64,000 nt of DNA from positions 1-64,000 of the forward strand of contig JAFDXR010000014.1 in the NCBI GenBank assembly GCA_018267825.1, in the 5' to 3' direction. The position numbers and the translations under genes are program-made. Below are positions 1 to 64,000 of the stretch, in pieces. The notes beneath the pieces are model-generated. The model saw only the letters and a program-made list of their open reading frames with translations. It had not been told where the DNA came from and did no database searches. Within the stretch, counting starts at the first letter, position 1. Each line of letters opens with the position of its first letter. This DNA is from Bacteroidota bacterium (lineage in GTDB: Bacteria > Bacteroidota > Bacteroidia > B-17B0 > Aurantibacillaceae).

Positions 1-1
1 C

Positions 2-466
2 AAACCCTGTGGCATTGAAACCACATTTCATGAGGGTATAGCGAACGGACTGAAACCCTTGTTACCTTTTTATAAAGAGGGACTTACTTATGCCGGCAGG
101 CTGGATAAGGAATCGGAAGGCTTATTGCTGCTGAGTAATGACGGGCGTTTTATTGAAATGCTTACCAACCCCGGTTCTGTAAAAGAAAAAGAATACATTG
201 TAAGTGTACATATGCCTGTAGAACCCATATTTATTGAAAACATGAAGCAGGGTGTTGTCATTATGGGACAAAAAACCAGACCATGTGAAGCCTGGCAAAC
301 AGGGAACCGGACTTTTCAGATTATTCTTACCGAGGGAAGGAACCGTCAGATCCGGAGGATGTGCCACCAGCTGGGGTATAAGGTAGAAGCACTGAAACGA
401 ATTCGCATAGATCGTTTTGAACTGGGTGATATGAAGCCCGGAGAATATAGAAAAATCAATATCTGA
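2..466 (+). CDS. rluF: 23S rRNA pseudouridine synthase, RluF-like (5' truncated by window edge)
   Basis: Converts a uridine of 23S rRNA to pseudouridine. The reading frame is open from base 2, so the N-terminal S4-type RNA-binding part lies outside the window. The visible part begins with the family's KPxGI element, followed by GRLDKESEGLLLLSNDG, which carries the catalytic Asp of the RsuA/RluB/E/F family, and by EGRNRQIRRMCHQLGY, the conserved arginine-rich C-terminal motif. The TTG at 59 is in frame but is not the start, because conserved residues precede it. The 3' end overlaps the convergent methyltransferase gene by 11 bases. Assignment to RluF rather than RluB/E rests on the general look of the motifs and is only moderately certain. 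Confidence 0.8.
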   Translation, partial: KPCGIETTFHEGIANGLKPLLPFYKEGLTYAGRLDKESEGLLLLSNDGRFIEMLTNPGSVKEKEYIVSVHMPVEPIFIENMKQGVVIMGQKTRPCEAWQTGNRTFQIILTEGRNRQIRRMCHQLGYKVEALKRIRIDRFELGDMKPGEYRKINI

Positions 467-1244
467 GCACAAAGTGCTCTTTTTGTTTCTGCTCTTTCCT
501 GAAAAAAATAATACCGATATAGAACAGATCGAGGCTCAATGTCACTTCCGGGTGTTGCCTGATCTCATGCCAGGCTTTCTCCATGCCGGGACTCCAGTAA
601 ATATCATCGAAAATAAAAACCGAACTGTTTGTTTTTTTCGATAGTGCACTTTCAAAGTAACGCATGGTAGGCTCATAAGCATGATTACCGTCGATATACA
701 ATAGATCGAGTGACGGAATGGATTTTAGCAACTCGGGAAATGCCGTATCGAAATTACCCCGGATCGTTTCAATGTTTGTTTGCTTTTGCTGGGAAAATAT
801 ACTGTTTGCCGTATTAAACAGGCTTTCGCTGCCTTCAATGGTGTATACCCTGGAACGGGGGCAGGCTTTGGCGAGGTAAAGTGTTGTTAGGCCCAACGAG
901 GTGCCCAGTTCAACGATTGTAGCCGGCGCAAATTTATTGGCAAGTCTGTAAAGAAATTCGGCATATTTTTTTTGACTGATGCCGTGTGCCGCAATGTCTT
1001 TAATGTAACGGCGATTATTATGGAATGTTTTTGAGCCGGCTCCCAGATCTTCAATCAACAGGCTGGTATTGTTTTGCAACAACTGGTTGCGGACCTGATT
1101 CAATGTTTCAAAATCGTAATACTGGTGCTTGTTTCGGATGAGCTCGGTATACAGGTTATATACAAAAGGCGAATGCAGATCATGGTCAGTGCATGCATTC
1201 ATTTTGTACTGCAGGTATTTCAGGGCCAGGCGGGTCTTACTCAT
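456..1244 (-). CDS. class I SAM-dependent methyltransferase
   Basis: A 262-residue Rossmann-fold methyltransferase resembling the Methyltransf_24/O-methyltransferase group. Motif I is VELGTSLGLTTLYLA, the acidic strand-2 end is VYTIEGSES, and LLYIDGNHAYEPTMRYFE is the typical strand-4 region of this group. The substrate cannot be told from sequence. Its start overlaps the end of the HTTM gene (1237-1244), so the two are probably translationally coupled, and its stop overlaps rluF tail to tail. Confidence 0.8.
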   Translation of the reverse strand: MSKTRLALKYLQYKMNACTDHDLHSPFVYNLYTELIRNKHQYYDFETLNQVRNQLLQNNTSLLIEDLGAGSKTFHNNRRYIKDIAAHGISQKKYAEFLYRLANKFAPATIVELGTSLGLTTLYLAKACPRSRVYTIEGSESLFNTANSIFSQQKQTNIETIRGNFDTAFPELLKSIPSLDLLYIDGNHAYEPTMRYFESALSKKTNSSVFIFDDIYWSPGMEKAWHEIRQHPEVTLSLDLFYIGIIFFRKEQKQKEHFVLRY

Positions 1245-2628
1245 GCGTCTCTGTATTTTCGCGGCAGTTGCACACTGTTATTTTCTGAATGGGTTTGGTT
1301 TTATAATCGGGTAGTGTTGTTTCCTGCATATAATAAACATTGGCCTCGGTAATATGTTTAGCAGGGTGCTTACGATTCCATTCGCGGATAAGGTACTGGC
1401 AGAAATAGGGCCGCATGTGGTTATTGTTGTTGAATGTATAATTCTCACCAAATTTCCGCCAGCGATCGCTTTCATAAGCTGCTACGACACGTTCGGGTTT
1501 TGTATAATCAATGGAGTCTTTATCGTTACCAATATCAATGAGTTTTCTGTCGTCCGTAAATCCTGCATAGATGTACCAGCCATCGTCTTTCAGCACGGCC
1601 GGTGCAAACATCCCCCAGCTTTGTTCCAGTCGCAGAATGTTGCTGATGCCGAGAAGCTCATAGCGAAGTTCGTATCTGAATTTTTTGACTTGCCCCAGGT
1701 TCAGCATCAGGCAATAGGCAATCAGTAAAATAGCATATATAGATATGTTGAGCCGGATAAAGGACAACCATCGGTTTGTTTTTTCATCCGGAATAAGTGC
1801 CCGTTTTTCGGCAGCTCCCGGAAAGAATTTCTGTTCTATTTTATCGGCCAGGTGAGGAGGAATCATACCCACCAGGGTGGAAATACCTATGATGTAAAAT
1901 AGGCCCACATAGAGCGTGGAAACGATTCCCAGGTGGAGACAGAAGATACCTAAAGCCCCGATCCATCGTGAATATTTAGGTTTTAAAGGCAGAATCATCA
2001 ACAGGGGAGCTACTACTTCGAGCCAATAAACAAAATGTGTCATAAAACGCATCAGATCCGGGTGTCGGTAAAGAATACTGCCTAAGGGCATCCTGATCTG
2101 ATCGAGGCTCAGGGCATAGTAAATGGCGGAACCTTCTTCATGCCATTCAGGAGATGCTTTCAGGAGGGCCGAAAAAAAGTAAACCGAGGCCACCAGGATA
2201 ATATAGCCCAGGTTTGCAAACGAGAAATAGTCATTGTCGCGTTTGGTTGGTGTTTGAACGGCATAACGTTCGCCCCAAGGCAGAAACATACCCCAGAATA
2301 TAGCCAGGCGCAGCAGCTCATCGCCGCCCTGCAATATAAAAGGGTTTCTGTTTTGGAGTGATACCAGGAATATCCAGCATATAAAAGTAAACAGGCGTGT
2401 TCGGTAACCAATGAGAAGGCAAAGTACACACAGGGCATTCAGGATAAACAGAAAGGCTTCAAACCACACAGAACCACTGATAGCATGTAATGAAAAATAA
2501 TAAGGATTCCAGTTGTATTGTTTTAAAATGGAAATGGGTAAAACACCTTCGTCGCTGTAATGCGCTTTGATTGATAGTGAGCGGATCACAAGGTCTGTGA
2601 GCAGTACCAGCGACAGGGCAATCCGCAT
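1237..2628 (-). CDS. HTTM-domain polytopic membrane protein
   Basis: Integral membrane protein of the HTTM family, which includes vitamin K-dependent gamma-carboxylase relatives. It has many hydrophobic segments over its first ~300 residues, the typical SIKAHYSDEGVLP region after the first helix, and a hydrophilic C-terminal third (WGMFAPAVLKDDGWYIYAG). The function of bacterial HTTM proteins is mostly unknown. The ATG at 2628 seems too late: the frame stays open upstream and encodes YSLDLRSLAW immediately before it, which looks like the conserved N-terminus of the family. No ATG, GTG or TTG occurs in that extension, so the start may be a rare codon such as ATA at 2680-2682. It is followed by the methyltransferase in an overlapping pair. 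Confidence 0.75.
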   Translation of the reverse strand: MRIALSLVLLTDLVIRSLSIKAHYSDEGVLPISILKQYNWNPYYFSLHAISGSVWFEAFLFILNALCVLCLLIGYRTRLFTFICWIFLVSLQNRNPFILQGGDELLRLAIFWGMFLPWGERYAVQTPTKRDNDYFSFANLGYIILVASVYFFSALLKASPEWHEEGSAIYYALSLDQIRMPLGSILYRHPDLMRFMTHFVYWLEVVAPLLMILPLKPKYSRWIGALGIFCLHLGIVSTLYVGLFYIIGISTLVGMIPPHLADKIEQKFFPGAAEKRALIPDEKTNRWLSFIRLNISIYAILLIAYCLMLNLGQVKKFRYELRYELLGISNILRLEQSWGMFAPAVLKDDGWYIYAGFTDDRKLIDIGNDKDSIDYTKPERVVAAYESDRWRKFGENYTFNNNNHMRPYFCQYLIREWNRKHPAKHITEANVYYMQETTLPDYKTKPIQKITVCNCRENTETHE

Positions 2629-2704
2629 CCAAGCGAGTGACCGCAGATCAAGCGAGTAACAGGTCCGGAGGTAGCTGGTTATTTTATTGAAACGTGACGT
2701 AAAT

Positions 2705-2733
2705 AAAAAAGGCAGGTGATATTCCTGCCTTTA
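2705..2733 (-). terminator. intrinsic terminator of the downstream-reading lipoprotein gene
   Basis: On the minus strand, AAAGGCAGG, a 7-base loop and CCTGCC are followed by a run of six T. It lies just after the stop of the lipoprotein gene at 2753 and before the HTTM gene. Confidence 0.8.
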
Positions 2734-2752
2734 AAATTATTAAATTATAGCA

Positions 2753-3313
2753 TTAGATACATCCCACATTTCCGGTAATTGTTACAACCGGGAAACTTGA
2801 GCTTGACTGAACGCAGGTAATGTTATTGAAGCTTGCATTGATTTGTGAACCGGTAACGGTTACAATAACGTTTAAACCACCAGTAGAATTCCAGACAGAG
2901 CCTGTTGGCTGGCTCGGAGGGTTATTAACCTGGATAAATACTTTACCCGCAGTAGGTGCATTTGTAGCCACGGTAGTATAGGTTCCGCTGGTTGGAGGAG
3001 AACTGAAATACATGGTTACAGTAGTTCCGGTAGAACTATTACTGCCGGTAAGGGTAATTTGCCCCGGTGTACAACCTGGTGTATTCCAGCTGGAACCACC
3101 TACGGTAAGATTCGAATTTTGATTGGCAGTAGCTGTAGTGGCAACTGTGCCGGTTGTTGTAACCTGAGTGGTGTTAGGGTTTCCGCCGGTACCAGTTGCT
3201 TGATCCTTGTAAGTAGGAGTAATGGCGTTGCTGTCATTTTTTGGTTTACAGGAAATAAACACAAGTGTACCAACAATGGCAACCGATAATGCAGAAATAA
3301 GAATTTTCTTCAT
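2753..3313 (-). CDS. secreted lipoprotein, Thr/Gly/Asn-rich, unknown function
   Basis: 186 residues. A lipoprotein signal peptide is clear: MKKILISALSVAIVGTLVFI, then the lipobox Cys at about residue 22 followed by KPK. The mature part is a Thr/Asn/Gly-rich linker of about 50 residues, then about 110 residues of beta-rich sequence (LTGSNSSTGTTVTMYFSSPP, VTGSQINASFNNITC). The latter resembles small immunoglobulin-like or DUF6252-type domains of Bacteroidota lipoproteins, but I cannot assign a family. Three Cys residues occur in the mature part. It has its own terminator. Probably exported to the periplasm or outer membrane. Confidence 0.75.
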   Translation of the reverse strand: MKKILISALSVAIVGTLVFISCKPKNDSNAITPTYKDQATGTGGNPNTTQVTTTGTVATTATANQNSNLTVGGSSWNTPGCTPGQITLTGSNSSTGTTVTMYFSSPPTSGTYTTVATNAPTAGKVFIQVNNPPSQPTGSVWNSTGGLNVIVTVTGSQINASFNNITCVQSSSSFPVVTITGNVGCI

Positions 3314-3397
3314 TTTTGTAGTTTTAAGTATCTCAAATATAAGCTATTGTATATTAAATTCCAAACGACTGGCTCAGTAAAACCTCACATCCGGGAG

Positions 3398-4567
3398 TTA
3401 ATAAAAGCGTTTAGCTTCTTTATGCATGGTTTTCAGGATCACGGCTGTACGGTAGCGGTCTTCCTCATAGCGTGAATAAAGATGATTCAGCATGGTGACC
3501 ACCTGTTCGATACCCATTTCATCGGCCCACTTTAAAAGGCCTTTCGGGTAGTTCACACCCTTGGTCATGGCCAGGTCAATATCGGCTACGGATGCGATAC
3601 CCAGGTAAAATGTATCGGCCGCTTCGTTGATGAGCATGGCAAGAACCCGTCTTACAATGTATTCGCCAAGTCCGGGATCTTTTACAGGCTCCGGATTTAC
3701 AGCACCCTCGCGGTAATCGTAAAATCCACGTCCGGTCTTTTTACCCAGGAATTTGGCTTCGAGGAGGCGTTTCTGACTAAGGGCCGGTTTGAAACGGGGA
3801 TCATAATAGAATTGTTTCCACACGGTTTCTGTTACCACATAATTCACATCATGCCCGATGAGGTCCATCAGTTCAAAAGGCCCCATTTTAAAACCACCAA
3901 TCTCTTTCATGGCCCAATCAATGGTAGCCATATCGGCAATCTGCTCTTCGTAAATGCGGAGGGCTTCGCTGTAAAACGGGCGCGCTACGCGGTTTACAAT
4001 AAAGCCGGGTGTGTCTTTGGCAATAACCGTAATTTTTCCCCAGCCATCGATCAGTGTTTTGCAGGCTGTTGTAACACCCTGCCCGGTAGCGATTCCGGGT
4101 ATAATTTCAACCAGCGGCATGAGTGTGGCCGGGTTAAAAAAATGGATGCCGACAACACGTGAAGGATCCTGGCAGGCCGAGGCAATAGAGGTTACCGACA
4201 GCGAAGAGGTATTGGTGGCCAGTACGCAGGTTTTGGAAACAAGTGCTTCTGTTTCGGCAAATACTTTTTGTTTAATGTCGATATTTTCGACAATGGCTTC
4301 TATAATAAGATCGCAGGATTTAAGTTCCTGCAGAGAGCTGCAATAGCTGGTATTCGCAAGAATGGAGTCCGCTTTTTCGCGGCTTATTTTTTGTTTTTCA
4401 ACCAGTTTATCCAGGCTGGCATTGAGACCATTGCGCGCTTTTTCGATAGCGGCCGGGTTATTGTCGTAAATAATGGTTTTGTGTCCGGATGTTGCCGCAA
4501 CCTGGGCAATTCCGCTACCCATAGCGCCTGAACCGATAACACCGATGATACTTTCCTGTGAAAACAT
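3398..4567 (-). CDS. 3-hydroxyacyl-CoA dehydrogenase (3-hydroxybutyryl-CoA dehydrogenase type)
   Basis: Oxidises L-3-hydroxyacyl-CoA to 3-ketoacyl-CoA with NAD+ in fatty-acid or phenylacetate-type beta-oxidation. The N-terminal Rossmann motif is IGVIGSGAMGSGIAQVAA. The HFFNPATLMPLVEIIPG segment carries the conserved His-Phe-Phe-Asn-Pro of the family, and two C-terminal 3HCDH helical regions follow (GFIVNRVARPFYSEALR; GVNYPKGLLKWADEMG). About 389 residues, as usual for the PaaH-like form with a duplicated C-terminal domain. I chose the ATG at 4567 (MFSQESIIGVIG) over 4597 because the family starts shortly before the GxGxxG motif. No beta-oxidation partner is adjacent. Confidence 0.88.
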   Translation of the reverse strand: MFSQESIIGVIGSGAMGSGIAQVAATSGHKTIIYDNNPAAIEKARNGLNASLDKLVEKQKISREKADSILANTSYCSSLQELKSCDLIIEAIVENIDIKQKVFAETEALVSKTCVLATNTSSLSVTSIASACQDPSRVVGIHFFNPATLMPLVEIIPGIATGQGVTTACKTLIDGWGKITVIAKDTPGFIVNRVARPFYSEALRIYEEQIADMATIDWAMKEIGGFKMGPFELMDLIGHDVNYVVTETVWKQFYYDPRFKPALSQKRLLEAKFLGKKTGRGFYDYREGAVNPEPVKDPGLGEYIVRRVLAMLINEAADTFYLGIASVADIDLAMTKGVNYPKGLLKWADEMGIEQVVTMLNHLYSRYEEDRYRTAVILKTMHKEAKRFY

Positions 4568-4676
4568 GAACTGAGTTTTTGGATGTAATGATAACAAAAA
4601 AGGGGCAGAATTGAAACTCAGTGGGTTTTATTGAAAGTAATTAAATCATGAATCCGGTAAGTTCCCGGCAATGGAA

Positions 4677-4699
4677 AAGGCCCGGAAATTCCGGGCCTT
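4677..4699 (-). terminator. GC-rich hairpin after the small-protein operon
   Basis: AAGGCCCGG, a 5-base loop and CCGGGCCTT form a 9-bp perfect stem about 25 bases downstream of the stop of the 45-codon gene. The T-tract on the minus strand is weak (CCTTTTCC), so termination is probable but not certain. Confidence 0.55.
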
Positions 4700-4723
4700 C
4701 TTCAGCGGGGGGCTCATGCATGA

Positions 4724-4861
4724 TTACGCAATCGTAATCATAAAGGCAGTAACGACGGTGAATACACTTACAACGGCCATAAGCAGGTATACCTTTGTTT
4801 GAAACCGGATTTCTTTTCTGTCGAAGCAGATGTCATAGATTTTTTCGACGGCTGTTTTCAT
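4724..4861 (-). CDS. 45-residue single-helix membrane protein
   Basis: Small gene found by reading the intergenic DNA: ATG at 4861-4859, TAA at 4726-4724. The product starts MKTAVEKIYDICFDRKEIRF and continues with a hydrophobic stretch (YLLMAVVSVFTVVTAFMITIA) that should form one membrane helix with a charged cytoplasmic N-terminus. The ATG lies 19 bases after the stop of the upstream secreted-protein gene, and a hairpin follows its stop, so gene position and length are coherent. No family recognised. Confidence 0.6.
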   Translation of the reverse strand: MKTAVEKIYDICFDRKEIRFQTKVYLLMAVVSVFTVVTAFMITIA

Positions 4862-4880
4862 TTTTTTTGGTTTTAATTAT

Positions 4881-5366
4881 TTAATCACGATGTGTTTCTT
4901 TATAATAGCTCTCGCTGGCGACCAGGTTTTTTTCTTTCAGATCGAGCATTAATACGGCCACCGGGTAATCTTCCAGTTCTTTTTTACAGGTACTTGTTTT
5001 GGGCGATAATTCTACCTGAATATCAAACGGGTATTCATCAACTTCCCGAAGGTTGGAGGGTACATTGGTGTTTACAATGACCACCCGGTCAGGGTATCCG
5101 GCTTTATGAAACAGAAGAGAGTAGATCTGGTTACTTTCCAGCAGTACATTGATACTGGTTCTTCGTTTCATTTCGATACTTTCTTTCAACTGTCCATCAA
5201 GATATATGGAGATATCATAATGGTCGGTTCGTTTATCATCAACAAGAGCTGAAGCTGTTAATTCGAAATAACCGGTTTGGTTCTTAGCGTTTGACTGAGC
5301 ATTTAGCAAAGTGCTGCATAAGCTGAGAGACGCTACAACGACTGCTTTTATTAAAGTTGTTTTCAT
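4881..5366 (-). CDS. secreted protein of unknown function
   Basis: 161 residues from the ATG at 5366 (MKTTLIKAVVVASLSLCSTLLNAQS), which gives a clean Sec signal peptide ending in NAQS. The longer frame from 5402 would bury this signal, so I reject that start. The mature part has a beta-rich region (GYFELTASALVDDKRTDHYD, ISIYLDGQLKESIEMKRRTS) and looks like a small periplasmic domain whose residues suggest a carboxypeptidase-like or transthyretin-like fold. That fold is inference only. It is followed closely by the 45-residue membrane protein gene, probably one operon. Confidence 0.65.
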   Translation of the reverse strand: MKTTLIKAVVVASLSLCSTLLNAQSNAKNQTGYFELTASALVDDKRTDHYDISIYLDGQLKESIEMKRRTSINVLLESNQIYSLLFHKAGYPDRVVIVNTNVPSNLREVDEYPFDIQVELSPKTSTCKKELEDYPVAVLMLDLKEKNLVASESYYKETHRD

Positions 5367-5741
5367 AAAAATGTTTTTATCAAATGTACTTTGGACAGCC
5401 ATGAACTTTCAATCAGGACATGGGCGAGACCCTACAGATGTAAGTTTTTATGAAAAAAAAAGAAAATGACGGATATCGAATCGCGCATTTGTATCATCAG
5501 AAAGGCATTATGTATGCTAAGCCAGTATGGATGATCTGGTTTTAAAGTTTTTCGGAGTTTTAAATCCAGATCCATGCCACGTCCCTGAAACCCCTGTTTT
5601 AAGGGGATTTGGCAAATATGACGGGCTTGTTCCTGGTTTAAAACGGGATATTTTTCCATTTTTGGGAATTCGTCCAGGGTGTTGAAATAAAAACACCAAC
5701 TACAGACTTGTATTTGGTGTTCAGGATATAAAAACAGAAAA
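5367..5741. other. 375-base stretch without a supported gene
   Basis: Holds the terminator of the 5742-6416 gene (5684-5721) and presumably the promoter of the 5366 gene. A 75-codon minus-strand frame (5432-5659) and an overlapping 60-codon frame exist, but they show no signal peptide, domain or convincing start. I therefore annotate nothing else here. Confidence 0.5.
5684..5721 (-). terminator. intrinsic terminator
   Basis: Minus strand: AACACCAA, a 14-base loop and TTGGTGTT, then TTTATTT. It lies 20 bases past the stop of the lipoprotein gene at 5742. Confidence 0.65.
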
Positions 5742-6416
5742 TTAAAGGTGCTTTTCTACGGCTGTTGTGGTTACAAGGAGTGATTCTTTTACTTTATTGT
5801 AAGATGCATCATCGGGGAATATATAAGCAACCGGCTTAAGAAATGATTTGCCCGATTGGCCGTTGAAATATTCCGTAACAGCATAAAGCCCATAACCAAG
5901 ACATTTCTTTTCGAGCATGCCGGTTTTTGAATTCAGATGCCAGCTTTCGTAAAAAGTTATTTTCCGAATGATATCATACATGGCAGTAGAATCACAGACA
6001 TATATTTTTTCTTGCCTTGAATTGTTTCCCGGCGTCGCAATACTATCACAAATCTTATGAAGCGACATGATTTGTTCATGGGTAAACTTATCCCCATTCA
6101 GGTTGCTGTACACCATTGAATTTCCGCTATGCATGATACCCCGGAGAAGAGTTTTCATTTGTTCAGATGAAATGGCTCTGTAAAAGTCCCTGTATTTTGT
6201 GTTGGTTTCAACCGGCTGTGAATGATCGTAGTTCACTGTCAGGGGGCCTGTACTGTCCATGATGGAAACCGTACTCATAATAAAAGGGCTTATCTCCACG
6301 AGATTGTTCTCTGCGCTAAGCTCTGTCTTTTCATGATTAACTTCTTTGTCGGCGCAGCCTATAAAGAGGCCTGCCAAGAGGAGGGTGGGTAAAATAGTTT
6401 TGATAATCATATTCAT
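5742..6416 (-). CDS. lipoprotein of unknown function
   Basis: 224 residues with a lipoprotein signal: hydrophobic ILPTLLLAGLFIG followed by Cys at about residue 21 (GCADKE). The mature protein has no motif I recognise. It contains a mixed alpha/beta region (EQMKTLLRGIMHSGNSMVYS) and ends VEKHL. Start at 6416 or the next Met two codons later. It stands alone with its own terminator. Confidence 0.65.
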   Translation of the reverse strand: MNMIIKTILPTLLLAGLFIGCADKEVNHEKTELSAENNLVEISPFIMSTVSIMDSTGPLTVNYDHSQPVETNTKYRDFYRAISSEQMKTLLRGIMHSGNSMVYSNLNGDKFTHEQIMSLHKICDSIATPGNNSRQEKIYVCDSTAMYDIIRKITFYESWHLNSKTGMLEKKCLGYGLYAVTEYFNGQSGKSFLKPVAYIFPDDASYNKVKESLLVTTTAVEKHL

Positions 6417-6593
6417 CTGGTATATAGCGCCAAAAATAAATGAATAAATCAGGCCCGCGATTGGCCATAAAATACCAAGAGGATCAAATAATGAGTTTAA
6501 CGATTTAAGTACAGGTTATTTTAGTTCATTACGAACATCTTTATTCTGTGAAAATTTAGATTACTCAAACTTATTATCCCGTTTTTTGGCATT

Positions 6594-6620
6594 AAAAAAG
6601 CCCCGATCTACGGGGCTTTT
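6594..6620 (-). terminator. intrinsic terminator of plsY
   Basis: Minus strand: AAAAGCCCCG, a 5-base loop and CGGGGCTTTTTT. The 8- to 10-bp stem begins 3 bases after the plsY stop. Confidence 0.9.
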
Positions 6621-6622
6621 AT

Positions 6623-7258
6623 TTAGTTTGTTTTTTTGGCAAATAGATTGACTTTACTTTCCTGCCGTTTGAGCAGGCGGGTAATATTCTTTTTATGCGT
6701 AATGATCAGTAGTAATGCTACAATACATGAAAATACGGTCAGGGTAGGGTTCTGGTTTTTAAATACAATGTTGAGGAAAATCGGAAATGTAGCACCAGCC
6801 ATCATAGACGAGAGGCTTACATAGCGGCTCAGCATCAGCACGGCCAGAAATACACCCAGCGAACATGCACAGGCCAATGGATGGAGGCATATAACCACAC
6901 CGAGCAGCGTCGCTACGCCTTTACCACCACGGAAACCGGCAAATACAGGGAAAATATGTCCTACCAGGGCTGCTACACCCAGGGCCAGCTGCAAATTAAT
7001 AAACTGACTGGTATGAGGAACAAAGTCCGAGAATAAAGCCAGTGAAACGGCTGCAATTCCCTTCAGAATATCGATAATAAGTACCGGAATACCAGCCCTG
7101 CGGCCCAGAACACGGAATGTATTGGTGGCACCGGCATTACCGCTGCCAAATTCACGGACATCAATCCCGTAAAATCCTTTACCCCACCATACTGCTGTTG
7201 GAATAGAACCGAGCAGGTATGCGATGGCGGGTAATACAATAATTGTCAGGTTAGTCAA
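6623..7258 (-). CDS. plsY: acyl-phosphate:glycerol-3-phosphate acyltransferase PlsY
   Basis: Membrane acyltransferase that makes lysophosphatidic acid from acyl-phosphate in phospholipid synthesis. Characteristic motifs are LLGSIPTAVWWGK, the glycine-rich FGSGNAGATNTFRVLG and FAGFRGGKGVATLLG, with about five hydrophobic segments. I place the start at TTG 7258 (211 residues), not at ATG 7336. The ATG lies inside the terminator hairpin of the glutamate dehydrogenase gene, and the extra 26 residues (WTPFFSLRNHYICITKTQ) do not look like the family N-terminus. The neighbouring gdh is on the same strand but separated by that terminator. Confidence 0.92.
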   Translation of the reverse strand: MTNLTIIVLPAIAYLLGSIPTAVWWGKGFYGIDVREFGSGNAGATNTFRVLGRRAGIPVLIIDILKGIAAVSLALFSDFVPHTSQFINLQLALGVAALVGHIFPVFAGFRGGKGVATLLGVVICLHPLACACSLGVFLAVLMLSRYVSLSSMMAGATFPIFLNIVFKNQNPTLTVFSCIVALLLIITHKKNITRLLKRQESKVNLFAKKTN

Positions 7259-7302
7259 TGTGCTTTGTGTTTTAGTAATGCAAATATAATGATTTCTTAA
7301 AG

Positions 7303-7337
7303 AAAAAAAAGGTGTCCAAATCAAAGATTTAAACACC
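7303..7337 (-). terminator. intrinsic terminator of the glutamate dehydrogenase gene
   Basis: Minus strand: GGTGTTTAAATC, a 3-base loop and GATTTGGACACC, followed by eight T. The 12-bp stem with minor mismatches starts about 27 bases after the gdh stop. Confidence 0.88.
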
Positions 7338-7363
7338 CTTTTGTTAAATTAAGTTACTGGAAA

Positions 7364-8638
7364 TCAGTAGTTTCCTTTTAAAGAAACACCTTGTTCGATT
7401 TTTTGTAAAGCAGTAATATAAGCAGCTATACGCATGCTGGTTTTGAATTTTTCGGAGTTGTTCCATACATGAGCAAAAGCAATTTCCATTTTCTCATCGT
7501 GTTTGGTATTTACCTCTTCTTCAGACCAGTAGTAGCCCATTTTATTCTGAACCCACTCAAAGTAAGATACAGTTACACCACCGCTGTTGGCCAGGATATC
7601 CGGAACAACAATGATTTTTTTCTCGTTCAGGATCGCATCGGCTTCAGGCATGGTTGGGCCATTGGCACCTTCAACGATCAGTTTTGCCTTGATTTTGTGC
7701 GCGATTTCTTCGGTAATTACGTTTTGTAAGGCGGCCGGTACAAGTACATCGCATTTGCAGGTTAATAACTGGTCATGTGTAATCTCAGTTGCACCTGTAA
7801 ATCCTTTTAATACGCGGTTATTTTTAGCAGCAAAGTCAAGAGCCGCTTTAATATCGATACCTTTTTCGTTGAAATAGGTAGCTGTATGGTCACCGATAGC
7901 TACGATTTTGATTCCCTGTTCGGCCAGTAAACGGGCAGCATGTGAACCTACGTTTCCAAAGCCCTGTACCGCAGCACTTACTTCAGATGCTTTCAGACCC
8001 ATTTTTTTGAGCGCTGCCAGTGTATTAACCATAACACCACGGCCGGTAGCGGCATCGCGGCCCAGTGAACCACCAATAACGATAGGTTTACCGGTAATAA
8101 CACCCGGAGAATCTTCGCCGGTTACTTTATTAAACTCGTCCAGGATCCAGGCCATTTCGCGCCCGCTGGTTCCCATATCAGGAGCAGGAATATCTTTATT
8201 TACACCAAATACATCTTTCATCGCTTTGGCATAGGCACGTGTTAAACGTTCCAGTTCACCAACGCTCATGGCACGAGGGTCGCATTTAATACCACCTTTG
8301 GCACCACCATAAGGCAAGTTAGCCACAGCGCATTTAAAACTCATCCAGGCAGCCAGGGCCATTACTTCGTCCTGGTTTACATCCATCGCATAACGGATAC
8401 CACCTTTAGATGGGCCGATAGCTGTAGAGTGAACAACGCGGTAGCCTTCAAATACCTGAACTTTACCGTTATCCATCATAACAGGTAGACTAACTTTTAC
8501 TTGTTTTATAGGGCTGCGGAGAACCGTGGCTACATTTTCAGACAAGTTCATCAACTTCGCGGCTACATCTAAGCGGGCTAATACGGCCTCAAACATGCTA
8601 TCGTGTGCAGCGGGTGCATTTGCGGTTTGTGTTGACAT
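7364..8638 (-). CDS. gdhA: glutamate dehydrogenase (Glu/Leu/Phe/Val dehydrogenase family)
   Basis: Interconverts glutamate with 2-oxoglutarate and ammonia using NAD(P). 424 residues, typical of the hexameric ~45 kDa enzymes of the GudB/RocG type. The dimerisation/catalytic domain has LPYGGAKGGIKCDP at about 108-121, containing the active-site Lys. The nucleotide domain has AVQGFGNVGSHAARLLAEQG, a GxGxxG Rossmann motif. Cofactor preference cannot be read with confidence. A TAnnTTTG box lies about 45 bases upstream and a strong terminator follows, so it is monocistronic. Confidence 0.93.
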   Translation of the reverse strand: MSTQTANAPAAHDSMFEAVLARLDVAAKLMNLSENVATVLRSPIKQVKVSLPVMMDNGKVQVFEGYRVVHSTAIGPSKGGIRYAMDVNQDEVMALAAWMSFKCAVANLPYGGAKGGIKCDPRAMSVGELERLTRAYAKAMKDVFGVNKDIPAPDMGTSGREMAWILDEFNKVTGEDSPGVITGKPIVIGGSLGRDAATGRGVMVNTLAALKKMGLKASEVSAAVQGFGNVGSHAARLLAEQGIKIVAIGDHTATYFNEKGIDIKAALDFAAKNNRVLKGFTGATEITHDQLLTCKCDVLVPAALQNVITEEIAHKIKAKLIVEGANGPTMPEADAILNEKKIIVVPDILANSGGVTVSYFEWVQNKMGYYWSEEEVNTKHDEKMEIAFAHVWNNSEKFKTSMRIAAYITALQKIEQGVSLKGNY

Positions 8639-8682
8639 AATCTTTTAATTTTCGTTTGTGTGTTTGTTAGAATTTTGAGGTA

Positions 8683-8690
8683 CAAAAGTA
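8683..8690 (-). promoter_or_regulatory. candidate Bacteroidota -7 box for the glutamate dehydrogenase gene
   Basis: Minus-strand TACTTTTG matches TAnnTTTG, the -7 element of the primary sigma factor in Bacteroidota, 45 bases before the ATG. No clear TTTG -33 box at the expected distance, so support is partial. Confidence 0.35.
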
Positions 8691-8851
8691 ATAAAAAAAC
8701 CATTCGATGGGCTTGTAAATCAGGATTGAACCCCCGAGTTTTGAACGGGAGCCGTTTCATATCGTTGAATCCGTGGCAATGGGTAGTCGAAATACGCAGT
8801 ATTGGGGATAGACAAGGCCCTTTATAGGCGGCATCTTTGCTGAAAAAACCT

Positions 8852-9472
8852 ATGAAAAAACTATTTCTTTGCCTTTCGGTCTCTATGTTGTTGATTAACA
8901 GCGTTAAATCCCAGTCTTTTAAGTTTAAAACGATTACAGCCGATGTGGGTACCGGTTTCGGAATCTATGGGATCAAGGCTTATTCACCCATTAATCATGA
9001 GGAGCACGACGGTATAGGCATTGTTGGGACCCTGCCGACGATTAACGCAGAGTTTGGCCTGGCCCGTTTTTTTGGAATAGGGGCTCATTACCGCCGCGGT
9101 ACTTACGGAAAAAATTCATCAGGGAAGATCCGGGGAAATGATATCTGCCTGATGGCCAATTTCCACCTGGCAAATAAAGGAGAGCGTTTTGATTTACCCA
9201 TTGGTGTGGGATATGGGTTCAGTAATATGAAAGCCCAATTGTCGGCTACGGAGCATCTGTATGCGAAAGGAGGCATGATCAGGGTACAGGTAGCACCGCA
9301 TTTTTATTTCAGTAAATATGTGGGCATGTTTGTAGCACTGGCATATAATAAGCATCTGTATAATAAACTGGACGTATTGGATGGAAGCGGACGCACCTAT
9401 ACAGAGGCCGATGGTGCAACCTGGAAAATGGGAGGAATAGAATTCAATTTCGGGATAGCAGGGAAATTTTGA
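8852..9472 (+). CDS. outer-membrane beta-barrel protein, unknown function
   Basis: About 206 residues from the ATG at 8852 (MKKLFLCLSVSMLLINSVKS), which gives a standard signal peptide ending KSQS. The mature part alternates short amphipathic strands with Gly-rich turns and ends in a strand (EFNFGIAGKF) with terminal Phe, as in outer-membrane barrels. The size suggests eight strands. Ligand or role unknown. It faces the AsmA-like gene tail to tail across a shared terminator. Confidence 0.7.
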   Translation: MKKLFLCLSVSMLLINSVKSQSFKFKTITADVGTGFGIYGIKAYSPINHEEHDGIGIVGTLPTINAEFGLARFFGIGAHYRRGTYGKNSSGKIRGNDICLMANFHLANKGERFDLPIGVGYGFSNMKAQLSATEHLYAKGGMIRVQVAPHFYFSKYVGMFVALAYNKHLYNKLDVLDGSGRTYTEADGATWKMGGIEFNFGIAGKF

Positions 9473-9496
9473 TGTTTTAACTACCTGTTATTAAAG

Positions 9497-9529
9497 TAAA
9501 AAGGCGGCTTATGATAAGCCGCCTTTTTT
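9497..9529. terminator. bidirectional intrinsic terminator
   Basis: AAAAAGGCGGCTTA, a 3-base loop and TAAGCCGCCTTTTTT form a near-perfect stem with A- and T-runs on both flanks. It serves the convergent beta-barrel gene and the AsmA-like gene. Confidence 0.92.
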
Positions 9530-9538
9530 GATGTTGAT

Positions 9539-12367
9539 TTATTTACCTGCCGCCGCAGCGCTTCTGGCTTTGGCATCTTCCAGGATTTTATTGCATTTGG
9601 CATCGGCTTCATCCAGTATTTTCTGAGCCTGTTTGTCTACTTCTTTCTTGGAAACCTCGGCAGCTTTCTTGGCAGCAATTTTTGCCAGAGGATTTTTCAC
9701 ATCCTCCACCTGCTTATCTGCAGCAGCATAGCCTTCCTGTTTCAGTTTATCAGATGCTGCCTGGGCTTCTGCTTTTATCTTATCGACCTGGGCCTGTGCA
9801 TCGGCCAGTATTTTCTGGGCTTCTTCATTGGCTTTGTCTTTGGCTGTATTTACCAGCTGGTCTTTTACCGTTTCTACAGCACCTTTGCCACTGTCTTTCA
9901 TGCCGGTTTTAATGGTAGGGTTTGTAACGGTTCCGCCGAAACCTACATTTACTTTAACTGTTTTAGGCATGCTGAGGCTTGTACCGGCAGCGGCATTGGC
10001 CTGGCCTAATAGCCCCGATACCATACTGTTGGCTTGCGAACCAAACATTTCGGTAGGAACTTCCATTTTCCAGTTGTAATCAATGGTTTGATCGAAGCCT
10101 GTAGAGCCGGTAACCACGGCATTGATTTTATTGATTTTGATATTGGCCGGTTTACGGAGGGCAACGCGGCCATCTTTAAATTCATACGACAGGTCTACGT
10201 TCTGGATTTCCATGTTTTTGAGCTGCTCGATTTTCAGGGCTTCTCCCAGTTTCACGAAAGGTGCAAAACCACCAATATTTACTTTATTGGTTTTGAAAAC
10301 ACCATCACCTGCAAGGGTCGACATAACCGGAGACATTTTAGAATCCAGTTCGGCACTGAAATGTTCGAGAGAGGCAGTAAACATACCTTTGGCGTATTTG
10401 CCGATCGGAGCTAATTTCTGTACTGTATTGAAAGCGTTGAATGTTGTTTGAATATCAAAATTATCGACTTTGACATTGAAGTTCACCGTTGGCTTTTTAA
10501 TATTCCTGGTTTCGTAATAGCCATTCAGCAATACGCTTCCGCCCAGGGTATTAAGCTTGAGGTTGGTCATGTCTACTTTTTTATCGCGCACCAGGATATT
10601 CCCGGCCAGGTTATCCAGGTCGAGGTTGGTGTATTTTACTTTGCCGATATTGGCATTGAGGTTGAAGTCTATATTACCCGGAACATCAATCACACTCATC
10701 GGGGTGGTGTCGGCAGCAGCCGGTGTGGCTGGTGCTGTGGTTGTGGAGGTAGACGACATCAGTTCATTGAGGTCGATCAGTTTCGACTGCATATTGAAGT
10801 TCCCTTTGATGAGGGAATCCTTGAAAATGTATTGAATAAAGTTTTCAATTTTACCGGTTGCCTGAATATCGGATTTCCCCATGAGTGCATCGAAACCTGT
10901 CAGTTCAACAAACTGGTTGGTGAAGTTCAGTTTCACGGTATTGAGCAGAACCTCATAAGGCAGGGTCGAGGTTTTGTAATTCATTTTGTCGATTTCGAGT
11001 GTACCGTTCGCCTTGAATTTGTCGTACTCTTTCTTTTCGAGGCTGCTCAGGTGTCCGGCAGCTTCAATGTCAGCTTTGATAATGCCGTTTACATCATCGC
11101 CTTTGTCGAGTGGAATAAATTCTTTCACTGAAGCGAGGTTGATAACACCTTTTACCTCGGCTGCCAGATCCGGGTCTGAAATAGGTGTTTTTACGTGAGC
11201 CCACATGTTGATCGGGTTACCGGCCATTTCGATATGAAATTTATTTACATCTACCACGGTGGCATCGAGGTAATCTTTTTTGTTTTCGACATGCACATCT
11301 ATATTTATATTATTCACTGATTTAGGCAGTGAAGGATATTTGAACATGGCATCATCTATTTTAAGATTTACGCCAAACGACGGGTATTTATCGCTTTTGC
11401 CATCAGCACTTGAATGCATGGTACCATTGGCATAGCCATCGAGTGCCAGTTTGCCTTTGGTTTGAACGCTTGCAAAATCCTTGGAGTATACCGAAGGAAT
11501 GAGCGATAAAATGGATTTGAATTCTGTTTGTTTGGCGGCAAACTTCAGGTTCATGCCGATATCGTCTGTTGGCATTTCAACAAAGCCATCGAATGAAAGC
11601 CCGAGGTCGTTAAGACCGAGTTCATTTTCTTTGAATGTGAATTTCATTTTCGGCATATCCATATCGATATCAGCCTTGAAATGGGTTTTCACTTTTGTGA
11701 GGTAGCCAACGCCGCCATAGTTGAAAGATGTTTCAGCAATATCGAGCAGGTTTTTCATCAGGAAATTATCCTGTGTGAAATCGCCACCCATGGTATAGTT
11801 AAAGTCTTTGAGGGTAGCGCCCATATTACCCGGAACATCGTTGTATGTGATGAGTGCATGCCGGATCTCAAGTTCTTTCAGTTGAAGTGCAAATTTGGTA
11901 GGAGTTGTATCGGCAGGGGCTGCAGATGTTGTATCTGTCGATGGTTTTGCAATATCCCAGTTGGCTTTTCCTTCGTGGTCAACAATACCATGGATTACGG
12001 GACTATCGAGAATAATGGAGTTTACTTTATACTTGTCGCCGCTGAGAACGCTCATGAGGTTGAGGTCGAGCGACATCTCCTTGATGTAAGCAAGGGTGTC
12101 TTTGTCGAAACGCTCTACACCGATAACACTTACATTTTGAATTTTGAAACGAAAATCGGGAAATGAACTGAAGAGGGTCAGATCAAAATCGCCAAAATCG
12201 ACTTTTGCGTTGAGGTTTTTGTTGGCCTCATCTTTTACCAGTTGTACAATTTTATCTTTAAATATAAATGGTGCCAGAATAATAAGAATGATCAATACCA
12301 ATAATGTGATCCCTGTCCATTTGAAAATGCGTCGTAAAAGGCTTTTCTTTTTTTTCGGTTGTTCCAT
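9539..12367 (-). CDS. AsmA-family protein with a C-terminal coiled-coil tail
   Basis: 942 residues. One N-terminal membrane helix (GITLLVLIILIILAPFIF, about residues 16-33) is followed by the AsmA N-terminal region (VDFGDFDLTLFSSFPDFRF) and a long repetitive beta-sheet body, then the AsmA-like C-terminal domain (LGGSVLLNGYYETRNIKKP; GDGVFKTNKVNIGGFAPFV). AsmA-clan proteins (AsmA, TamB, YhdP) are bridge-like proteins linked to lipid transport between membranes. Unusual here is a tail of about 115 residues, Ala/Lys/Glu-rich, with two related blocks (AQKILADAQAQVDKIKAEA and AQKILDEADAKCNKILEDA), predicted to be coiled coil. Likely anchored in the inner membrane and projecting into the periplasm. 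No overlapping partner gene. Confidence 0.85.
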   Translation of the reverse strand: MEQPKKKKSLLRRIFKWTGITLLVLIILIILAPFIFKDKIVQLVKDEANKNLNAKVDFGDFDLTLFSSFPDFRFKIQNVSVIGVERFDKDTLAYIKEMSLDLNLMSVLSGDKYKVNSIILDSPVIHGIVDHEGKANWDIAKPSTDTTSAAPADTTPTKFALQLKELEIRHALITYNDVPGNMGATLKDFNYTMGGDFTQDNFLMKNLLDIAETSFNYGGVGYLTKVKTHFKADIDMDMPKMKFTFKENELGLNDLGLSFDGFVEMPTDDIGMNLKFAAKQTEFKSILSLIPSVYSKDFASVQTKGKLALDGYANGTMHSSADGKSDKYPSFGVNLKIDDAMFKYPSLPKSVNNINIDVHVENKKDYLDATVVDVNKFHIEMAGNPINMWAHVKTPISDPDLAAEVKGVINLASVKEFIPLDKGDDVNGIIKADIEAAGHLSSLEKKEYDKFKANGTLEIDKMNYKTSTLPYEVLLNTVKLNFTNQFVELTGFDALMGKSDIQATGKIENFIQYIFKDSLIKGNFNMQSKLIDLNELMSSTSTTTAPATPAAADTTPMSVIDVPGNIDFNLNANIGKVKYTNLDLDNLAGNILVRDKKVDMTNLKLNTLGGSVLLNGYYETRNIKKPTVNFNVKVDNFDIQTTFNAFNTVQKLAPIGKYAKGMFTASLEHFSAELDSKMSPVMSTLAGDGVFKTNKVNIGGFAPFVKLGEALKIEQLKNMEIQNVDLSYEFKDGRVALRKPANIKINKINAVVTGSTGFDQTIDYNWKMEVPTEMFGSQANSMVSGLLGQANAAAGTSLSMPKTVKVNVGFGGTVTNPTIKTGMKDSGKGAVETVKDQLVNTAKDKANEEAQKILADAQAQVDKIKAEAQAASDKLKQEGYAAADKQVEDVKNPLAKIAAKKAAEVSKKEVDKQAQKILDEADAKCNKILEDAKARSAAAAGK

Positions 12368-12458
12368 AGTTTTCGCTCTGTAAAAATTGTATGCACGAAT
12401 ATAGCAAATTTGCCCCGTAAAGGGTGCAGTGAAAAAACGTTAAAGTCTTAGTATTATT

Positions 12459-13706
12459 TTACTGATTTTCAGGAAGTGAGAAAGAAAGTTCGAAGCGTGT
12501 TCCCTCCTTGTTTATGAAGCTGCAAGCACCATCGAGCTGTTCGGCCAGAGAGAGGATTACGGTGACACCAATAGACTCTGTCTGATCATAACCGGGACTG
12601 ATTCCGATACCATTATCAGCAACCATCAGTTTAATCTGATCGCCTTCCCTGATGAAACTGATTTCGATATTCCCGGAATCGCGTCCGGTGAATGCATGTT
12701 TGTAACAATTGCTCAATAATTCGTTTAATAACAAACCGAGTGGAATGGCGGTGTTGACATTGAGGTTTATATTCTGAATGTGTGTGTGAACGACAATGTT
12801 TTTGTTTTGTCCGGGGTAGGAGGCACTGATTTCCCGTACAAGTTCTTCGATATAACGTACAAAATTAATATTCGACAGGCTATCGCTTTTATAGAGCCTG
12901 TCGTGGATCAGGGCCATGGATTTCACCCTGTTCCTGCATTCTACCAGCACATTCCGCGCCTCATCGTTGGGGGTGGAATTAAGTTTCAGGTTAAATAATC
13001 CGGCGATTACAGCGAGGTTGTTTTTGACACGGTGATGCAATTCGGCCAGCAGAATTTCTTTTTCATGAAGCGCCTGTTTAAGTGCCAGTTCCGCCGCCTG
13101 TTGCTCTTCGATACGCCGTTTGTACAGAATACTTTCACGGTTATTATTGGCTACTGTCCGGTAAATAAAAAAGCCTACAGCTGCAGAACTGAAAGGCAGG
13201 TTGAATGCAAACATGCCGTAACGGTCGTTGGCAGTAAGAAACCTGCTTTCGAATAATGTATAATGCGTGAGCACATTAATGGCCAGCAGGGCCAGAATAA
13301 ATGTGAAATGGAAAAACATAATACTTCTGTCTTTCTTTACATCAAATAAAAAGGCAATGGCCAGGATAAGCGGGAAATGATACAGAAATGTGCCTGACGC
13401 CAGCCCAGAGTATGAGTCGAAATAGAAAACCGCCAGGGAAATCGAAATAAACAAAAAAGAAACCGCAAAGCGATGCAGGTGCAATTTGTTGATCCAGAAA
13501 CCGGAGAGGCATATCGCGGCAAAGCCTTCGAGTACAGTGCCTGAAAAGGCATCTCCGAGCATAAAATTATTTATGCCGCTGAGAAGAAAGATCGTAAAAG
13601 CGATAACACTGAATTGGTTGGTTAAAACGATTCGTTTGGCTAACCTTTCGTCGTAACCCTCCTGTAAACCAATAGTAGAAACGGAAGACCAGAGCCGATT
13701 GAGCAT
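12459..13706 (-). CDS. membrane sensor histidine kinase, HisKA_2/HATPase type
   Basis: 415 residues. Five to six N-terminal hydrophobic segments (to about residue 185) form a membrane sensor without a large periplasmic domain. A short coiled coil follows, then HHRVKNN at about 224-230, the phospho-acceptor motif of the HisKA_2 class. The ATPase part has NELLSNCYKHAF (N box) and VADNGIGISPG (G1). No response regulator is adjacent. The gene starts 8 bases after the stop of the OmpA/PD40 gene on the same strand, so it is probably cotranscribed with it and the TPR gene. HisKA_2 kinases often signal to unusual receivers; the partner here is unknown. Confidence 0.88.
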   Translation of the reverse strand: MLNRLWSSVSTIGLQEGYDERLAKRIVLTNQFSVIAFTIFLLSGINNFMLGDAFSGTVLEGFAAICLSGFWINKLHLHRFAVSFLFISISLAVFYFDSYSGLASGTFLYHFPLILAIAFLFDVKKDRSIMFFHFTFILALLAINVLTHYTLFESRFLTANDRYGMFAFNLPFSSAAVGFFIYRTVANNNRESILYKRRIEEQQAAELALKQALHEKEILLAELHHRVKNNLAVIAGLFNLKLNSTPNDEARNVLVECRNRVKSMALIHDRLYKSDSLSNINFVRYIEELVREISASYPGQNKNIVVHTHIQNINLNVNTAIPLGLLLNELLSNCYKHAFTGRDSGNIEISFIREGDQIKLMVADNGIGISPGYDQTESIGVTVILSLAEQLDGACSFINKEGTRFELSFSLPENQ

Positions 13707-13714
13707 GAAGACAA

Positions 13715-15880
13715 TTATTTGCTCAAAATTTTAAACTCTGTGCGTCGGTTCTGTTGACGTCCTTCATCGGTGTCGTTGGTTGCAATAGGCACTGTTTCAC
13801 CATAACCTTTGGCCTCGAGCCTCGATGCGGCAATGCCTTTGCTGATCAGGTAATTTACAACCGACTGAGAGCGTTGTTGCGACAGTTTCTGGTTGTAATC
13901 GTCGCTGCCTTTACTATCGGTGTGGCTACCAAGCTCAATGCGAATGCCTGGATTGTCGGTGAGTAACTTAATCAGGCGGTCAAGCTCATTTGCTGATTCA
14001 GGGCGGATAGTTGCTTTATCGAAATCGAAGAAGATATTCCGCAGAACAATGGTTTTACCAATATCGATCTTTTTCAGTTCGATGTTTTTTTCCACTTCCT
14101 GGAAGTCGGCAGTAGCAGGCAGGTCAAAGTTCTCGGAGTGGAACAGGTAACCGTCTCTTTTTACGGCAATACCATAGTTTTTGCCGGAAGGGAGTGAAAC
14201 AAGGTATTTACCGGTGGTTCCATTGGAACGGAACGTAGCCAGGAGTTCGTTTTTTTCGTTATCGATCAGATCGATCTGCGCTTCGAGCGGCAGTTTGGTT
14301 TGTTCATCGGATATAATGCCTTTGAGAATGGTCATTTTAGGGCCTTTGCTCACAATACGTTCTGCTTTGAAATCGCTCACCGGGGCCGCTACACTGGCCA
14401 GCAGGTTATCTTCATTCATGAGTACCGGCGATTTTTCCGGCCCGAGGAAGGTAATTTTGTAAATGTCCTTATCGCCATAACCACCCTGTTTAATGGAGGC
14501 AAAATAACCGTGATGACCGCTACCGTTGATTACAAAGAATACATCGTCGGCAGGTCCATTGATAGGGTAACCCAGGTTTTCGGGCTCACTCCATTTCCCG
14601 TTTTCAAATACAGATTTAAAAATATCGAAGCCACCCATGGTGCTATGTCCTTTTGAACTGAAATAAAGCGTCTTTCCATCGGGATGCATGAATACACCTT
14701 CTTCTGCATATTTGGTGTTAATGGTTGTGCCCAGGTTTTCTGCAGGTCCCCAGTCGCCTTTGGCATCTAATGTTGATACGTATATATCACGGTCGCCGAG
14801 CCCACCTTCGCGGTCGCTCACAAAATAAAGTTTTTTGCCATCGTAAGATAAACTCACGGATGATTCGTGGTATTTTGAATTGATGTTTTTGTTGAGGTGT
14901 TCCGGTTTTGACCAGGTATTGCCTGTAAGTTTACTGACGTAAATATCACCACCATCTTTTTCCTTGAATTTATAAATGAAAAGGATACTTCCGTCAGCAG
15001 AGAGGCCGGCCGTGGCGTCATGTTCTTCGCTGTTAATATTCGGTCCCATATTCTGCGACTGTTCCCATTTTCCGTCTTTGCGGTATGAAACATAAAGGTC
15101 TTCGAAAGGCAAACCATCCTGTTCATCATTTTTTGTGCCGGTTCCACCATCGCGTCGGGCAGTAAATACGATCATAGACTCATCGGCTGTGATGAAAGCA
15201 CTATAGTCGGGGAAACGGCTATTGATGGCAGATCCGACATTATCCACATAAATGCGTTCGGGTGCGGCAGAGCGTGCTTTACCCACTTTGCATTCGTCTA
15301 TTTTTTTATTCATTTCCTCAATGGCTATCGCATTGTCTTTGGCATTTTTGTTCAACACATTCAATACCAGCTGATAATGTTTGATGGCATCATCCCATTT
15401 CAGATGCAGCTGATATGCCCAGGCCAAGGCATAGGACAAATCGGGCTGGTTACCGTTCGGATTCAGCTGGTAAGCCCTTTCGAGGTAAGTGGTTGTTTTT
15501 TCGTTGAGCGGATCAATGTTGAAATAAACGAAACCGAGCATAAAATTGAGCTCATCGTTGTTTGGGTTAAAATCCTGTGCTTTTGCCAGGAACGGTTGAG
15601 CCTGTTTAAAATAGATATCGCCGGCATGCTGGTAATCATTACGGCTTACAGGGTAATACTTGTGTTTCGCAACATAGTCTTCGAGAATAAAGTCATATTC
15701 TTTTTTACCAAGTTCGAAAGCATCTCTTCCCTGTTCAAGATTTTTCTTGGCGTCTTTGAGCTGATCTTTCTGATTTGGAAAATGATCCTTGTCGAAAGGA
15801 GTATTCTGGGCGAATCCCCCCGCATTTAAAAGTGTTACGGCGGCCAGGGCCAGGAGCGTATGTTTTAAACTGAATGTCAT
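13715..15880 (-). CDS. OmpA-family protein with TPR, PD40 propeller and CRD domains (PorE-like architecture)
   Basis: 721 residues. Signal peptide (LLALAAVTLLNAGGFAQ), then a TPR-like helical region (about 30-190), PD40/WD40-like beta-propeller repeats (about 215-470; FPDYSAFITADESMIVFTAR, GLSADGSILFIYKF, YDGKKLYFVSDREGG, HPDGKTLYFSSKGH). A carboxypeptidase-regulatory-like domain follows (about 515-590), then an OmpA C-terminal domain with FFDFDKATIRPES and LGSHTDSKGSDDYN, which binds peptidoglycan. The order TPR-propeller-CRD-OmpA is that of PorE, a T9SS-associated protein that links the machinery to peptidoglycan. Bacteroidota carry several paralogues with this order, so the PorE role is inference. 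There is no lipobox Cys. Middle gene of a TPR / OmpA / histidine kinase operon. Confidence 0.85.
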   Translation of the reverse strand: MTFSLKHTLLALAAVTLLNAGGFAQNTPFDKDHFPNQKDQLKDAKKNLEQGRDAFELGKKEYDFILEDYVAKHKYYPVSRNDYQHAGDIYFKQAQPFLAKAQDFNPNNDELNFMLGFVYFNIDPLNEKTTTYLERAYQLNPNGNQPDLSYALAWAYQLHLKWDDAIKHYQLVLNVLNKNAKDNAIAIEEMNKKIDECKVGKARSAAPERIYVDNVGSAINSRFPDYSAFITADESMIVFTARRDGGTGTKNDEQDGLPFEDLYVSYRKDGKWEQSQNMGPNINSEEHDATAGLSADGSILFIYKFKEKDGGDIYVSKLTGNTWSKPEHLNKNINSKYHESSVSLSYDGKKLYFVSDREGGLGDRDIYVSTLDAKGDWGPAENLGTTINTKYAEEGVFMHPDGKTLYFSSKGHSTMGGFDIFKSVFENGKWSEPENLGYPINGPADDVFFVINGSGHHGYFASIKQGGYGDKDIYKITFLGPEKSPVLMNEDNLLASVAAPVSDFKAERIVSKGPKMTILKGIISDEQTKLPLEAQIDLIDNEKNELLATFRSNGTTGKYLVSLPSGKNYGIAVKRDGYLFHSENFDLPATADFQEVEKNIELKKIDIGKTIVLRNIFFDFDKATIRPESANELDRLIKLLTDNPGIRIELGSHTDSKGSDDYNQKLSQQRSQSVVNYLISKGIAASRLEAKGYGETVPIATNDTDEGRQQNRRTEFKILSK

Positions 15881-15906
15881 TGTTATGAATTTTTTAGAAA
15901 GGGAGA

Positions 15907-16953
15907 TTAATCACATAAACCATCGGAATACGATTTGCCAACGGCCATACCCAGCTCATTGGCTTTTTTCCAGTCGTGGCAGGCGCCTTCTTCGTCTTTG
16001 AGCATTTGTTTGGCAATGCCCCTGTTTACATAAGCTGCCCCGGCCTTCGGATCGAGGCTGATGGTTTTGTTGCACCAGTCGAGAGCTGCTTTGTAATCCT
16101 GTTTTTTGATATAGGCGGAGGCCATGTTATTCATAGCAGACACATAATCGGATTTGATACGGAGGGCTGCATCAAAATCGGCAATAGCTCCTGCGATATC
16201 GTTTGAGTTGAGTTTTGCAACGCCACGGTTGTTCAGGGCAACGTAATAGTCGGGCTTTATGGAAATGGCTTTATTATAGGCCTGTATAGCTCCGGCATTG
16301 TCACCTTTATTGCGTTTGGCCGATCCCAGGTTGTTGTATGCAAAGTAAAGTTGTCCGTCGCTTACAACCGCTTTTTCGTAATCGCTGATGGCGGCAGTTT
16401 CATCGCCCAGCATTTTTTTGGCAGAGGCCCTGTCGTTATAGGCGTAGGCATAATCGGGATTAATGGCTAGTGCTTTGTCGTAATTGCTGATGGCTTCTTT
16501 ATAATCCTGGGATTCGAATTTCAGCTGGCCCTTCATGTAATAGGCCTTTGAAAAGTTGGCATCGGTCGCTATCGATTTATCCAGGTTTTGTTCGCAGGAG
16601 TCTTTTTTATTCTGCGCATAAAAACACTGTGCTTTTCCGAAAAAGGCTTCAGCATTGGGTTTTATGGCATTTGTTTTATTAAAGTCCTCAATGGCCGCAT
16701 CATTATTTTTACTGTTATATTTTGCATAGCCCCTGTTCAGAAAAGCTTTGTCGAAGTTGGGGTTCAGGGAAATGGCTTTCGAAAAATTGTCGATGGCCCC
16801 GTTCAGGTCTTTTTTTGCTACCAGTTCCAGGGCGGCATTATAGGCATTTTCGGCCTCCTGCTCGGGTGTGAGATTGGTTTTTATTTTAACGGTATCCTGT
16901 GCTTTTCCATAAAGACAGAGGGCCGTCAGGGAGATCAATAAGAAGGTCTTCAT
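15907..16953 (-). CDS. secreted tetratricopeptide-repeat protein
   Basis: 348 residues, signal peptide (MKTFLLISLTALCLYGKAQD) and about nine consecutive TPR units of 34 residues, each with the pattern A-Y-N-RG-A-K/DY-A-I-DF-KAI (for example FLNRGYAKYNSKNNDAAIED, AYNDRASAKKMLGDETAAIS, ALNNRGVAKLNSNDIAGAIA). The last repeat ends in GACHDWKKANELG. A protein-protein scaffold in the periplasm. Its stop lies 26 bases before the start of the OmpA/PD40 gene, which itself has TPR, so the two products may interact. That is inference from the operon. Confidence 0.85.
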   Translation of the reverse strand: MKTFLLISLTALCLYGKAQDTVKIKTNLTPEQEAENAYNAALELVAKKDLNGAIDNFSKAISLNPNFDKAFLNRGYAKYNSKNNDAAIEDFNKTNAIKPNAEAFFGKAQCFYAQNKKDSCEQNLDKSIATDANFSKAYYMKGQLKFESQDYKEAISNYDKALAINPDYAYAYNDRASAKKMLGDETAAISDYEKAVVSDGQLYFAYNNLGSAKRNKGDNAGAIQAYNKAISIKPDYYVALNNRGVAKLNSNDIAGAIADFDAALRIKSDYVSAMNNMASAYIKKQDYKAALDWCNKTISLDPKAGAAYVNRGIAKQMLKDEEGACHDWKKANELGMAVGKSYSDGLCD

Positions 16954-17029
16954 AAAGGGATGTTTACGGTTGATTAAATATAAACAATAAATTGAAAAAG
17001 CAATAAACAGGTTATTAAATACCCGTCAT

Positions 17030-17749
17030 TCAGAAGTGAATGTAATAGTCTTTGGTGAGTTCTTTATACTCTTCGGTATAGTCGTGGCGTTCGTTTTTTT
17101 CGATCACCAATACCGATTCAGAGAATTCGGTCGGTTTGAATTCGAACTGCATCAGATGTCGTTTGGCAGTATCTTTATCGGCGCGGCTTTTCACGCGCAT
17201 CAGTTTGGAAAGGAAGAGCCCTTTTTTTTCGGCCAGCTCCCTGAATTGCTGTGCTTCAAGCGGTGGCAGTATGAGGCAGAATTTGCCTTTTTCATCGAGC
17301 AGCTTGATCACACCATCCACTAAGTCATCGAAAGGCAGGCTGTTATCGGCATGCCGTGCATTGGAGCGAAGTTCATCCGATGATTTGAGTGATTGCTGGA
17401 AATAGGGTGGGTTGGTAACAATAAGGTTGTATTTCTTCGGTGCCTGTTTGGCAAACTCCTGGAAAGACATGTGAGAAATGTGGAGCTGCTGATTGAACCT
17501 GCTGTCATTGAAATTTTCGCGTGCCTGTTCGGCTGAATTGCCATCTATTTCGATGGCTGTAATCTCGGCAGACGTTTTTTGCGCGAGCATCAGTGAAATA
17601 ATGCCGGTGCCTGTTCCGATATCGAGAATGTTTTTGGAACCATTTGGAAATACCCATGCACCAAGCAGTACAGCATCGGTGCCGACTTTCATGGCGCATC
17701 GATCCTGTTTGATAGAGAATTGTTTAAACGCAAAGGTTGAATTTGGCAT
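17030..17749 (-). CDS. trmN6: tRNA1(Val) (adenine(37)-N6)-methyltransferase
   Basis: Methylates A37 of tRNA-Val at N6 (YfiC family). The N-terminal element FKQFSIKQDRCAMKVGTDAVLLGAW is diagnostic of TrmN6. Motif I is ILDIGTGTGIISLMLAQ, and the N6-adenine catalytic motif is IVTNPPYFQQ. 239 residues, the usual length. It stands alone on the minus strand between the TPR gene and rimM. Confidence 0.92.
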   Translation of the reverse strand: MPNSTFAFKQFSIKQDRCAMKVGTDAVLLGAWVFPNGSKNILDIGTGTGIISLMLAQKTSAEITAIEIDGNSAEQARENFNDSRFNQQLHISHMSFQEFAKQAPKKYNLIVTNPPYFQQSLKSSDELRSNARHADNSLPFDDLVDGVIKLLDEKGKFCLILPPLEAQQFRELAEKKGLFLSKLMRVKSRADKDTAKRHLMQFEFKPTEFSESVLVIEKNERHDYTEEYKELTKDYYIHF

Positions 17750-17856
17750 AAACGTTCATTTGCTTCATCCGGGTTTTAAGACAGACTAATATAACAAACA
17801 AATTTTATACCATATAGTTTCGGGTATTTAAAAAATCATAAAGAATGCATGAAATA

Positions 17857-18363
17857 TCAGGACAGAAACATGTCGATGAGTCCTTCGGGCGCCTTATACT
17901 TTATGATTTTTGCAGACTCATCGATTTCAAGAATCAATTCATCGACAAAAGGCAACAGAACTTCCTTGTTGCGATAGGTTAAGCGGATCAGCACATTGGC
18001 TGAGTTTTCGACAATTTCTTCTATAGGTCCCAGTTCTCCATAAGCTTCATCGATAACGGTAAAGCCGATAAACTGCTTATCGGGATTAGCGTCCTCTTCA
18101 ATGAAGCGTGTTTCTACGGAGCAGGATTTTCCGACGAGCTTTTTGGCCAGGTCGATGGAGTCGATACTTTCCAGTTTAAGAATATAAGCTGTGTTGTTCC
18201 AGGTTATTTCTTCAACAAAGTATGGTGCTGATGCTCCATTAAGGTCAACAAATACGGCATTTAGATTTTCTTCATCCAGGAAAATATCATCCTGAATTTT
18301 GAGGATACAATGGCCTTTGAGACCATGGGTTTTACTGATATATCCGACAGGGGCAAGTTGCAT
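17857..18363 (-). CDS. rimM: ribosome maturation factor RimM
   Basis: 168 residues. Assists 30S maturation by binding S19 in the head. The N-terminal domain starts with VGYISKTHGLKGHCILKI and the C-terminal PRC-barrel contains FIGFTVIDEAYGELGPIEEI and VLLPFVDELILEID. Here it is the last gene of a minus-strand run: the TRIC-like gene stops 2 bases before its start. The common rpsP-rimM neighbourhood is not present. Confidence 0.93.
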   Translation of the reverse strand: MQLAPVGYISKTHGLKGHCILKIQDDIFLDEENLNAVFVDLNGASAPYFVEEITWNNTAYILKLESIDSIDLAKKLVGKSCSVETRFIEEDANPDKQFIGFTVIDEAYGELGPIEEIVENSANVLIRLTYRNKEVLLPFVDELILEIDESAKIIKYKAPEGLIDMFLS

Positions 18364-18365
18364 GG

Positions 18366-18992
18366 TTAATCTTTTGTTTCGTTGCCAAAATCAAATTTCG
18401 GCAGGGCAAGTTTATATTTTACGGCGATAATCCGGATGGCTATAATGAGGATCATACATACCGGGGCAGCCAGGTTTTCACTGACCCCCAGGTAGGTGAG
18501 TATCGAATAAGCCACAGCACCGGCTATACAGGCTGTTGCATAAATTTCTTTGGCGAAGATAAGTGGTATTTCATTGAGCAGGGTATCGCGGATCACACCG
18601 CCGAAAACGGCGGAGATCAGGCCGAGGATGATGGCTGCAAACGGATTTACATGAAAGTCGAGACTCTTCTGGAGACCCAGTATTGTATAAATTCCAACGC
18701 CAATGGTATCGAACAGAAACAAGGTTCGACGTAAACGGATGATGTAATTTTTGAAAAAGAGTGTGAACAGAAATGCAATGATAATGGATAGAAGAATGTT
18801 GGCGTCTTTTATCCAGGAGATAGGGTAGTCGCCGAGTATGATATCGCGCAGGGTTCCACCGCCAATAGCTGTGAGAAAGCCAGTGAAGAACACACCGAAA
18901 TAATCGTGGTAATGTTTTTTATCGCGCGCTGCTAATGACCCCGAGATCGTAAAAAAGAATATGCCTATTAAGTTGAGATAATAGAATAGCAT
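18366..18992 (-). CDS. TRIC-family (UPF0126/YadS-like) cation channel protein
   Basis: 208 residues with seven hydrophobic segments in two similar halves. Each half has the Gly-Gly-x-x-Arg-Asp hallmark: IGGGTLRDIILG in the first, FGGVIRDTLLNEIP in the second. The family includes bacterial homologues of trimeric intracellular cation (K+) channels. Some bacterial members have been linked to glycine uptake. It sits between the symporter (3 bases upstream) and rimM (2 bases downstream). Confidence 0.88.
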   Translation of the reverse strand: MLFYYLNLIGIFFFTISGSLAARDKKHYHDYFGVFFTGFLTAIGGGTLRDIILGDYPISWIKDANILLSIIIAFLFTLFFKNYIIRLRRTLFLFDTIGVGIYTILGLQKSLDFHVNPFAAIILGLISAVFGGVIRDTLLNEIPLIFAKEIYATACIAGAVAYSILTYLGVSENLAAPVCMILIIAIRIIAVKYKLALPKFDFGNETKD

Positions 18993-18995
18993 GGC

Positions 18996-20333
18996 TTAAA
19001 ATTTTTCCCCCTCCCATTTTGCGACCACAGCGCTGGCCACCGCATTGCCAACCACATTGGTAGCACTACGGCCCATATCCAGAATCTGATCGACAGCAAA
19101 CAATAATAATAATCCCTCCCCCGGAATTTTGAACATATCGAGCATGCCCGCAATAATAACCAGCGAAGCTCTGGGAATACCTGCCATGCCTTTGCTGGTA
19201 AGCAGTAAAATAAGCATCATACTGATCTGGTCGCCCATGCTCATGTGTATGCCATAAGACTGTGCAATGAATACGGTGGCGAAGGTCATGTACATGATCG
19301 AGCCATCGAGATTAAATGAATAGCCAAGGGGTAATACAAAGCTTACAATGCGGTTGCTGATCCCGAATTTCTCCAGGGCATCAATGGTTTTAGGCATGGC
19401 ACTTTCGGAACTGGCGGTGCTGAATGCCAGCAATACCGGTTCCTTGATGTGAGCAAAGAGTTTAAGGAATGGAATACGTAATACGGTGCAGATGGTGAAT
19501 AAGATCACAAATACAAAGAAAAGGAGTCCACCGAAAAAACACCCGATCAGATACACGTAGCCACCGAGCACATCGAGCCCCTGTTGTATGACCACTGCTG
19601 TAATGGCCCCAAAGACGCCGAGCGGGGCAAATTTCATAACATAGTTGGTGATCTTAAGCATTACATGGCTCAGGCTGTCGAAGGCCCGGATAATGGGTTC
19701 GCCCTGCTTGCCAATGCTGGCTGCTGCCACACCAAAAAATAGGGCAAATACGACGATAGGGAGTATCTCATTTTCAGACATAGCCCTGATAAGACTATCC
19801 GGGATAACGTGAGATACAAAATTTTTGGCATCCTGTTTTGTTTTCTTAATGCCTGTTTCGGTACCAGCGGCTGGTCGCTCGAGGTGCATCACTTCGCCCG
19901 GTTTGAAAACATTGACAATCACCAGTCCGAGGCTGAGCGCCAATAATGTGGCGAATGTAAAGTATATAATGGTTTTGCCACCGATGCGCCCTACCGATTT
20001 AAAATCGCCGACTTTGGCAACACCAACCACCAGAACCGCGAGTACGAGCGGTGCAATGATCATTTTGATAAGGAGGAGGAAGATGTCGCTCAGAATGGAG
20101 AATCGGGAGGCAATGGTTTTTTTTGCGGCTTTCAGGTTAGCGGCATCCAACTTGTCGAGTGCCTGCAGCAATACTGCTTTGCTCTCCGGAGTATGTGCTT
20201 TAGCATCTACGGAAGTTCTGTCAATCTTATAGGTATTGGCAGTTACAGATTTATTGATAACAGCACCAATAACAACACCCAGGATCATGGCGCCGATAAT
20301 GGCAATGATCAGAAAGTTTTTTCTCCAAAACAT
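18996..20333 (-). CDS. dicarboxylate/amino acid:cation symporter (DAACS family)
   Basis: 445 residues, about eight membrane helices plus two hairpins. HP1 serine motif AFSTASSESAMPKTIDAL, the TM7 motif SFNLDGSIMY (family NMDGT, here NLDGS) and the HP2 region LLTSKGMAGIPRASLVII. It transports glutamate, aspartate or C4-dicarboxylates with Na+ or H+. Insertion of a charged periplasmic loop near the N-terminus (about residues 30-75). First gene of the three-gene operon with the TRIC protein and rimM. Confidence 0.9.
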   Translation of the reverse strand: MFWRKNFLIIAIIGAMILGVVIGAVINKSVTANTYKIDRTSVDAKAHTPESKAVLLQALDKLDAANLKAAKKTIASRFSILSDIFLLLIKMIIAPLVLAVLVVGVAKVGDFKSVGRIGGKTIIYFTFATLLALSLGLVIVNVFKPGEVMHLERPAAGTETGIKKTKQDAKNFVSHVIPDSLIRAMSENEILPIVVFALFFGVAAASIGKQGEPIIRAFDSLSHVMLKITNYVMKFAPLGVFGAITAVVIQQGLDVLGGYVYLIGCFFGGLLFFVFVILFTICTVLRIPFLKLFAHIKEPVLLAFSTASSESAMPKTIDALEKFGISNRIVSFVLPLGYSFNLDGSIMYMTFATVFIAQSYGIHMSMGDQISMMLILLLTSKGMAGIPRASLVIIAGMLDMFKIPGEGLLLLFAVDQILDMGRSATNVVGNAVASAVVAKWEGEKF

Positions 20334-20451
20334 AATTTAAAATCAGAAACTAAAAGTACGAAATATACATGTTGCTGACGTATAAATCCGATAAACAATC
20401 GCATTGAATTCCGGGAGTGCTGAGAGGGAGTAAATCGGGGATAGGAAAAAA

Positions 20452-21717
20452 CTATGTTTTCTGTTTTTTCTTTTTAGCGGCAGGGAAGAGGATGTTATTC
20501 AGAATGAGTCTGTAGCCCGGGGAATTGGGGTGCAGGCTTAGGTCTGTAGGAGGTTCTTCTACACGGTGCTGATAATCTTCAGGGTCATGGCCACCGTAAA
20601 AAGTCCAGGTTCCTTTTCCGTGTTCACCATGAATATAGCGGGCCTCATTAAATGCTTTGGCTTCGCCCATAATCAGAACACCTTTTTTGACATAGTCTTT
20701 ATTAAAAGCAACCGTCTGCCCCCAGAAACCCTGGATGGTGGATTGATGATTCTGGCAAAGCATGGTAGGAACGGGGTCCCATTTGGCTGAAAAATCGAAG
20801 AGGGTAAACACGTCTGTCTCTTTGGTCATACCATACTGGGAGCGGGTAGCATAGGTATCGATGGTAGAAAACTCATATTCATAGGGGTTTGTACTCAGTT
20901 TGTAATTTTCGAAAGCATATTCTTTGGAGTAGTCCAGTTTCTTATTCATAGCCGGGTCGGCCGGGTCGTGATCAAACATGGTTTCGCAAATGTCGACACC
21001 TTCTGCGGCCAGGGCAATGTCGTAGCTGTCGGTAGCGCTGCACATGGCAAACAGAAAGCCTCCGTTGAAAACGTAATCATTTATTTTTTTAGCCACCGCC
21101 AGTTTAAGTTGTGATACTTTCGCGAAGCCCAGTTTTTTGGCCATGGCTTCGTTTTCTTTTACATCGGCCTGGTACCAGGCTGTGTTGCTGTAGCCGCCGT
21201 AAAAACGCCCGTACTGACCGGTAAAGTCCTCGTGATGAAGGTGCAGCCAGTCGTAATCTTTGAGCTTGTCGTTCATGATCTCCTCATCGTAAACCACCTC
21301 ATAAGGAATTTCGGCATAAGTGAGAACAAGTGTTACAGCATCATCCCAAGGCTGTTTTGTTTTCGGCGAGTATACGGCAATCTTGGGGGCTTTTTCGAGT
21401 TTCACGGCATCCTGGTTAACTTCAGGGTTGGCAATATCCATAAGAATAGCATTGGCCTGTGCATCGGATATGGTTTCGAAGGAGACGCCGCGAACGGTGC
21501 ACTCGGCAGAAACCGCTTTGGAATTCGGGATCATAAAGCTGCCGCCGCGATAGTTCAGCAGCCATTGTATTTCCAGTTCCCCCTTCAGGGACCAGTATGC
21601 AATACCATAAGCTTTGAGGTGATTCTTCTGGGTTTCGTCCATCGGAATCAGAATATAGCTGCAAAATCCTTTGAGGCTGAACACAAGAAAAAATATGATA
21701 ATAATTGAGCGTTTCAT
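20452..21717 (-). CDS. conserved secreted Bacteroidota protein, often labelled 'asparagine synthetase B'
   Basis: 421 residues with a signal peptide (IIIIFFLVFSLKGFCS). Conserved blocks include YILIPMDETQKNHLKAYG, APKIAVYSPKTKQPWDDA, WLHLHHEDFTGQYGRFYGG and NGGFLFAMCSATDSYDIALA. Homologues in this phylum are commonly annotated asparagine synthetase B, but the class II amidotransferase N-terminal Cys and the ATP-binding domain are absent. The GGFLFAMCSA segment resembles the nucleophile elbow of class I glutamine amidotransferase-like folds; that is inference. Export and the lack of enzyme partners argue against amino-acid synthesis. Monocistronic. Confidence 0.7.
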   Translation of the reverse strand: MKRSIIIIFFLVFSLKGFCSYILIPMDETQKNHLKAYGIAYWSLKGELEIQWLLNYRGGSFMIPNSKAVSAECTVRGVSFETISDAQANAILMDIANPEVNQDAVKLEKAPKIAVYSPKTKQPWDDAVTLVLTYAEIPYEVVYDEEIMNDKLKDYDWLHLHHEDFTGQYGRFYGGYSNTAWYQADVKENEAMAKKLGFAKVSQLKLAVAKKINDYVFNGGFLFAMCSATDSYDIALAAEGVDICETMFDHDPADPAMNKKLDYSKEYAFENYKLSTNPYEYEFSTIDTYATRSQYGMTKETDVFTLFDFSAKWDPVPTMLCQNHQSTIQGFWGQTVAFNKDYVKKGVLIMGEAKAFNEARYIHGEHGKGTWTFYGGHDPEDYQHRVEEPPTDLSLHPNSPGYRLILNNILFPAAKKKKQKT

Positions 21718-21784
21718 TTCGATAGCACTAATTTAAAGATTTAAACCCGAAGATTTTGTGAAAAACTGTTATAAACGTTTTTGG

Positions 21785-23125
21785 TTATTGCCCGACAGGT
21801 GAAATGACCTGTGCAGATTCGGAAGCAGGCTGGTCGGACTCATCCGGTAACTCATTATATTGCTCAAAGGAGAAGTAATACAGCCACATATAAAAGAAAA
21901 ATCCGTTATAGGTGTAGTTACCCTGCCGGGCCAGCTGAAGAATGATCATAACCAGGGCGGCATTTGAAACAAGCCAGTAAAGGTTTTCATCGTCGAGTTC
22001 CCCCGGGATTTTAATGAAGAAGCGGAAGATAAATAAAAGGATAAATACGAGACCAAAGAGGCCTGTTTCAGACAAAAGCCGAAGCAGCATGGAATTGGCA
22101 TCTGCGGTGTTGAATTTATATATACCACCAAGCTTATAGAGTAAATTATATTTGTCGAAGGCTACTTTGTGTGAACCAAGTCCTGTTCCGAAAAGCGGGT
22201 TTGACATGAAATTATGCGTGGCAACTACATAATTGTTATACTGCACAAAGCTGGAGCCATGTATTTTTTTTAGCAGTTTTTGAAGTTTGAGAGGGTTGTG
22301 TTCTCCTTTTTGCAAGCCTTCTTTTTCAAGGAGTTCATCCACGTAAAGAGATTTTAAACCATCTACCCGGACCTTAAATTCCTGGGCATTGTTGTACATA
22401 AAATTAAAAATGATAATAGCCAAAGGAATGGCAAAAATAATATAACGGACCAGTCCAAAGTTTAGGAGAATTAAAACCAGAGCTACAAATACACCAAGAA
22501 ATGCTACAGTAGAAAATGTAAGGACATAAGTCACAATAATTATCATACTTGAAAATGCATTCAGGAAATATTGTTTCCGGAAGAGAAGGTTTATCACCGA
22601 AACGAAAAAAGCAGGACTGATAGAGGCTCCAAAGTATGACGGTTCGGAAAAAACACTATTGATCCTGATTCCAAGCCCACCCTGAATAACACCCCATTTG
22701 TTCAATCCATAAGTTCTGAAATCATATCCGTACTTGAATCCGATCCAATAGCTGAATAATTGAAATAACCCAAGCAGGCAGACCCATAATGAAACCTTCA
22801 TGTAAATGCCAAAAACATATTTGATGTCCTTATCGTAGTATTGAAAAACATAATAAAAGAACATAGCACTTATTAAAATATTGATAAATATTTTAAGGAA
22901 CTCGCCAATGGTGTTATTCTGGAAATACACATTTACCAACCCTACCAGTAATAATGGGAGTAATATATACAGAAGCTTTTTAGGGAAAGTATACTGAGCC
23001 ATGAAAAATGGCAATAAAATCAGGATAGGAATATACGAAAGGTAAAATTCAAAAGGCTCTTTGAAAAGGATCGTTGAGTTTAAGAACAACGTAGAAAAAA
23101 TTCCTATGTTTATAATCCTGTTCAT
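21785..23125 (-). CDS. O-antigen polymerase/ligase-like membrane protein (Wzy/WaaL type)
   Basis: 446 residues with about 11-12 hydrophobic segments and one long extracytoplasmic loop in the second half (about residues 245-325) containing NFMSNPLFGTGLGSHKVAF, which resembles the Wzy_C motif region (NPLFGxGxG). It polymerises repeat units or ligates the glycan at the periplasmic face. Last gene of the six-gene polysaccharide operon, 8 bases after the acyltransferase. The sequence alone does not separate polymerase from ligase. Confidence 0.8.
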   Translation of the reverse strand: MNRIINIGIFSTLFLNSTILFKEPFEFYLSYIPILILLPFFMAQYTFPKKLLYILLPLLLVGLVNVYFQNNTIGEFLKIFINILISAMFFYYVFQYYDKDIKYVFGIYMKVSLWVCLLGLFQLFSYWIGFKYGYDFRTYGLNKWGVIQGGLGIRINSVFSEPSYFGASISPAFFVSVINLLFRKQYFLNAFSSMIIIVTYVLTFSTVAFLGVFVALVLILLNFGLVRYIIFAIPLAIIIFNFMYNNAQEFKVRVDGLKSLYVDELLEKEGLQKGEHNPLKLQKLLKKIHGSSFVQYNNYVVATHNFMSNPLFGTGLGSHKVAFDKYNLLYKLGGIYKFNTADANSMLLRLLSETGLFGLVFILLFIFRFFIKIPGELDDENLYWLVSNAALVMIILQLARQGNYTYNGFFFYMWLYYFSFEQYNELPDESDQPASESAQVISPVGQ

Positions 23126-23133
23126 GCCATTGA

Positions 23134-24258
23134 TCAGTTGAAGCGCTCTTTTAACCTGAGAAAAAAGGATTCAACATACCTGTAAGAAACGTGAGAAACA
23201 AAAATACTTAATAATAATGATAAAGTATAGGTTATTACATGCATCAGAATTGGGTTACCCGGGATTAAATAGTATTTAAGAGTGCAACATACAATAGCTA
23301 TAATGGCCATGTGGTACATATAGATTCCATAGGAAAGATTTCCAAGCCATATGAAAACTTTCTTTTCCAGAAAGGAATTTACATTGTTCAGGCGGACAAC
23401 ATTCAGAATAATAATGAGAAACAGAACGGAATATACAATATGAATGCCGTCCTGTAACATATCGGGTGTGTATACAAGAACAGGTACAAGCACCAGGGAT
23501 AAATAGAAGATAATTGGTTTATAGGCCCATTTTAAAACTTTAGTTTTATTCTCAAAAAGGTAGATGGCACCAATTCCGCCAATGGCCATGTTTTCGAATT
23601 TTGACATCGCAATTAAGTTCTTGATGGCTGTGAGCGTTTCAGTGGGTACAGTTGTTTTATAATAGATGATAAAAAGGACCTTGCTCCCGATCAGAAGCAC
23701 GAGGATGATCCAAAGCCATTTTAAAAGGTGGTGTTTCCGTTTAAATAACCAGGGCCAGGTCAGGTAAAACTGCTCTTCGACACCAATTGACCATAAATGA
23801 CCTATATGTGGACTGGCGGTAAAAAAAGCAAAAGCCACATTCGGAAGGATGAGCATATATAGCAATAAGTTGGTGGAAAAATGTTCTGTGAAGTTTTTCT
23901 GAAGATACGTTATATGAAGTTTGTCGAAAGAGGGTAGTATGAAAAAACCGAGAATGACAATGATAAAATACAATGGCCAGATTCTGAGAATACGCCTCAT
24001 GTAAAATTTACGGACAGATACCGTTTTCGTTTTGGATTGCTCCTGTAGCAGCAGATAGGTTATCAGAAACCCACTTAAAACAAAGAAAAAGTATACTCCC
24101 AAGCTACCAAGTTCCGGGATTATTTTCCAGGTATTATACAATGATGGCAGACCAAAAGCAGACTTGATAAGTTCTACATGGCATATGATAACAGCCAGAG
24201 CAGCAAAAAAACGAAGTGCATTTAAGCCCGGAAAATATAATTTGGGTTTAGGATCCAT
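23134..24258 (-). CDS. acyltransferase family 3 (OafA/YrhL-like)
   Basis: 374 residues, about ten membrane helices. N-terminal LNALRFFAALAVIICHVEL carries the conserved Arg and His of the family. Further signatures are YFFFVLSGFLITYLLL, FYMRRILRIWPLYF and LWSIGVEEQFYLTWP. These proteins O-acylate (usually O-acetylate) surface sugars. It overlaps the upstream GT4 gene by 11 bases. A second family member lies at 25402. Confidence 0.9.
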   Translation of the reverse strand: MDPKPKLYFPGLNALRFFAALAVIICHVELIKSAFGLPSLYNTWKIIPELGSLGVYFFFVLSGFLITYLLLQEQSKTKTVSVRKFYMRRILRIWPLYFIIVILGFFILPSFDKLHITYLQKNFTEHFSTNLLLYMLILPNVAFAFFTASPHIGHLWSIGVEEQFYLTWPWLFKRKHHLLKWLWIILVLLIGSKVLFIIYYKTTVPTETLTAIKNLIAMSKFENMAIGGIGAIYLFENKTKVLKWAYKPIIFYLSLVLVPVLVYTPDMLQDGIHIVYSVLFLIIILNVVRLNNVNSFLEKKVFIWLGNLSYGIYMYHMAIIAIVCCTLKYYLIPGNPILMHVITYTLSLLLSIFVSHVSYRYVESFFLRLKERFN

Positions 24259-25405
24259 GATCTTGCTTTACAATGGCTTCGATTTTCTTAATAAGTCGTG
24301 AAATTAATATTTCCCAGGTGAAATTTTCCTTTATTCTGGAAAGAGATGCTTCTTTTAGAGGCTCAAGCAATGCGGATTCAGATAAATGATCCAATGCTGC
24401 CTCTAGTTCCTGCTTGTTTCTGACCTTAATCAATTCTCCGTTTTGTTGATCTACAAGACGGCTAACAGCCCCTGTGTCAGTAGCAATAACGGCAAGTCCG
24501 CTTGCCATGGCTTCCAGAATAACATTCGGAAAGCCTTCGCTCCAGCTCGGACAGACCAGGACGTCGTGCTGTATCAGGAGGTTCTTTACATCATTGTAGT
24601 TTCTGATCTCTCCAAAATAAGTTATTCCGGGAAGGTTTAGTTTTTTTTCTTCGGGAATTGGTCCGATAAAACCAAAGCAAATCTCCTGCCTTTGTCGGGC
24701 CATTTTCAGGAGAACTTCGTTCAGTTCTTCAATGCCTTTCCGTCGTTCATAGCGACCAAGAAATACAAATTTCACAGGGTTGTTGGTTGGTGAAGTCCTG
24801 TTACTGACATGCCGGCTTTCTATTCCGGAAGGTATTTCGATAATTCGGCTTCTCTTAATCCCAAGAGCAGTAATTAATTCCGTTATTTTTCCACCGTATG
24901 AAAATACAACATCTGCTTCTCTGGAAATTTTTCTCACAAATGGCCGGAGCATATAGTGCTGCAATTTTGTTTTAAAGTCAGGGGCCACCTGAAACATTTC
25001 ATATCCGTGAAATTTGACACCGATCGGACAACATTGAATCTTTCCTTTTTTCTTTTCTGAAATCAATTTCCAACCGGAAAAACCCTTGGTGTAAATAAAG
25101 TCGTAACTATCTGTCTTGTTTCGGATCAATTCATATATAGCTTCCGAATACTTGTAAGACCGGTAAATATAATGCCCGGGAAATTTTATGGATTCCGGAA
25201 ATTCAAGTACATAGGAATGGATATTTTTTTTCTCGTCGTCGGTAAAAACATCCAGAACATCAATATCCAATGAAGACTGGTTGTAATGAAACAGATCGAC
25301 TTCAACCCCTTGTTGCGCCAGGTATTTTGCCAGGTAATAGGAGTGTTTTTGCATCCCTCCTAAGACGTATGGGTATATGCCATCTGTTATGAGTGCTATT
25401 TTCAC
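24248..25405 (-). CDS. family 4 glycosyltransferase
   Basis: 385 residues, GT-B fold. N-terminal MKIALITDGIYPYVLGGMQKH is the usual start of GT4 retaining enzymes. The C-terminal half has VFLGRYERRKGIEELNEVL and the nucleotide-sugar site VCPSWSEGFPNVILEAMASG with the E-x7-E motif. Adds a sugar to the lipid-linked repeat unit on the cytoplasmic side. Its ATG overlaps the stop of the preceding acyltransferase by 4 bases. Confidence 0.92.
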   Translation of the reverse strand: MKIALITDGIYPYVLGGMQKHSYYLAKYLAQQGVEVDLFHYNQSSLDIDVLDVFTDDEKKNIHSYVLEFPESIKFPGHYIYRSYKYSEAIYELIRNKTDSYDFIYTKGFSGWKLISEKKKGKIQCCPIGVKFHGYEMFQVAPDFKTKLQHYMLRPFVRKISREADVVFSYGGKITELITALGIKRSRIIEIPSGIESRHVSNRTSPTNNPVKFVFLGRYERRKGIEELNEVLLKMARQRQEICFGFIGPIPEEKKLNLPGITYFGEIRNYNDVKNLLIQHDVLVCPSWSEGFPNVILEAMASGLAVIATDTGAVSRLVDQQNGELIKVRNKQELEAALDHLSESALLEPLKEASLSRIKENFTWEILISRLIKKIEAIVKQDHGS

Positions 25406-26385
25406 CGGAATCGGATCTTTGATGAAAGTTTTTTTGAAGGTTTTTCAATCATGTAATACATAAGCCATGATGAGCCAAAGGTAATTAAAATGCCAAGTAA
25501 TAATACACCGGTTTTTTGCATAAAAGTCAACGGATAATGTGCCAAAATATTAATAATAGCAACACCGATAATGCAGTGTACAAGATAAACCGAGTAGCTG
25601 AATTTTCCCATCCATCCTAAAAACGGAATATTAATACGGTCAAAAAACAGAATACACAATGCTGTAAGTATCCCAATAATGGTGATATCAGCACCCAACG
25701 CAAAAAAATTATACATAGCAGCTGCGATAAGCACACATGCCAGTTCTGTTTTTCTGGTCAGATGACACTTGAATTGAAAGACTGCGATACCAGTTAGAAA
25801 TAAAGGGGCATACGCCGGAAAATGAGTACGGTATTTTAATAGTAAGAGCGAGCTAATAAAACAAAGAGCATATGCAATCAGACGTTTTGAAAGCGCGGAT
25901 GAGATGAATAGGCCATAAATAAGAGCCATAAGTATATAATATTGGAACTCAATGGCTAGTGTCCAATAAACATTATTTAGCCAATGGTAATTCGGGAAGA
26001 AATTTATGAGGTAGCCCAGGTGAAGTATCACGCCTGTTATGGTCACAGGTTCCTGTTTTCCATAATCATAACCGATTTTGGTTTTCAGAAAAAGAATTGC
26101 CAGTACGAGAAGAATGGAGCAAATGTAGGGTGGATCCAGGCGTACAATCCGCTTTAAAATAAAACGAAAGAAGGAACTGGGTTTATAGTTCGCATTAAAC
26201 ATGGACCATGGAATAATGAAGCCCGAAATGACAAAAAATACGTGCACCCCATATTGACCGTAAGAAAATACTTGTTTTACACTTTCATTTCCTATGAAAC
26301 CGGTAACCGTACAGATGAAATGATATAGGCATACACTCCATGCAGCAATGGCCCTGAGGCTTTCTATAATAGGTATTTGTTTCAA
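25402..26385 (-). CDS. acyltransferase family 3
   Basis: 327 residues, about ten hydrophobic segments. N-terminal IESLRAIAAWSVCLYHFICT (Arg and His of the active site), GVHVFFVISGFIIPWSMF, FILKRIVRLDPPYI and NVYWTLAIEFQYYILMAL (the ExxxY region). Likely O-acetylates a sugar of the same glycan as the other acyltransferase in the operon, at a different position. Ten bases downstream of the upstream glycosyltransferase. Confidence 0.9.
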   Translation of the reverse strand: MKQIPIIESLRAIAAWSVCLYHFICTVTGFIGNESVKQVFSYGQYGVHVFFVISGFIIPWSMFNANYKPSSFFRFILKRIVRLDPPYICSILLVLAILFLKTKIGYDYGKQEPVTITGVILHLGYLINFFPNYHWLNNVYWTLAIEFQYYILMALIYGLFISSALSKRLIAYALCFISSLLLLKYRTHFPAYAPLFLTGIAVFQFKCHLTRKTELACVLIAAAMYNFFALGADITIIGILTALCILFFDRINIPFLGWMGKFSYSVYLVHCIIGVAIINILAHYPLTFMQKTGVLLLGILITFGSSWLMYYMIEKPSKKLSSKIRFR

Positions 26386-26395
26386 TAAACGTATT

Positions 26396-27505
26396 TTAGT
26401 GTTCTAAAAGGCGAAGATAATGTTGTTTATAATCGATCTTTAAAAAAAACCGCATGGCAAGCTCATGAATCCTTTTTTTCTCTTCGTATGTAGTACGTTC
26501 AACGGCTCCTGACAACAGGTTGTGCTCTTTTGAGAAAGAACTATAATCTCCAAGATTATCAGATATCATGACTTTCAGGCCACAACTCAGGTATTCTGCA
26601 TATTTTACCGGAGATGCTACAAGATTTGTAACAGACTGCTCTCTGAAAAGAATACCATGATCTGCGGCAAGTAAATAATTTTTCACTTCCTGCTGCGTTA
26701 CATGTTTTACAAGAAGGCGCTCGCGGAAATGCTGGTAAATTTTATATTTTTCATCGAAGTTATGCGCAAGTATAATAAGCTTTATAGATGCGTTAGAAGA
26801 CATCAATCGATACAAATGATCATCAACAAGCTCAAAGGATTGCCAGCCGGCCGAAGATCCTGAATATATATATATGATGTCTGAAGGATCAAAAAGCAAA
26901 GCAGTCCGAAGTTCGGCGATATGTTCCAGGGTTGGAAATTCGAACTCAAAATAACGGCTCAGGGTGCAGGGAATAACGACATGATTCTGCCCCGAAAAAT
27001 GATACTCCTTTTTCCAGTATTCAACAAGAGCATTTGATACAGCCAGTTGTGCATCAGACCTCAAAAGCGCATCCTTTTCAAGAGATGAGATCTGCTGTTT
27101 TAATTTAGGACTGCTCACAACGTTGTATTCATTCAACTCTGCTGCATAGGCCCCGCGTGCATCAAAAATAACTTTCGAGGTCCGTTTCAGTTCACGCAGT
27201 TTCAATGCCAGTTGAGTTGCAAATACCCCACGAGCCATGATGCGGTCTGGTTTTAAAAAAAGGCAAAGTATGTAAAGCGTATACAGGTTTAATTTCCAGG
27301 AAGAGGCTTTCGGGAACATGGGCAAGACAATAGCTCCGGGACAAACACTTTTTATTTTTGTTTTATTACCACGGAATTGACGAACAGAGATAAGTGCAAC
27401 TAGCCGGACCTTTTTGGAACCAATGGCATTCAGGTAATTAACAACATCTGTAACCTGACTTGTAAATATGCCAGATGGCTGATCGTTATAGGTCAGGTAA
27501 ATCAT
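26396..27505 (-). CDS. putative GT-B glycosyltransferase
   Basis: 369 residues. The fold is suggested by an N-terminal Rossmann-like half with FDARGAYAAELNEYNV and a C-terminal half with IIYIYSGSSAGWQSFELVDD and HGILFREQSVTNLVASPVKY (E-x7-like element). It is divergent from standard GT4 enzymes, so the family is less certain than for its neighbours. The context (ATGA overlap with the 2-epimerase gene; next to acyltransferases) fits an enzyme for the same glycan. Confidence 0.7.
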   Translation of the reverse strand: MIYLTYNDQPSGIFTSQVTDVVNYLNAIGSKKVRLVALISVRQFRGNKTKIKSVCPGAIVLPMFPKASSWKLNLYTLYILCLFLKPDRIMARGVFATQLALKLRELKRTSKVIFDARGAYAAELNEYNVVSSPKLKQQISSLEKDALLRSDAQLAVSNALVEYWKKEYHFSGQNHVVIPCTLSRYFEFEFPTLEHIAELRTALLFDPSDIIYIYSGSSAGWQSFELVDDHLYRLMSSNASIKLIILAHNFDEKYKIYQHFRERLLVKHVTQQEVKNYLLAADHGILFREQSVTNLVASPVKYAEYLSCGLKVMISDNLGDYSSFSKEHNLLSGAVERTTYEEKKRIHELAMRFFLKIDYKQHYLRLLEH

Positions 27506-28605
27506 ATGAGGGGAACTAAATATTCAAAAATACGTTCCGTGGCTTTTCCATCCCACAATGCAGGGATCTCACCCTTTTTATAAGTTCCATTTTCAATGGC
27601 GTTTGTATAGGTAATAATCGTTTCAATATCGAAAGGAACAAGTGTATTTGACCCTACCTGGCAGGTTACAGGCCGTTCTGTGTTTTCCCGAAGGGTAAGG
27701 CATGGCACCTGAAGGAAAGTGCTTTCTTCCTGAATTCCACCGCTATCGGTAAGAATAAATTTGCTATACTTGGTAAGCTTCTGAAAAGCGAAATAATCCA
27801 GGGGATCTGTGAATATCAGATTATTTATAGCTTCAAAAGACGCCTTTAATCCCAGAACCTCCATGTTTTTAAGCGTTCTTGGGTGAACCGGGAAAACAAC
27901 ACTTTGCTTTTGAGAAATGTGCTGGATCAGACGAAGGAGATTTTTAAGCCCGGTTTCATGATCAACACTGGCAGGCCTGTGCATGGTCATGAGCACATAC
28001 GCTTTTGGTTTTAATTGCAGCCGGGTCAGGATATCACTGTTTTCGATCTGTTCAGAAAAGGCAACCATGGTGTCGATCATTGTATTGCCTGTGAAGAAGA
28101 GCCTGTTTTCTGATACGCCTTCTTTTTTGAGATTATCCCAACCGCTTTGTTCCGTCACAAGGAAATAGTCGGTTATAGCATCCGTTACTATACGATTGTG
28201 TTCTTCCGGCATGGTTTTATCAAAGCTCCTCAGCCCACTCTCAACATGCGCCAGCTTTATATTGAGTTTATTACCGGTAATAGCTGCAGCCAGTGTTGAA
28301 TTAACATCGCCAACAACCATGAGCAGATCAGGTTTGAATTCTGTGAGAATAAGGTCCTCCAGTTTAACCATAATTTCGGCAATCTGCTTATTGGGAGAAA
28401 CGGATGTATTTATATTCAGAAAAAAATCGGGAACAAGATTGAATTGTGTGAAAAAAACATCAGCCATCCGGCTATCAAAATGCTGACCTGTATGTACTAT
28501 TTTCAGATCAACATCAGGATATAATCCTGCGACACGTTTGAATTGTGTAACTTTTATAAAATTGGGTCGTGTACCAACAACAACCAGTATTTTTTTAATT
28601 GCCAT
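27502..28605 (-). CDS. wecB: non-hydrolysing UDP-GlcNAc 2-epimerase family (WecB/WbpI-like)
   Basis: Interconverts UDP-GlcNAc and UDP-ManNAc, or the corresponding 2,3-diacetamido uronic acid pair if it is WbpI/WlbD. 367 residues from ATG 28605 (MAIKKILVVVGTRPNFIKV); the longer start at 28626 is unlikely. Motifs: GTRPNFIK, HTGQHFD, VVGDVNSTLAAAI, HVESGLRS, PEEHNRIVTDAI and LTDSGGIQEE, all typical of the family. The neighbouring divergent wbpB-wbpD-wbpE genes favour the WbpI role. First gene of the six-gene minus-strand operon. Confidence 0.9.
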   Translation of the reverse strand: MAIKKILVVVGTRPNFIKVTQFKRVAGLYPDVDLKIVHTGQHFDSRMADVFFTQFNLVPDFFLNINTSVSPNKQIAEIMVKLEDLILTEFKPDLLMVVGDVNSTLAAAITGNKLNIKLAHVESGLRSFDKTMPEEHNRIVTDAITDYFLVTEQSGWDNLKKEGVSENRLFFTGNTMIDTMVAFSEQIENSDILTRLQLKPKAYVLMTMHRPASVDHETGLKNLLRLIQHISQKQSVVFPVHPRTLKNMEVLGLKASFEAINNLIFTDPLDYFAFQKLTKYSKFILTDSGGIQEESTFLQVPCLTLRENTERPVTCQVGSNTLVPFDIETIITYTNAIENGTYKKGEIPALWDGKATERIFEYLVPLI

Positions 28606-28705
28606 AAATGGTGCGAATAGATGCAATACTATAGATATTAAGCAAGAAACATTTGTTTTTTTTGACTAATTATTTAGCTATTTTTATCAGCTTAAGATAG
28701 CTTTA

Positions 28706-28713
28706 CAAATATA
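28706..28713 (-). promoter_or_regulatory. candidate -7 box for the wecB-led operon
   Basis: Minus-strand TATATTTG matches TAnnTTTG about 100 bases before the epimerase start. It lies inside an inverted repeat (ACAAAT, 5 bases, ATTTGT; 28705-28721) in the divergent region between wecB and wbpB. No matching -33 box seen. Confidence 0.35.
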
Positions 28714-28754
28714 AGATTTGTGGGCTTATCTATGTTGCTGGTAAATAGATAGTT

Positions 28755-29783
28755 ATGTCTCCCGTTAAAAAAGTAAAGTTCGCGATTGCAGGTTGTGGAA
28801 GTATCGGAAAAAGGCACCTTGCCGTTTTAGATGCAGAACCAAATGCTGAGATTATCGCAATTTGTGATATTGACGAACAAAAATGTAAGGAACAGTCCGC
28901 TTTATATGGGAACATACCATACTATACTTCTTACGAAAAACTGATTTCAGAAACCAAACCTGATATTATTAATATTGTAACTCCACATGCACTGCATGCA
29001 CCTATGACAATACAAGCCTGCAACAAGGGATTTAATGTATTGGTCGAAAAACCCATGGCTCTTACAGTTGCCGATTGCATGGCCATGAATGCGGCGGCAG
29101 ATCATAACGGTGTCAAGTTATGGGTCGTTAAACAAAACAGATACAATGTTCCTGTACGGCTTACAAAGGATGCCATTCAGAAGGGCATGCTTGGCAAGAT
29201 ATTTATGGTTAAATGCGACGTCCTCTGGAACCGCTACCAGGGCTATTACGACGATTCGCCATGGAGAGGCAAGTTGAAAGAGGAGGGTGGAGCCCTGTTT
29301 ACTCAAGCCAGTCACTTTATTGATCTCCTGGTATGGTGGTGTGGTGATGTGGTTGATGTTAAAGCCAAAATACATACGTATAATCATGTGATAGAAACAG
29401 AGGATACCGGCAATGCCGTTCTTACCTTTAGCAACGGAGCCACAGGAAGCCTCAATTGGACGACAAGTGTGTATAACAAGAATTACGAAGGAAGTATTAC
29501 CATTATTGCCGAAAAAGGGACTATTAAAATCGGCGGGCAGTACCTCAATCGCATCGAATATTGGGATGTGCTCGGATATCCTTTACAGGAAGGTGTTGAG
29601 TTTATTGATAAACCCAATGCTTATGGTAAATACCAGGGAACAAGCTCTAACCATGATAAGGTCATTGAAGCCATTATCGGTGGTATGCATGCCGATGATA
29701 CAAACATAGTGGAAGGCTTTGAAGGAATGCGCAGTGTGGACGCTATCGAAAAAATATATGCTTCAGCCCGTAAACCCGAATGA
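28755..29783 (+). CDS. wbpB: Gfo/Idh/MocA oxidoreductase, WbpB/WlbA-like UDP-sugar 3-dehydrogenase
   Basis: 342 residues. N-terminal Rossmann fold with FAIAGCGSIGKRHLAVLD, then VTPHALHAPMTIQA, and LVEKPMALTVADCMAMNAAA, whose EKP carries the catalytic Lys. GGALFTQASHFIDLLVWWCG holds the conserved histidine. WbpB/WlbA oxidises C3 of UDP-GlcNAc-uronic acid to a 3-keto intermediate with NAD+ recycling by 2-oxoglutarate. The order B-D-E (dehydrogenase, N-acetyltransferase, aminotransferase) downstream supports this over other Gfo/Idh members. First gene of the plus-strand trio, 7 bases before the acetyltransferase. Confidence 0.85.
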   Translation: MSPVKKVKFAIAGCGSIGKRHLAVLDAEPNAEIIAICDIDEQKCKEQSALYGNIPYYTSYEKLISETKPDIINIVTPHALHAPMTIQACNKGFNVLVEKPMALTVADCMAMNAAADHNGVKLWVVKQNRYNVPVRLTKDAIQKGMLGKIFMVKCDVLWNRYQGYYDDSPWRGKLKEEGGALFTQASHFIDLLVWWCGDVVDVKAKIHTYNHVIETEDTGNAVLTFSNGATGSLNWTTSVYNKNYEGSITIIAEKGTIKIGGQYLNRIEYWDVLGYPLQEGVEFIDKPNAYGKYQGTSSNHDKVIEAIIGGMHADDTNIVEGFEGMRSVDAIEKIYASARKPE

Positions 29784-29790
29784 TTGATTC

Positions 29791-30258
29791 ATGAGCAACC
29801 AACCCGAAATATACACAGCAGGCATAAGGAATGTTGTTTTTGGAGAGCATGTGAAAATTGTTGAACCCTGCAATCTATACGGATGCTCAATAGGAGATCA
29901 GTGTTTTATTGGTCCATTTGTGGAGATTCAGAAGGATGTGAAAATCGGCAGGGAGACTAAAATACAGTCACATGCCTTTATTTGTGAACTCGTATCCATC
30001 GGCGATCATTGCTTTATTGGTCACGGAGTCATGTTTATCAATGATTTGTTCAGCCAGGGTGGTCCAGCCCGGGGAAATAAGGAACTCTGGAAATCTACCC
30101 ATATTGGTCATCATGTTTCCATTGGCTCCAATGCCACTATCCTGCCTGTTTCTATCTGCGATCATGTCGTAATTGGTGCAGGAGCCGTTGTAACCAAGTC
30201 TATTACCGAACCGGGGATTTATGCGGGTAATCCGGCCAGGTGCATCCGAAAACTGTAA
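29791..30258 (+). CDS. wbpD: left-handed beta-helix N-acetyltransferase, WbpD/WlbB-like
   Basis: 155 residues built almost entirely of hexapeptide repeats (for example IGDQCFIGPFVEIQKDVKIG, THIGHHVSIGSNATILPVSI). The C-terminus YAGNPARCIRKL is the usual end of sugar O/N-acetyltransferases of this fold. In the pathway it transfers acetyl from acetyl-CoA to the 3-amino group of the UDP-uronic acid sugar. Placed between the 3-dehydrogenase and the aminotransferase with spacers of 7 and 9 bases. Confidence 0.85.
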   Translation: MSNQPEIYTAGIRNVVFGEHVKIVEPCNLYGCSIGDQCFIGPFVEIQKDVKIGRETKIQSHAFICELVSIGDHCFIGHGVMFINDLFSQGGPARGNKELWKSTHIGHHVSIGSNATILPVSICDHVVIGAGAVVTKSITEPGIYAGNPARCIRKL

Positions 30259-30267
30259 ATTGTTTCT

Positions 30268-31374
30268 ATGAACGTTTCATTTGTTGATCTGAAGCAGCAA
30301 TATCTCCATATTAAAAAAGAGATTGATGCAGCTATTGCCTCTGTTATTGATAAAATGGCCCTTATCGGAGGAAGTAATAACTCTTTTGTGACTCAATTTG
30401 AAAATGAGTTTGCAGCTTATCTGGGTATAAAGCATGTAATGAGTTGCGCAAATGGTACCGACTCACTCGAAATTTTATTGAAAGCATTTGGTATTGGACC
30501 AGGCGACGAGGTGATTGTACCTGCGCTGTCATGGATCTCTACTTCGGAGAGTGTATCCAATATTGGCGCCACTCCTGTTTTTGTGGATGTGACTGATCAT
30601 AATCTGCTTCTTGATCCGGAATTGATCGAAGCTGAAATCACACCCCGCACCAAAGCCATTATACCTGTTCATCTCTATGGCTGTATGGCCCCCATGAATG
30701 ACATAATGGCTCTTGCCAAAAAGCATAAGCTGTATGTTATCGAAGATTGTGCCCAGGCTCATGGTGCAACATACCATGGGAAAAAAGCAGGCACCATAGG
30801 GCACGCTGCTTCTTTTAGTTTTTATCCGGGTAAAAACCTGGGGGCTTTTGGCGATGCCGGCTGTATGGCAACAAACGACGACCATATTGCAGAAAAAGCA
30901 CGTATGATTGCAAATCATGGGCAGGCGGGTAAACACAATCACCGGATGGAAGGTAGAAACAGCAGGCTCGATGGGATACAGGCCGCTATTCTGAGTGTAA
31001 AACTGAAATACCTGGATGAAGGAAACAGGCAACGAAAACAACTGGCAAAGCTTTACCATGATTTACTGCTACCTGCCACAAATATTCAGTTGTTATCTGT
31101 TCCTGAAAATACAGAGCATGTATATCATTTATACGTCGTGCGTTTTAAAGAGCGTAAGAGTGTGCAGGAGCATTTGCAGACCAGGGGAATTCAAACAGCT
31201 ATTCACTATCCGACGGCACTGCCTTACCTCGAAGCATATCAGGCTTTAAAACGGAAAGAATACCCCATTGCAAAAAAGGCATGCGCGGAAATTTTGTCCT
31301 TGCCAATGTATCCGGGGTTATCAGAAGAAGAAGTCAGATATACATGCACAGCAATACATGAAATTTTAAAATGA
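30268..31374 (+). CDS. wbpE: DegT/DnrJ/EryC1/StrS aminotransferase, WbpE/WlbC-like
   Basis: 368 residues, PLP-dependent sugar aminotransferase. CANGTDSLEILLKAFG, DEVIVPALSWISTSESVSN, IPVHLYGCMAPMN and VIEDCAQAHGATY precede the PLP Lys in SFSFYPGKNLGAFGDAGCM (about residue 189). It transaminates the 3-keto UDP-sugar using glutamate. Last gene of the plus-strand trio; it meets the LpxD-like gene tail to tail with 18 bases between. Confidence 0.9.
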   Translation: MNVSFVDLKQQYLHIKKEIDAAIASVIDKMALIGGSNNSFVTQFENEFAAYLGIKHVMSCANGTDSLEILLKAFGIGPGDEVIVPALSWISTSESVSNIGATPVFVDVTDHNLLLDPELIEAEITPRTKAIIPVHLYGCMAPMNDIMALAKKHKLYVIEDCAQAHGATYHGKKAGTIGHAASFSFYPGKNLGAFGDAGCMATNDDHIAEKARMIANHGQAGKHNHRMEGRNSRLDGIQAAILSVKLKYLDEGNRQRKQLAKLYHDLLLPATNIQLLSVPENTEHVYHLYVVRFKERKSVQEHLQTRGIQTAIHYPTALPYLEAYQALKRKEYPIAKKACAEILSLPMYPGLSEEEVRYTCTAIHEILK

Positions 31375-31392
31375 CATCAGGTGCTATTGCAG

Positions 31393-32289
31393 CTATTTGT
31401 TTTTAATCAGGGGTTTGGCAGGATTGCCAACCACTACTGTATTGGCTTCAACATCTTTCACTACCACAGCAGCCAGGCCAATTGTTGAGTTATCACCAAT
31501 GCTTACTTTATTTATAACGGATGCATTCGGAGCCACCCATACATTTTTCCCAATAACACTGCTGCCACCGATAATGGCATGCGCAATGACAAGCGAATTT
31601 TCGCCGACAATAACACCATGCGCAATATGAACGAGGTTATCAATTTTACAGTGCTTTTTCAATAAAGTACTCCCAAGTACAGCCCGGTCAATGCAGGTGT
31701 TGTTTCCAACTTCAACAAACTCTTCGATAACCACATTACCGATATGCGGCATTAATTCATAATGACCTTCCTCATTTTTTTCATAGCCAAAGCCAATTCC
31801 ACCAATCGTGTTATTGCTGCCAATAGTTACATTCGAGTGTATCACTGTGTTTTCCAGAATGGCGTTGTTGTGCATAATAACAACATTGTCGCCAATAATA
31901 CAATTATCCTCAATCACCGTATGATGGCCTATGGATGTATTCTTCCCTATGCTTACATTTTGGCCAATAATGGCAGATGGGGATATAATGCCCTGCAGCG
32001 GCTTTTTTACAAAAAAATGCGCCAATAAACGCTGAAAAGCCTGTCTGGGATTGTCGATAAGCAAATAGGTACAGTTCGTATTCAATGCCTCTTTGTTTAG
32101 TGAAACCGGGCATATAAGAACGCCCTGCGAGAGAGACGATGCTTTCGCGAGGTTTTTTTCATTGATCCAGCATATAATATCCGGGTCCTGATTGGAAGGG
32201 TCAAATTGTATAACCCTTTTAATAGGTCTGCTACGATTGCCAATAACCTCCAGCGGTTTTAAAAAGGAAATAATCTGATCTAATTCCAT
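31393..32289 (-). CDS. LpxD-like hexapeptide-repeat acyltransferase
   Basis: 298 residues. The N-terminal ~95 residues resemble the small substrate-binding domain of LpxD. The rest is a left-handed beta-helix with GFGYEKNEEGHYELMPHIG, CIDRAVLGSTLLKKHCKIDN and LVHIAHGVIVGENSLVIAHA, the region where LpxD has its catalytic His. The C-terminus VVVGNPAKPLIKNK resembles sugar N-acetyltransferases and lacks the extended LpxD helical end. So it is not the housekeeping lipid A enzyme. It probably N-acylates an amino sugar in this glycan. It shares one base (TAATG) with the upstream PIG-L deacetylase gene. Confidence 0.8.
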   Translation of the reverse strand: MELDQIISFLKPLEVIGNRSRPIKRVIQFDPSNQDPDIICWINEKNLAKASSLSQGVLICPVSLNKEALNTNCTYLLIDNPRQAFQRLLAHFFVKKPLQGIISPSAIIGQNVSIGKNTSIGHHTVIEDNCIIGDNVVIMHNNAILENTVIHSNVTIGSNNTIGGIGFGYEKNEEGHYELMPHIGNVVIEEFVEVGNNTCIDRAVLGSTLLKKHCKIDNLVHIAHGVIVGENSLVIAHAIIGGSSVIGKNVWVAPNASVINKVSIGDNSTIGLAAVVVKDVEANTVVVGNPAKPLIKNK

Positions 32290-32927
32290 TATATTTTTAA
32301 GCGTAAAATTTCAAAACATTCTGCATACATCGAATTGATCTGTGTTCCACGGATTCGAGCCAGTGATTTAATAAAATCAGCATTGGCATAGTTGCGGTGA
32401 GCCTGCGATTTATATTTCAAAATGGAATTTATTTTTTGCTGAATATGTTTTTCATCCAATACACAAAAACCGGCAGTGTTAAACGATAAATTATTCCATG
32501 GTAATTCATAACACATGATATTACTGAACTTAAATGCTCTCAGGCCTTCCTGCGCAATTGTATAATGATCCTGATGTACATCATTTACAGACGGCATAAA
32601 CACGAAATCGGGAGCAATATCCTTTTTAAGTTTCAGAATATCATCCAGCAGCTCCTGACGCCGGAAATTGAAGGTTCTTACTTCATAATCAAATAATATC
32701 AGGTTCTTTTCAGGAACTCCAAGCTCTTTAGTTGCCTCTTTGACCTCTGTTATAAGAATGTCTGATGGGAACTCTTTTAATACCGATTGCTGACAAGCTG
32801 AGAACGCCGCACAATAAACATTGTTTTTTTGTTCTACGAGTTTAGAAATAGTACCACCGCATCCAAACTCCGCATCATCCGTGTGAGGTGCTAAAATCAA
32901 TATGTTTTTTCCCTGAATATCAAGCAT
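32289..32927 (-). CDS. PIG-L family deacetylase (LmbE-like)
   Basis: 212 residues. Zinc-binding AHxDD motif in ILILAPHTDDAEFGCGG (His15, Asp17, Asp18 region) and the third ligand in SVNDVHQDHYTI (His118/121 region). Family members remove N-acetyl from N-acetylhexosamine glycoconjugates or small sugars. Overlaps the LpxD-like gene by one base, so the free amine made here is a likely substrate for that acyltransferase. Preceded by a GT4 gene, 29 bases upstream. Confidence 0.88.
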   Translation of the reverse strand: MLDIQGKNILILAPHTDDAEFGCGGTISKLVEQKNNVYCAAFSACQQSVLKEFPSDILITEVKEATKELGVPEKNLILFDYEVRTFNFRRQELLDDILKLKKDIAPDFVFMPSVNDVHQDHYTIAQEGLRAFKFSNIMCYELPWNNLSFNTAGFCVLDEKHIQQKINSILKYKSQAHRNYANADFIKSLARIRGTQINSMYAECFEILRLKI

Positions 32928-32956
32928 AATTTGAAATGAATTAGTACGGGCTTATT

Positions 32957-34219
32957 CTATAAAGCTAAAGGATTTTCCAATAGATGTGAAATATTTTCAG
33001 CTATTTTTTCTATTGAAAAGTCGGATATGTCATATGCATTGTTGTACCTGAATGATGTTGTGCCGTTTGCGAGAGACAACAGTTTTTCTTCGAAAGTAGA
33101 GCTGTCAACATGTATCCCTAAATGATTTACCTCCATGAAGTCAGAAGCTTTGCCTTTTGAAGAGAAAAAAATAACCGGTGTCCGGGAATGAATAATTTCA
33201 AAAAACTTTGTCGAAATATTATCCTTGCCATATTCCGGAGTGTATAGCAATACGAAGTCATATTGATCGAAACGGTTGAACAGGTCAACGGCCGGTAGTT
33301 GATTGTGGAATTTTACATTGTGAGCCCCGTATTTCTGAAAGAGCGCAGCATGCTGTTGGTTGTCTGTATAAATATCGAGACTGAATGTATTCTGATGTGC
33401 AGCAAAAAAAACAGCACTTTGCTCAAGGTAATGCCCAATTCCTTCATAAATGGTTCCATACAGAACAAGCCGGATAATAGGCGATGGTGTTTTAGGTTTA
33501 ACAGGTATTTCGGACGGGTCGAAGAAATGGGGGATAGTCCGGATTTTATTTTTGAATTGAGGGTAGTGCGAAATAAGGTAATTATACATAACCTCATTTG
33601 GTACGGTGAAAACATCTGAGTCACGTATGGCAGCACACTCCATTTTTTTTTCCTCGGCCATTCGTTTCGGATTCAAAGCCGGAAACCCCCAGTTTGGACC
33701 CCATGTCCATGGATCACGCAGATCATTGAGTATAAATAAATCCGGTTTCCATGCTTTTAGCAAGGTGGCATGATACATCACTCCAAAGGGTCCTCCTGTA
33801 CATATTACCTGGTTTATATCATGCGTGGCAATAATCTTTTTTGCTGCCCGTAGCATGCTGTTTTTCCAAAACGCGGTCCTGTCATAAGGCGTTCCTTTGG
33901 TAAAAAGGCGAATCAGTGTATCCCAGAATTTATAGCGGATCTTTTGAGAGAAAGTATGCGCAGAACGCAGAAGTACACCCGGGTATCTCGCCGGAAGCTG
34001 ATAAAGAATAATAGATGGGTTGCATTTTACCGTATCCCACCAGAGAGATTTTTTCGGGAATGGATTTTCCGCACAGATAACGTGAATGGTGTAGCCTAAC
34101 CGGGTAAGAGCAATGGCGTGTTTCGCCCATCGCCGGCCGCCAATGCCATAGTAAGGTGGAAATACATAAGCGATCAGTAAGATATGCTTCTTATGATCCG
34201 TATATCCCGCCTCACTCAT
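32957..34219 (-). CDS. family 4-like glycosyltransferase
   Basis: 420 residues, GT-B fold. ILLIAYVFPPYYGIGGRRWA at the N-terminus and HALVICAENP-type strand-2 region, then the Rossmann-like C-terminal half with RLVLYGTIYEGIGHYLEQSA and VLLYTPEYGKDNISTKFFEI. The last segment contains a E-x7-like element. First gene of the minus-strand GT4 / PIG-L / LpxD-like group, 15 bases after the stop of the DUF4270 gene on the same strand. Confidence 0.82.
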   Translation of the reverse strand: MSEAGYTDHKKHILLIAYVFPPYYGIGGRRWAKHAIALTRLGYTIHVICAENPFPKKSLWWDTVKCNPSIILYQLPARYPGVLLRSAHTFSQKIRYKFWDTLIRLFTKGTPYDRTAFWKNSMLRAAKKIIATHDINQVICTGGPFGVMYHATLLKAWKPDLFILNDLRDPWTWGPNWGFPALNPKRMAEEKKMECAAIRDSDVFTVPNEVMYNYLISHYPQFKNKIRTIPHFFDPSEIPVKPKTPSPIIRLVLYGTIYEGIGHYLEQSAVFFAAHQNTFSLDIYTDNQQHAALFQKYGAHNVKFHNQLPAVDLFNRFDQYDFVLLYTPEYGKDNISTKFFEIIHSRTPVIFFSSKGKASDFMEVNHLGIHVDSSTFEEKLLSLANGTTSFRYNNAYDISDFSIEKIAENISHLLENPLAL

Positions 34220-34234
34220 TTCAAAAACAAAAAC

Positions 34235-35593
34235 TTATTTATCGTAAGGGAATTTGGTGTAGGTTACAATGAACTTCGGTTTATAAACCGGGTTGCTGGT
34301 TCCGCCGATAACCACACGTTCGTAGCGGCCGTCGCGCTTGTATACATATTGCGGAGTAGGGTCGGCCTGTACAATATAAAAACCGTAATTGCCCACTTTG
34401 CCATCCACAATATCCTGCATCTGCCGGGCAATGTTAAATACATAACGTTTATTATCCGAATCGTATGTGCCGCCGAATTTTACGAGTGTATAGTACTGAT
34501 CTTTTACAAAAGCTTCCTGTTTGTTCTGGTTGCAGGCCAGCAAGGCAATACTGCCCGGTCTTGCATAATCAGCGCTGCTGCCATTCACAGTTTCATCAAC
34601 CTGCAAAATAAGTTCCGCACGGTTAATCGCCACGCGCTGTGAATCCGAATAGTTTTTCAGGAAAGGTAAATAGCATTTGAGGCGTGTAGAACCAAAGCCC
34701 TGTAAATACAGGTCGTACGCGCCTTTGGCAGTATCGCCGGTCAGCTGATCATAAAAATTACTGGTAGCGCCTGAGTGCGAAGTACTGAAATGGTTGAAAC
34801 GCCTGGCATCAGTCCCTTTGAATGTAAACTGAAATTGTTTAGGCTTAAGCCCGGGAATACCACCGTTTCTGTAAAACATAAACAGTCCGGATGCATCATC
34901 GTCCAGATCAAAACGAACAATGGCACCCTGCTGTGAAGGGTTTAAATTTCCGGATGCAACAATATAAAGTCCTTTATAATGACTTAAAAATGTGGCATTG
35001 TCTGACAGGTACTGCGGGTTTTGAAGAATATAACTGGCAAAAACAGAATCGATCGGTAATACAAGCCCAAGGTGTGTTGCAGTCGTATCAATCTGTTTTA
35101 GTTTGGTGGTGATGCTGCAGATCGGGGTGTTCGAGTGCGCAAAACTATAGCTTCCGTAAGCATAAAAATAGGTTGAATCCGGCGGAATAACTGATTCAAG
35201 TGGGTAAACATCATAATGCAGGGCGGTTGTTGTATCGCCCAGAACCTGGCCGGTAAGGCGCAAACGAAGCTCGGCATGTTCCAGTTTAACGTTGGCGCCA
35301 AAAGAAACCCCGGTAATATTGTTCGGTAGTGAAAAATTGGTGTAAATGCTGGCATCGCTTCTGCCAAACACAGGATCCTGGTTGCAGCCCAGGTATTTGT
35401 ATTCATCACCATAGGCTTTCACTGAATCGCCCGGAATGGTATGAAGAAAAAGTGTACTGGTATCTGTAATGGTAAGCCCCAGAAGATCACTTTCGGGCTG
35501 AACATCAAGGCCCAGAATGCTGTCTTTTTCTTTCTTTTTACAGGAAAGCAGGGTCAATGAAATAAAAAGAACTATGAGAAGAGGTCTGATCAT
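34235..35593 (-). CDS. DUF4270 lipoprotein
   Basis: 452 residues from ATG 35593. The signal peptide MIRPLLIVLFISLTLLS ends in lipobox Cys18 followed by KKKEKDS. The ORF could start at 35620, but that lies in the terminator hairpin of the upstream gene. The mature part matches the pattern of DUF4270: ILGLDVQPESDLLGLTITDT, AYGDEYKYLGCNQDPVFGRS and a C-terminal segment with RYERVVIGGTSNPVYKPKFI. DUF4270 proteins are abundant in Bacteroidota outer membranes; their function is unclear. The order DUF4270, glycogen-synthase-like, divergent panC is, from memory, a recurrent Bacteroidota neighbourhood. Confidence 0.85.
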   Translation of the reverse strand: MIRPLLIVLFISLTLLSCKKKEKDSILGLDVQPESDLLGLTITDTSTLFLHTIPGDSVKAYGDEYKYLGCNQDPVFGRSDASIYTNFSLPNNITGVSFGANVKLEHAELRLRLTGQVLGDTTTALHYDVYPLESVIPPDSTYFYAYGSYSFAHSNTPICSITTKLKQIDTTATHLGLVLPIDSVFASYILQNPQYLSDNATFLSHYKGLYIVASGNLNPSQQGAIVRFDLDDDASGLFMFYRNGGIPGLKPKQFQFTFKGTDARRFNHFSTSHSGATSNFYDQLTGDTAKGAYDLYLQGFGSTRLKCYLPFLKNYSDSQRVAINRAELILQVDETVNGSSADYARPGSIALLACNQNKQEAFVKDQYYTLVKFGGTYDSDNKRYVFNIARQMQDIVDGKVGNYGFYIVQADPTPQYVYKRDGRYERVVIGGTSNPVYKPKFIVTYTKFPYDK

Positions 35594-35609
35594 GTAAAGT
35601 ATTGGTAAT

Positions 35610-35645
35610 AAAAAACGCATAATTACTAAAAATTATGCGTTTTTG
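35610..35645 (-). terminator. intrinsic terminator of the GT5 gene
   Basis: Minus strand: AAAAACGCATAATT, a 5-base loop and TAATTATGCG followed by a run of six T. Long stem directly after the stop of the glycogen-synthase-like gene. Confidence 0.88.
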
Positions 35646-35669
35646 GGTAAAATATTTTGACAAGAAACG

Positions 35670-36500
35670 TTAATCTGTTAACACATTGGATTCCTCAAGC
35701 ACCAATTCGTAAAAATCGTTGTAGGCATCCATGTATTCAGTCTCAGATTTATAAGTTAAAAGTGGTTTTCCGGTCTTTTTAACGTATTTCTCGACATCGG
35801 CATTGATCTTCTCGCTTCCGAAAGCAATACCATCGGAGAAATCGATCGCCATTTTCATCAGGTTCACAAAGCTGGGCTCGTCCAGATGTTTCACATCTTT
35901 TTTGCTCACACCGCTGATCACCGATTTTTCACCGGTTTTCTTGTTCAGCGTTTTCGGAAACTCTTCGTCATAAACCGTGAAAATAACCTTGGTATCGGCA
36001 AACAAAGGATCTTCGGCAAAAGCTTTTTTGATGTACAATGGCATAAATGCCGTAAACCAGCCATGGCAGTGGATTACATCCGGTGCCCAGCCCAGTTTTT
36101 TTACTGTTTCAATAACCCCGCGGTTAAAAAAGATGGCACGTTCATCATTGTCATCAAAATACTTGTGGGTGTTTTTATCGGTTAATACAGATTTTCTGTG
36201 AAAATAATCTTCATTATCAATGAAATACACCTGCATACGTGCAGTTGGAATAGAAGCAACTTTAATAATCAGGGGATGGTCGGCATCATTGATCACGATG
36301 TTCATGCCCGACAGGCGGATAACTTCGTGTAATTGGTGCCTTCTTTCATTAATTGAGCCATATTTTGGCATAAATGTCCTGATCTCTCTTCCTCTTTCCT
36401 GAATGCCCTGTGGGAGCTTTCTGGCAATTTTTCCAATGTGTGTTTCGTCTAAATAAGGGGTAATTTCCTGCGATACAAACAGAACTCTTGCTTTTCTCAT
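35670..36500 (-). CDS. GT5 glycogen/starch synthase-like protein, catalytic N-terminal domain only
   Basis: 276 residues. MRKARVLFVSQEITPYLDET is the N-terminal Rossmann start of GT5 synthases (in full enzymes the start binds ADP-glucose). GREIRTFMPKYGSINERRHQ, DNEDYFHRK and WAPDVIHCHGWFTAFMPLYI also match the GT5 domain. The usual C-terminal GT-B half with the second nucleotide-binding domain is missing (full synthases are about 480 residues). Short versions of this length are widespread in Bacteroidota next to panC, so this is a family form rather than a broken gene. Catalytic activity is doubtful without the second domain. Confidence 0.82.
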   Translation of the reverse strand: MRKARVLFVSQEITPYLDETHIGKIARKLPQGIQERGREIRTFMPKYGSINERRHQLHEVIRLSGMNIVINDADHPLIIKVASIPTARMQVYFIDNEDYFHRKSVLTDKNTHKYFDDNDERAIFFNRGVIETVKKLGWAPDVIHCHGWFTAFMPLYIKKAFAEDPLFADTKVIFTVYDEEFPKTLNKKTGEKSVISGVSKKDVKHLDEPSFVNLMKMAIDFSDGIAFGSEKINADVEKYVKKTGKPLLTYKSETEYMDAYNDFYELVLEESNVLTD

Positions 36501-36564
36501 ATATGGCTTGGGTGATTAATTATACAAAATTAAGAAAAAAAAAACCATATTTCAAAGTATTAAT

Positions 36565-36572
36565 TAGCTTTG
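36565..36572 (+). promoter_or_regulatory. candidate -7 box for panC
   Basis: TAGCTTTG matches TAnnTTTG, 24 bases before the panC ATG. No clear TTTG upstream at the usual spacing. Confidence 0.35.
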
Positions 36573-36595
36573 ATCCCTTTTTTGTTTAAAATAAA

Positions 36596-37432
36596 ATGCG
36601 TATAATCTCTTTGAAAACCGATTTAGATCAGGTTATTTCAGAATACAGGAAGAGTGGGAAGCGAATCGGTTTTGTACCTACCATGGGGGCCCTTCACCAG
36701 GGGCATGTTTCTCTTGTGGAGGCCTCACGGAAGCAGGCAGATGTAACCGTGTGCAGCATTTTTGTAAACCCGACCCAGTTCAACGATAAAAACGATTTAC
36801 TACGTTACCCGAGAACCCCGGAGCAGGATATTCTGATGCTTGAGCAGGCCGGTTGCGACGTGCTGTTTATGCCACCAGTAGAAGAGGTATACCCGGTTCC
36901 GGATACACGCGTATTCGACTTCGGATACCTTGATAAAATCCTGGATGGGGCTGCCCGACCGGGACACTTTAACGGTGTAGGTCAGGTTGTAAGCATTCTT
37001 TTCAGCATGGTGAAGCCCGATGTGGCTTTTTTCGGACAAAAAGATTATCAGCAGGTTATGATTATCCGGGAACTGGTGCGCCAGCTGAACCTGCCGGTTG
37101 AAATTGTGCCTTGTCCCATTCTTCGTGAACCCGATGGCCTGGCCATGAGCTCACGCAATACATTGCTCTCTGCCGAAGAACGGAAAGTGGCCGCCCATGT
37201 CCCTGAATTCATGCAGAAAGCTGCCCAGATATACCATGAACAGGATATAGACCAGGCCAGGTCCTATATTCAGGAGGCCGTGTCATCACAAGCGCTTATG
37301 CGCCTGGATTACTATATGATCTGTGACCGCAATACCCTTCGGGAAATAGAACATAAAAATCAGCCTGCCATTAGCCTGATTGCCGTTTTTGTTGGTAAAA
37401 TACGCCTGATTGACAATCTCTTTCTCGATTAG
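36596..37432 (+). CDS. panC: pantothenate synthetase (pantoate-beta-alanine ligase)
   Basis: 278 residues. Condenses pantoate and beta-alanine with ATP in pantothenate synthesis. VPTMGALHQGHVSLVEAS has the HxGH nucleotide site; VNPTQFNDKNDLLRYPRT, RPGHFNGVGQVVSILFSMV, FFGQKDYQQVMIIREL and the KMSKS-like GLAMSSRN are all present. The start sits at the usual distance before TMG. Divergent from the GT5 gene. panD and panB are not seen in this window. Confidence 0.95.
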   Translation: MRIISLKTDLDQVISEYRKSGKRIGFVPTMGALHQGHVSLVEASRKQADVTVCSIFVNPTQFNDKNDLLRYPRTPEQDILMLEQAGCDVLFMPPVEEVYPVPDTRVFDFGYLDKILDGAARPGHFNGVGQVVSILFSMVKPDVAFFGQKDYQQVMIIRELVRQLNLPVEIVPCPILREPDGLAMSSRNTLLSAEERKVAAHVPEFMQKAAQIYHEQDIDQARSYIQEAVSSQALMRLDYYMICDRNTLREIEHKNQPAISLIAVFVGKIRLIDNLFLD

Positions 37433-37500
37433 CCGGAGTCTTTTTTTGTAAATTAGTTTGCCGTTGATCCGTAGGCCGATGGCCTTTCAGGATTGACTGT

Positions 37501-37533
37501 ACCGGTTATTTACCCGGCAGGGAATTAACCGGT
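37501..37533. repeat. inverted repeat upstream of the ECF sigma gene
   Basis: ACCGGTTA (37501-37508) and TAACCGGT (37526-37533) are perfect inverted arms around 17 bases, each containing the self-palindromic ACCGGT. No T-run follows, so it is a poor terminator. It lies 18 bases upstream of the ECF promoter-like element. Confidence 0.5.
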
Positions 37534-37551
37534 TATAAAAAAAGCAAGTCT

Positions 37552-37579
37552 ACCCAACCATTCATCTTTTATGAACGTA
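37552..37579 (+). promoter_or_regulatory. ECF-type promoter element before the sigma gene
   Basis: ACCCAACCATTC (37552-37563) contains an AACC -35-like core. Exactly 16 bases after AACC comes CGTA (37576-37579), a typical ECF -10. The same 12-mer with the same 16-base spacing to CGTA occurs at 40921, upstream of the T9SS cargo gene. The sigma ATG follows 24 bases after CGTA. Confidence 0.75.
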
Positions 37580-37603
37580 TGGGTTTAATTGATACCCTAC
37601 TGT

Positions 37604-38170
37604 ATGGACATTCAGCTTGAATTAATAACAAATTGTATTAAGCGCGACCGAAAGGCTGAATACGAGATGTATAAAGCTACGTACAGTTACCTGATGAGCA
37701 TTTGTATCAGGTATACCAGAAATCAGGAAATGGCTAAGGAAGTCCTGAATATTGGTTTTTTGAAAATTCTGAATAATCTCCCTAAATATAAACCTGAAGT
37801 GCCTTTTCAGGTGTGGATCCGTAAAATCATGATCAATACACTCATTGATGAATACCGAAAACAGAAAACCCATCATGAAAAAATAGAATACGTGGAAGTG
37901 TATCATGAAACGGAAACAAACATAGAGATGAACGATGTCATGAAAAAAATAAATGCTGCCCAGATTTATGAACTGATTGCCAGACTGCCAAATGCCAGTC
38001 AACAGGTTTTTAACCTGTATGCAATCGATGGTTTTTCGCACCGGGAAATTGCCGATTTATTGAATATAAGTGAGGGGACTTCCAAATGGCATCTTAATTT
38101 CTCCCGTCAGAAGTTAAAAGAAATGCTCGAAAAAATGGTTTCACCATCTAAAATTGCCTACCATGAGTGA
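37604..38170 (+). CDS. ECF (extracytoplasmic function) RNA polymerase sigma factor
   Basis: 188 residues from ATG 37604 (MDIQLELITNCIKRDRKAEY); the TTG at 37589 only adds five residues. Region 2 is visible in YEMYKATYSYLMSICIRYTR and VPFQVWIRKIMINTLIDEYR. Region 4 is LPNASQQVFNLYAIDGFSHR followed by EIADLLNISEGTSKWHLNFS, a helix-turn-helix. The start of the next gene (38163) overlaps its end by 8 bases, as is common for sigma/anti-sigma pairs. A shared ECF-type promoter element lies upstream, pointing to autoregulation. Confidence 0.93.
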   Translation: MDIQLELITNCIKRDRKAEYEMYKATYSYLMSICIRYTRNQEMAKEVLNIGFLKILNNLPKYKPEVPFQVWIRKIMINTLIDEYRKQKTHHEKIEYVEVYHETETNIEMNDVMKKINAAQIYELIARLPNASQQVFNLYAIDGFSHREIADLLNISEGTSKWHLNFSRQKLKEMLEKMVSPSKIAYHE

Positions 38171-39746
38171 TGCAAATAATATAGATGACATACTGAAGAA
38201 TAAGCTCCGGGAACAGGAGTTTGCTTTTGATGAACAGAACTGGGAAAAAGCCCGTGATCTGATCGATGCGTCGCGCCGTCGTAAAAAACGACTGATTATT
38301 TTTTGGCCGCTGATAGGTTTATCACTTATTATAGCCTCTGTGTGGCTTTATATGGCGAAAGGCACGAACGACAGTACACTGGCCGAAAATCACAGTTCGG
38401 TCGTGACAACACCTACAGACGAAAAATCAAATGTGACCGAAGCTGCAAAACAAGCAGCGACAGTCAGCAAAGAAGAAAATATTAATAAAACGCACAAAGC
38501 AATAGTTTCTACTCCCTCCAATCCGAATCATGTAACATCTGAAAAAAAAGAAAACAAGCGTTATGAAAGCGAGACAAATCCGGAAATTAAGGAGAGCACT
38601 TCTATGGAAAATTCTGAAAAAAACGGGAGTTCAAACCCAGGTAGCCATGCCGTTACAGGAACCATGCCCGGAAAATCATCCAAAACAAAAATAAATACCG
38701 GGCAAAATCAGGGAGTTACTAACGGTAAACAGATAACCGTTTCGGGGAATGAAATAAACCACCCGGCTGGGGCAACGGAAGCAGCGAATAAAACAGGCAC
38801 GCAAGATAAGAACGAAAAAAATACAGAGAGTCAGAATCACAGTGAATCCGGTATTTCCAAAACAAAACATGCCGGTGAAAATAAGGCTGCAGTCAATACA
38901 GATTCTGAGGCAATGACATACGAAGCAGAGCCTGCCTATATGATACCGGTTCAGGTTCGGTTTACAGATGCACCCGCAGATGGTAGTATTGTTTTGCTGA
39001 ACCCGATCGCCCTGCCGGAAAATGAATCATCGTCAGAAACTACAACACCTCTAAGCAAGGCGCCACGGCATTTGGTGTATGCCGATTTCGGCGGGTCCTA
39101 TCTGTTGGGCTGGAAGAATGCCGCAAAGCGCGAAGGAGATGGAATCAATCTGACAGGAGGGATCAGTTATCAGTTCATCGCCAATTCAGGAATAGGGGTA
39201 AGTGCAGGCGTTCAGTATAACGCCGTGGGTCATTTAATAAATAGTTCCTACGTAGTAAACGATACCCGGTATAGTTTTGGTAAAGAAGAAACCGTGACGG
39301 TTATCGAGCAAAAACGCCTGCATTATATAACCATGCCTGTTCGATTTATTTTTGCGCAAGGTACTAAACGCTATTTCGGCATCGGTTGTAATTTCGGGTA
39401 CCTGGTCAATTCTCAGAACCTGATTAAGAAATACGAGTTTATGAATGGAGCGCAAAGCCCGGTTTCAGCCCCGAATACTACCTTAACTGAAAACTTTACG
39501 GCGGTTAGCGGATTAAACAATCCTGTGTCATCTTCGAACACCACAGGTTACAGAAGAGGATTTAATCCTTACGATCTGCAGCTCACGGCATTTTACAGGC
39601 AACCGTTGTATGAACGTGTGACTATAGGCGCAGAAGTGTTTTTTGGAATGATGGATATAAAGCAAAACTCATTTTTCAAATCCTCTTATTTTGATCGTAA
39701 TTACGGTTTGAAAATAACCATTGGATGTGATTTGTTTAAAAAATAA
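38163..39746 (+). CDS. putative dual membrane-spanning anti-sigma factor (Dma-like)
   Basis: 527 residues from ATG 38163. Domain order: acidic then basic N-terminal segment of about 43 residues, with a DEQNWEKARDLIDASRRRKK region facing the cytoplasm; one transmembrane helix (about 44-64, LIIFWPLIGLSLIIASVWLY); a linker of about 220 residues rich in N, T, S, E and K, almost without hydrophobic residues; then a C-terminal outer-membrane beta-barrel (about 300-527, LVYADFGGSYLLGWKNAAKR through YGLKITIGCDLFKK). No signal peptide precedes the helix. This matches the architecture described for Dma anti-sigma factors of Bacteroides. The anti-sigma function is inferred from the overlap with the ECF gene and this layout. 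Confidence 0.8.
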   Translation: MSDANNIDDILKNKLREQEFAFDEQNWEKARDLIDASRRRKKRLIIFWPLIGLSLIIASVWLYMAKGTNDSTLAENHSSVVTTPTDEKSNVTEAAKQAATVSKEENINKTHKAIVSTPSNPNHVTSEKKENKRYESETNPEIKESTSMENSEKNGSSNPGSHAVTGTMPGKSSKTKINTGQNQGVTNGKQITVSGNEINHPAGATEAANKTGTQDKNEKNTESQNHSESGISKTKHAGENKAAVNTDSEAMTYEAEPAYMIPVQVRFTDAPADGSIVLLNPIALPENESSSETTTPLSKAPRHLVYADFGGSYLLGWKNAAKREGDGINLTGGISYQFIANSGIGVSAGVQYNAVGHLINSSYVVNDTRYSFGKEETVTVIEQKRLHYITMPVRFIFAQGTKRYFGIGCNFGYLVNSQNLIKKYEFMNGAQSPVSAPNTTLTENFTAVSGLNNPVSSSNTTGYRRGFNPYDLQLTAFYRQPLYERVTIGAEVFFGMMDIKQNSFFKSSYFDRNYGLKITIGCDLFKK

Positions 39747-39767
39747 ATAATGCATTAAGATAAAGCT

Positions 39768-40910
39768 ATGAGGTATTTTAAAATTATATGGCCAGTGCTG
39801 CTTCTGTTGGTGGCAGTGTCCTGCAAGAAAAAGGATTACCCTGATCCGGTGGTGGAAAATGATCCGCAGTTTTATTTCAAAGGGACGGTCAATGGCATTA
39901 ATACCGACCTGGAAGCTGGTATTAACAATTACTACATGTATGCCTCTTATTCCCAGGATGCCAATAATGTGTATCGCTTTTCGGGAAATCTGAAACCCAA
40001 CGGATGTAGTTTTTGTACCAACGGGCTCGAAATTATCATTAACGACAGCCGTGTATCGCCAGCCGGTGCGTCCACGTATATCGACTCAGCCTTCTTTACG
40101 GGCGATTACCCTTACATTAAAGGTGGCGCTGCATCTACAATATCGAGTCTTGTTTATTTTACGGGGTCTTTTAATCAGCCTGCTCTATTATCTGCTGCCT
40201 GGAATTTTGGCGATGGTGGAACATCATCTCAAACTTCGCCTCAGCATGTTTTTAAGTCGCTTGGTAAAAAACAGGTATGTTTAACCATGAATGACTCATC
40301 ATGCAACAGCACTGTTTGTGGCACGTTTGTAGCAAGGCCGATGGGTGATAGCAGTTTATGGGCTTCGGTTCAGGGCTTTCAGATGGGAGGCGATTCGATT
40401 ACGTTCTCTGCACATATTTCGGGGCAACCACCATTGTCCTATTCCTGGGATTTCGGCGATGGGGTAACAACTGCTGTTACAACATCTACATCCACTTCCC
40501 TGGCCGAAATACATCAATATGCTGCAGCGGGATCATATCCTGTAAAACTGAAAGTCAGCGATGCTTACGGCGACACGGTATATTCCAATTACAATGCCAA
40601 TACATTGAATACATCGAATTGTGCGGCTAATTATCAGGTATCGGCGATCATTCCGCTGTCAAATCCCTTTGGCTTTTCCAATATTGAAGTCAAATGGACC
40701 GATGCATCGGGTATTGTATATACTTCAAATAATGCCAATCAGCCGCTCACAAGTTATTTTGAAATACTGTCGGTCGAGAACTATAAGAATAACGAAAACG
40801 GACAGAGTACAAAGCGTTTGCATGTGAGATTCAAATGTATGGTTTATAACGGCGCAACAGGCATTTTGATTGATAATGCAGAGGCTTATATCGCGATTGC
40901 ATATAAATAA
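39768..40910 (+). CDS. PKD-domain lipoprotein
   Basis: 380 residues. The signal peptide IIWPVLLLLVAVSC ends in lipobox Cys19, followed by KKKDYPD. Two PKD-type domains are marked by LSAAWNFGDGGTSSQTSPQH and LSYSWDFGDGVTTAVTTSTS. The C-terminal domain (FGFSNIEVKWTDASGIVYTS) is beta-rich and unassigned. Probably an outer-membrane surface lipoprotein. It starts 21 bases after the Dma-like gene and so is probably in the same transcript as the sigma factor. Confidence 0.82.
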   Translation: MRYFKIIWPVLLLLVAVSCKKKDYPDPVVENDPQFYFKGTVNGINTDLEAGINNYYMYASYSQDANNVYRFSGNLKPNGCSFCTNGLEIIINDSRVSPAGASTYIDSAFFTGDYPYIKGGAASTISSLVYFTGSFNQPALLSAAWNFGDGGTSSQTSPQHVFKSLGKKQVCLTMNDSSCNSTVCGTFVARPMGDSSLWASVQGFQMGGDSITFSAHISGQPPLSYSWDFGDGVTTAVTTSTSTSLAEIHQYAAAGSYPVKLKVSDAYGDTVYSNYNANTLNTSNCAANYQVSAIIPLSNPFGFSNIEVKWTDASGIVYTSNNANQPLTSYFEILSVENYKNNENGQSTKRLHVRFKCMVYNGATGILIDNAEAYIAIAYK

Positions 40911-40920
40911 TTTGAAGGTG

Positions 40921-40948
40921 ACCCAACCATTCTTTTTTTGCGATCGTA
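40921..40948 (+). promoter_or_regulatory. ECF-type promoter element before the T9SS cargo gene
   Basis: ACCCAACCATTC (40921-40932), 16 bases from AACC to CGTA at 40945-40948: same sequence and spacing as the element at 37552. The ATG of the PKD/T9SS gene follows about 70 bases later. Confidence 0.75.
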
Positions 40949-41018
40949 ATAGTTAATTAAAATCGGGAGAAACCGAAAACCCCTAAAAGAGTAGGACGAC
41001 ATAATAAACATTAAAACC

Positions 41019-42773
41019 ATGAATATGAAAAACTATCAAAAAAGCAGATCGGGTAAAAGCATGTTTCTGATCCTTGCATTTGTACTTGTTGCGTTTGCAC
41101 AGGTTAAAGCAGGTTGCAATTTTGGGATCACCGCAAAAACCCACGCCGGTTTAAATTGCAATATTACTATTGGTCAGGGACCATGGGGCCCACGTATGTA
41201 TACCTGGCAGTTTGGCGACGGTACTACAGGCATATCATACTCCAATGCATCCAATACAACGGCAATAGCCCATACCTATCCCGGTTCAGGGGTTTATACC
41301 ATGACCATCACCTCGCAGGATAGTACCGGTGGCGGATGTGTAAGCTGGATTACAGACACCATTCAGGTAAGCGGGGGGACGTTTTCTCCATGTGCACCTC
41401 AGTTTACCTATTGGGTAGACAGCACGAACTGTTCTGTGCATATTGTCAATCAATCTACCGGAGGCAGTTCTCCGACATACGATTGGGTTTGCTTTGATGG
41501 TAATGGTTACTATTATGTAAACAACCAGGCAAATCCTGTGCTTACATTCACCACCAGCGGAAATCATTACGTTTCATTATATCAGAATGACGGAGGTGTT
41601 TTCTGCGACAGTATTTCGCAACTCATTGTGATGCCTGCATCATGCGGAGGCACACCTGTAGGAAACGGTTGTACCGCACAGTTTTTTGCCAGCCAGACCT
41701 CTGGTACCAATTGCTGGCAGTTTACAAATCAAAGCACATCTACAAGCCCTTCTGTTAGCTATACCTGGCATTTCGGCGATGGAAGCAGTTCCACACAGGC
41801 TAATCCGATCCATTGTTATACCGATAGTTTAGCCTATCACCTGATCACACTCTGGATGTCGGCAAGCAACGGTTGTTCAGACAGTGTATCTGTGTCTGTA
41901 ATAGATTCTTCTTTCACAGGTGGAAACGGCGGTGCCGGCTGTAATACACAGTTTTATTATTGGGTCGACAGCACAACATGCGACGTACACTTTATGAATC
42001 AGAGTACGAATGCAACTTCGTTCCAGTGGTATTTCTTTGATGGTGTTTCAACATATACATTTACTTCGTTCAGTCCTGTGCTTCCTTTCCCATCCAATAC
42101 AGGTGCTGTGTACGCTACACTTTACGGGTTTAACAACGGTCAGTTTTGCGACAGCATTTCTCATACTGTGTATTTTCCGACAAGTTGTGGTGGTTCGGGC
42201 AACCCTACCGGTGGTTCATGCAATGCACAGTTCATTCTGATCAACGACAGTATTAATACGCATACCTATTATGCGTACAATTCATCGACCGGCACGGGTT
42301 TATCATACCTGTGGGATTTCGGCGACGGATCAACATCTACACTTCAGTATCCGAGCCATACCTATGCTACAGCCGGTAATTATGTAGTATGCCTTACAGT
42401 TACAGGTTCCAATTCATGTACATCAACGTACTGCGATTCCAACAATGTTCAGAAAATTGCCGCCTCACACTTAATGCAATACCTTATTGCAAAACCGGCC
42501 AATGCTACAGGGATTCAGAATCTTGAGAAACAAGTGATGTTATCTCTATACCCGAATCCGGCAGTAAATGAATTAACTATTGAGTCAACAACAGAAATTC
42601 AAGCTGTAAAAGTTTCAGATATTTCCGGTAAAATCGTACTAAAACAGGGCAACATCGGTTCTATGGAGCACCGCCTGAGCATTTCATCTCTGGATGCAGG
42701 AAGTTATTTCCTTGAAATATCCACCAAAGATGGAGGTAAGGCTGTAAAACGCTTCGTGAAAATAGCTGACTAG
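41019..42773 (+). CDS. PKD-repeat protein with C-terminal T9SS sorting domain
   Basis: 584 residues. Signal peptide (LILAFVLVAFAQVKAG), then repeated PKD and PKD-like modules with WQFGDGTTGISYSN, YTWHFGDGSSSTQANPIHCY and YLWDFGDGSTSTLQYPSHTY, alternating with related modules of the type QFTYWVDSTNCSVHIVNQST / QFYYWVDSTTCDVHFMNQST (two diverged copies, rich in Cys). The last ~80 residues (LYPNPAVNELTIESTTEIQA and DAGSYFLEISTKDGGKAVKR) form a type A T9SS sorting domain. So it is exported to the cell surface or medium by type IX secretion, where the PKD modules may act as an adhesin. It has its own ECF-type promoter element and a terminator after the stop. Confidence 0.9.
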   Translation: MNMKNYQKSRSGKSMFLILAFVLVAFAQVKAGCNFGITAKTHAGLNCNITIGQGPWGPRMYTWQFGDGTTGISYSNASNTTAIAHTYPGSGVYTMTITSQDSTGGGCVSWITDTIQVSGGTFSPCAPQFTYWVDSTNCSVHIVNQSTGGSSPTYDWVCFDGNGYYYVNNQANPVLTFTTSGNHYVSLYQNDGGVFCDSISQLIVMPASCGGTPVGNGCTAQFFASQTSGTNCWQFTNQSTSTSPSVSYTWHFGDGSSSTQANPIHCYTDSLAYHLITLWMSASNGCSDSVSVSVIDSSFTGGNGGAGCNTQFYYWVDSTTCDVHFMNQSTNATSFQWYFFDGVSTYTFTSFSPVLPFPSNTGAVYATLYGFNNGQFCDSISHTVYFPTSCGGSGNPTGGSCNAQFILINDSINTHTYYAYNSSTGTGLSYLWDFGDGSTSTLQYPSHTYATAGNYVVCLTVTGSNSCTSTYCDSNNVQKIAASHLMQYLIAKPANATGIQNLEKQVMLSLYPNPAVNELTIESTTEIQAVKVSDISGKIVLKQGNIGSMEHRLSISSLDAGSYFLEISTKDGGKAVKRFVKIAD

Positions 42774-42797
42774 TTTTGTTATTAGTGAGTAGTGTGT

Positions 42798-42826
42798 AAA
42801 AAGCGGGTTTGGAGGCCCGCTTTTTT
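42798..42826 (+). terminator. intrinsic terminator of the PKD/T9SS gene
   Basis: AAAAAGCGGG, an 8-base loop and CCCGCTTTTTTA follow 25 bases after the stop codon. Confidence 0.9.
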
Positions 42827-42885
42827 ATTGGGATCATAAACAGCTTTCTGTTATTAAATAAAGCCTGCGGTTTCACAAGATTCAT

Positions 42886-42893
42886 TATTTTTG
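42886..42893 (+). promoter_or_regulatory. candidate -7 box for glyS
   Basis: TATTTTTG matches TAnnTTTG, 20 bases before the glyS ATG. A TTTC rather than TTTG is seen upstream, so the -33 element is uncertain. Confidence 0.3.
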
Positions 42894-42912
42894 TGCTTCA
42901 AAAAATACGTTT

Positions 42913-44457
42913 ATGAGTTCAGTTAAGCCAGAAGATCATTTCAAAAACATTATATCGCATTGTAAAGAGTACGGATATATATTCCCAAGCAGTGAAATAT
43001 ACGACGGGATGAGTGCCGTGTATGATTACGGGCAGAATGGGGCGGAACTGAAAAAAAATATCCGGGAATACTGGTGGAAGTCAATGGTGCAGATGCACGA
43101 GAACATCGTCGGGATCGATGCGGCTATTTTTATGCACCCGACTACCTGGAAAGCCAGTGGGCACGTGGATGCCTTTAACGATCCGCTGATTGATAATAAA
43201 GACAGCAAGAAGCGCTACCGTGCCGATGTTCTTATCGAAGAACATGTGGCCAAGATTGAAGATAAGATTAACAAAGAAGTGGAGAAAGCGGCCAAGCGTT
43301 TCGAGAATTTTGATGTGGCCATGTTCCGTTCTACCAATGCCCGCGTGTTGGAATATCAGAAGAAGATCGAAGAAATCAATGCACGTTTTAAAAACGCCAT
43401 GGAAGCCAATGACCTGGCTGAAGTGCGCCAGATCATTGTGGATTGTGAGATAGTAGATCCGATTAGCGGCACCCGTAACTGGACCGATGTACGTCAGTTC
43501 AATCTCATGTTCTCTACCCAATTGGGTTCTGTATCCGAGGAGGCCAGCACGGTTTATCTGCGCCCGGAAACAGCGCAGGGTATTTTTGTAAACTACCTCA
43601 ATGTGCAGAAAACAGGCCGTATGAAAATTCCGTTTGGTATTGCCCAAACCGGTAAAGCATTCCGGAATGAGATCGTAGCCCGCCAGTTTATTTTCAGGAT
43701 GCGTGAATTCGAACAAATGGAAATGCAGTTCTTTGTGCGACCGGGAACCGAAATGGAATGGTATGAATACTGGAAGAAAGCCCGCCTCAACTGGCATCTA
43801 GTGCTGGGATTAGGTGCTGATAAATACCGTTATCACGATCATATTAAACTGGCTCATTATGCCAATGCTGCGTGCGATATTGAACACCAGTTCCCATTCG
43901 GATTCAAAGAACTGGAAGGAATTCACTCCCGCACCGACTTCGATTTGAAGCAGCATGAGCAATACAGCGGCAAGAAGCTCCAGTATTTTGACCCTGAGCT
44001 CAACCAGAGTTATGTGCCTTATGTGGTAGAAACCTCTGTAGGACTTGACCGTTTGTTTTTATCGGTGATGTCGTCGGCCTATAAAGAAGAAGTGCTTGAA
44101 GGTGGCGATACCCGTGTGGTACTTGGTCTTCCGCCAGCCCTGGCTCCGTTCAAGGCGGCTATTTTCCCATTGATTAAAAAAGATGGTCTGCCCGAGCTGG
44201 CAGAAAAAATTATGACCGATCTGAAATTTGATCATATGGTTACCTACGATGAAAAAGACACCGTTGGCAAACGTTACCGCCGCCAGGATGCCATTGGTAC
44301 CCCATACTGTATTACGGTCGATCACCAGAGCCTGGAAGATCAGACGGTGACGATCCGTCATCGCGACAGTATGGAGCAGGAACGTGTTGCTATTTCTCAG
44401 CTTAACAGCATTCTTACCGCTAAAACCAGTCTGAAAAGCCTGTTGAGTCAACTCTGA
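42913..44457 (+). CDS. glyS: glycyl-tRNA synthetase (dimeric class II form)
   Basis: 514 residues, single-chain alpha2 GlyRS of the eukaryotic/archaeal-like type, not the bacterial alpha/beta tetramer. It starts with HFKNIISHCKEYGYIFPSSE and EIYDGMSAVYDYGQNGAELK. TVYLRPETAQGIFVNYLN is class II motif 2-associated, FRMREFEQMEMQFFVRPG contains the Arg-Glu pair, and VETSVGLDRLFLSVM is motif 3. The anticodon-binding domain starts about residue 390. Monocistronic, followed by a strong terminator. Confidence 0.95.
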   Translation: MSSVKPEDHFKNIISHCKEYGYIFPSSEIYDGMSAVYDYGQNGAELKKNIREYWWKSMVQMHENIVGIDAAIFMHPTTWKASGHVDAFNDPLIDNKDSKKRYRADVLIEEHVAKIEDKINKEVEKAAKRFENFDVAMFRSTNARVLEYQKKIEEINARFKNAMEANDLAEVRQIIVDCEIVDPISGTRNWTDVRQFNLMFSTQLGSVSEEASTVYLRPETAQGIFVNYLNVQKTGRMKIPFGIAQTGKAFRNEIVARQFIFRMREFEQMEMQFFVRPGTEMEWYEYWKKARLNWHLVLGLGADKYRYHDHIKLAHYANAACDIEHQFPFGFKELEGIHSRTDFDLKQHEQYSGKKLQYFDPELNQSYVPYVVETSVGLDRLFLSVMSSAYKEEVLEGGDTRVVLGLPPALAPFKAAIFPLIKKDGLPELAEKIMTDLKFDHMVTYDEKDTVGKRYRRQDAIGTPYCITVDHQSLEDQTVTIRHRDSMEQERVAISQLNSILTAKTSLKSLLSQL

Positions 44458-44478
44458 AATTCTTCACATTCATAGATT

Positions 44479-44512
44479 AAAACGACACGAAAAACCGTGT
44501 CGTTTTTTTATT
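44479..44512 (+). terminator. intrinsic terminator of glyS
   Basis: AAAACGACACG, a short loop and CGTGTCGTTTTTTT, 22 bases after the glyS stop. Confidence 0.92.
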
Positions 44513-44558
44513 TCGTCGAAACCCGAAAAAATTAATATTCAGGTAATAAAAAAGCCAT

Positions 44559-44582
44559 TACCTTTGTTGACCATTTGGTCAA
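44559..44582 (+). promoter_or_regulatory. putative TetR operator overlapping a -7 box
   Basis: TTGACCATTTGGTCAA (44567-44582) has perfect 6-bp arms around 4 bases. It directly follows TACCTTTG (44559-44566), a TAnnTTTG box, 20 bases upstream of the TetR ATG. This placement suits autorepression of the efflux operon by TetR. Confidence 0.6.
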
Positions 44583-44601
44583 ACCATATTGTTAAACCAT
44601 C

Positions 44602-45213
44602 ATGTCAAACCTAACTGAACCCGAAAAAAAGATTCTCGACGCCGCCAGAAAGGTGTTTGAGATCAATGGCTATGCAGGGGCCAGGATGCAGGAAATTGCA
44701 GACGAGGCGGAGATCAGCAAGGCCTCCTTACACTATTATTTCAGGAGTAAGGAGAACTTGTTTGAACGGATCTTCGACGAGACCATGACCGATTTCATGC
44801 AACTTGTATCGACCTGGAACGATGATTCGGAAGACTGGGAAGCGAAACTTCGCCGGTTTATCTGCGAGTTTTTCTCGTTCCTGAAAACCAAGTCGCTTTT
44901 ATTCATTATCGGCGAAATAAACAGGAATCCTGATCTGCTTCTCAGCCGCCGTAAAAAATCGAAGCCTAAGGCCAAATTCATTGAATATTTTGAAAGGCTT
45001 CAGGCAAACGGCAAGGTAGAGCCGGTGAATATGTATGTGATCTACATTTTCATGCACTCATTATGTTCTTACCCGATCCTGAATAGCCGGATGTTCCAGA
45101 TGACAACAGGTTTAAATAATCATGATTTTGAGCAATTCATGAAAGAGTACCCCGACCAGGTAGCTGATTTATTAATTTTTTCATTAAAAAGAGGACTTAA
45201 AGAAACACGATGA
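44602..45213 (+). CDS. TetR/AcrR family transcriptional regulator
   Basis: 203 residues. The N-terminal helix-turn-helix domain is KKILDAARKVFEINGYAGAR followed by MQEIADEAEISKASLHYYFR and SKENLFERIFDE. The C-terminal ligand domain is helical and unspecific. It is the first gene of a four-gene efflux operon and its stop overlaps the TolC-like start (ATGA). It likely represses the operon via the palindrome at 44567, with an unknown drug-like ligand as inducer. Confidence 0.93.
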   Translation: MSNLTEPEKKILDAARKVFEINGYAGARMQEIADEAEISKASLHYYFRSKENLFERIFDETMTDFMQLVSTWNDDSEDWEAKLRRFICEFFSFLKTKSLLFIIGEINRNPDLLLSRRKKSKPKAKFIEYFERLQANGKVEPVNMYVIYIFMHSLCSYPILNSRMFQMTTGLNNHDFEQFMKEYPDQVADLLIFSLKRGLKETR

Positions 45214-46487
45214 ACATGACCAGATCTATCATTGCAGGCATTGCCGCCGTTTTTGCAGGTATGCACCTGTATGCCCAGCAACCAGAGCCTGTAACACTCG
45301 AACAGTTACAGGGTCTTGCCAGGGAGAACTATCCCTTACTGAAACAAAAACAGATGTATGCGGATATGGCAGGCAATAAAGTAAAACAACTGAATTCCAA
45401 TTTTCTGCCCCAGGTAAGCTTAACCGGTCAGGCCACTTACCAGAGTGAAGTTACCGAACTGAACGTTCCTATACCCGGCGGTGGCGGTGGTTTCAAGCAG
45501 AAACCCGATCAGTATGCATTCGGCGTTGAGCTGAAAGAGAATCTGTTTGATTATGGTGCTGTGAAAACACAGAAGCAGCTCGAGCGCGAAAGTGGCGAAA
45601 TCCAGAATCAGCAGGTGGAAACCGACATGATCAAACTGAAAGACAGGATCAATCAGCTGTATGGTAACATATACCTGCAACAGGAGAATAAAAAAATCAT
45701 GCAGCTCCGTATTGCTGAACTGGATGCAAAACGGAAAAAGATGCAGTCAGCGGTTGATAATGGAGCAGCACTGCAAAGTAATTTTCTGGTGCTGGAATCG
45801 GAATACCTGTCTACAGAACAGAAAATTGAAGAGATCAACTCAAATCTCGTAGCATGGTTTAAAACATTATCGTTGCTGACCAACAAAACAATGGATACCA
45901 CCGTGGTGTTTGCAGAACCGGGTAAGCCAAAAACACTGCAGTCAACCATCATCCGCCCGGAATATAAGTTGTTTGATCTGCAGGCCAATTCACTGAAACT
46001 GCGTGAGAAAATGATCAACCGTGGTAACCTGCCAAAAGTGTTTGTATTCGGTCGCGGATACTACGGTCGTCCCGGCTACAATTTCCTGAATAACGATTTC
46101 AGACCTTATGGTATGGTAGGGGCAGGCTTGAACTGGAATTTGTCGGCCTATTACACCAGCTCACGCGAGAAGAATAACCTGCATATTAATAATGACCTTG
46201 TGAATAACCAGAAAAAATTATTTGATCTGAACCTGCAGACAACCCTGAGCCAACAGCAGGAAGAGATCAATAAACTGGAGAAGATGATCTTGATGGATGC
46301 TAAAATTGTTGAAGCTAAAACCAATGTCCGTAAGGCTTCATCAAGCCAGCTCGATAACGGGATCATTACATCTTCCGACTATATTGTGGATTTGAACGCA
46401 GAGAACCAGGCCCAGTTCAATCTGAAACTCCACCAGATACAATTAATGATGGCCAAAGAAAACTATAACACAACATTAGGATATTAA
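45210..46487 (+). CDS. TolC-family outer-membrane efflux protein
   Basis: 425 residues with a signal peptide ending LYAQQ. The two halves of the TolC fold are visible: LEQLQGLARENYPLLKQKQM starts the first coiled-coil repeat, and IIRPEYKLFDLQANSLKLRE the second. A hinge of beta-strands lies near FVFGRGYYGRPGYNFLN. Channel for the tripartite EmrA/EmrB pump encoded directly downstream. Overlaps the TetR gene by 4 bases. Confidence 0.88.
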   Translation: MNMTRSIIAGIAAVFAGMHLYAQQPEPVTLEQLQGLARENYPLLKQKQMYADMAGNKVKQLNSNFLPQVSLTGQATYQSEVTELNVPIPGGGGGFKQKPDQYAFGVELKENLFDYGAVKTQKQLERESGEIQNQQVETDMIKLKDRINQLYGNIYLQQENKKIMQLRIAELDAKRKKMQSAVDNGAALQSNFLVLESEYLSTEQKIEEINSNLVAWFKTLSLLTNKTMDTTVVFAEPGKPKTLQSTIIRPEYKLFDLQANSLKLREKMINRGNLPKVFVFGRGYYGRPGYNFLNNDFRPYGMVGAGLNWNLSAYYTSSREKNNLHINNDLVNNQKKLFDLNLQTTLSQQQEEINKLEKMILMDAKIVEAKTNVRKASSSQLDNGIITSSDYIVDLNAENQAQFNLKLHQIQLMMAKENYNTTLGY

Positions 46488-46510
46488 TTCAAATAAAGCA
46501 CTCAGAAAAC

Positions 46511-47665
46511 ATGGAAAACAACAATAACACCCAAACACAAGCTCAAGCGGAAACCAAGCACCATGCCAACGGTAAGACCGGGGAGGAAGGCAGGAAGCCG
46601 GCTAATAAAAAGAAACGCCTGATGATTTTGGGAATCATCGCCACAGTTATTATCGTGATTGTATCAACCATCTGGATTACATCCATGGGGCATGAAAGCA
46701 CCGACAATGCACAGCTCGATGCTACAATTACACCTGTAAGAGCTGTTGTACAGGGGTTTGTTACGGAGGTTCGTTTTACCGACAACCAGCAGGTTAAAAA
46801 AGGCGATACACTTATTGTAATTGATCGTAAAGATTATGTGGCTAAACTGGCACAGGCACAGGCTGCCCTGGAAAGTGCCAAAGCACAGCTTGAAATTGCA
46901 AAATCAGGAGCAAGCTCTGCTGAGTCAAATGCCACAGCCTCGGTGTTGAACAGCCAGGCTGCCAAAGACAATATCACAACAGCTCAGGCCCGTTTGACCA
47001 AAGCAGAGAAGGAGATGACCCGCGTTGACAAAATGCTGAAAGATGGTGCTGCAACCCAGCAACAATTTGATGCGACCAAGGCCGAGTATGAAACAGCGAA
47101 AGCCCAGCATGATATGATTGTAAAACAATTTGAGGCATCTTCGTCGCAGGCTACGGGGGCTCAATCGCAGGCAGAAGCTCAGAAATCACAGATTATCCTG
47201 GCAACAGCCATGGTGAAACAGCGTGAAGCAGAACTGGCCCTCGCGCAGAATCAATACAACAACACCGCTGTGTTGGCTCCGTTTGATGGCATCATTTCCA
47301 AAAAATCGATTGAAGTAGGGCAATACCTGCAGGTGAGCGCTCCGGTGTGTTCGGCCGTAGATATTAATAATCTATATGTATCGGCTAACTTCAAAGAAAC
47401 ACAGATTGAAGAAATGCGCCCTGGTCAGGAAGTTGAAATTAAAGTGGATGCATTCCCGAAAGCGTTCGTAAAAGGGACATTGCAGAGTTTTGGTGGCGCA
47501 ACGGGAGCTAAATTTTCTTTACTGCCCCCGGATAATGCTACAGGTAATTTCGTGAAAATAACGCAGCGTGTACCGGTTCGTATTGCCATTACCGAATATC
47601 CGAAAGAGCTTGCAGGTATGTTATTGCCGGGATTAAGCGCTGTTGTAGATATTAAAACCAAATAA
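46511..47665 (+). CDS. emrA: HlyD/EmrA-family membrane fusion protein
   Basis: 384 residues. A charged N-terminal tail, one membrane helix (RLMILGIIATVIIVIVSTIW, about 36-55), then biotinyl-lipoyl-like halves flanking a long coiled coil (about 110-240). It begins with TDNAQLDATITPVRAVVQGF, the usual lipoyl motif of EmrA, and ends in a beta-barrel with ELAGMLLPGLSAVVDIK. Bridges the MFS pump to the TolC channel. 23 bases after the TolC gene and 8 bases before emrB. Confidence 0.9.
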   Translation: MENNNNTQTQAQAETKHHANGKTGEEGRKPANKKKRLMILGIIATVIIVIVSTIWITSMGHESTDNAQLDATITPVRAVVQGFVTEVRFTDNQQVKKGDTLIVIDRKDYVAKLAQAQAALESAKAQLEIAKSGASSAESNATASVLNSQAAKDNITTAQARLTKAEKEMTRVDKMLKDGAATQQQFDATKAEYETAKAQHDMIVKQFEASSSQATGAQSQAEAQKSQIILATAMVKQREAELALAQNQYNNTAVLAPFDGIISKKSIEVGQYLQVSAPVCSAVDINNLYVSANFKETQIEEMRPGQEVEIKVDAFPKAFVKGTLQSFGGATGAKFSLLPPDNATGNFVKITQRVPVRIAITEYPKELAGMLLPGLSAVVDIKTK

Positions 47666-47673
47666 TAGAAATC

Positions 47674-49260
47674 TTGAGCACAACAACTTTACAGGCTCCG
47701 GCACAAATTCAGTATCCTACCGGATTCACCAAGTGGATTACGGTGATCACTGCAATCAGCTGTGCTATCCTGGAGCTTATCGATACAACGATTGTGAATG
47801 TTGGTTTGCGTGAGATCAGTGGAAGTATTGGTGCCACCACCACAGAGATTGCCTGGGTAACGACATCCTATGCCATCTCCAATGTGATCATCATCCCGCT
47901 GACCAGTATGCTTTCCGATCTTTTCGGTCGAAGAATTTATTTTACAGGATCGGTGATTCTGTTTACAGTTGCTTCCATTATGTGCGGACTCTCCGGAAGC
48001 CTGTGGACCCTGGTGTTCTGGCGTTTCGTGCAGGGCCTTGGTGGCGGCGGACTGTTATCTACAGCGCAAACGATTATCATTGGTGCATTTCCTCCCGAAA
48101 AAATAAGTACAGCCAACGCTATTTTTGGTATGGGTATGATCATGGGGCCTACTTTTGGTCCAGCTCTGGGTGGTTATATCCTGGATCACCAGACCTGGCA
48201 CTGGATCTTTTTTGTGAATATTCCGATAGGCATTGCGGCAACGTTTTTATCCTGGACTTATATCACTAACAGGCCGGGTGCTGTAAAACCCAGGAAGATC
48301 GACTGGTGGGGTATTATATTCCTGGTCATGGCCATTGGCTCACTGCAGTATGTGCTGGAAGAAGGCACCTCTAAAGACTGGTTCGAAAGTTCAGAAATTG
48401 TAATCATGTCAATGGTTTCGTTGTTTGGCCTGGTCGCTTTTATCTACAGGGAACTCAGCATTGATTATCCGGCAGTGAATATCAGGCTTTACAAAAATTA
48501 TAACCTGACCATGGGGAGTATTATGAACCTGATGCTTGGTATGCTATTGTTCGGCACAGTATTTATATTTCCGCTTTTCGTACAGATATCGTTGGGCTGG
48601 ACTCCATTGAAAACAGGCCTGTTTATGATTCCAGGGGCTTTATGTTCGGCCTTTGCCATGCCTCTGGTGGGGAATCTGCTGAACAAAGGAGCCAACCCGA
48701 AGCTCATTATTATAATAGGGATCATCATGACGTTCTTTTTCGTACTCATGCTTGGCTATGCTTCCCCGGACTCCAATGAAAGTAACTTTTACCTGCCATT
48801 TGTTTTGCGTGGATTTGGTTTGGCTTTTATGATGTCGCCGATTCTTGCCCTGGCAGTAGGAGGACTCAAGGGTAAAGATATGACTCAGGCCGTAGGGCTT
48901 GCGAATATGGTGCGGCAATTGGGTGGTGCTATTGGCATTGCATTGATTAACCTTTATCTCACCTCTGTGAATGCGCAGGCAAGAAGTAATATGCTGGGCT
49001 ATATCAATCCATATAACACAGTGGCCAGCGACCGTTTGAATATGCTGACACAGAATTTTATGTCGCAGGGTTTTGATCCGGAACGTTCGCAGGCACTGGC
49101 CAACCAGATGCTGGAAGGCGCTCTGTACAGGCAACAGGCTATGGTGAGCTATAACCAGGGTTTTTTAATGGTGGCTTTTGCCATTCTTTTTGCAATCCCT
49201 GTGGTATTAATGATCCGCTATAAAAAGGGAACCAAAAGTAAAATGATTTCAGACCACTAA
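47674..49260 (+). CDS. emrB: DHA2-family MFS drug efflux transporter (EmrB-like)
   Basis: 528 residues, 14 membrane segments. TTIVNVGLREISGSIGATTT and AWVTTSYAISNVIIIPLTSM are typical DHA2 motifs; the motif A-like loop is DLFGRRIYFTGSV, and motif C is GPTFGPALGGYILDHQTW. TTG at 47674 is the start, because no in-frame ATG lies near the conserved N-terminus and the spacing to emrA is 8 bases. Last gene of the efflux operon. A large inverted repeat follows at 49280. Confidence 0.92.
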   Translation: MSTTTLQAPAQIQYPTGFTKWITVITAISCAILELIDTTIVNVGLREISGSIGATTTEIAWVTTSYAISNVIIIPLTSMLSDLFGRRIYFTGSVILFTVASIMCGLSGSLWTLVFWRFVQGLGGGGLLSTAQTIIIGAFPPEKISTANAIFGMGMIMGPTFGPALGGYILDHQTWHWIFFVNIPIGIAATFLSWTYITNRPGAVKPRKIDWWGIIFLVMAIGSLQYVLEEGTSKDWFESSEIVIMSMVSLFGLVAFIYRELSIDYPAVNIRLYKNYNLTMGSIMNLMLGMLLFGTVFIFPLFVQISLGWTPLKTGLFMIPGALCSAFAMPLVGNLLNKGANPKLIIIIGIIMTFFFVLMLGYASPDSNESNFYLPFVLRGFGLAFMMSPILALAVGGLKGKDMTQAVGLANMVRQLGGAIGIALINLYLTSVNAQARSNMLGYINPYNTVASDRLNMLTQNFMSQGFDPERSQALANQMLEGALYRQQAMVSYNQGFLMVAFAILFAIPVVLMIRYKKGTKSKMISDH

Positions 49261-49279
49261 AGAGGTTCGGTATGTTTGT

Positions 49280-49327
49280 AATTCCCCTGTTTGTTTTGTA
49301 ATTTTCTATTTTACAAACAGGGGAATT
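49280..49327. repeat. 14-bp inverted repeat between emrB and the OsmC gene
   Basis: AATTCCCCTGTTTG (49280-49293) and CAAACAGGGGAATT (49314-49327) are perfect inverted arms around 20 bases. The right arm is followed by TATC, not a T-run, and ends 4 bases before the OsmC ATG. It could terminate emrB or sequester the OsmC start. The function is open. Confidence 0.6.
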
Positions 49328-49331
49328 TATC

Positions 49332-49724
49332 ATGATAAGCATTCAGGCACAGATCCGGCAGGAGCATTATAAAACGAGCATTCGTTCAGAGTTGAATACG
49401 CTGGTGGCCGATGAGCCGGTGTCGCACGGAGGGGAGGAAAAGGGGTTTTCACCTTCGGGTCTTCTGGCTTCATCTCTCGGTGCCTGCACCTGTATTACAC
49501 TCCGTATGTATGCTGATCGTAAACAATGGCCACTCGATGGCGTTGATGTAGAAGTATCGTTGGAGTGGTCGGCAGAAAAGCAGCAAACCAATATAAACCG
49601 TAATATTACCCTGATGGGTGCATTAAGCGATGACCAGCGCGAGCGTTTATTGCAGATCGCCAATCAATGCCCTGTGCATAAAATGCTGTCACATCCCATT
49701 CACATACAAAGCCAATTTTTATGA
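49332..49724 (+). CDS. OsmC/Ohr-family protein
   Basis: 130 residues. The family fold shows in HGGEEKGFSPSGLLASSLGA, with the active Cys in GACTCITLRMYA and the second Cys in IANQCPVHKMLSHP. Members reduce organic hydroperoxides with dithiol cofactors. Two Cys at family positions are kept, so peroxidase activity is plausible. Its stop overlaps the start of the iron-sulfur gene (ATGA). Confidence 0.88.
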   Translation: MISIQAQIRQEHYKTSIRSELNTLVADEPVSHGGEEKGFSPSGLLASSLGACTCITLRMYADRKQWPLDGVDVEVSLEWSAEKQQTNINRNITLMGALSDDQRERLLQIANQCPVHKMLSHPIHIQSQFL

Positions 49725-50161
49725 AAGAAATAACCAAAACCTATAGCAACGGAGAAGTCACTATTGTATGGAAGCCTCATGTATGCATTCATTCAACGAT
49801 TTGCTGGAAAGGTGCAGCTGGATTGTCGCAGGTGTTTAACCCGGCCGAAAAACCCTGGATAAAACCCGAAGGTGCAACCACCGCGCGTATTGTAGAACAG
49901 GTAAAGAAATGCCCGTCGGGAGCTCTGACTTATTACATGAATGCCGATGGGCATACGCGGGAAGATATTTCGGTAGAAACGATAGCAGAGGTTTCACCAA
50001 ACGGACCATTGCTGGTATATGGAAACATTGTGGTGAAGGAAAAAGACGGCCATGAAACCCATAAAAATAAAGTCACTGCTTTTTGCCGTTGCGGAGGCTC
50101 CGGAAATAAACCGTATTGCGATGGTACCCACACTAAAATAGGTTTCAAAGACGAGGCCTGA
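49721..50161 (+). CDS. YjdI-type 4Fe-4S domain fused to a CDGSH iron-sulfur domain
   Basis: 146 residues in two domains. The N-terminal ~70 residues are a divergent 4Fe-4S mono-cluster domain (Fer4_19, YjdI type): VCIHSTICWKGAAG and VKKCPSGALTYYM supply four Cys. The C-terminal ~45 residues are a CDGSH domain: TAFCRCGGSGNKPYCDGTHT, which binds a 2Fe-2S cluster by three Cys and one His. Such proteins may sense or transfer clusters or electrons. The overlap with the OsmC gene suggests a joint role in oxidative stress. Confidence 0.9.
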   Translation: MKEITKTYSNGEVTIVWKPHVCIHSTICWKGAAGLSQVFNPAEKPWIKPEGATTARIVEQVKKCPSGALTYYMNADGHTREDISVETIAEVSPNGPLLVYGNIVVKEKDGHETHKNKVTAFCRCGGSGNKPYCDGTHTKIGFKDEA

Positions 50162-50170
50162 GAAAATAGA

Positions 50171-51097
50171 TTATTTCATCATGGATGTGCGCTTTACAAG
50201 GTAGGCATAAAGCACATTTTCAAAGCCCTGGTTTATATCGGCTTCTACAAAGTCGATATGATACTGCCCGCATTTTAGTTTCAGGTTTTCTGTGTATTTG
50301 AGTGTTTTAGAAGTATACAACTCTTTAACCTGTTGCGGATTCAGTTTTATTTCTTCATTGGTTTCCATGTCAATGAAGCGATACGGACGATTTTCAAATT
50401 CAAAGTCCAGCTCTGATTTTTTATCGGTTACATGAAATAAAATAACTTCATGTTTTTTATAGCGCAGGTGCTGAAGCGCCGAGAAGATGGCTTCCTGGTC
50501 GTCGGCCTGTTCAAACATGTCGCTGAAAATAACCACGAGCGAACGCTGATGAATGATCTCAGCAATCTGGTTCAGTGCTTTGGCCGAATCTGTTGCCAGC
50601 CCCGGTTTGTATAAGGCCGGATCCAGCAGGGTTTCCAGCTCATGGTACATCATTTTTTGCTGGGTCGGGTTGCTTTTGGCCTTATAGTGTTTCGAAATAT
50701 CTGTATCGAACAGAGTCAGACCCGGTGCGTCGCGTTGGGTTTTCAGGAGTTCGATCAATGCGGCCGCCGAATATACCGAAAACGCCAGCTTGTTGTTCTT
50801 TGCCGGTTTTTCGTTTTCGAGGGGAAAGAACATGGACGATGAGCAATCGATAATGATCTGGCAGCGCAGGTTGGTTTCTTCTTCGTAACGCTTTACAAAT
50901 AATTTATCCGTACGGGCAAATAATTTCCAGTCGATATGCCTGGTGCTTTCGCCGGGATTATAAATCCGGTGTTCGGCAAATTCGACAGAGAATCCGTGAA
51001 ACGGGCTTTTATGTAAACCTGTAATAAAGCCTTCGACCACTTGTTTGGCAAACAGCTCCAGGTTTGAGAAAGGTTCTATGCGTTGTCTTTCAATCAC
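50171..51097 (-). CDS. DUF58 domain protein (VWA-like)
   Basis: 308 residues. FHGFSVEFAEHRIYNPGEST and IDWKLFARTDKLFVKRYEEE are the DUF58 core. The following VWA-like fold has the metal-site start LRCQIIIDCSSSMFF (DxSxS) and VIFSDMFEQAD. DUF58 proteins normally accompany a MoxR AAA ATPase and membrane VWA proteins, but neither is present here. Instead its start overlaps the end of a PMT-like glycosyltransferase gene by 4 bases. Confidence 0.88.
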   Translation of the reverse strand: MIERQRIEPFSNLELFAKQVVEGFITGLHKSPFHGFSVEFAEHRIYNPGESTRHIDWKLFARTDKLFVKRYEEETNLRCQIIIDCSSSMFFPLENEKPAKNNKLAFSVYSAAALIELLKTQRDAPGLTLFDTDISKHYKAKSNPTQQKMMYHELETLLDPALYKPGLATDSAKALNQIAEIIHQRSLVVIFSDMFEQADDQEAIFSALQHLRYKKHEVILFHVTDKKSELDFEFENRPYRFIDMETNEEIKLNPQQVKELYTSKTLKYTENLKLKCGQYHIDFVEADINQGFENVLYAYLVKRTSMMK

Positions 51098-52683
51098 GGT
51101 TGTTCCAGTTTATAAATTTCAACATGTTTGAATTGTCCGATCTTATTTTTAAGATAGGGCTCAACCCCTTTCTCTTTCTTGATTTCCGGGTTATTAATAA
51201 CCAGGTATTTTGCGCCTTGCGCCATGTCATTTTTTATGAAAGTGGTATCGGCATAACCATTCACACCCATGCCTGTAAATCCTTTCTGATCCATGAGATA
51301 CAGCGTGATGTTGAAGCTTTGATCCGGGATACTTACCACTTTGTCGGTACGCTGTATGCCCAGACTTCGGAGGTAAGGTGTGATTTCTTCCAGTGGTTTG
51401 ATGGTGTTGTCGTAATTCCAGTGAAACCAACGCCAATAGCTGGCTTCTTCGTTTGTAACACCAAGAAATGTTTTAGCGATCTTGCTTTCTTCAAATGTCC
51501 TCAACCTGAAAATAGCACATGAATAATAAACGGAGTAGGCTAAGAAAAATACAATAATGATATTCAGTTTTTTATTGAGCTTTAAATAATCAGATTTCAT
51601 GAATGACCCGAAACCTATAATGATCATAATAGGGAAGATAATTTGTGTGATTAAATAGTAATCGTGAACGTTAAAAACTTTAAAAAACAGGAGAATAAAA
51701 GCGGATGTGAACAAGGCAGAAATTATAAGCGCAATTCTCACAAACATTTCCAGTTTTTTCAGATTCAGGAGTAACCAGATAAAAAGCCCAAGTATTAAAA
51801 ACAATGCTGCTTTATTAAATGAGGTATTCAGGTGATCATTGACTAGAAATCTTGCAGTTTCTAATATTTTAAAAGGCTCCATTTTCCATATCGGTAAAAA
51901 GCCCATCAGGAATACACCGTCACTGTTGTTATTATTATAGGCCAGGGCCCAGCGATACCAGGCCAGGATCAGAATGGCGCTTAAAGGGAAAGCAATGAGT
52001 GGAATTATTTTCTTCGGAAACAGGAGACCCTGATCACGCATGGTTTTGATGTTGAATAAATCGCAGAGGCTGATAACCCCGATGATGATAAGGACGGAAC
52101 CGGCACTCGCTTTGAGCAGAGCTGCCAGTGTGGCGGCAATAATGGCAATGATAAACCAAAGCATTTTGCGGCGGTGCATGAAAAGCAAAAAAGAGCTCAG
52201 CCCGATAATGGCAAAGGAAAGTGCCGGAACATCGGCGAGGAAATTGAAAGAATAATAAGAGAGGAGCGGGGAGGCCACGATCAGCAATGTTCCGCAATAG
52301 GCGTAGAACCAGGAACGCGAGGTTTCGTAGATGCCTGCAAACAGAAAGAGCAGTGCAATTGTATAGATGAAAAGTTCAAGGAAGCGGTACCAGTATTCAT
52401 GTTCGCCAAACATCTTCCACAACATGGCTACGCTGTAGTTCATCAGGGGCAGTTCGCTCACTGCTTTCCCGTCGCCGTCGCCCTGCCAGTGAATTTTTGG
52501 AGAGAAGAAGTGCATGCCTTCTTCATAATAGTTCTTTGTAAAAGAGAGGCAGTCTGTCTGGCGCCACTGGTGTATGGAGTGCGGCCTGGTTCTGAACATA
52601 TCGGCATACCCATAGAACAGGTATATGCCGGTCAGTAATACAAGTAAAACAACCAGATGATGCTTAAGTGTAAAGCGAGCCAT
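51094..52683 (-). CDS. GT39/PMT_2-like membrane glycosyltransferase
   Basis: 529 residues, about 11-12 membrane segments. The N-terminal loop TRPHSIHQWRQTDCLSFTKN and the region FSPKIHWQGDGDGKAVSELP are like ArnT/PMT-family transferases, in which the first periplasmic loop holds the acidic active site. The C-terminal ~150 residues form a soluble periplasmic domain. A paralogue with the same N-terminal pattern is at 59129. Transfers a lipid-linked sugar in the periplasm; acceptor unknown. Confidence 0.75.
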   Translation of the reverse strand: MARFTLKHHLVVLLVLLTGIYLFYGYADMFRTRPHSIHQWRQTDCLSFTKNYYEEGMHFFSPKIHWQGDGDGKAVSELPLMNYSVAMLWKMFGEHEYWYRFLELFIYTIALLFLFAGIYETSRSWFYAYCGTLLIVASPLLSYYSFNFLADVPALSFAIIGLSSFLLFMHRRKMLWFIIAIIAATLAALLKASAGSVLIIIGVISLCDLFNIKTMRDQGLLFPKKIIPLIAFPLSAILILAWYRWALAYNNNNSDGVFLMGFLPIWKMEPFKILETARFLVNDHLNTSFNKAALFLILGLFIWLLLNLKKLEMFVRIALIISALFTSAFILLFFKVFNVHDYYLITQIIFPIMIIIGFGSFMKSDYLKLNKKLNIIIVFFLAYSVYYSCAIFRLRTFEESKIAKTFLGVTNEEASYWRWFHWNYDNTIKPLEEITPYLRSLGIQRTDKVVSIPDQSFNITLYLMDQKGFTGMGVNGYADTTFIKNDMAQGAKYLVINNPEIKKEKGVEPYLKNKIGQFKHVEIYKLEQP

Positions 52684-52721
52684 ATGGGTAAAGATACTAT
52701 TATTTGAAAAGCTGGTAAAAT

Positions 52722-52752
52722 AAAAAACCCCGCCGTATAGGCAGGGTTTTTT
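52722..52752 (-). terminator. intrinsic terminator of the HU gene
   Basis: Minus strand: AAAAAACCCTGCC, a 5-base loop and GGCGGGG followed by six T, 18 bases after the HU stop. Confidence 0.9.
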
Positions 52753-52769
52753 ATTTAATCTTAAGCAGA

Positions 52770-53054
52770 TTATTTTCCTTTGTTAACTGAACCAGATAAC
52801 TCAGAACCAGCTTTAAATTTCACTACTTTTTTAGCAGCAATTTTAATTTCTTTACCAGTTTGTGGGTTACGGCCAGTACGTGCAGCACGTTTAGCTACTG
52901 AAAAAGAACCGAAACCTACTAAAGATACACGGTTACCTTTTTTCAGGTCTTTAGAGATAGCTTCGATAGTTGCGTCTAATGCACGACCAGCGTCAGCTTT
53001 AGTTAATTTTGCGCTTGCAGCGATTGCGTCGATTAATTCTGCTTTGTTTGCCAT
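52770..53054 (-). CDS. HU-family DNA-binding protein
   Basis: 94 residues, histone-like. [20 protein letters not shown] starts the helical dimerisation part; [20 protein letters not shown] and [21 protein letters not shown] form the DNA-binding arm. Bends and compacts DNA as a homo- or heterodimer. Short intergenic regions with a clear promoter upstream and a terminator downstream make it monocistronic. Confidence 0.96.
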
Positions 53055-53100
53055 TTTTTTTTGTTTTTAAGGATTAAACATTAATTACTTTTAACAAGAA

Positions 53101-53130
53101 CAAATTTATACTGTATTCCTTATCTGTCAA
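53101..53130 (-). promoter_or_regulatory. promoter of the HU gene
   Basis: Minus strand: TTGACA (-33 TTG) followed after 19 bases by TAAATTTG (TAnnTTTG, -7). Both boxes at the Bacteroidota spacing, about 45 bases before the ATG. The best promoter match I saw in the window. Confidence 0.6.
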
Positions 53131-53308
53131 GTATCCCGGACAAAAAAACGGCTATTTTGTTGATAAATCGGCCTATTGTTAATAAGTGTGCCCTGTAACC
53201 CATTAAAAACAGGCTTTTTTGACCCCTGATAGGCCGAAATAGACCGTATGAGCCTGCTACGTGCTCCTGTAGTTTGGCATTCCCTATAAACAGTAGCTTG
53301 TTGAATTA

Positions 53309-54250
53309 TCAGAAGAACGAAAACGAATCCGGTAAATTAAAGCCTCTTAAAAATTCGGCAATGCCCATTCTTTTTTTGCCGGCAAGCTGTAATTCCTGTA
53401 TGTCTATGAAACCATTGATGCATGCGACTTTCAGGCTGTTCTTTCCGTCGCTTAGCACTGTACCGGGTTTATACGTATGTGATTTTAATTCGTACAAAGC
53501 CCGGTATATCTTGATAGACACGGGTTGTGCATTTTTGTCGGGAAATTCAGTGTATGCCGCAGGGTAGGGACTCAGACCCCGGATCAGGTTATAGATAGCC
53601 ATAACATCACGATCCCATTTGATCCTGCATGTTTCCTTGAACAATTTAGGGGCATGTACACTCTCACCGTCATTCTGAGGATGCAATGTGTAATTGCCGG
53701 ATTCAATGGCTCTGACGCTCTTCAAAACAAGCTCAGCACCAATCGACATCAGTGTATCGTGCAACTGCCCGGCTGTTGTGGTTTCGGATATCGGTGTTTC
53801 TTCCTGAAATAAAATATTGCCCGTGTCAATTTCATGTTTCAGTTTAAACGTGGTGACACCGCTTTTTGTATCACCCTGGATCACGGCCCAGTTAATAGGC
53901 GCAGCCCCTCTGTATTTCGGAAGCAGAGAAGCATGCAGGTTATATGTACCCAGGGGTGGCATATCCCATACCACTTCAGGAAGCATACGGAATGCAACAA
54001 CTATCTGTAAATCGGCTTTCAGCGATTTTAATTCTTCAATAAAAGATTCCGATTTCAGCTTTTCGGGTTGCAATACACGCAGACCTTTTTCCAGGGCATA
54101 TTTTTTTACGGCCGACATCTGAACCTGCTGACCTCTGCCGGCGGGTTTATCGGGTACGGTTACAACGCCTACAATATTGTAGTTGTTTTTTACAAGTATA
54201 TCAAGAGAAGCCACCGCAAACTCCGGTGTGCCCATAAAAACAATATTCAT
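53309..54250 (-). CDS. fmt: methionyl-tRNA formyltransferase
   Basis: 313 residues. Formylates Met-tRNA for initiation with 10-formyl-tetrahydrofolate. NIVFMGTPEFAVASLDILVK is the usual start. GVVTVPDKPAGRGQQVQMSA, LPEVVWDMPPLGTYNLHASL and LLPKYRGAAPINWAVIQGD (formyl-transfer site) follow, with the C-terminal domain FPDKNAQPVSIKIYRALYEL. The order of genes around it (lolD divergent) gives no further clue. Confidence 0.95.
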   Translation of the reverse strand: MNIVFMGTPEFAVASLDILVKNNYNIVGVVTVPDKPAGRGQQVQMSAVKKYALEKGLRVLQPEKLKSESFIEELKSLKADLQIVVAFRMLPEVVWDMPPLGTYNLHASLLPKYRGAAPINWAVIQGDTKSGVTTFKLKHEIDTGNILFQEETPISETTTAGQLHDTLMSIGAELVLKSVRAIESGNYTLHPQNDGESVHAPKLFKETCRIKWDRDVMAIYNLIRGLSPYPAAYTEFPDKNAQPVSIKIYRALYELKSHTYKPGTVLSDGKNSLKVACINGFIDIQELQLAGKKRMGIAEFLRGFNLPDSFSFF

Positions 54251-54336
54251 GTTATAAGAAATGAATCAAACAGTTTCAAAAGTAAAATTAATAAACGAGA
54301 TATTACCCGGCGAAAGATGAAATCACCCTTCAAAAT

Positions 54337-54350
54337 ATTACATTTGTAAT
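54337..54350. repeat. short palindrome with a -7 box upstream of lolD
   Basis: ATTACATTTGTAAT (5-bp arms ATTAC/GTAAT). TACATTTG inside it (54339-54346) fits TAnnTTTG and would read toward lolD, 45 bases downstream. It may be an operator-like site or chance in AT-rich DNA. Confidence 0.35.
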
Positions 54351-54390
54351 ATACGAATAACTAAATTCGGAGAATGGCAGGATATACTAT

Positions 54391-55047
54391 ATGATGTTAC
54401 AGGGTATACAACTTAAAAAGCAATATGGGCCTTTGCAGGTACTTAAAGGCGTTGACATTGACATACGCGATGCGGAAGTTGTATCAATTGTTGGATCATC
54501 AGGTGCCGGTAAAACCACTCTGCTGACGATACTCGGAACACTCGATAAGCCAAGCTCGGGCGAAGTGCTTTTCGACGGCGTCAATATTACTGCCTTGTCT
54601 GAAAAGAAACTGGCCGCTTTTCGCAACCAGCACATTGGTTTCGTATTCCAGTTTCACCATTTATTACCGGAGTTTACTGCGCTCGAGAATGTTTGCATTC
54701 CGGCTTACATCGCGAAGAAGGGTAGAAAGGAAACCGAGGTAAAAGCCATGGAATTACTCGATATGCTTGGCCTGGCAGGCAGGGCTGAACATAAACCCTC
54801 AGAACTGTCGGGAGGTGAGCAGCAACGGGTAGCTGTAGCCAGGGCCCTCATCAATAATCCCAAAGTTGTATTCGCCGACGAACCTTCCGGAAACCTGGAC
54901 AGTCATAATGCAGCCAGTTTGCATCAGCTGTTTTTCAGTTTACGCGATACCCTGAAACAAACATTTGTTATTGTAACCCACAACGAGGAACTGGCCAATA
55001 TGGCCGATCGTAAACTGGTGATGCGCGATGGCATGATCATAACCTAA
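54391..55047 (+). CDS. lolD: ABC transporter ATP-binding protein, LolD-like
   Basis: 218 residues. Walker [14 protein letters not shown]-loop in [20 protein letters not shown], signature [15 protein letters not shown], Walker [14 protein letters not shown] and the His switch IVTHNEELA. LolD drives release of lipoproteins from the inner membrane with LolC/E; related proteins (FtsE, MacB type) share these motifs. LolC/E are not adjacent, so the specific role is an assignment from family resemblance. Confidence 0.85.
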
Positions 55048-55148
55048 GTGTTTTTCCCATTTCTGTTTTTAGCAAAATATCTGTTGCCGAACTGCGTAAG
55101 ATCATAGCCGAACGCAATGCCCGTAAGCTATCTCGCTTTAATAAGCTC

Positions 55149-56231
55149 ATGCTATGGTTTAATTATGCGATTATTGTTTGTCTCATACTCTCGCTGACAG
55201 CACCTTATATTTCGCCCAACAGTTTCTGGATTATTGCATTTTTCGGATTGGCATATCCCATCTGGCTTTTGCTCAATCTTATATTTACTGTTTACTGGGC
55301 TATGCAAATGCGCTGGCAGTTAGTGTTTTCACTCCTCACCATTCTGCTTGGATTCAATACGCTGACCGGTTACGTTCAGCTGCGCTGGGGGCATAGCGCG
55401 GTTTCCAATAAAGACATTAAAGTCATGAGTTACAATTCCATGTTGTTCGATCTTTATAACTGGAGCAAAAATGCGCAAAGCCGGAACCTGATATTGAATA
55501 TGCTTGCCGAGGAGAACCCTGATATTTTATGTCTGCAGGAATTCTATAACTCTGATGCCGTCAACGATTTTCATAACTCTGATACATTGGTACATATGCT
55601 CAATGCGAAAAATATGCATTGTGAATATACAACCACGCTCCGTAAGGTGGACCATTGGGGAATTGCCACATTCACACGATTCCCGGTTGTGCGGAAAGGA
55701 AAAATAGATTTCAATGTGCGGTCCAACAATATATGTATATATACCGATGTGCTTATAGCCAAAGATACCGTGAGGATTTACAACATGCACCTGCAGTCGA
55801 TCAGTTTCAGTAAGTCGGATTATAAATTTATGGAGGCGGTTAATACACAGGCAGAAGCCGATGATGAAGTTGAACACAGTAAAAGTATTTTAAGAAGGAT
55901 TAAACGGGCCTTTATAAAACGGGCCACGCAGGCTGATGCTGTGGCTGATCACATAAAACAATGTCCGTATCCGGTCATAGTTTGTGGCGATTTTAATGAT
56001 ACTCCGGCATCTTATGCATACCGTACAATACTTGGCGATCTGAAGGATTCGTTCCGGGAAAGCGGCAGTGGATTTGAACAGACTTATGCAGGGAAATTTC
56101 CAAGGTTCCGTATCGATTACATTTTACATGGTCCGCAATACGAAGCGATCAATTATCACAAGGTGTCAGAAACCCTCACAGATCATTTTCCGATTGTTTG
56201 CTATCTGCGAAAGGCTCAGCCGGCTCCATAA
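55149..56231 (+). CDS. endonuclease/exonuclease/phosphatase family protein with N-terminal membrane segments
   Basis: 360 residues. Two to three N-terminal helices (IIVCLILSLTAPYISPNSFW) anchor a catalytic EEP domain: IKVMSYNSMLFDLYNWSK, ENPDILCLQEFYN (catalytic Glu), YNMHLQS, YPVIVCGDFNDTPASYAYRT and the C-terminal ETLTDHFPIVCYL (Asp-His). Substrate could be a phosphodiester of lipid or nucleic acid. The frame is open upstream of the ATG for at least 30 codons (RKIIAERNARKLSRFNKL region) without an ATG, GTG or TTG, so the true start may be earlier. Confidence 0.85.
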   Translation: MLWFNYAIIVCLILSLTAPYISPNSFWIIAFFGLAYPIWLLLNLIFTVYWAMQMRWQLVFSLLTILLGFNTLTGYVQLRWGHSAVSNKDIKVMSYNSMLFDLYNWSKNAQSRNLILNMLAEENPDILCLQEFYNSDAVNDFHNSDTLVHMLNAKNMHCEYTTTLRKVDHWGIATFTRFPVVRKGKIDFNVRSNNICIYTDVLIAKDTVRIYNMHLQSISFSKSDYKFMEAVNTQAEADDEVEHSKSILRRIKRAFIKRATQADAVADHIKQCPYPVIVCGDFNDTPASYAYRTILGDLKDSFRESGSGFEQTYAGKFPRFRIDYILHGPQYEAINYHKVSETLTDHFPIVCYLRKAQPAP

Positions 56232-57729
56232 GTTTAAAGGCCTGTGCAATATGGTAAATGATATCAGAGGCCAGTACACTTTCCATACTCATGGTTTGAG
56301 TACATAACTCAGCTGCCAGGCCATGAATATAAACGCCCACAACACAAGCTAATTCAGAAGTGTAATGTCTTGCTGAAAGCGCAGTGATCATGCCGGTTAA
56401 TACATCACCGCTGCCTCCTTTGGCAAGTGCGGGATTTCCGGTAGAGTTGAAATATACTTTTCCTTCGGGTGTAATAATGGCCGAGTAGGCGCCTTTCAGT
56501 ACCATAATCTGTTCATGTTTCCGGCAAAAGGCAATAGCAGTTTTCAGCCTGTCAAAATCTGATGTGTGTGTTTCCGTTAGTCTGTCAAACTCTTTTACAT
56601 GCGGTGTAAATATGCAGCGTGGCGGGATAAATGATAACCAGGTTTTGTTTTCAGCCAGGATATTGATCGCATCGGCATCAAACACAAGTGTTTGTGTACT
56701 GTTCTGGATCAGTGCTTTCAATACGCGTTCGGTATCATCTTCGGTGCCAAGTCCCGGCCCCACACCAATAGCCGTGTAACGATCTGTTTTTGGGAGTTCC
56801 CCGATGGCATCATAAGGATCTTCGGAGGTCATGGCTTCCGGCAATCCGATATGCAATGCCTGTATACTTTCCCTGCAACTGTGCACCGTGAGCAGACCTG
56901 CGCCACTTCTCAGACAGGCTTTGGCAGCCAGCAGTATTGCGCCGCTTTTGCCTTTGCTGCCACCCATAAGCAGAGCATGCCCATAGCTTCCCTTATGCGA
57001 GAAACGTTTACGGAGCTCCATGTGTATACGTACATCATCGGCTTGCAGAAATGTAAATGGCGATTTAACCTGTGCTGTAAATGCCGGGTGAAGCCCGATA
57101 TCCAGCACGTCAAAACGGGGCGCGTAAGCGGCATTTTCTGCCATCAGGAAAGCCAGCTTCGCGGTTTGAAACGTAAGTACGTGCCCTGATTTTACAATGT
57201 ATTTATTTTCTGATGACGAACGATCGGCATAGAGGCCTGATGGAATATCAATAGATATAATGCCGGAACCAGCGGTATTCATCCACTCGATGGCAGTAGC
57301 AGCCAGGCCGTCAACAGGTTTATTGAGTCCTGTTCCGAACAGTGCATCAATGAGTAAAGCCTGCTTGTCAGGCACAATCTGTTTAAGATCCGATGCTTCG
57401 TGTATGTGTTGCACAACGGATGGGAATTCTTTCTCCAGCCGTTCCAGGTTAATGGCACAATCCGGGGTTATATTGGGTGAGTAATGAATCAGGATGACGT
57501 GTACTTTATACCGGCGCTGAATAAGCAGGCGGGCCATAGCAAGCCCATCGCCTCCATTGTTGCCCTTTCCGCAGATAATAACAAAAGGTGTTGTATGGTT
57601 GATGTATTGCGTTACAAACGACACACAGGCCAGTGCCGCCCGTTCCATAAGATCAATAGATTTTATAGGTTCATGCTGAATGGTGTATTCGTCCCACTCC
57701 CTGATATGTTCTGTTGAGAAAATATACAT
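56176..57729 (-). CDS. nnrDE: bifunctional NAD(P)H-hydrate epimerase / ADP-dependent dehydratase
   Basis: 517 residues repairing hydrated NAD(P)H. The N-terminal epimerase domain (about 1-215) has ICGKGNNGGDGLAMARLLIQ and ALFGTGLNKPVDG. The C-terminal ADP-dependent dehydratase domain (about 225-500) has HALLMGGSKGKSGAILLAAK, GVGPGLGTEDDTERVLKAL and NPALAKGGSGDVLTGMITAL. Symbol nnrDE is descriptive of the fusion (YjeF). The 3' end overlaps the EEP gene by 56 bases (convergent). Three bases downstream of the 41-residue membrane protein gene. Confidence 0.94.
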   Translation of the reverse strand: MYIFSTEHIREWDEYTIQHEPIKSIDLMERAALACVSFVTQYINHTTPFVIICGKGNNGGDGLAMARLLIQRRYKVHVILIHYSPNITPDCAINLERLEKEFPSVVQHIHEASDLKQIVPDKQALLIDALFGTGLNKPVDGLAATAIEWMNTAGSGIISIDIPSGLYADRSSSENKYIVKSGHVLTFQTAKLAFLMAENAAYAPRFDVLDIGLHPAFTAQVKSPFTFLQADDVRIHMELRKRFSHKGSYGHALLMGGSKGKSGAILLAAKACLRSGAGLLTVHSCRESIQALHIGLPEAMTSEDPYDAIGELPKTDRYTAIGVGPGLGTEDDTERVLKALIQNSTQTLVFDADAINILAENKTWLSFIPPRCIFTPHVKEFDRLTETHTSDFDRLKTAIAFCRKHEQIMVLKGAYSAIITPEGKVYFNSTGNPALAKGGSGDVLTGMITALSARHYTSELACVVGVYIHGLAAELCTQTMSMESVLASDIIYHIAQAFKLMEPAEPFADSKQSENDL

Positions 57730-57732
57730 AGA

Positions 57733-57858
57733 TCAATGATTGCAGTTGCCGTTACAGCCCTTGTCACAGTTTTTGCGCGTCATGGTTCGGTAAAGCCTGT
57801 AAATAATAAATACAGAAGCGCCGCCAACAATAAGTATCAGTAAAATAGTTTCAGTCAT
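57733..57858 (-). CDS. 41-residue Cys-rich single-helix membrane protein
   Basis: Found in the gap: ATG at 57858-57856, TGA at 57735-57733. The product starts with a hydrophobic helix (ETILLILIVGGASVFIIYRL) and ends in a short basic and Cys-rich tail (KNCDKGCNGNCNH). The layout resembles FeoB-associated Cys-rich membrane proteins, but no feoB is adjacent, so the name is not justified. The ATG overlaps the stop of the GH16 gene by one base (TAATG), and nnr starts 3 bases after its stop. Confidence 0.7.
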   Translation of the reverse strand: MTETILLILIVGGASVFIIYRLYRTMTRKNCDKGCNGNCNH

Positions 57859-59132
57859 TATTGCTGTTTATAGGTTGGCATGGTCGCAGGGTCCAGTATC
57901 GGAATTTCGTGTGTGAGCGTTTTACCGGCTACCTTGATTTTCAGAATGTATAAACCGGTAGGATAATCTTTCATATCCAGAATAAAATAGTTCGTGTTCT
58001 CGAGTGTAACACCCAGTTGTTTGTCGCCATTCCTGGTACAGACTTCGAGCTTTACCGGTCCCAGGTTTTTACCTTCAACAGATATGCTGTATTTGCTGAT
58101 CCCGATAGGCAACAGGGTTATGCTGCCCTCATCGGCCGACAACTCTTTTTCATTGTATACAAATTTCAGTTTTTTCTTCAGCTCTGTCTTATAAAGATTG
58201 TTGTTGCTGAGCCCTGCCGGTGATGATTCAAAACGCTGAAAATCATTTTTGGGCTGGCTTACAACCGTATCTTCTTTGCTCCAGATTCTCACGTAGTCCA
58301 CTTCAAATGTGTTGGGCCAGGTGGTGGTGGCATCAGGCCCGGGCGAAAAAGCACCATTGTCTTTGGCAACAGCACTATTGATGATCAGGTTTTGTGAAGT
58401 TTTGAAATCTCCTTTAAAATAGGCAATAGGTTGCCCGTTCAGATACCATTTTACATAGCCCGGCTGCCACTCGGTCGAGAGTACATTCCAGTCTTGCGAT
58501 AAATTGTCTTTTGCCGGCACCCAGCCGCCCCAGTTTCTCTTTAGATTGAGAAAACCGCCTTTATAATTTTCACAACCATTTGGGCAGTGTACATCCACAT
58601 GAATCTGGTTATTGCGTTCACCCTTCAATTCAAAAAAATCAATTTCTTCATTCGGATCACCACCATAGACCCAGAATGCAGGCCAGGTTCCATGCTGACT
58701 GTTGCTTTTGAAGCGGATCTCAAACAATCCGTATTTATAACGTTTCATGGTTGAAATAACTCCAGACGTATAATCGAAATCATATTCGCCATCGATGAGT
58801 TTTTTACCGGAGCGTTTCAGGTAAGCACTGTCAATTTGCTCGGGCTTTAGTTTGATACGATTTTTTTCAAGCTTTGTGGTGATGATCATATGTCCATCAG
58901 CCTGCGTCACATTTTCGTTTTTATAAAGAAGGTTCAGCGACTGCTCCAGCTCTCCGCCCCAGGGCATGCCGAATTTCCAGATGTCTGTATTGAGAAAACG
59001 GGTGCCGAATTCATCACCATCATAATAATACCATTTCACTGCAGTATCTTTTTTGATCTGCCAGCTCACCTGTGCAAATCCTGCAGCAGATACAAACAGT
59101 AGAAGTAAATTTAGTTTAAACAGATTTTTCAT
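57858..59132 (-). CDS. glycoside hydrolase family 16 (beta-glucanase/laminarinase-like), secreted
   Basis: 424 residues. Signal peptide (LFKLNLLLLFVSAAGFAQ), then a GH16 catalytic domain to about residue 280: YKYGLFEIRFKSNSQHGTWP, the catalytic E-I-D-F-F-E motif in GDPNEEIDFFELKG, and LSTEWQPGYVKWYLNGQPI, DGAFSPGPDATTTWPNTFEV. A C-terminal domain of about 120 residues ends IKVAGKTLTHEIPILDP, recalling but not matching a T9SS sorting domain. It likely cleaves beta-1,3- or beta-1,3/1,4-glucan outside the cytoplasm. Starts overlap the PMT-like gene by 4 bases. Confidence 0.88.
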   Translation of the reverse strand: MKNLFKLNLLLLFVSAAGFAQVSWQIKKDTAVKWYYYDGDEFGTRFLNTDIWKFGMPWGGELEQSLNLLYKNENVTQADGHMIITTKLEKNRIKLKPEQIDSAYLKRSGKKLIDGEYDFDYTSGVISTMKRYKYGLFEIRFKSNSQHGTWPAFWVYGGDPNEEIDFFELKGERNNQIHVDVHCPNGCENYKGGFLNLKRNWGGWVPAKDNLSQDWNVLSTEWQPGYVKWYLNGQPIAYFKGDFKTSQNLIINSAVAKDNGAFSPGPDATTTWPNTFEVDYVRIWSKEDTVVSQPKNDFQRFESSPAGLSNNNLYKTELKKKLKFVYNEKELSADEGSITLLPIGISKYSISVEGKNLGPVKLEVCTRNGDKQLGVTLENTNYFILDMKDYPTGLYILKIKVAGKTLTHEIPILDPATMPTYKQQ

Positions 59133-60544
59133 GGTTTATAAATCCTGTAATAGGGATTATCACTGACCGGTGAATACTGGAGTTCTGTGTCATCACCGAA
59201 AGTTTGTTTTAAAATTACAATAAATTTCAATCCGTGCCCCTTCAGTGAATCCACAAATGCGGCGTTTTTGAGGTTTTCGCTTGTACAGATCCAGCCTTTC
59301 CGGTGGGCAAAATACATAGGGGTTGGATATTTCCCGCTATTAATGGCAATAAGATCCTGTCTGGTAGAGCAAGAATCCAGGCTGCTTTCCAACCGGGCAA
59401 TCTGAAGGTCTTTATGCTTGATGAAAAAATCATCCTGCTGATTTAAAATGCCTTCAGCAGAAGTAATCAGTAAAATGAGTATTGGCCAGGTTTTTCCGGG
59501 GATCTTTTCGGTCAGGTAACCGCCCATCAGGGCCATCACGGGCACAAAAGGAATAATATAGTAGGAGTGGTGATAAAAGGCAAAGCCACTTTTACCCATC
59601 ACAACAAAGAAGGCGGCAAAGCACAACAAAAAAAGAAAAATGATCCGATCACGTTTTACACTGGCATACACCACACCGCCTGCAAATACTGCAAAACCGG
59701 TGAACTGCAGGGCAGAGCTGTAAAACCGTGAAAGTGCTTCAGGCAGATGTTCGCCGATATCGCGTATACCGTCGATAAAACCGGTGCCCATAAAAAAATG
59801 ATGGAACCCGTAACGTTCCACCAATAAAGGCGTCCAGTAGAAATACCAGAAACAGACAGGGATCAGTATGAGTATATGAACGAATCCGAATAAAAACCTG
59901 GCACGCCATGTTATTTGTGAGGAGATAAAGAGCGGCGCATACACAATCAACAGGTAGCCTGCCGGCAGTTTTGCCATAAGCCCGGTAAGTGTCAGCGCAG
60001 CGCATAAAAGCAGATTATGCTTTCCGGGGAGCTTCTGAAGAAAGCCTGTTCCAAAGTATATACCGGCAATGATCAGTGAAACGGAGAAGGTATCGGGCAT
60101 GATCTTTCTGGAGAACTCAAACCAGATGGAGAACAATAATAGAACAGAGGCACGGAATGCCAGTGTAGGATTGAAAAAACGATGCACAAGCCGGTAGAAG
60201 AACAGGATTCCGAAACTGGATACTACCAGGTTTATAAGCCGGCCGTACCAATGGGCATAACCAAATACAAGAGATACAAGATAAATAAGATAATTGAGTA
60301 CCGGGAACTCCATGGCGGTAATGCCTGTTTTTTCGCCGGCAAAATCAACCCTTGGATAGAGAATATTGGAATCGGTTTCATAAAAATTACGGGCAGCCAT
60401 GGTTACCGTTGTCTGGCGCCAGTTATGAGCCACCTCCAGCGGTGGGTTGGTAATATGAAACAAACGGGCTGCAAAAAAAAGAATAATCCAGAACCTGATG
60501 TCTTTGAGCAGATTATGGTTAATTATCGCTTGTAATTTATTCAT
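59129..60544 (-). CDS. GT39/PMT_2-like membrane glycosyltransferase
   Basis: 471 residues from ATG 60544 (MNKLQAIINHNLLKDIRFW), about 11 membrane segments. ITNPPLEVAHNWRQTTVTMA and the E-F-P-V-L-N-Y region after FAGEKTGITAME parallel the paralogue at 51094. The C-terminal soluble tail is short. Likely uses polyprenyl-phosphate sugars in the periplasm. First gene of a coupled operon with GH16, the 41-residue protein and nnrDE. The 3' end overlaps the GH16 start. Confidence 0.75.
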   Translation of the reverse strand: MNKLQAIINHNLLKDIRFWIILFFAARLFHITNPPLEVAHNWRQTTVTMAARNFYETDSNILYPRVDFAGEKTGITAMEFPVLNYLIYLVSLVFGYAHWYGRLINLVVSSFGILFFYRLVHRFFNPTLAFRASVLLLFSIWFEFSRKIMPDTFSVSLIIAGIYFGTGFLQKLPGKHNLLLCAALTLTGLMAKLPAGYLLIVYAPLFISSQITWRARFLFGFVHILILIPVCFWYFYWTPLLVERYGFHHFFMGTGFIDGIRDIGEHLPEALSRFYSSALQFTGFAVFAGGVVYASVKRDRIIFLFLLCFAAFFVVMGKSGFAFYHHSYYIIPFVPVMALMGGYLTEKIPGKTWPILILLITSAEGILNQQDDFFIKHKDLQIARLESSLDSCSTRQDLIAINSGKYPTPMYFAHRKGWICTSENLKNAAFVDSLKGHGLKFIVILKQTFGDDTELQYSPVSDNPYYRIYKP

Positions 60545-60594
60545 GCCGCAGCTCAAAAATAACCTAAACTTTCGTTAATTTCGCCTATTATTTC

Positions 60595-62601
60595 ATGATT
60601 ATGATTACAGCTGAATCACCGGTAAAATTTGACCGCCGTAAACAGAAAGATGATACTCTGTTGGCCCTTTATAAAAACATTTTAAAGCCTCGGATGATCG
60701 AGGAGAAAATGCTCCTGTTATTACGCCAGGGTAAAATTGCAAAATGGTTCAGTGGCATAGGCCAGGAAGCTATTTCTGTGGGAGTTGCCACAGCTCTCAA
60801 TACCGATGAGTATATTCTGCCGATGCACCGTAACCTGGGTGTATTTACAACCCGTGAGATTCCTTTGAACCGCTTATTTTCACAGTTCCAGGGAAAGCCG
60901 GGAGGTTTTACACAAGGCCGTGACCGCTCTTTCCATTTTGGGACACAGGAATATAAAATTGTGGGAATGATTTCTCACCTGGGCCCGCAAATGGGTGTGG
61001 CTGATGGGATTGCCCTGGCCAACAAACTGAAACAGGAGAAAAAAGTAACTGTTGTTTTCAGTGGTGACGGCGGTGCCAGTGAAGGCGATTTTCATGAAAG
61101 TATTAATACGGCAGCAGTGTGGGATCTTCCGGTTATTTTCGTGATCGAAAACAATGGCTATGGTTTATCAACGCCAAGCAACGAGCAGTTCCGCTGCAAG
61201 TCCTTTGCCGATAAAGCCATTGGGTACGGCATTGAAGGCATTACAGTAGATGGAAACAATGTGCTGAAAGTATATGAAACGGTGAAAAACCTGGCCGAAT
61301 CCATGCGTGAAAACCCGCGCCCTGTATTACTGGAGTGTGTAACGTTCAGGATGCGTGGTCACGAAGAGGCCTCAGGTACCAAATATGTACCAAAAGAACT
61401 GTTTGAAATCTGGGGTAAAAAAGATCCTGTCAATACATTTGAGAGATTCCTGCTGGATGAAGGTGTATTAACAGAAGATATGATCGAAGCCATTCGCGCC
61501 CAGAATAAAAAAGATATTGACGCAGGACTTGAAATTGCATTTGCAGAAACCAGTCCGGCCATTGATACGGAAAAAGAACTACGCGAATTATTCAAACCGG
61601 TGCATATCGAAGATACAAGCGCTTCGGTAGGCGCTAAAACCAGCAAACGCCTGATTGATGCCGTATCTGACGGCTTACGCCTGGCGATGCGCAAACATCA
61701 GAACCTCGTATTGATGGGGCAGGATATAGCCGATTACGGCGGGGTATTCAAAATTACGGAAGGGTTTGTTGAAGAGTTCGGAAAGGCCCGCGTGCGGAAT
61801 ACACCTTTGTGTGAATCAGCGATTCTCGGCGCCGGATTTGGATTATCTATCAATGGCCATAAAGCCATGGTGGAAATGCAGTTTGCTGATTTTGTGAGCG
61901 AAGGCATGACACAAATCGTGAACAATCTGGCGAAAAGCCATTACCGCTGGGGACAAAATGCCGATGTGGTAGTACGTATGCCAACGGGCGCTGCAGTAGC
62001 AGCCGGACCGTTCCACTCGCAAAGTAATGAAGCCTGGTTTTTCCATACACCGGGATTAAAAATAGCATACCCTGCATTCCCTTCGGATGCAAAAGGCTTA
62101 CTCCTGAGTGCCTTTGAAGATCCGAACCCGGTGATGTTCTTCGAACATAAAGCCCTTTACAGAAGTATCAGTGAAGATGTGCCTGATGAATATTATACCA
62201 TCCCATTCGGTAAAGCCCGGTTGGTGCGCGAAGGCAGCGACCTCACAATCGTAACATACGGCCTTGGTGTGCATTGGGCGATGGAAATCCTGGATGAAAA
62301 TCCTTCCATTTCGGCCGATCTTATTGACCTGAGAACATTGGCTCCGCTGGATGTGGAGGCAATCATAAACTCGGTACAGAAAACCGGGAAAGCTTTTGTA
62401 TTGCATGAGGATACGCTTACCGGCGGTATCGGCGGAGAATTAAGCGCCCTGATTACAGAGCATTGTTTCGAATACCTGGATGCTCCTGTGATGCGCGAGG
62501 GAAGCCTGGATACACCTGTACCAATGAATGCCGACCTGGAAATCAACTTCCTGCCGAAAGATCGTTTCCGCAAGAAATTACTGGCGCTGCACGCCTATTA
62601 A
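60595..62601 (+). CDS. 2-oxoacid dehydrogenase E1, alpha-beta fusion (branched-chain type)
   Basis: 668 residues combining both thiamine-diphosphate-dependent E1 subunits, which are usually separate genes. Alpha part (about 1-320): MHRNLGVFTTREIPLNRLFS, MISHLGPQMGVADGIALANK and VFSGDGGASEGDFHESINTA (ThDP/Mg motif GDG). Beta part (about 345-668): VLMGQDIADYGGVFKITEGF, RVRNTPLCESAILGAGFGLS, VVRMPTGAAVAAGPFHSQSN and the C-terminal LHEDTLTGGIGGELSALITE. Fits the branched-chain 2-oxoacid (2-oxoisovalerate) family better than pyruvate dehydrogenase. E2 and E3 are not adjacent. Divergent from the PMT operon. Confidence 0.92.
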   Translation: MIMITAESPVKFDRRKQKDDTLLALYKNILKPRMIEEKMLLLLRQGKIAKWFSGIGQEAISVGVATALNTDEYILPMHRNLGVFTTREIPLNRLFSQFQGKPGGFTQGRDRSFHFGTQEYKIVGMISHLGPQMGVADGIALANKLKQEKKVTVVFSGDGGASEGDFHESINTAAVWDLPVIFVIENNGYGLSTPSNEQFRCKSFADKAIGYGIEGITVDGNNVLKVYETVKNLAESMRENPRPVLLECVTFRMRGHEEASGTKYVPKELFEIWGKKDPVNTFERFLLDEGVLTEDMIEAIRAQNKKDIDAGLEIAFAETSPAIDTEKELRELFKPVHIEDTSASVGAKTSKRLIDAVSDGLRLAMRKHQNLVLMGQDIADYGGVFKITEGFVEEFGKARVRNTPLCESAILGAGFGLSINGHKAMVEMQFADFVSEGMTQIVNNLAKSHYRWGQNADVVVRMPTGAAVAAGPFHSQSNEAWFFHTPGLKIAYPAFPSDAKGLLLSAFEDPNPVMFFEHKALYRSISEDVPDEYYTIPFGKARLVREGSDLTIVTYGLGVHWAMEILDENPSISADLIDLRTLAPLDVEAIINSVQKTGKAFVLHEDTLTGGIGGELSALITEHCFEYLDAPVMREGSLDTPVPMNADLEINFLPKDRFRKKLLALHAY

Positions 62602-62635
62602 TTAAAAGGTATTGACGATCTGTAACCCGGAAAGT

Positions 62636-64000
62636 CTATTCAAGTGGTTTTATTTCCAGTACGAGTACGTCGGTAAGTGGCAGAGGTGTTGTGTTTTTCG
62701 GTGTACGTCCTTTCACAGCGTGTTGTGCCGGCATGCCTGTATAATGCATACGCTCGCGGTAAATACCCTGTTTGGAAATATAGAGTATAACAGATTCGGC
62801 GCGTTGTTCGCACAGGAATTTATTCTTATTGATATTCCCGCCGTGATCGCCGTATCCGCTGATGTTCAGCTGCACTTTGGGATTATTGGCCAGAATCAAA
62901 GCCAGCTCATCCAGGCTTTCGGTACAGGTGTCGGGTATGGTTGTTTCGTTGGTGGCAAAATGCACCGTTGTTTTTTCATATAATTCTGTGTGGGCAGGTT
63001 CATTGAGGTTATCCGTTCGCACAATCACTTTTTGATATTTCATGATGCTGTCAAAAGGAAACGTAGCGCTCAGATCCTTATAGTTTTTAAATCCTTTTTG
63101 TGTGGAGTCTTTAACAGAGCTGAAGGAGTGCGCTTCGAGAAATACACCTGAGTCAAACGACTGATCATCCACATCGCCGATACAGATTTTGATATGGTAT
63201 TTTGCGTAAGGCACCACATAAAACTGTGCTTTCATTTTTTTAGTGAAACCATCATACTGAAAGATTTTGAGAATGTTTTCATTCAGGTATTTTTTACCGG
63301 TGGCTTTGTAATACAGCGCCGTATCCTGTGCTTTTCCCGCCATGCTTGAGCTATCGGTCACCTGAACGTTCTGACGCCCTCCCAGTGTAGGTTTGATGTT
63401 TGTTTTAGCGGCACCGGATTTTGCATGTTCAGTTTCCTTACCCATGTTTTTGGATTTGAACAGGTAGGTATTTACAAATGGATCATTGTCGATATATAAC
63501 TGTTTATTGAGCTTCTGGTTGATATTATTGATGGCTACAAATTTTTTATCATTGGGCAGAAGTGCTTCATTTTTTTGGTTCATAGGACCTCCTGTAACAA
63601 AGAAACCAAATACATCATTAAATGGCGAGCCCACATATTCTTTGTATTCTTCGGAACCAAAGGCATATTCAAAGGTCACTTTGTTGTTGAGAGGTATAAA
63701 ATCAAATTCAATATAAGTGATGTCATAAACTTTTGAACCCATAGCGAGTTTCACCAGCGATTTATCACTTTTATATTTCTTCGGACCTGGGTATAATACG
63801 CTGCTGATACCCGGCGAACTGTTTGGTCCGATAGCATTGGTAGCGAAGCCTGTGGATAGAATCAGGCCACTTGCCATGCCTGTTTTGTTTTCAGGACACT
63901 GATAAGAACCTATACTTTTTTTGTTTGAGCTGCTTGTAATGTTTCCGATCCTGATGCCATCTCCGGCAAATACCTGGTTAATAAGGTGGTCAGCACTTTG
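62636..64000 (-). CDS. choice-of-anchor L domain protein with OmpA-like C-terminus (5' end cut by window edge)
   Basis: The frame is open to base 64000 and beyond, so the N-terminus is outside. The first ~200 visible residues match choice-of-anchor L domains: ADHLINQVFAGDGIRIGNIT, then MASGLILSTGFATNAIGPN and VTFEYAFGSEEYKEYVGSPF with NDVFGFFVTGGPMNQ. The C-terminal ~90 residues are OmpA-like: VQLNISGYGDHGGNINKNKF and LCEQRAESVILYISKQGIYR. It ends in ALTDVLVLEIKPLE-type sequence. It could be a surface protein that anchors to peptidoglycan. Confidence 0.85.
   Translation of the reverse strand, partial: QSADHLINQVFAGDGIRIGNITSSSNKKSIGSYQCPENKTGMASGLILSTGFATNAIGPNSSPGISSVLYPGPKKYKSDKSLVKLAMGSKVYDITYIEFDFIPLNNKVTFEYAFGSEEYKEYVGSPFNDVFGFFVTGGPMNQKNEALLPNDKKFVAINNINQKLNKQLYIDNDPFVNTYLFKSKNMGKETEHAKSGAAKTNIKPTLGGRQNVQVTDSSSMAGKAQDTALYYKATGKKYLNENILKIFQYDGFTKKMKAQFYVVPYAKYHIKICIGDVDDQSFDSGVFLEAHSFSSVKDSTQKGFKNYKDLSATFPFDSIMKYQKVIVRTDNLNEPAHTELYEKTTVHFATNETTIPDTCTESLDELALILANNPKVQLNISGYGDHGGNINKNKFLCEQRAESVILYISKQGIYRERMHYTGMPAQHAVKGRTPKNTTPLPLTDVLVLEIKPLE

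Follow-up and report, generated by a model that had tools for sequence, protein, structure and literature searches.

A repeated ECF-type promoter element probably links a putatively autoregulated sigma factor, encoded beside a predicted Dma-type anti-sigma factor, to T9SS surface proteins in a Bacteroidota bacterium

We analysed a stretch of 64,000 nucleotides from a Bacteroidota bacterium (the window), in which a three-gene operon headed by a sigma factor gene is followed by a gene for a secreted surface protein (Table 1). The sigma factor scored above the cut-offs for Sigma70_r2 (PF04542) and Sigma70_r4_2 (PF08281), and matched TIGR02937 with 92.1 bits against a cut-off of 42.9. It possesses regions 2 and 4 only and lies within the length range of ~170 to 200 aa, as is expected of an ECF sigma factor (sigma-70 group 4). 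Its solved relatives are SigW, SigH and SigE, and its ATG and N-terminus are conserved among relatives.

Table 1. Features of the sigma factor locus and their positions in the window
Feature	Position	Strand	Evidence
P1, putative ECF-type promoter element ACCCAACCATTC-N12-CGTA	37552..37579	+	Conserved before sigma orthologues; weight matrix
188-aa ECF sigma factor with regions 2 and 4	37604..38170	+	Pfam, NCBIfam, solved relatives
Predicted Dma-type anti-sigma factor, 527 aa	38163..39746	+	AlphaFold2 model, barrel matches, gene neighbourhood
PKD-domain lipoprotein of 380 aa, encoded third in the operon	39768..40910	+	PKD over cut-off, alignment, model
P2, putative ECF-type promoter element ACCCAACCATTC-N12-CGTA	40921..40948	+	Conserved position in related modules; weight matrix
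Proposed direct target: 584-aa secreted surface protein carrying PKD repeats and a type A T9SS sorting domain	41019..42773	+	PKD_4, Por_Secre_tail, TIGR04183

The sigma and anti-sigma genes share 8 bases, and a homologue of the latter comes next after the sigma gene in 78 of 81 loci. The AlphaFold2 model of its product showed N-terminal helices (residues 4-45), a transmembrane helix (47-65), a disordered tether of ~235 residues (~66-300) and a beta-barrel (302-523), with pLDDT values mostly above 90 in the barrel and below 50 in the tether. The barrel matched OmpA, Ail and OmpX, and a weak match to OMP_b-brl_2 was also obtained. The predicted structure thus has the Dma architecture, and its gene adjoins an ECF sigma gene. 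The lipoprotein gene was present in 75 of the 81 loci; Cys19 of the protein was invariant in an alignment of 42 relatives, and its model had a pLDDT of 91. As a constant part of the operon, the lipoprotein is a candidate co-sensor. Searches of Pfam, NCBIfam and the PDB for a function of the anti-sigma factor and the lipoprotein gave nothing beyond the barrel and PKD folds. Of the two, the lipoprotein is conserved more strongly, with identities of up to 46% compared to up to 30% for the anti-sigma factor. The sorting domain of the surface protein, referred to below as the cargo protein, exceeded the cut-offs of both TIGR04183 (44.6 bits versus 23) and PF18962 (51.7 versus 27), which assigns it to type A.

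A sequence-only reading of this DNA had pointed to a 12-mer, ACCCAACCATTC, at positions 37552 and 40921, with exactly 16 bases between AACC and a following CGTA in each case. Both copies were found there on the plus strand with this spacing, the AACC and CGTA boxes occupying 37556-37559 and 37576-37579 in P1, and 40925-40928 and 40945-40948 in P2. Their location at promoter distance was likewise borne out: 24 bases separate the last base of CGTA from the sigma ATG at P1, and 70 bases separate it from the cargo ATG at P2, which starts 10 bases past the stop codon of the lipoprotein gene. With an AAC -35 box and a CGT -10 box at fixed spacing before the sigma factor's own gene, P1 has the features of an ECF-type promoter. 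Sigma-W type promoters of Bacillus subtilis have an AAC-containing -35 box, a CGTA -10 box and a 16-base spacer. The element in the window shares this layout; in the consensus of its relatives, the informative sequence was ACCCAAC[C/T][T/A]TT-N13-[C/T]GT[A] with a T-rich late spacer, the part before N13 being the -35 box that distinguishes it.

The exact 12-mer occurred only twice in the 4.82-Mb genome, at P1 and P2, and was thus not common at non-promoter places, the case that the sequence-only reading had named as refuting. All 16 defined letters were matched only at these two sites. The single 15/16 match was located elsewhere in the genome (contig C10:63350); the window itself holds no third copy, as had been suspected from scanning by eye. 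Loose forms of the element were unremarkable in frequency, with AACC-N14..18-CGTA occurring 6 times in the window against 6.04 expected; across the genome, AACC-N16-CGTA was counted 123 times and its reversed pattern 117 times. The generic core was therefore dropped as a genome-wide predictor, and the extended element is needed. The core AACC-N16-CGT(A), proposed in the sequence-only reading as what ECF sigma factors recognise, is too loose alone.

A weight matrix was trained solely on the relatives' sites before sigma genes, leaving P2-type sites outside the training set. Among the 127,944 positions on both strands of the window, P1 (26.6) and P2 (24.2) were the best two, and the top score in 200 shuffled windows was 22.3. 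The next score in the window (16.9, at 26103 on the minus strand) came from a site within coding sequence, which was rejected. The matrix scan covered the window, and the genome was searched by pattern. The refined pattern CCCAACCWTT-N13-YGTA returned P1, P2, C10:63351 and C4:173474 from the window's genome; the last was rejected as an artefact lying antisense in rpsC, in conserved coding sequence. Two weaker matches were observed at C2:151025 (AACCTTTC...), which adjoins a secreted protein gene, and at C1:93196 (AACCTAAACTCC...), which precedes one. A chance repeat or a local duplication without regulatory meaning would agree with the finding that the loose core is no commoner than its reversed control. 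However, the identity between P1 and P2 is restricted to the boxes while the spacers differ, conservation of both sites extends to other species, and the shuffles reached neither score, so we give this explanation practically no credence.

Sigma relatives were gathered from 150 related genomes and from a wider set of public genomes, the latter consisting entirely of uncultured Bacteroidota assemblies. The form [C]CCAAC[CT]-N16-[CT]GTA was present in all 30 close sigma loci (29 relatives and the window), 18 to 38 bases before the aligned sigma start. In the larger set of 80 regions upstream of ECF sigma genes (window included), 60 carried the strict form C.AAC[CT]-N16-[CT]GTA, compared to 0.135 expected from shuffles, and the spacer was 16 bases in every one of the 60. 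Apparent 18-base spacers read CGTGTA, with CGT still at 16. Most of the upstream regions that lacked the strict form carried CGTG, CGTT or CCAACA instead, and the element was absent upstream of the most distant sigma relatives in this set (46-50% identity). Two genomes (G061, C1:1957596 and 1957725; G067, C1:658173 and 658301) have tandem elements ~128 bases apart upstream of the sigma gene.

The order of sigma, anti-sigma and PKD lipoprotein genes is conserved in the related modules, often followed by one or more genes for PKD/T9SS proteins. An element at the P2 position, just after the third gene and on the sense strand, was found in 33 of 73 modules, compared to none of the 73 on the antisense strand and none in reversed sequence. 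P2 was not recognisable in about half of these 73 modules; in several of those without it (L165, L166, L173, L183 and L184), the gap to the next gene was only ~13 to 32 bases, too short for a promoter of its own to fit there.

In several relatives, what comes directly after the element at the P2 position is not a gene but a run of 75 to 125 bases with a strong intrinsic terminator at its end, and the candidate RNAs start just past CGTA. A conserved unit of ~95 to 125 bases behind such an element was observed in L291 (9120-9249), L207 (300-431), L204 (300-433), L292, L294 (4586-4718), L282 (8562-8714), L226 and L340. This unit contains GTTCTGTGTT in repeated form, and compensatory changes are seen in its terminator stem. 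A covariance model of this unit gave eight strong matches in 87 genomes, all starting at an element, although this test is not independent because six of them were training sequences and two were known from the promoter search. The model had no match in the window's genome, where P2 precedes the cargo gene in place of the RNA-like unit, and no Rfam family covers the candidate RNAs. Some units end ~30 to 40 bases before a gene and may therefore be leaders with an attenuator rather than free RNAs; other lineages have no gene close behind. We regard the GTTCTGTGTT unit as a candidate sigma-controlled small RNA or, where a gene comes next, as an attenuator-bearing leader.

These RNA-like units also bear on the possibility that the element is a transcription factor operator or a conserved leader RNA element instead of a promoter. 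The element does lie close to start codons, and its -35-side box (ACCCAACCATT) exceeds the typical length of an ECF -35 box. However, it shows no dyad symmetry, always points towards the gene and comprises two ECF-type boxes at an invariant 16-base spacing, and the relatives' candidate RNAs begin right past CGTA. An operator or leader element is thus very improbable, and we retain the reading of P1 and P2 as promoters.

The occurrence of the element depended on the presence of the sigma gene. When 87 family genomes were searched with the refined pattern, with the recurrent antisense rpsC match set aside, there were 93 sites versus 8 in reversed controls among the 47 genomes that have a close relative of the sigma factor, and 8 sites versus 5 among the 40 that lack one. 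The enrichment (Fisher p 0.007) is indicative only, since the compared genomes share ancestry and their counts are not independent. Promoters serving mainly a different or additional ECF sigma factor, in a shared and overlapping regulon, would be conceivable: the window's genome has 13 further ECF-like genes, one study suggests that ECF regulons overlap in Flavobacterium psychrophilum (PMC9723704), and relatives possess two or more paralogous sigma modules with an almost identical element, which makes cross-recognition possible. However, the element was found upstream of none of the other 13 ECF-like genes (best score 8.4, compared to 26.6 for P1), and sites were enriched only where a close sigma relative was present, so we consider this alternative unlikely.

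With its conserved footprint, second site, rarity and sigma dependence, the element supports the earlier proposal of an autoregulated sigma factor with the PKD/T9SS protein as a direct target. P1 and P2 are, with high probability, promoters for the neighbouring ECF sigma factor, in an autoregulated ECF/Dma-type system whose direct targets would include T9SS surface proteins.

The third genomic copy (C10) ends 41 bases before the gene for a secreted protein of 1044 aa that has SprB repeats together with a T9SS sorting domain. In the relatives, many unlinked element sites likewise precede genes for exported proteins. All ten proteins behind element sites that were run against Pfam carried a sorting domain, which serves as an illustration and not as a rate because the nine from relatives were chosen partly by their C-termini. 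At least 150 stretches of the window's genome (150 of 230 candidates were scored) scored as T9SS type A sorting domains, so that the element marks a small subset of T9SS cargo. This is a large secretome for a 4.8-Mb genome.

In Bacteroides thetaiotaomicron, Dma anti-sigma factors are encoded beside ECF21 sigma factors, and the genes showing the largest increase upon loss of Dma2 are das2 and its neighbours in the operon, a pattern consistent with autoregulation (PMC13088901). As in those systems, the ECF sigma gene of the window adjoins an anti-sigma gene whose product has an N-terminal domain, a transmembrane helix, a disordered tether and a C-terminal beta-barrel, and there is a third operon gene. 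However, the known outputs of Dma in B. thetaiotaomicron are vesicles and polysaccharide loci, whereas the proposed targets in the window are T9SS cargo and the third gene encodes a PKD lipoprotein; neither a promoter motif nor the T9SS is named for Dma systems in that report. The likeness in architecture and gene order suggests that the system in the window works like a Das/Dma system.

In Flavobacterium psychrophilum, 5'-end sequencing mapped a set of ECF-type promoters, termed SM6, that have CGT as their -10 box (PMC9723704). One of them precedes an ECF/anti-sigma pair, similar to P1, and others precede T9SS genes. These T9SS genes encode machinery (gldN, porU), as opposed to cargo in the window. 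The SM6 promoters are the nearest mapped relatives that we found in the phylum. In the PorXY-SigP system of Porphyromonas gingivalis, an ECF sigma factor also controls T9SS-related genes; however, SigP is under a two-component system and acts on genes for T9SS components, and the motif put forward for it, C(T)AAA(G/C/T)A(T)A(C)T(A/G)A, bears no relation to the element described here (PMC4800418).

The promoter part of the following mechanism is strongly supported by the conservation and distribution of the element. P1 would drive the operon of sigma factor, Dma-type anti-sigma factor and lipoprotein, which would make the sigma factor autoregulated; P2 would drive the gene for the PKD/T9SS surface protein, and the C10 copy that for the SprB-repeat protein. 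The anti-sigma factor very likely anchors the sigma factor at the inner membrane with its barrel placed in the outer membrane. A change at the outer membrane or cell surface, sensed by the barrel and perhaps by the lipoprotein, would free the sigma factor, which would then transcribe its own operon from P1 and the surface cargo from P2 and from the unlinked sites. That the sigma factor reads the elements and is bound by the anti-sigma factor, as well as the inducing signal, the release step and the transcription starts, we infer. The regulon and RNA candidates have computational support.

Taken together, these data point to a circuit, conserved in dozens of uncultured relatives, that may switch on selected surface proteins. 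A concrete candidate promoter sequence and a target list are now at hand for a Dma-type sigma/anti-sigma system, and the Dma-type architecture would be tied to type IX cargo instead of vesicles and loci for polysaccharides. This bears on surface-to-transcription signalling in Bacteroidota and on the choice among >100 T9SS cargo genes. More tentatively, and with considerable doubt, the system could be an equivalent, in Bacteroidota, of the sigma-E response of enterobacteria, in which an ECF sigma factor, restrained by an anti-sigma factor that spans both membranes, controls selected T9SS cargo and, in relatives, small noncoding RNAs encoded right behind the sigma operon. The feedback loop this includes, with the lipoprotein and barrel sensing the surface and responding to cargo display, is our conjecture. 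The relatives' candidate RNAs, if true, would mean that an operon of this kind has small RNAs attached to it that are under sigma control.

Small-RNA candidates of other sequence were also observed. In L179 (3760-4130), L181 (3812-4240), L267 (9326-9900) and L178 (minus strand, 3744-3900), one or two elements lie between the lipoprotein gene and the glyS or cargo gene, and behind each of them comes a short unit with a strong terminator of the GCAGCTTTTGGGATGGGGCTGC type and no gene. In other lineages, represented by L212 (1-316, minus strand), L288 (5745), L295 (8111) and L184 (6611, minus strand), an element is followed by 84 to 123 bases and an intrinsic terminator, and the terminator sequences are unrelated. 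A conserved protein of ~175 aa (MK..KSLSPFILLLIIG..FRFLFFISYIK), one member of which gave no match in NCBIfam, is encoded after the candidate RNA in L207 (460-987), L226 (2634-3155) and L291 (9280 onward).
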